From Muribaculaceae bacterium (GTDB taxonomy: Bacteria; Bacteroidota; Bacteroidia; Bacteroidales; Muribaculaceae), in the NCBI GenBank assembly GCA_017619255.1, contig JAFZSS010000213.1, forward strand, positions 1 to 11,303: a stretch of 11,303 bases of DNA, written 5' to 3'. Shown piece after piece: positions 1 through 11,303 of this stretch (within the stretch, counting starts at the first letter, position 1; every line of letters begins with the position of its first letter). A program made the position numbers and the translations under genes. The notes under the pieces are model-generated. The model saw only the letters and a program-made list of their open reading frames with translations. It was not told the DNA's origin and ran no database searches.

Positions 1-1132
1 ACATCGTGTCGCCATAGGCGATGAGGTAGGAGAAGGGCAGGTCGCGCGTGTCGGGGTGATACATCAGTTTGCCGAACAGCACGCTGAAAGCGCCGATGTT
101 GGCGGGCAGCAGCAGGTAGGCACCGCTGGCGGTCTTGCAGCCACGTTCCAGGGCGCCATAGTGCATGGGACCCATCTTGTAGGCGTGGTTGCTGAAATTG
201 GTTGCTGAACCTGCGTTATAGAACGAGAACATCGCACCGATGAGCAATGAACTCTTGTGGTGGCTTACTGTGAATGGGCCGCAAAAGGCAGCGCAGGCCT
301 CGCCATTAGACATATAGCTGTTGGCAAAGAAGACGCTGCTGGCTGCTGTGAAGCCGTTCTCCAGATGGCAGGACTCGCCAACAAAGCAGTCGGTCAGTTT
401 CACATTGCCGAACAGGCGAGAGCCACCGCCGATGATGGTGTTCTCGCAAATGACACCCGTGTGGATGATGATGGGATTCTCCATGGAACTGCTGATGGTG
501 CAGTTGCTCAGGCGTGACACGCCGCAGATTTGGCAGCCATCGTCAATGATGGCATTGATAATGACACCCGTGTTGACAACCTTCACATGGTTGCCGATGG
601 TGCTGCACATGGGGCGTGACTGCTCGACCGACTCGGTCACCATCCGCTTGATGGCATCCATCAAGGGCTTGTTATCACCATGCTTCACCATGAGCGCCGC
701 CAGTTGGCTATTGAGGTCTCTCAACAATAGCAGGTTGCCGTTGCCCACCTCGTTCAACACGGCGATAGTGTGGCCTTGCCCGTAGTTGGGCTCTCCCTGT
801 GTGTCGATGGTGCTCACATTGGAGATATAGCAGCCGTCGCCCACGCTCACATTATTCATGTAGTTGCCGATATTCTCGATAAGACAGCCGTCACCAATGG
901 TCACGTTGCGCAGCGTGGCATTGTAGATTCCACAGTTCTTGACAAAGCCCTCAGTGATTTCTACTGTGCCTTGTCCGTTCCCAAGGCGTGCCCAACCATA
1001 GAATTGCACACGGTGGCAGCGGCTGGCGTCAAAGTCGGCAGTCACCATGATATCGTTCCAGTCTTGTGCCCAGCAGTCTTTGTTCTTCAAGGACTCGATT
1101 TGTTGCTCGGTCAAATGGATGTATTCTTTCAT
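1..1132 (-). CDS. DUF4954 family protein, left-handed beta-helix (3' end outside window)
   Basis: The reading frame starts at the ATG complementary to 1130-1132 (MKEYIHLTEQQIESL) and runs open to the window edge, giving 377 codons of a longer protein. After a short N-terminal segment, residues about 65-110 and 175-260 are rich in hexapeptide-type turns (TIGDGCLIENIG, SVGDGCYISNVS, TIIGGGSRLFGN). These are characteristic of left-handed beta-helix proteins such as nucleotidyltransferase- and acyltransferase-like enzymes. The overall sequence, including HHKSSLLIGAMFSFYNAG and NHAYKMGPMHYGALERG, matches what I recall of the Bacteroidetes DUF4954 family, whose members are roughly 650-700 residues, so a little over half is present. 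There is no signal peptide, so it is probably cytoplasmic. A sugar-nucleotide or acyl-transfer role is only suggested by the fold. It has its own promoter and follows the GH125 gene by about 220 bases in the same direction. Confidence 0.85.
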   Translation of the reverse strand, partial: MKEYIHLTEQQIESLKNKDCWAQDWNDIMVTADFDASRCHRVQFYGWARLGNGQGTVEITEGFVKNCGIYNATLRNVTIGDGCLIENIGNYMNNVSVGDGCYISNVSTIDTQGEPNYGQGHTIAVLNEVGNGNLLLLRDLNSQLAALMVKHGDNKPLMDAIKRMVTESVEQSRPMCSTIGNHVKVVNTGVIINAIIDDGCQICGVSRLSNCTISSSMENPIIIHTGVICENTIIGGGSRLFGNVKLTDCFVGESCHLENGFTAASSVFFANSYMSNGEACAAFCGPFTVSHHKSSLLIGAMFSFYNAGSATNFSNHAYKMGPMHYGALERGCKTASGAYLLLPANIGAFSVLFGKLMYHPDTRDLPFSYLIAYGDTM

Positions 1133-1172
1133 GTTTTAGATTATAGTAGTGTTGAAAATGCAAAAACTGCGG

Positions 1173-1180
1173 CAAAGGTA
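1173..1180 (-). promoter_or_regulatory. Bacteroidetes-type -7 box for the DUF4954 gene
   Basis: On the minus strand these bases read TACCTTTG, a perfect match to the Bacteroidetes -7 consensus TAnnTTTG, 40 bases upstream of the DUF4954 start codon. The nearest -33-like TTTG lies at 1197-1200, giving a spacer of 16 bases instead of the usual 19-21, so the upstream element is weak. The position and exact box make it the likely promoter. Confidence 0.6.
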
Positions 1181-1204
1181 ATGCTTTTGTAGCGTACAAA
1201 TAGA

Positions 1205-1238
1205 CAATCCCCATCATTTTAATATTTGATAGGGATTG
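1205..1238 (-). terminator. Probable terminator hairpin after the GH125 gene
   Basis: Read on the minus strand, CAATCCCTATCA and TGATGGGGATTG form a 12-bp stem with one G-U pair around a 10-base AT loop. It is followed by a modest U-rich stretch (TCTATTTG). The internal pair is G-U on the minus strand but A-C on the plus strand, so the structure favours minus-strand transcripts. It lies about 115 bases past the GH125 stop and just before the DUF4954 promoter, which is where a terminator separating the two genes would sit. The short U tract keeps confidence moderate. Confidence 0.5.
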
Positions 1239-1351
1239 CAAATGCTTTTTTAGTGTTGAGCCCTTGGTCTGTAGTTTCTGGTTGATCTAAATTATAAAAT
1301 CCAGTAACTCTAGTATTTCTAAAGCAGTAACTCCTAATTCCTCACTTCTCA

Positions 1352-2815
1352 CTAATCCAGGCAATGGACGAGCAGGTCGGTTTTTCCTTTCTCGACCAAG
1401 TGGATGACCAGTTCGCCAAACAGGGTGTTCTGCCAGGCGAACCATGCGCGGGTGTAATGGTTGGGGTCGTCTTTATGGAACGACTCGTGCATGAAACCCG
1501 TGCCCGCGTCGGTAGTGAGCAGCTGGCGCATGCACCAGGCGATTTCCTCGTCGTTGTCGGCAGTGAAGGCCTTCATCATGATGCTCATGGGCCAGATGAG
1601 ATTATATGCCGTGTGGGCGCCGCCGATGCCCTCGCAGGCCTTGCCCTTGAAAAAGCAGGGGTTGTCCTCGCTCCACACAAAGCGGCGCGTGTTGCGGTAG
1701 ATGGGATCGTCCATGGGCACGTCACCCAGGTAGCCCATTGCCAACAAGCTGGGCACATTGGCGTCATCAGCCAGTACGCGGCCTCCCCAGCCGTCCACTT
1801 CATAGGCGTAGATCTTGCCATACTTGGGGTGATCGACGACGGCATACTTGTGCAGGGCGTCTTCCACCTCTTGGGCTAAGCCGCGGCATTGTTCGGAGAG
1901 CAAGTAGTCACTGTTCACCTTCTGGAGGATTTCGCCGGCTTTGCGCAGCGAACTCACTGCCATGAAGTTGCTAGGCACTAGGAAGGGCAGCACGGTGGCG
2001 TCGTCGCTGGGGCGGAAACATGATACGATCAGTCCCACTGGGTTCACGGGAGGCCCCCAGCCATACCATGTGAGAGATGATTTGGCATCGATGTCTCGGC
2101 GCATGAATTTGTACGGTCCCTTGTCGCCATTCTTGCGCTGCTGCTCCTTGAAGGTGCGTAACACCGCCTGCACCGCCTCGATCCAAAGGTCGCCGAAGAT
2201 GCTGTCATCGCCCGTCACCAGCCAGTATTCATAAGCCAGGCGGATGGGGTAGCACAGCGAGTCAATCTCATATTTGCGCTCGTGAAGTTCGGGTTTCATG
2301 TCGGTGAGGTCGTTCTCCCACTGGCTGCCTGTCGGTCCGTCGTTGAAGGCGTTGGCATAGGGGTCCAGCACGATGCACTTCAATTGCCTCAGGATCACGC
2401 CGCGCAGCATGTGTCGCAGTTTTTCGTCCCGGTTGGCATACTTGACATAGGGCCACACTTGCGCACCGCTATCGCGCAGCCACATCGCGTGGATGTCGCC
2501 TGTATAGACAAAGGTGTCATCCTCGCCGTTTTCGTCCAGACGGTAATGAACCGTACTATCAAGCGTATTGGGGAAGCAGTTCTCAAACATCCATGCCAGG
2601 CGCGGGTTGCCCTTAATCAGTTTGAGTACTTCCTTGATACGCTTCTCGATGATGACACTGGTGAACAGGCGCTCTGCAGCGGGAGGACGCTTGGTGACAT
2701 AAGTTGTGGTCGCGTCGCTCACCATTGTCGTATAGCGCTCATGCACATCGGCAGCGGCTGGCAACGCGGCTGCCATCACCAGAAAAGCGAGTAATAGTTG
2801 TTTTGGTTTAATCAT
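1352..2815 (-). CDS. Secreted GH125 exo-alpha-1,6-mannosidase
   Basis: This 487-residue protein matches glycoside hydrolase family 125 (metal-independent, inverting exo-alpha-1,6-mannosidases acting on N-glycan and yeast mannan side chains). Residues 1-22 form a Sec signal peptide with an Ala-rich cleavage region (LPAAA/D), so it is exported, probably to the periplasm. Family motifs are intact: [11 protein letters not shown] at 106-116, YEIDSLCYP at 182-190, FRPSDDA at 267-273, [15 protein letters not shown] near 398 and MHESFH at 442-447. By the spacing known for the clostridial enzyme (Asp220, Glu393), Asp271 or Asp272 is the likely general base and Glu444 the acid; this mapping is my inference. 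Length is normal and the frame unbroken. It has its own promoter just upstream. No SusC/SusD genes accompany it, so it does not sit inside a visible polysaccharide utilization locus. Confidence 0.93.
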
Positions 2816-2840
2816 GATTCAGTCATTTGATTTCCTATTG

Positions 2841-2872
2841 CAAAGGTAAGGACTCTTGATGAAAAAAACAAA
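2841..2872 (-). promoter_or_regulatory. Bacteroidetes sigma-ABfr-type promoter for the GH125 gene
   Basis: On the minus strand a TTTG (2869-2872) is followed after exactly 20 bases by TACCTTTG (2841-2848). This fits the Bacteroidetes primary-sigma consensus TTTG-N19/21-TAnnTTTG. Transcription would begin about 20 bases before the GH125 ATG, giving a very short leader. It lies back-to-back with the promoter of the divergent gene at 2995. Confidence 0.75.
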
Positions 2873-2930
2873 AACCTCCTGTCCTTTATCATCTCCGAGA
2901 AATGCCGTCAGGTTATTTTTGAGGTGGGAT

Positions 2931-2964
2931 TTTGGGGATTTTCAGGAATTATTTTATAACTTTG
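2931..2964 (+). promoter_or_regulatory. Bacteroidetes-type promoter for the two-domain secreted protein
   Basis: TAACTTTG at 2957-2964 matches the -7 consensus TAnnTTTG. TTTG at 2931-2934 is a candidate -33 element with a 22-base spacer, one longer than usual. The box is 30 bases before the chosen ATG at 2995, leaving a leader of about 25 bases. It is divergent from the GH125 promoter. Confidence 0.6.
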
Positions 2965-2994
2965 TGACCTGCAACCATATTGAATTTGGAGCCT

Positions 2995-4233
2995 ATGAAA
3001 TTAAAGTGCATCATATTAAGTGTTGTGGCCAGCCTTTCCATGGCAGCGTTTTCACAACCCACACAACAGGAAACCGAGTGGGAATGGTATCTCGGTGAAG
3101 TGGTGAACGATGTGTTTGTTGGTCGAAACTATTTTGAATATTATTATATGCCGAGCGCTGCCGACATGGAGCAGCAACGCAGCAAGGGAGAGGTGTCCTA
3201 TTTCCTGAATTCTCCTGCTGGATTAAACAGCAAGAAGGTGCGTGATATGATCGACCGCTTGATGGCCAGCTATGACGATATCAAGGTCGTTGGCGATTGG
3301 CACATGACCAATACTACCTATTGGAAAGAATTCCGTTATGACAAGAACAAATTTCGTTTCAGTGTCAAGCGTAAGGCGCTTGACGATGGCACCTACTATG
3401 TGAGCGTGACCGAGACAGCCGGTTACTATAAATCCCTTGGGAAAACCAGCAGTACCAAGGCCAAGGAGAAAAGTAAAGCCAAGGAATCTTCGTCGGCTAA
3501 GCCCGCCAAACGCAATGCTCGTGACCGCAAGCCGGTGACACAGGAGGATGTTGACGCCGCCGATGTTGACGCCTCCTTGTTAATAGATGACACCGAGGAT
3601 TCCGCTGTCAAAACAACGGCCGTGAGCGAGCGAGAGCGCAGAGCTGCCGCTCGCAAGCACGAGCAGGAGCGTAAGCAGGAGGAACGCCTGGCCAAGCGTC
3701 GTGCCCGTGAGGAGTCGCTTGCTCAGGAAAAAGCCAACAAGGAAGCCGAGAAGCAGCGCAAGGCTGAGGAGAAGAAGCAGAAAGAGGAAGAAAAACGCTT
3801 GAAGCAGGAAGAGCGTCGCCGCCTGCGTGACCAAGAGCGCCGCGATAAGGAGACTGCGCGCAAGCAAGCCGCTGCGCCTAAACCTGTCGAAAGCAAATAC
3901 CACTATAGCGATGTGGCCTTGTGGTTGAGTGAGAAATATGACTTTACCCAGACCACTGGTGATTCGAGGTCTTGCACGATGTATTCCACAGCTGTAAAGG
4001 ATGTGGAAATGGCAAAACTCGCCATCAAGAACGCGCTTAAGGGCAGCAATGCCCGCATGACAGTGCCTTGGCGTGTCAACAGCGAAACCCAGGAGATAGA
4101 GACGGGTTACACTGTAGATGGGCATGTGCTGGTGTTCGCCATCGGTAAGAATGACGATAGCAACATCACCTTGACGGTAATTGAGGTCTCCGGTGAGGAG
4201 CTTGAGGAATTCAAGCGATCGGTGGGGAATTAG
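2995..4233 (+). CDS. Secreted protein of unknown function: two small domains joined by a long charged helix
   Basis: I do not recognise this 412-residue protein. I start it at the ATG at 2995 rather than the in-frame TTG at 2980, because the ATG is followed at once by a good signal peptide (MKLKCIILSVVASLSMAAFS/Q, cleavage near 20). Residues about 25-145 form an N-terminal alpha/beta domain. Residues 150-205 are low-complexity, Lys/Ser-rich and then acidic (a DVDAADVDASLLIDD stretch). Residues 211-291 are almost wholly Arg, Lys, Glu, Gln and Ala, predicting a long single charged helix or coiled coil. Residues 298-412 form a second alpha/beta domain. Both domains end in a similar beta-hairpin-like pattern (FRFSVKRKALDDGTYYVSVTE against HVLVFAIGKNDDSNITLTVIE), possibly a distant repeat. 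No lipobox or membrane segment is visible, so it should be periplasmic or loosely envelope-associated. A spanning or scaffolding role is speculation. Confidence 0.85.
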   Translation: MKLKCIILSVVASLSMAAFSQPTQQETEWEWYLGEVVNDVFVGRNYFEYYYMPSAADMEQQRSKGEVSYFLNSPAGLNSKKVRDMIDRLMASYDDIKVVGDWHMTNTTYWKEFRYDKNKFRFSVKRKALDDGTYYVSVTETAGYYKSLGKTSSTKAKEKSKAKESSSAKPAKRNARDRKPVTQEDVDAADVDASLLIDDTEDSAVKTTAVSERERRAAARKHEQERKQEERLAKRRAREESLAQEKANKEAEKQRKAEEKKQKEEEKRLKQEERRRLRDQERRDKETARKQAAAPKPVESKYHYSDVALWLSEKYDFTQTTGDSRSCTMYSTAVKDVEMAKLAIKNALKGSNARMTVPWRVNSETQEIETGYTVDGHVLVFAIGKNDDSNITLTVIEVSGEELEEFKRSVGN

Positions 4234-4347
4234 GTCTTGGCCCTTAGCCTTTAGGTTAAAAGAGGCTTTGCTGGAATCTAAAGACAATAAGAGCTATGGA
4301 TTGACGACAACTGAGAACCGAAAAATTATAAACTAAATAACTGTATA

Positions 4348-5703
4348 ATGATGAAAAAGGTATTATTGTTTTTGTTGTTGACTCTTATGGTGGTGGCCAC
4401 GGGTTGCCGTCCCAAGAGCCAAAACATCGTCCCGCTGGGCGAGGACTTCATTATGCCTGAGGTTGAGGATGTGGTCATGTATCAAGTGAATCCTCGAGTT
4501 TTCGCGCCGTCCAATTCACTTCAGGCAGTTCTTGCACGCATTGACTCCATACAGGATCTGGGTGTGAACATGTTGTGGATTATGCCCATCTATCCCATTG
4601 GAGAGGAAAAGAGCAAAAATTCCCCTTATTCGGTGCGTGATTACAAAGCCGTGGCTCCCGAATATGGCACGATTGACGACCTGCGCATGCTTGTCAGGTC
4701 TTGTCATGAGCGTGGCATGGGTGTCATCCTTGACTGGGTGGCTAACCACACCGCATGGGATAATGTGTGGGTGACGGAGCACCCCGAATGGTATACACAT
4801 GATTCGGTGGGCAATATCATCTATCCCCCAGGTACAGACTGGACCGATGTCGCTGATTTGAATTATGACAACAAGGATATGCGCGCAGCCATGATTGATG
4901 CGATGCGCTATTGGGTGGACAGTGTCGGTGTTGATGGTTTCCGCTGCGATGTGGCTGACCAGGTGCCGGCTGACTTTTGGAAGACCTGTATCAGTGAACT
5001 GCGTGCCGCTGCCAAACCGCGCAAATTGATTATGCTTGCCGAGGGCGCAAATCCTGACAACTTCACCGCTGGTTTTGACTTGAACTATGCATGGGAGTTC
5101 ATGCATGCCATTGCCGAGGTGATGAAGGGAGATGCCAAGGTAGGCAAGCTCGTTGCGGTGGACAGGCATGAGTACAAGGACCTGGGGCACGGCAAGTACA
5201 AATTACGCTTTACGACTAACCACGACGAGTCCACCAAGGAGACGCCGGTCAAGCTTTATGGCGGCCAGCGTGCCTCGATGGCGGCTTTTGTGGCCACCAC
5301 GATGCTGCATGGCGGAATGCTGGTCTATGGCTCACAGGAAGTGGGGTATCCTGAGCCCATCAATTTCTTCCATTATGTTCCCGTGGACTGGAACGCCAAT
5401 CCTGAGTTGCGGGAAGAGTACAAGCAGCTCATAGGTGTCTACAACGAACATCCAGCGTTGCGATCCAGTGGTAAAGTCACTTACTTTGATGACGACGCGA
5501 ACAGTGTATTGTGCTTTGAACGAGTGCTGAATAACGATAATGTGCTTGTGATGGTCAATGTGCGCAATGAGCCGCATAACATTGATGTGCCACCCATGTG
5601 GAATGCAAGGAATGTCGTTAACCTGATGACTGGCGAGGAACAGCAATTGGGTAAACGCGTGTCTTTGCAGCCTTACCAGTATCTGCTGTTTGGCAACCGA
5701 TAA
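4348..5703 (+). CDS. GH13 alpha-amylase family lipoprotein
   Basis: This 451-residue protein has a type II signal peptide ending in ATGC, with Cys20 as the lipidated residue, so it is membrane-anchored. It carries a complete GH13 TIM-barrel signature: DWVANH at 129-134 (region I), GFRCDVADQ at 197-205 with nucleophile Asp201 (region II), LAEG at 230-233 with acid/base Glu232 (region III) and TNHDES at 290-295 with transition-state stabilizer Asp293 (region IV). A short C-terminal beta domain (about 375-451) follows the barrel. It would cleave alpha-1,4-glucans or related oligosaccharides; exact specificity cannot be read. The residues after Cys20 (RPKSQ) lack the acidic surface-export signal seen in SusG-like amylases, so a periplasm-facing location is more likely. 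It begins 114 bases after the previous gene, with no clear promoter box between, and ends at a strong terminator. Two adjacent ATGs (4348, 4351) are possible starts. Confidence 0.92.
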   Translation: MMKKVLLFLLLTLMVVATGCRPKSQNIVPLGEDFIMPEVEDVVMYQVNPRVFAPSNSLQAVLARIDSIQDLGVNMLWIMPIYPIGEEKSKNSPYSVRDYKAVAPEYGTIDDLRMLVRSCHERGMGVILDWVANHTAWDNVWVTEHPEWYTHDSVGNIIYPPGTDWTDVADLNYDNKDMRAAMIDAMRYWVDSVGVDGFRCDVADQVPADFWKTCISELRAAAKPRKLIMLAEGANPDNFTAGFDLNYAWEFMHAIAEVMKGDAKVGKLVAVDRHEYKDLGHGKYKLRFTTNHDESTKETPVKLYGGQRASMAAFVATTMLHGGMLVYGSQEVGYPEPINFFHYVPVDWNANPELREEYKQLIGVYNEHPALRSSGKVTYFDDDANSVLCFERVLNNDNVLVMVNVRNEPHNIDVPPMWNARNVVNLMTGEEQQLGKRVSLQPYQYLLFGNR

Positions 5704-5729
5704 CGCGGTTGCTTTTAGAAATCATGATG

Positions 5730-5766
5730 GGCCTGTCTCACAATAACCGTGGGGCAGGCCTTTTTT
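5730..5766 (+). terminator. Strong intrinsic terminator after the alpha-amylase gene
   Basis: GGCCTGTCTCAC (5730-5741) pairs with GTGGGGCAGGCC (5749-5760) over 12 bp, including two G-U pairs, around a 7-base loop. Six Ts follow immediately. It lies 27 bases after the amylase stop codon, so the amylase transcript should end here. Confidence 0.92.
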
Positions 5767-5863
5767 GGGATGTTTTTATCAAAAATAAGTAGTTAAATGT
5801 TAAATAAAGTTAAGCAACTGCATTTTCTTGTTCAAAAATTATGTTGTATAACATCTTTTCCCT

Positions 5864-5871
5864 TACCTTTG
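5864..5871 (+). promoter_or_regulatory. Bacteroidetes-type -7 box for a leader or small RNA
   Basis: TACCTTTG is an exact TAnnTTTG match, 258 bases before the porin start codon and downstream of the amylase terminator. The best -33-like element, TGTTG at 5842-5846, gives a 17-base spacer, which is short. Transcription would start near 5877 and run into the C-free tract and the hairpins at 6001-6055. Confidence 0.55.
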
Positions 5872-5913
5872 CACTCGATTTTTCATCAACACTATAAATC
5901 GTTGCCGTGAGGC

Positions 5914-5993
5914 ATGGGGTTTTAAGTGGTTAAAGGTTAAGATTTAGTTTTAAGGTTTATGTTAATGGTATTAGAGGTTAATTAGATTTTTTT
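5914..5993 (+). other. 80-base tract without any C on the plus strand
   Basis: From the base after the C at 5913 to the base before the C at 5994 there is no cytosine, only A, G and T. The tract contains six TTAA tetramers (5922, 5930, 5937, 5950, 5962, 5978), usually preceded by G or GG. The complementary strand is therefore G-free and C-containing. In RNA the tract would be largely unpaired, with only A-U and G-U pairing possible. Confidence 0.9.
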
Positions 5994-6000
5994 CAAAATG

Positions 6001-6029
6001 ATCCGCGGCGAGAGTCGGGGATTTTTTTT
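6001..6029 (+). terminator. GNRA-capped hairpin with T tract
   Basis: ATCC (6001-6004) pairs with GGAT (6019-6022). After one G-G mismatch, CGGC (6006-6009) pairs with GUCG (6014-6017) around a GAGA tetraloop. Eight Ts run from 6022 to 6029. This is the shape of an intrinsic terminator and would end a transcript started near 5877. The mismatch and a G-U pair make it weaker than the neighbouring hairpin. Confidence 0.5.
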
Positions 6030-6059
6030 AAAGGGAATTTTCATAAATTCCCTTTTTTT
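6030..6059 (+). terminator. Perfect 11-bp hairpin with T tract upstream of the porin promoter
   Basis: AAAGGGAATTT (6030-6040) and AAATTCCCTTT (6045-6055) form a perfect stem around the loop TCAT, followed by further Ts to 6059. A T tract precedes the stem on the same strand, but an A tract does not, so it favours plus-strand termination. It directly follows the GNRA hairpin and precedes the porin-proximal promoter, so it would insulate the porin gene or attenuate a leader transcript. Confidence 0.7.
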
Positions 6060-6083
6060 GTCAGTTTTGTTAGCAAAAAGTAT

Positions 6084-6091
6084 TACCTTTG
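6084..6091 (+). promoter_or_regulatory. Bacteroidetes-type -7 box for the porin-dcuB operon
   Basis: TACCTTTG is an exact consensus match, 38 bases before the porin ATG. TTTG at 6057-6060 is a possible -33 element with a 23-base spacer, somewhat long, and would overlap the end of the upstream terminator. This is the most likely main promoter of the porin and transporter genes. Confidence 0.65.
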
Positions 6092-6129
6092 TTGCAGAAT
6101 GAATCAATAACCTCCAATACTTATACAAA

Positions 6130-7254
6130 ATGATGAAGAGATTACTGCTTGCCTTTATGGCATCTCTAGCATTGCTTTCGGCGCTGGCAGCCGAGGGCGA
6201 GGGTAACAATGCAATTTTCACCAAACCTAAGTTCAGCGGCTTTGCCATGGCCTCCTATCAGGCGACTTTCCAGGACGCCGGCAACAGCAACTCGTTTGAC
6301 CTGAGACTTGTCAGGGCAGCGATAGAGGGACGCATCCTCAACGATTTCTATTACAAGATCCAAGGACAGATCAATGGCAACACAACCACGCTAGGCAGCA
6401 GCCCGCGATTGGTGGACTACTTCATGGAGTGGCAGAAGTTTGACTTCTTCCGCGTGAAGTTGGGTCAGTTCAAGCGACCGTTTACTTACGAGAACCCGAT
6501 GAATCCCATCGACCAGGGCTTCATGGGTTATTCGCAGCCCGTGAGCAAGCTGGCGGGATTCAGTGACCGCACCGGTATGCACGCGAGCAACGGACGCGAC
6601 ATCGGTCTCCAGTTCCAGGGCGACTTCCTCAAGAATGGCAGTGGACGCAACCTGCTGCATTACCAGGTGGGTGTGTTCAACGGCCAGGGCATCAATGTCA
6701 AGGATGTCGATGAGCGCAAGGATATCATTGGTGGCGCGTGGGTTATGCCCATTGCCGGAATGCGCCTCGGCGCCTTTGGTTGGGAAGGTTCCTATGCCCG
6801 CAAGAGCGGCGGCACGACGGTGAGTCTGCGTCAGCACCGCTACGCCTTGAGTGCCGAGTACAAGAAGGGCGACCTGCAGCTGCGCACCGAGTATATCCAC
6901 TCGACAGGTCTGGGCTTCGCTACTACCTACCAGAATTCCGCCGATGCCAAGGACACGACCATCAAAACCTATGTCGACGAGAACGGCAACGAGGTGCCCA
7001 ATGATAAGTCCGACGGTATTTATGCTCTTGCCATCGTTCCCCTGGTAAAGGACAAGCTGATGGCCAAGGCTCGCTATGATCTTTACCGCCCGACGGCTTC
7101 GAGTGTGGCAGCCAAGACAAACTATGAGGTGGGTCTGAACTACCGCTTCTGCAAATATCTTGAGGTGCAGACCGAGTATTGCCTGACTCACGATAAAGCT
7201 TTGGCCGACCCCGACTACAGCACCGTATTCGTGCAACTTTCCATCCGCTATTAG
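6130..7254 (+). CDS. Outer-membrane porin, phosphate-selective porin O/P family
   Basis: This 374-residue protein has a signal peptide (about residues 1-21, ending SALAA/E). The rest is made of alternating polar and hydrophobic strands typical of a 16-stranded outer-membrane barrel. The region FFRVKLGQFKRPFTYENPM (106-124) and the pattern of aromatic girdle residues match the Porin_O_P family. It ends in an aromatic residue (FVQLSIRY), the usual outer-membrane barrel C-terminal signal. The family takes its name from phosphate porins, but in Bacteroidetes members serve varied anionic solutes. Here the dicarboxylate transporter gene follows after 54 bases with no promoter or terminator between, so I infer the pair moves C4-dicarboxylates through the outer and inner membranes in turn. 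The upstream region carries the candidate small RNA and two hairpins. Confidence 0.88.
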   Translation: MMKRLLLAFMASLALLSALAAEGEGNNAIFTKPKFSGFAMASYQATFQDAGNSNSFDLRLVRAAIEGRILNDFYYKIQGQINGNTTTLGSSPRLVDYFMEWQKFDFFRVKLGQFKRPFTYENPMNPIDQGFMGYSQPVSKLAGFSDRTGMHASNGRDIGLQFQGDFLKNGSGRNLLHYQVGVFNGQGINVKDVDERKDIIGGAWVMPIAGMRLGAFGWEGSYARKSGGTTVSLRQHRYALSAEYKKGDLQLRTEYIHSTGLGFATTYQNSADAKDTTIKTYVDENGNEVPNDKSDGIYALAIVPLVKDKLMAKARYDLYRPTASSVAAKTNYEVGLNYRFCKYLEVQTEYCLTHDKALADPDYSTVFVQLSIRY

Positions 7255-7308
7255 TCCAATTAATGACGGTTCCCCATAGAATTCTAAACTTTAAACTATA
7301 GCAACAAT

Positions 7309-8772
7309 ATGTCAACACTCATGATTTTACAGCTCTGCATTGTGCTTGCAGCGTTGTGGCTGGGCTCCCGATACGGCAGTCTGGCGTTAGGAGCCATCTC
7401 GGGTATTGGCCTCGCCATTCTCGTGTTTGGCTTCGGAATGAAACCGGGCACACCGCCCACCGATGTGATTTACATCATCATTGCCGCCGTCACCTGCGCC
7501 GGTATCATGCAGGCCTCGGGCGGTATGGATTGGCTCATTCAGTTGGCCGAGAAGATGCTGCGTAAGCATCCTGACCGCATCACCTTTCTCGCTCCCTTGT
7601 GCACCTTCTTCCTGACGGTGCTCGTTGGCACGGGCCATGTGGTTTACACACTGATGCCCATCATCTGTGATATCGCCATAAAGAAGGGCATCCGTCCTGA
7701 GCGTCCTTGCGGTATCGCCAGCATCGCGTCACAGATTGGTATCACTTGTTCACCCATCGCCGCCGCTGTGGTTGCCTTTATTACCATTTCGGGAGCCAAT
7801 GGTTACAATGTGTCTATTCCGCAAGTGCTCATGGTGACGATTCCTGCTTGTCTGTTAGGTATCATCATTGCTTCGATTGCCTCCTACAAGCGTGGCAAGG
7901 ATCTGGACAAGGATCCCGAGTTCCAGAAGAAAATCGCCGATCCCGCACAGCGTGAATATATCTACGGCAGCACCGCCACCACCCTTGACAAGAAGATTGC
8001 CCCCGAGAGCAAACGCGCGGTGTATATTTTCTTCGGAGCCCTGCTGATCATCGTATTCTTTGCCATCTTCCAGGACCTGTTGCCCGCCTATGACGGCGTG
8101 AAGGCCATAAAAGATGCTCCAGAAGTGAAACTTTTGGGGTCACATGTGACAATAACTGCCGAACAGCTGGCGAAACTGGGTGTCAACCATGAGGGCGTGA
8201 CCGAAACGATCACCAGCCCCTTGAAAATGAATATCGTCATCCAGATTGTGATGATTACTGCGGCGGCCTTGATGATTATCTTCTGCAAGGCGTCGCCCAA
8301 GAAGGCCATCGCGGGTCCCGTTTGGCAGAGCGGTATGGTGGCTGTGGTCGCCATCTATGGTATCGCGTGGCTGGCTGACACTTATTTTGCCAACTACCTG
8401 CCGCAGATTCAGGAGATGCTATCGGGCATGGTAGAGAAGTATCCGTGGTCGATTGCCTTTGCCTTCTTCCTCGTGTCGGTGCTCGTCAACTCTCAGGGAG
8501 CTGTGGTCGTTGCCATGTTGCCGTTGGCTTACAAGTTGGGCATTGACGGCTGGATTCTCTTGGGTGTGCTCCCGTCGGTTTACGGCTACTTCTTCATCCC
8601 CAACTACCCGTCGGATATTGCCACCGTGAACTTCGACAGAACAGGCACTACAGTCATAGGCAAGTACCTGTTGAACCACTCGTTCATGATGCCTGGCTTA
8701 GTGCACACCATCGTTGCCTGTGTTGCCGGTTACCTCATCGCCTTCCTCTACCACTCCATGGGCTGGATCTAA
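7309..8772 (+). CDS. dcuB: Anaerobic C4-dicarboxylate transporter, DcuA/DcuB family
   Basis: This 487-residue polytopic inner-membrane protein exchanges or takes up C4-dicarboxylates (fumarate, succinate, malate, aspartate) in anaerobic metabolism. Family hallmarks are clear: an N-terminal helix with GSRYGSLALGAISG (19-32), GMKPGTPPTDV (43-53), QASGGMDWLIQLAEKMLR (68-85), VGTGHVVYTLMPI (106-118), RPERPCGIASIASQIG (129-144) and the C-terminal GTTVIGKYLLNHSFMMPGL. The GTGHVVYT segment resembles E. coli DcuB more than DcuA, hence the symbol; function as DcuA cannot be excluded. It is about 40 residues longer than E. coli DcuB, largely through a hydrophilic insert near 258-305. The last 17 codons are the source of two copied fragments further downstream (9909-9959 and 11096-11146). 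It is probably cotranscribed with the porin gene. Confidence 0.93.
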   Translation: MSTLMILQLCIVLAALWLGSRYGSLALGAISGIGLAILVFGFGMKPGTPPTDVIYIIIAAVTCAGIMQASGGMDWLIQLAEKMLRKHPDRITFLAPLCTFFLTVLVGTGHVVYTLMPIICDIAIKKGIRPERPCGIASIASQIGITCSPIAAAVVAFITISGANGYNVSIPQVLMVTIPACLLGIIIASIASYKRGKDLDKDPEFQKKIADPAQREYIYGSTATTLDKKIAPESKRAVYIFFGALLIIVFFAIFQDLLPAYDGVKAIKDAPEVKLLGSHVTITAEQLAKLGVNHEGVTETITSPLKMNIVIQIVMITAAALMIIFCKASPKKAIAGPVWQSGMVAVVAIYGIAWLADTYFANYLPQIQEMLSGMVEKYPWSIAFAFFLVSVLVNSQGAVVVAMLPLAYKLGIDGWILLGVLPSVYGYFFIPNYPSDIATVNFDRTGTTVIGKYLLNHSFMMPGLVHTIVACVAGYLIAFLYHSMGWI

Positions 8773-8784
8773 CTCATGATATCA

Positions 8785-8816
8785 CCTCGCCTCAATGGTG
8801 AGTCGTTGAGGCGAGG
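8785..8816 (+). terminator. Perfect 11-bp hairpin between dcuB and the first dockerin-FGE gene
   Basis: CCTCGCCTCAA (8785-8795) and TTGAGGCGAGG (8806-8816) pair perfectly around a 10-base loop. Only a weak T stretch (ATAGTTT) follows, so it may be a leaky terminator, an RNA-processing or stability element, or an attenuator before the next gene. It begins 13 bases after the dcuB stop. An identical stem and loop occurs at 9972-10003. Confidence 0.55.
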
Positions 8817-8845
8817 ATAGTTTAACCTTATAATACAGAAGCGAT

Positions 8846-9868
8846 ATGAAACACAGATCTGTAATTCTTAGCCTATTTGCGCTCCTGTTGGCTTTGACTT
8901 GTTCATTCAATGCTGTTGCATCATCAACGACGATGCGTGGCGATGTGACCGGAAACAACGAGGTTGACATCAGCGATGTAACGGCCTTGATTGGTTATCT
9001 GCTCAATGGTGACGGCTCGTCGCTGAATCTCGCTAATGCCGATTGCACACTGAACGGCGAAATCGACATCAGCGATGTGACGGCCTTGATCGGTTACCTG
9101 CTCAACGGCACCTGGCCCGATGGACCCGGAGTGCAAACCTTTACCGTGAATGGTGTTACATTCAAGATGATTAAGGTCGAGGGCGGCACCTTCACCATGG
9201 GTGCTACACCCGAACAAGGCACCGAAGCCAGGGATAACGAGAAACCGGCTCACCAGGTGACCTTGACCAAGGATTACTTCATCGGTCAGACCGAGGTGAC
9301 TCAAGCCTTGTGGTTGGCCGTAATGGGCAGCAACCCCAGTTACTACATCGGCGAGAATGGTTATGGCTATGATTTGATGCGCCCTGTGGAAAAAGTCTCC
9401 TGGCTCGATTGTAAAGTGTTTATCACCAAGTTGAACGAGATGACAGGCAAGACCTTCCGCCTGCCTACCGAGGCCGAATGGGAGTTTGCAGCGCGCGGCG
9501 GCAACAATGGCCATGGTTACAAGTACTCAGGTAGCAACAATCTCGCCGAAGTCGCTTGGTACTGGTATTCCATCCCGTCTCAAACCTCGCATACAGTGGG
9601 CTTTGGTACTCAAACAGTGGCAACAAAGGCTCCCAACGAGTTGGGCCTCTATGACATGAGTGGCAATGTAGATGAATGGTGCGAGGATTGGTACGAACTT
9701 TACAGCAGTGAAGCACAGACCAATCCCACAGGACCGGCAACAGGTTATTTCCATGTTGTTCATGGTGGCACTTGGGCCAGCGAAGCCACCGTTTGCCGTG
9801 TCTCACATAGGGGAGGTAACTATCCTGACACTTATAATTCAAGCCTGGGCCTGCGACTGGCCATGTAG
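8846..9868 (+). CDS. Secreted dockerin plus FGE-sulfatase-fold protein, copy 1
   Basis: This 340-residue protein has a Sec signal peptide (cleavage near NAVA/S, residue 26). A dockerin-like domain follows at 31-88, with two calcium-loop repeats (DVTGNNEVDISD at 33-44 and DCTLNGEIDISD at 66-77), each followed by VTALIGYLLNG. An FGE-sulfatase (SUMF1) domain occupies about 98-340: GGTFTMG (113-119), TEVTQALWLAVMGSNPS, RLPTEAEWEFAARGG (205-219), GLYDMSGNVDEWCEDW and a C-terminal GGTW...CR...GLRLAM. In true formylglycine-generating enzymes two cysteines flank this last motif; here the first is Ser312 and only Cys317 remains. Sulfatase activation is therefore unlikely, and binding through the C-type-lectin-like fold is more plausible. 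The dockerin suggests attachment to a cohesin partner, none of which is in the window. No TAnnTTTG box precedes it; it may be read from the dcuB transcript. Confidence 0.9.
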   Translation: MKHRSVILSLFALLLALTCSFNAVASSTTMRGDVTGNNEVDISDVTALIGYLLNGDGSSLNLANADCTLNGEIDISDVTALIGYLLNGTWPDGPGVQTFTVNGVTFKMIKVEGGTFTMGATPEQGTEARDNEKPAHQVTLTKDYFIGQTEVTQALWLAVMGSNPSYYIGENGYGYDLMRPVEKVSWLDCKVFITKLNEMTGKTFRLPTEAEWEFAARGGNNGHGYKYSGSNNLAEVAWYWYSIPSQTSHTVGFGTQTVATKAPNELGLYDMSGNVDEWCEDWYELYSSEAQTNPTGPATGYFHVVHGGTWASEATVCRVSHRGGNYPDTYNSSLGLRLAM

Positions 9869-9908
9869 TTCGAAGAGCAACGATTGAGCAAAGCCATGCG
9901 AGCGATTA

Positions 9909-9959
9909 ATCGCCGGCAGGCTCATTACATCTTTCTACCACAGCATGGGCTGGATCTAA
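9909..9959 (+). pseudogene. Fragment of dcuB 3' end, copy 1
   Basis: In one frame these 17 codons read IAGRLITSFYHSMGWI and stop, matching the last 16 residues of the dcuB product (VAGYLIAFLYHSMGWI) at 11 of 16 positions, with the stop codon at the same place. It has no start codon in frame and lies out of frame with the preceding gene, so it is a non-coding remnant. It marks the end of tandem unit 1. Confidence 0.85.
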
Positions 9960-9971
9960 CCCAAGATATCG

Positions 9972-10003
9972 CCTCGCCTCAATGGTGAGTCGTTGAGGCG
10001 AGG
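9972..10003 (+). terminator. Perfect 11-bp hairpin before the second dockerin-FGE gene
   Basis: Stem CCTCGCCTCAA/TTGAGGCGAGG with loop TGGTGAGTCG is identical to the hairpin at 8785-8816, while flanking bases have changed (CATGATATCA against CAAGATATCG). It is followed by ATTGTTT, again a weak T stretch. Preservation of stem and loop between units hints at a working RNA element. Confidence 0.55.
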
Positions 10004-10032
10004 ATTGTTTAACCTTATAATACAGAAGCGAT

Positions 10033-11055
10033 ATGAAACACAGATCTGTAATTTTTAGATTATTTGCGCTCCTGTTGGCTATGACTTGTTCATTCAATGC
10101 CGTTGCAGCATCAACGACGGTGCGTGGCGATGTGACCGGAAACAACCAGGTTGACATCAGCGATGTAACGGCTTTGATCGGTTATCTGCTCAATGGAGAT
10201 GGCTCGTCGCTGAATCTCGCTAATGCCGATTGCACGCTGAACGGCGAAATCGACATCAGCGATGTGACGGCCTTGATCGGTTACCTGCTCAACGGCACCT
10301 GGCCCGATGGCCCCGGAGTGCAAACCTTCACTGTGAATGGCGTTACATTCAAGATGATTAAGGTCGAGGGCGGCACTTTCACCATGGGCGCTACACCTGA
10401 ACAAGGCAGCGATCCCAGGGATGATGAGAAACCAGCCCATCAGGTGACCTTGACCGAGGATTTTTACATCGGTGAGACCGAGGTGACTCAAGCCCTGTGG
10501 CTGGCTGTGATGGGCAGTAACCCCAGTTACTTTGTCGGCGAGAATGGTTATGGCGATGATTTGATGCGCCCTGTGGATTTGGTCTCCTGGAACCATTGTC
10601 AAGTGTTTATCACCAAGTTGAACGAGATGACAGGCAAGACCTTCCGCCTGCCCACCGAGGCCGAATGGGAGTTTGCAGCGCGTGGCGGCAACAAGAGCCT
10701 AGGTTACAAGTACGCAGGTAGCAACAATCTCGCCGAAGTCGCTTGGTACTGGTATTCCCTCCCGACACAAACCCCGAACACAGTGGGCTATGGTACCCAT
10801 ACGGTGGCCACCAAGGCTCCCAACGAATTGGGCCTTTATGACATGAGCGGCAATGTAACTGAGTGGTGCCAGGATTGGTACAGCCTCTACAGCAGTGAAC
10901 CACAGACCAATCCCACAGGACCGGCAACGGGTACTTACCTTGTTGTTCATGGTGGCGCTTGGGGCAACCAAGCCACTAATTGCCGTGTCTCATATAGGGG
11001 AGGCAACTATCCTGACACTAAGTATTCAAGTCTGGGCCTGCGACTGGCCATGTAG
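10033..11055 (+). CDS. Secreted dockerin plus FGE-sulfatase-fold protein, copy 2
   Basis: This paralogue is also 340 residues and by my count is identical to copy 1 at 293 positions (86%). The signal peptide (1-26) and dockerin (31-96) are nearly unchanged; the dockerin differs only at residue 39 (Glu to Gln). The FGE-fold domain differs at about 41 positions, clustered in segments 126-148, 167-190, 221-228, 243-256, 276-290 and 301-331, which are loop-like in this fold. Framework motifs such as RLPTEAEWEFAARGG and GLRLAM are untouched. At the position of the first catalytic cysteine of real FGEs it has Asn312, and it keeps Cys317, so it too should lack sulfatase-activating activity. In the last 41 codons there are 11 replacements against 3 silent changes. 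The likely role is secreted ligand binding with a different specificity from copy 1. Confidence 0.9.
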   Translation: MKHRSVIFRLFALLLAMTCSFNAVAASTTVRGDVTGNNQVDISDVTALIGYLLNGDGSSLNLANADCTLNGEIDISDVTALIGYLLNGTWPDGPGVQTFTVNGVTFKMIKVEGGTFTMGATPEQGSDPRDDEKPAHQVTLTEDFYIGETEVTQALWLAVMGSNPSYFVGENGYGDDLMRPVDLVSWNHCQVFITKLNEMTGKTFRLPTEAEWEFAARGGNKSLGYKYAGSNNLAEVAWYWYSLPTQTPNTVGYGTHTVATKAPNELGLYDMSGNVTEWCQDWYSLYSSEPQTNPTGPATGTYLVVHGGAWGNQATNCRVSYRGGNYPDTKYSSLGLRLAM

Positions 11056-11095
11056 TTTGAAGAACAGCGATTGAGCAAAGCCGTGCGAGGGATTC

Positions 11096-11146
11096 ATCGC
11101 CGGCAGGCTCATTACATCTTTCTACCACTCCATGGGCTGGGTATAA
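11096..11146 (+). pseudogene. Fragment of dcuB 3' end, copy 2
   Basis: These 17 codons read IAGRLITSFYHSMGWV and stop, the same remnant as at 9909-9959 and exactly 1187 bases later. It differs from the first remnant by TCC for AGC at the Ser codon (as in dcuB itself) and by Val for the final Ile. It closes the tandem block. Confidence 0.85.
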
Positions 11147-11185
11147 GGCAAGACACATTTTTGAACAATAAACCACTCTATAACC

Positions 11186-11221
11186 AATTGCACGGGGCCA
11201 TCACCGACCCCGTGCAATTTT
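11186..11221 (+). terminator. Intrinsic terminator after the tandem block
   Basis: AATTGCACGGGG (11186-11197) pairs with CCCCGTGCAATT (11208-11219) in a perfect 12-bp stem around a 10-base loop, ending in TTTT (11218-11221). It lies 130 bases after the second dockerin-FGE gene and would end transcripts from that gene or from the whole porin-dcuB-dockerin run. I see no gene in the remaining bases to the window end. Confidence 0.85.
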
Positions 11222-11303
11222 CACTATTAAGCCTTTAATATGGTAATCTTCTCAGTTGGTTAAGTATCCGCTCGATGATCGTTTAAAAGTGACGGGGAGG
11301 GTG

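Follow-up and report, generated by a model that had tools for sequence, protein, structure and literature searches.

Dockerin-Bearing FGE-Type Proteins in a Muribaculaceae Genome: A Tandem Gene Pair as a Probable Frozen Member of a Proposed Retroelement-Seeded Lectin Family

A Tandem Pair of Dockerin-Bearing Genes

The window analyzed here is a stretch of 11,303 bp that makes up the entire contig JAFZSS010000213.1 of a draft Muribaculaceae genome (assembly GCA_017619255.1, hereafter G000), which amounts to 1.7 Mb and is 57.5% complete. On its forward strand, gene 1 (8846..9868) and its tandem copy, gene 2 (10033..11055), each encode a protein of 340 aa with a signal-like N-terminus, a dockerin, and a C-type-lectin domain of the formylglycine-generating enzyme (FGE) type, and the two proteins are 86% identical. 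The type I dockerin (PF00404, codons 32-86) lies at 8939..9103 in gene 1 (39.6 bits) and at 10126..10290 in gene 2 (39.3 bits), both above the curated cut-off of 22.9 bits. The FGE-sulfatase/C-type-lectin domain (PF03781, codons 107-339) occupies 9164..9862 (162 bits) and 10351..11049 (156 bits). Pfam recognizes these two domains only, with no NTPase, kinase, or death-like domain, and the signal-like N-terminus predicts that both proteins are secreted. By sequence and by fold, the nearest solved structure to the FGE domain is TvpA (the fold model of the pair's domain being taken for overall fold alone), and the domain is putatively one of ligand binding rather than catalysis. The last 41 codons (300-340; 9743..9865 and 10930..11052), here called the tail, are a gap-free homologue of the variable repeat found in targets of diversity-generating retroelements (DGRs) of the same genus. 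A first-pass annotation, made from the DNA letters, had placed the variable stretch at a C-terminal motif of a C-type-lectin fold, and in this family it does lie at the C-terminal GG.W..C..R..G.R motif.

Gene 1 and gene 2 are in-paralogues from the tandem duplication of a 1187-bp unit. The two arms (8747..9966 and 9934..11153, both forward) align without gaps at 90.4% identity over 1220 bp, in a register of 1187. The first arm starts inside the last codons of an upstream DcuA/DcuB-type transporter gene (7309-8772), and remnants of the end of that gene are found 3' of both gene copies. A further remnant of this transporter-gene end follows gene 2 at 11099-11153, on the basis of which the duplicated unit may once have existed in more copies. 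Elsewhere in the window, 2980-4233 encodes a charged, Lys/Glu-rich protein of 417 aa with no Pfam match.

Selection and Constraint within the Pair

Comparison of the two copies gives 1 replacement and 6 silent changes in codons 31-96, 0 and 6 in codons 97-125, 30 and 20 in codons 126-299, and 11 and 3 in codons 300-340. All the counts in the first-pass annotation, which had set near-identical dockerins against a tail rich in replacements and had remarked that variation reaches upstream to codon 126, are thereby reproduced. The sharp break in the pair is at codon 126, not at the start of the tail: replaced and silent codons number 1 and 12 in codons 31-125 against 41 and 23 in codons 126-340 (Fisher p 0.0003), and the tail (11/3) shows no significant contrast with the remaining FGE domain (30/20, p 0.34). 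On this last comparison, unusual selection on the pair's tail alone was rejected. As originally reported, the third base is the same in 10 of the 11 replaced tail codons; codon 330 is the exception. This is only mildly special, because it is already the same in 18 of the 30 replaced codons of 126-299.

The ratio dN/dS is 0.02 in codons 31-125, 0.32 in codons 126-299, and 1.64 in codons 300-340. The last value has codon bootstrap limits of 0.40-7.0, so a dN/dS above 1 is not established for the pair's tail. Gene conversion, although possible, is unneeded for the near-identical dockerins. Constraint suffices: dS in codons 31-96 (0.133) is below that of codons 126-299 (0.288) but not outside the values for other regions, which run from 0.095 to 0.383, and replacement change is far lower still. 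It could be argued that ordinary positive selection after the duplication explains the tails and that retroelements were never involved in the family. For the pair itself, the ratio of 1.64 in the tail (with its wide limits) and of 0.32 in codons 126-299 is compatible with this, as is the failure to find a reverse transcriptase or template in the 57.5% complete G000; the family-wide evidence below makes it an unlikely account.

Retroelements in the Genus and in Related Records

DGRs are usually recognized by their reverse transcriptase. Our genus sample comprised 61 genomes for profile searches with PF00078 and PF00963, and 101 genomes for searches with the enzyme and template of one element described below (G005). 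PF00078 matched in 23 of the 61 genomes, G000 being counted among the 61. Because motifs were read at 30 loci and template pairs sought in 17 regions out of 42 PF00078 matches, the DGR count given here for the genus is a minimum. In 8 of the 17 regions there are repeat pairs whose mismatches lie on template adenines, and two of these eight DGRs, those of genomes G005 and G010, have FGE-domain proteins as targets. Their variable repeats (a single one in G005, two in G010) cover the stretch homologous to codons 300-340 with no gap, their reverse transcriptases carry the motif IGNLTSQ, and the mismatches fall at template adenines in 18 of 19 cases in G005 and in 16 of 21 and 17 of 21 cases in G010. 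At the G005 locus, an FGE target of 340 aa is accompanied by an HRDC accessory protein and the reverse transcriptase, with an overlapping template. The same genome has a remote variable repeat (L168, G005:C118, contig positions 19911-20032) in a 555-aa frame with kinase motifs (the kinase being recognized by motif only) and an FGE domain; it agrees with the G005 template at every non-adenine site from base 26 to base 122.

The genus has six further DGRs (L097-L102). Five of them have long frames that represent very large proteins of another kind, and these five may be phage-borne; for the sixth, L097, the contig is short.

A reverse transcriptase of the G005 type occurs in 2 of the 101 genus genomes (E 1e-40), and the unmutated template word in 3 of 101, namely the two intact elements and G122. 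In G122, the template is cut short at 57 bases (L288, G122:C51, 13513-13569), with an FGE gene about 370 bases away; the 14.5-kb contig yielded no SQ-type reverse transcriptase, and this element is probably a dead DGR. A Porphyromonadaceae metagenome-assembled genome holds a further intact DGR with an FGE target (L205, CAMWUY010000059.1, 6529-8334), with IGNLTSQ and RYMDD motifs and 15 of 16 mismatches on template adenines. Among named records, the nearest relatives are metagenome-assembled genomes of Bacteroidales, many of them derived from the rumen.

The first-pass annotation had proposed looking in the genome itself for a DGR reverse transcriptase and for a near-copy of the tail, and both searches of the 57.5% complete G000 came back empty. 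Neither PF00078 nor the G005 enzyme detected a reverse transcriptase, the unmutated template word was not found, and the only near-copy of 9700-9868 was gene 2, the remaining matches being of 15-21 bases. The absence of machinery from any one draft genome is weak evidence, but its restriction to 2 of 101 genomes is strong evidence. Viral contigs yielded neither the template word (0 matches) nor the DGR enzyme. FGE relatives occur on five viral contigs, and the four of these that were scanned showed neither an SQ-type reverse transcriptase nor a repeat recognizable as a template. One viral contig stretch (L309, 1919-3060) carries a long array of diverged direct repeats in a register of about 108 bp.

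A Third-Base Footprint across the Family

A tail copied from an AAY template should retain C or T at the third base of its variable codons, even where the amino acid leaves a choice. As a measure of this footprint, we counted the C/T endings of four-fold-degenerate codons at 14 template columns and took the expectation from the bodies of the same genes. Among 58 distinct tails collected by protein similarity only, 196 of 230 such codons end in C or T against 63.5% expected (z 7.3), compared with 299 of 482 at the other tail columns, 322 of 524 in the frame, and 325 of 526 at the 25 most variable body columns. In the same tails, codons for Lys, Gln, Glu, Met, and Trp make up 50 of 812 codons at template columns against 372 of 1434 variable body codons. 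Under looser criteria, 150 protein-selected genes from the genus and other records, aligned by profile and checked to hold none of the loci later selected by template, give 471 of 613 C/T endings against 64.3% expected, and no excess at the other tail columns (746 of 1189). The 95 genes from genus genomes within this set contribute 322 of 396, and the excess is weaker in the named records alone (134 of 187 vs. 1099 of 1754). A gene bootstrap puts the excess over the body at 0.071-0.154, and a repeat with 145 genes after slightly different merging at 0.069-0.154. Kinship is not taken into account in the z values or in the counts of genes and pairs, and the genes are not independent of one another. 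A first footprint pass included some loci that had been retrieved with template DNA and is not used as support; the set of 58 tails and the 43-gene set described next leave such loci out.

A third set of 43 genes was reached from 69 genes by way of 54 of fixed length, with like tails then merged (a further 54 fetched loci gave no separate tail, either because the motif could not be fitted or because the gene was already counted). The dockerin-bearing genes of this set show 110 of 133 C/T endings, where the dockerin label was assigned by phmmer with the window dockerin as query and misses some members (L036 is labelled as lacking one, yet is above the Pfam cut-off). The 21 genes from genomes without any PF00078 match show 85 of 100.

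At the family level, therefore, the footprint of an AAY template is present, although it is partial, at 77-85% and not 100%. Selection on amino acids cannot produce a lean toward C/T that is confined to template columns, and for this reason the idea that no retroelement had a part in the family's origin is refuted. The family reading is stronger than a reader of the sequence alone could have known, and descent from a diversified family holds.

Scrambled and Frozen Orthologues

The full set of 208 genes contains 30 pairs with a body divergence of 14% or less, and their tails fall into 15 scrambled pairs, 11 frozen pairs, and 4 in between. The window pair belongs to the four, with 8 of 28 first and second bases changed at template columns and a body divergence of 11%. 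When the scrambled pairs are pooled, several of which have a gene in common, the first and second bases at template columns differ at 279 of 418 positions and the third bases of the same codons at 27 of 209, compared with 156 of 1119 at other tail sites and 415 of 4161 in the body. Third bases that are kept while the first two are scrambled argue once more against ordinary selection as the source of the variation.

The clearest case is a dockerin-FGE gene (L041/L043/L184) that is flanked by the same genes in G035, G002, and RUG12169, the last genome being covered as 12.8-kb stretches only. Its dockerin is matched by Dockerin_1 over half its length (25.8 bits). The three orthologues differ at 8-12 of 291 body positions (about 3-4%) and at 13-20 of 28 positions in template columns. 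Between G035 and G002 the figure for this gene is 20 of 28 (L041/L043), against 0 of 28 for a control FGE orthologue in the same two genomes (L241/L248). Neither the G005-type enzyme nor the SQ motif was found in G002 or G035.

Such orthologues might be artefacts of metagenome assembly, in which the body of one gene has been joined to the tail of another. Nearly all the genomes are indeed drafts, and the named ones are mostly metagenome-assembled. However, the clearest case lies in the same gene neighbourhood in three assemblies from different projects, the mismatches sit on the first two bases of template codons with the third bases spared, and the control orthologue is unchanged, which leaves artefact a very improbable explanation. 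Alternatively, tails could have been exchanged as cassettes among paralogues by recombination, with no reverse transcription. Paralogues are plentiful (up to 23 FGE paralogues per genome at E 1e-60, not all of them shown to be former targets), and scrambled tails somewhat exceed the body at non-template sites too (10-11 of 89 vs. 8-12 of 291 in the clearest case). On the other hand, the frame codons and third bases are largely common to the scrambled orthologues, and the single case tested revealed no donor: the tail of the G002 gene (L043) has no template or donor in its own draft genome, where at E 0.01 it matches only itself, and no sampled gene agrees with it at more than 5 of the 14 variable residues. 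We regard cassette exchange as quite improbable.

The Pair Compared with a Relative's Template

The template used as reference for the pair is that of the G005 element, that is, of a relative and not of the pair's own species. Against this reference, the two tails differ at 9 of 33 adenine positions and at 8 of 90 positions elsewhere (p 0.016). The first-pass annotation had ascribed most of the changes to mutation at the adenines of ancestral AAY codons; the differences are enriched there, but eight lie off the adenines. The excess probably reflects faster change in pocket residues.

A rival reading makes the pair a current remote target, served by a DGR that lies outside the incomplete assembly. 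The enrichment at template adenines, the remote variable repeat on G005:C118, and the 57.5% completeness of G000 would all be compatible with it. Nevertheless, both copies have the same non-AAY codon at 305, 323, 324, 329, 332, and 333, six of the 14 template-type columns, with silent differences only between the copies at 324 and 333. Retrohoming would have erased these shared codons, which argues that none took place after the duplication. Moreover, the sister variable repeats of the G010 element show 21 differences, all at adenine positions (0 of 91 elsewhere), unlike the pair with its eight non-adenine differences. The shared derived codons largely refute a current target, an option that we consider very unlikely, and the pair is probably not under retroelement diversification at present. 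The original proposal, that the pair is or descends from a diversified receptor family, thus stands in its second half, through the same-genus DGRs, the footprint, and the scrambled orthologues, and is not supported in its first. Ordinary substitution fits the differences within the pair, and positive selection at the pocket may have contributed.

Dockerins and Cohesins

The incomplete G000 contains 78 matches to gene 1, most of them over the dockerin alone. A first look at genus relatives gave up to 209 dockerin candidates per genome. The cohesin profile PF00963 matches at E 0.001 in 33 of the 61 genus genomes, 28 of these above the cut-off, and has no match in the incomplete G000. Such profile matches possibly mark a putative, undescribed cohesin-dockerin system of the Bacteroidales.

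A Proposed History of the Family

We favour, with a probability of roughly three in four, the reading that these proteins form a DGR-seeded family of FGE/C-type-lectin receptors, partly coupled to dockerins, whose diversifying machinery is mostly gone, and that the window pair is a tandem-duplicated, frozen member of it. The binding tail of the family would have been seeded by mutagenic retrohoming from AAY-rich templates, as indicated by the third-base footprint, the intact DGRs in relatives, and the scrambled orthologues. Most lineages would later have been without the machinery, or would carry it transiently, with a largely frozen and expanded repertoire of tails as the result. Because the reverse transcriptase is present in only 2 of 101 genomes, repeated loss, transience, or absence due to draft assembly must be assumed.

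The pair itself would have inherited a single, already diversified tail before the duplication, and ordinary substitution would have followed, with strong purifying selection acting on the dockerin and a binding face that was presumably free, or favoured, to change. The footprint is not detectable in the pair alone (9 of 13 C/T endings vs. 90 of 138 in the body), and its descent from a DGR target therefore rests on the family.

A bolder picture, which we offer tentatively as possible rather than probable, is that of a rumen Bacteroidales genus in which hit-and-run DGRs rewrite the tails of dockerin-lectins in trans and then vanish. The tails would be kept as a fixed, vertically inherited, germline-like repertoire in cohesin-dockerin surface complexes.

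Comparison with Known Systems

The domain shares PF03781 and its fold with the formylglycine-generating enzymes. In the human enzyme, two active-site cysteines hold the copper; the first (C336, aligned through a C336S chain) corresponds to S or N at codon 312 of the pair, and codon 317 is C, leaving one of the two. Both enzyme cysteines occur together in 2 of 197 family members. With cellulosomal dockerin proteins, the pair has the type I dockerin in common, and an FGE-type domain here takes the place of the hydrolase.

Orphan DGR targets are already known from two earlier reports. In Treponema denticola, according to the first (PMC4891356), isolates have two to seven DGR targets each, and in isolates without the reverse transcriptase and template FGE targets persist. 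The second (PMC10907252) describes DGR-linked sensors of multicellular bacteria with FGE-type variable domains, incomplete loci, and targets in trans. Compared with the TvpA system (PMC4891356; structure, PDB 2y3c), many members here bear dockerins, the family is spread genus-wide, the number of FGE paralogues per genome is higher (up to 23 at E 1e-60), and no renewed diversification has affected the window pair since it was duplicated. The kinase-motif/FGE target of G005 is alike in architecture to the sensors of multicellular bacteria (PMC10907252); in the window proteins, Pfam finds none of the NTPase, kinase, and death-like domains. A literature search that paired retroelements with dockerins or cellulosomes found no link, its match being unrelated by title and abstract.

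As far as can be told, three things are new: targets that bear dockerins, the spread of the family across a genus, and the use of third bases to test for machinery that has vanished. Through their synonymous third-base footprint, former DGR targets can be spotted once the machinery is gone. Our observations further suggest that a large family named in Pfam for formylglycine-generating enzymes is made up of lectins seeded by retroelements, and that random diversity of binding sites can be plugged into the modular surface assemblies of rumen bacteria.
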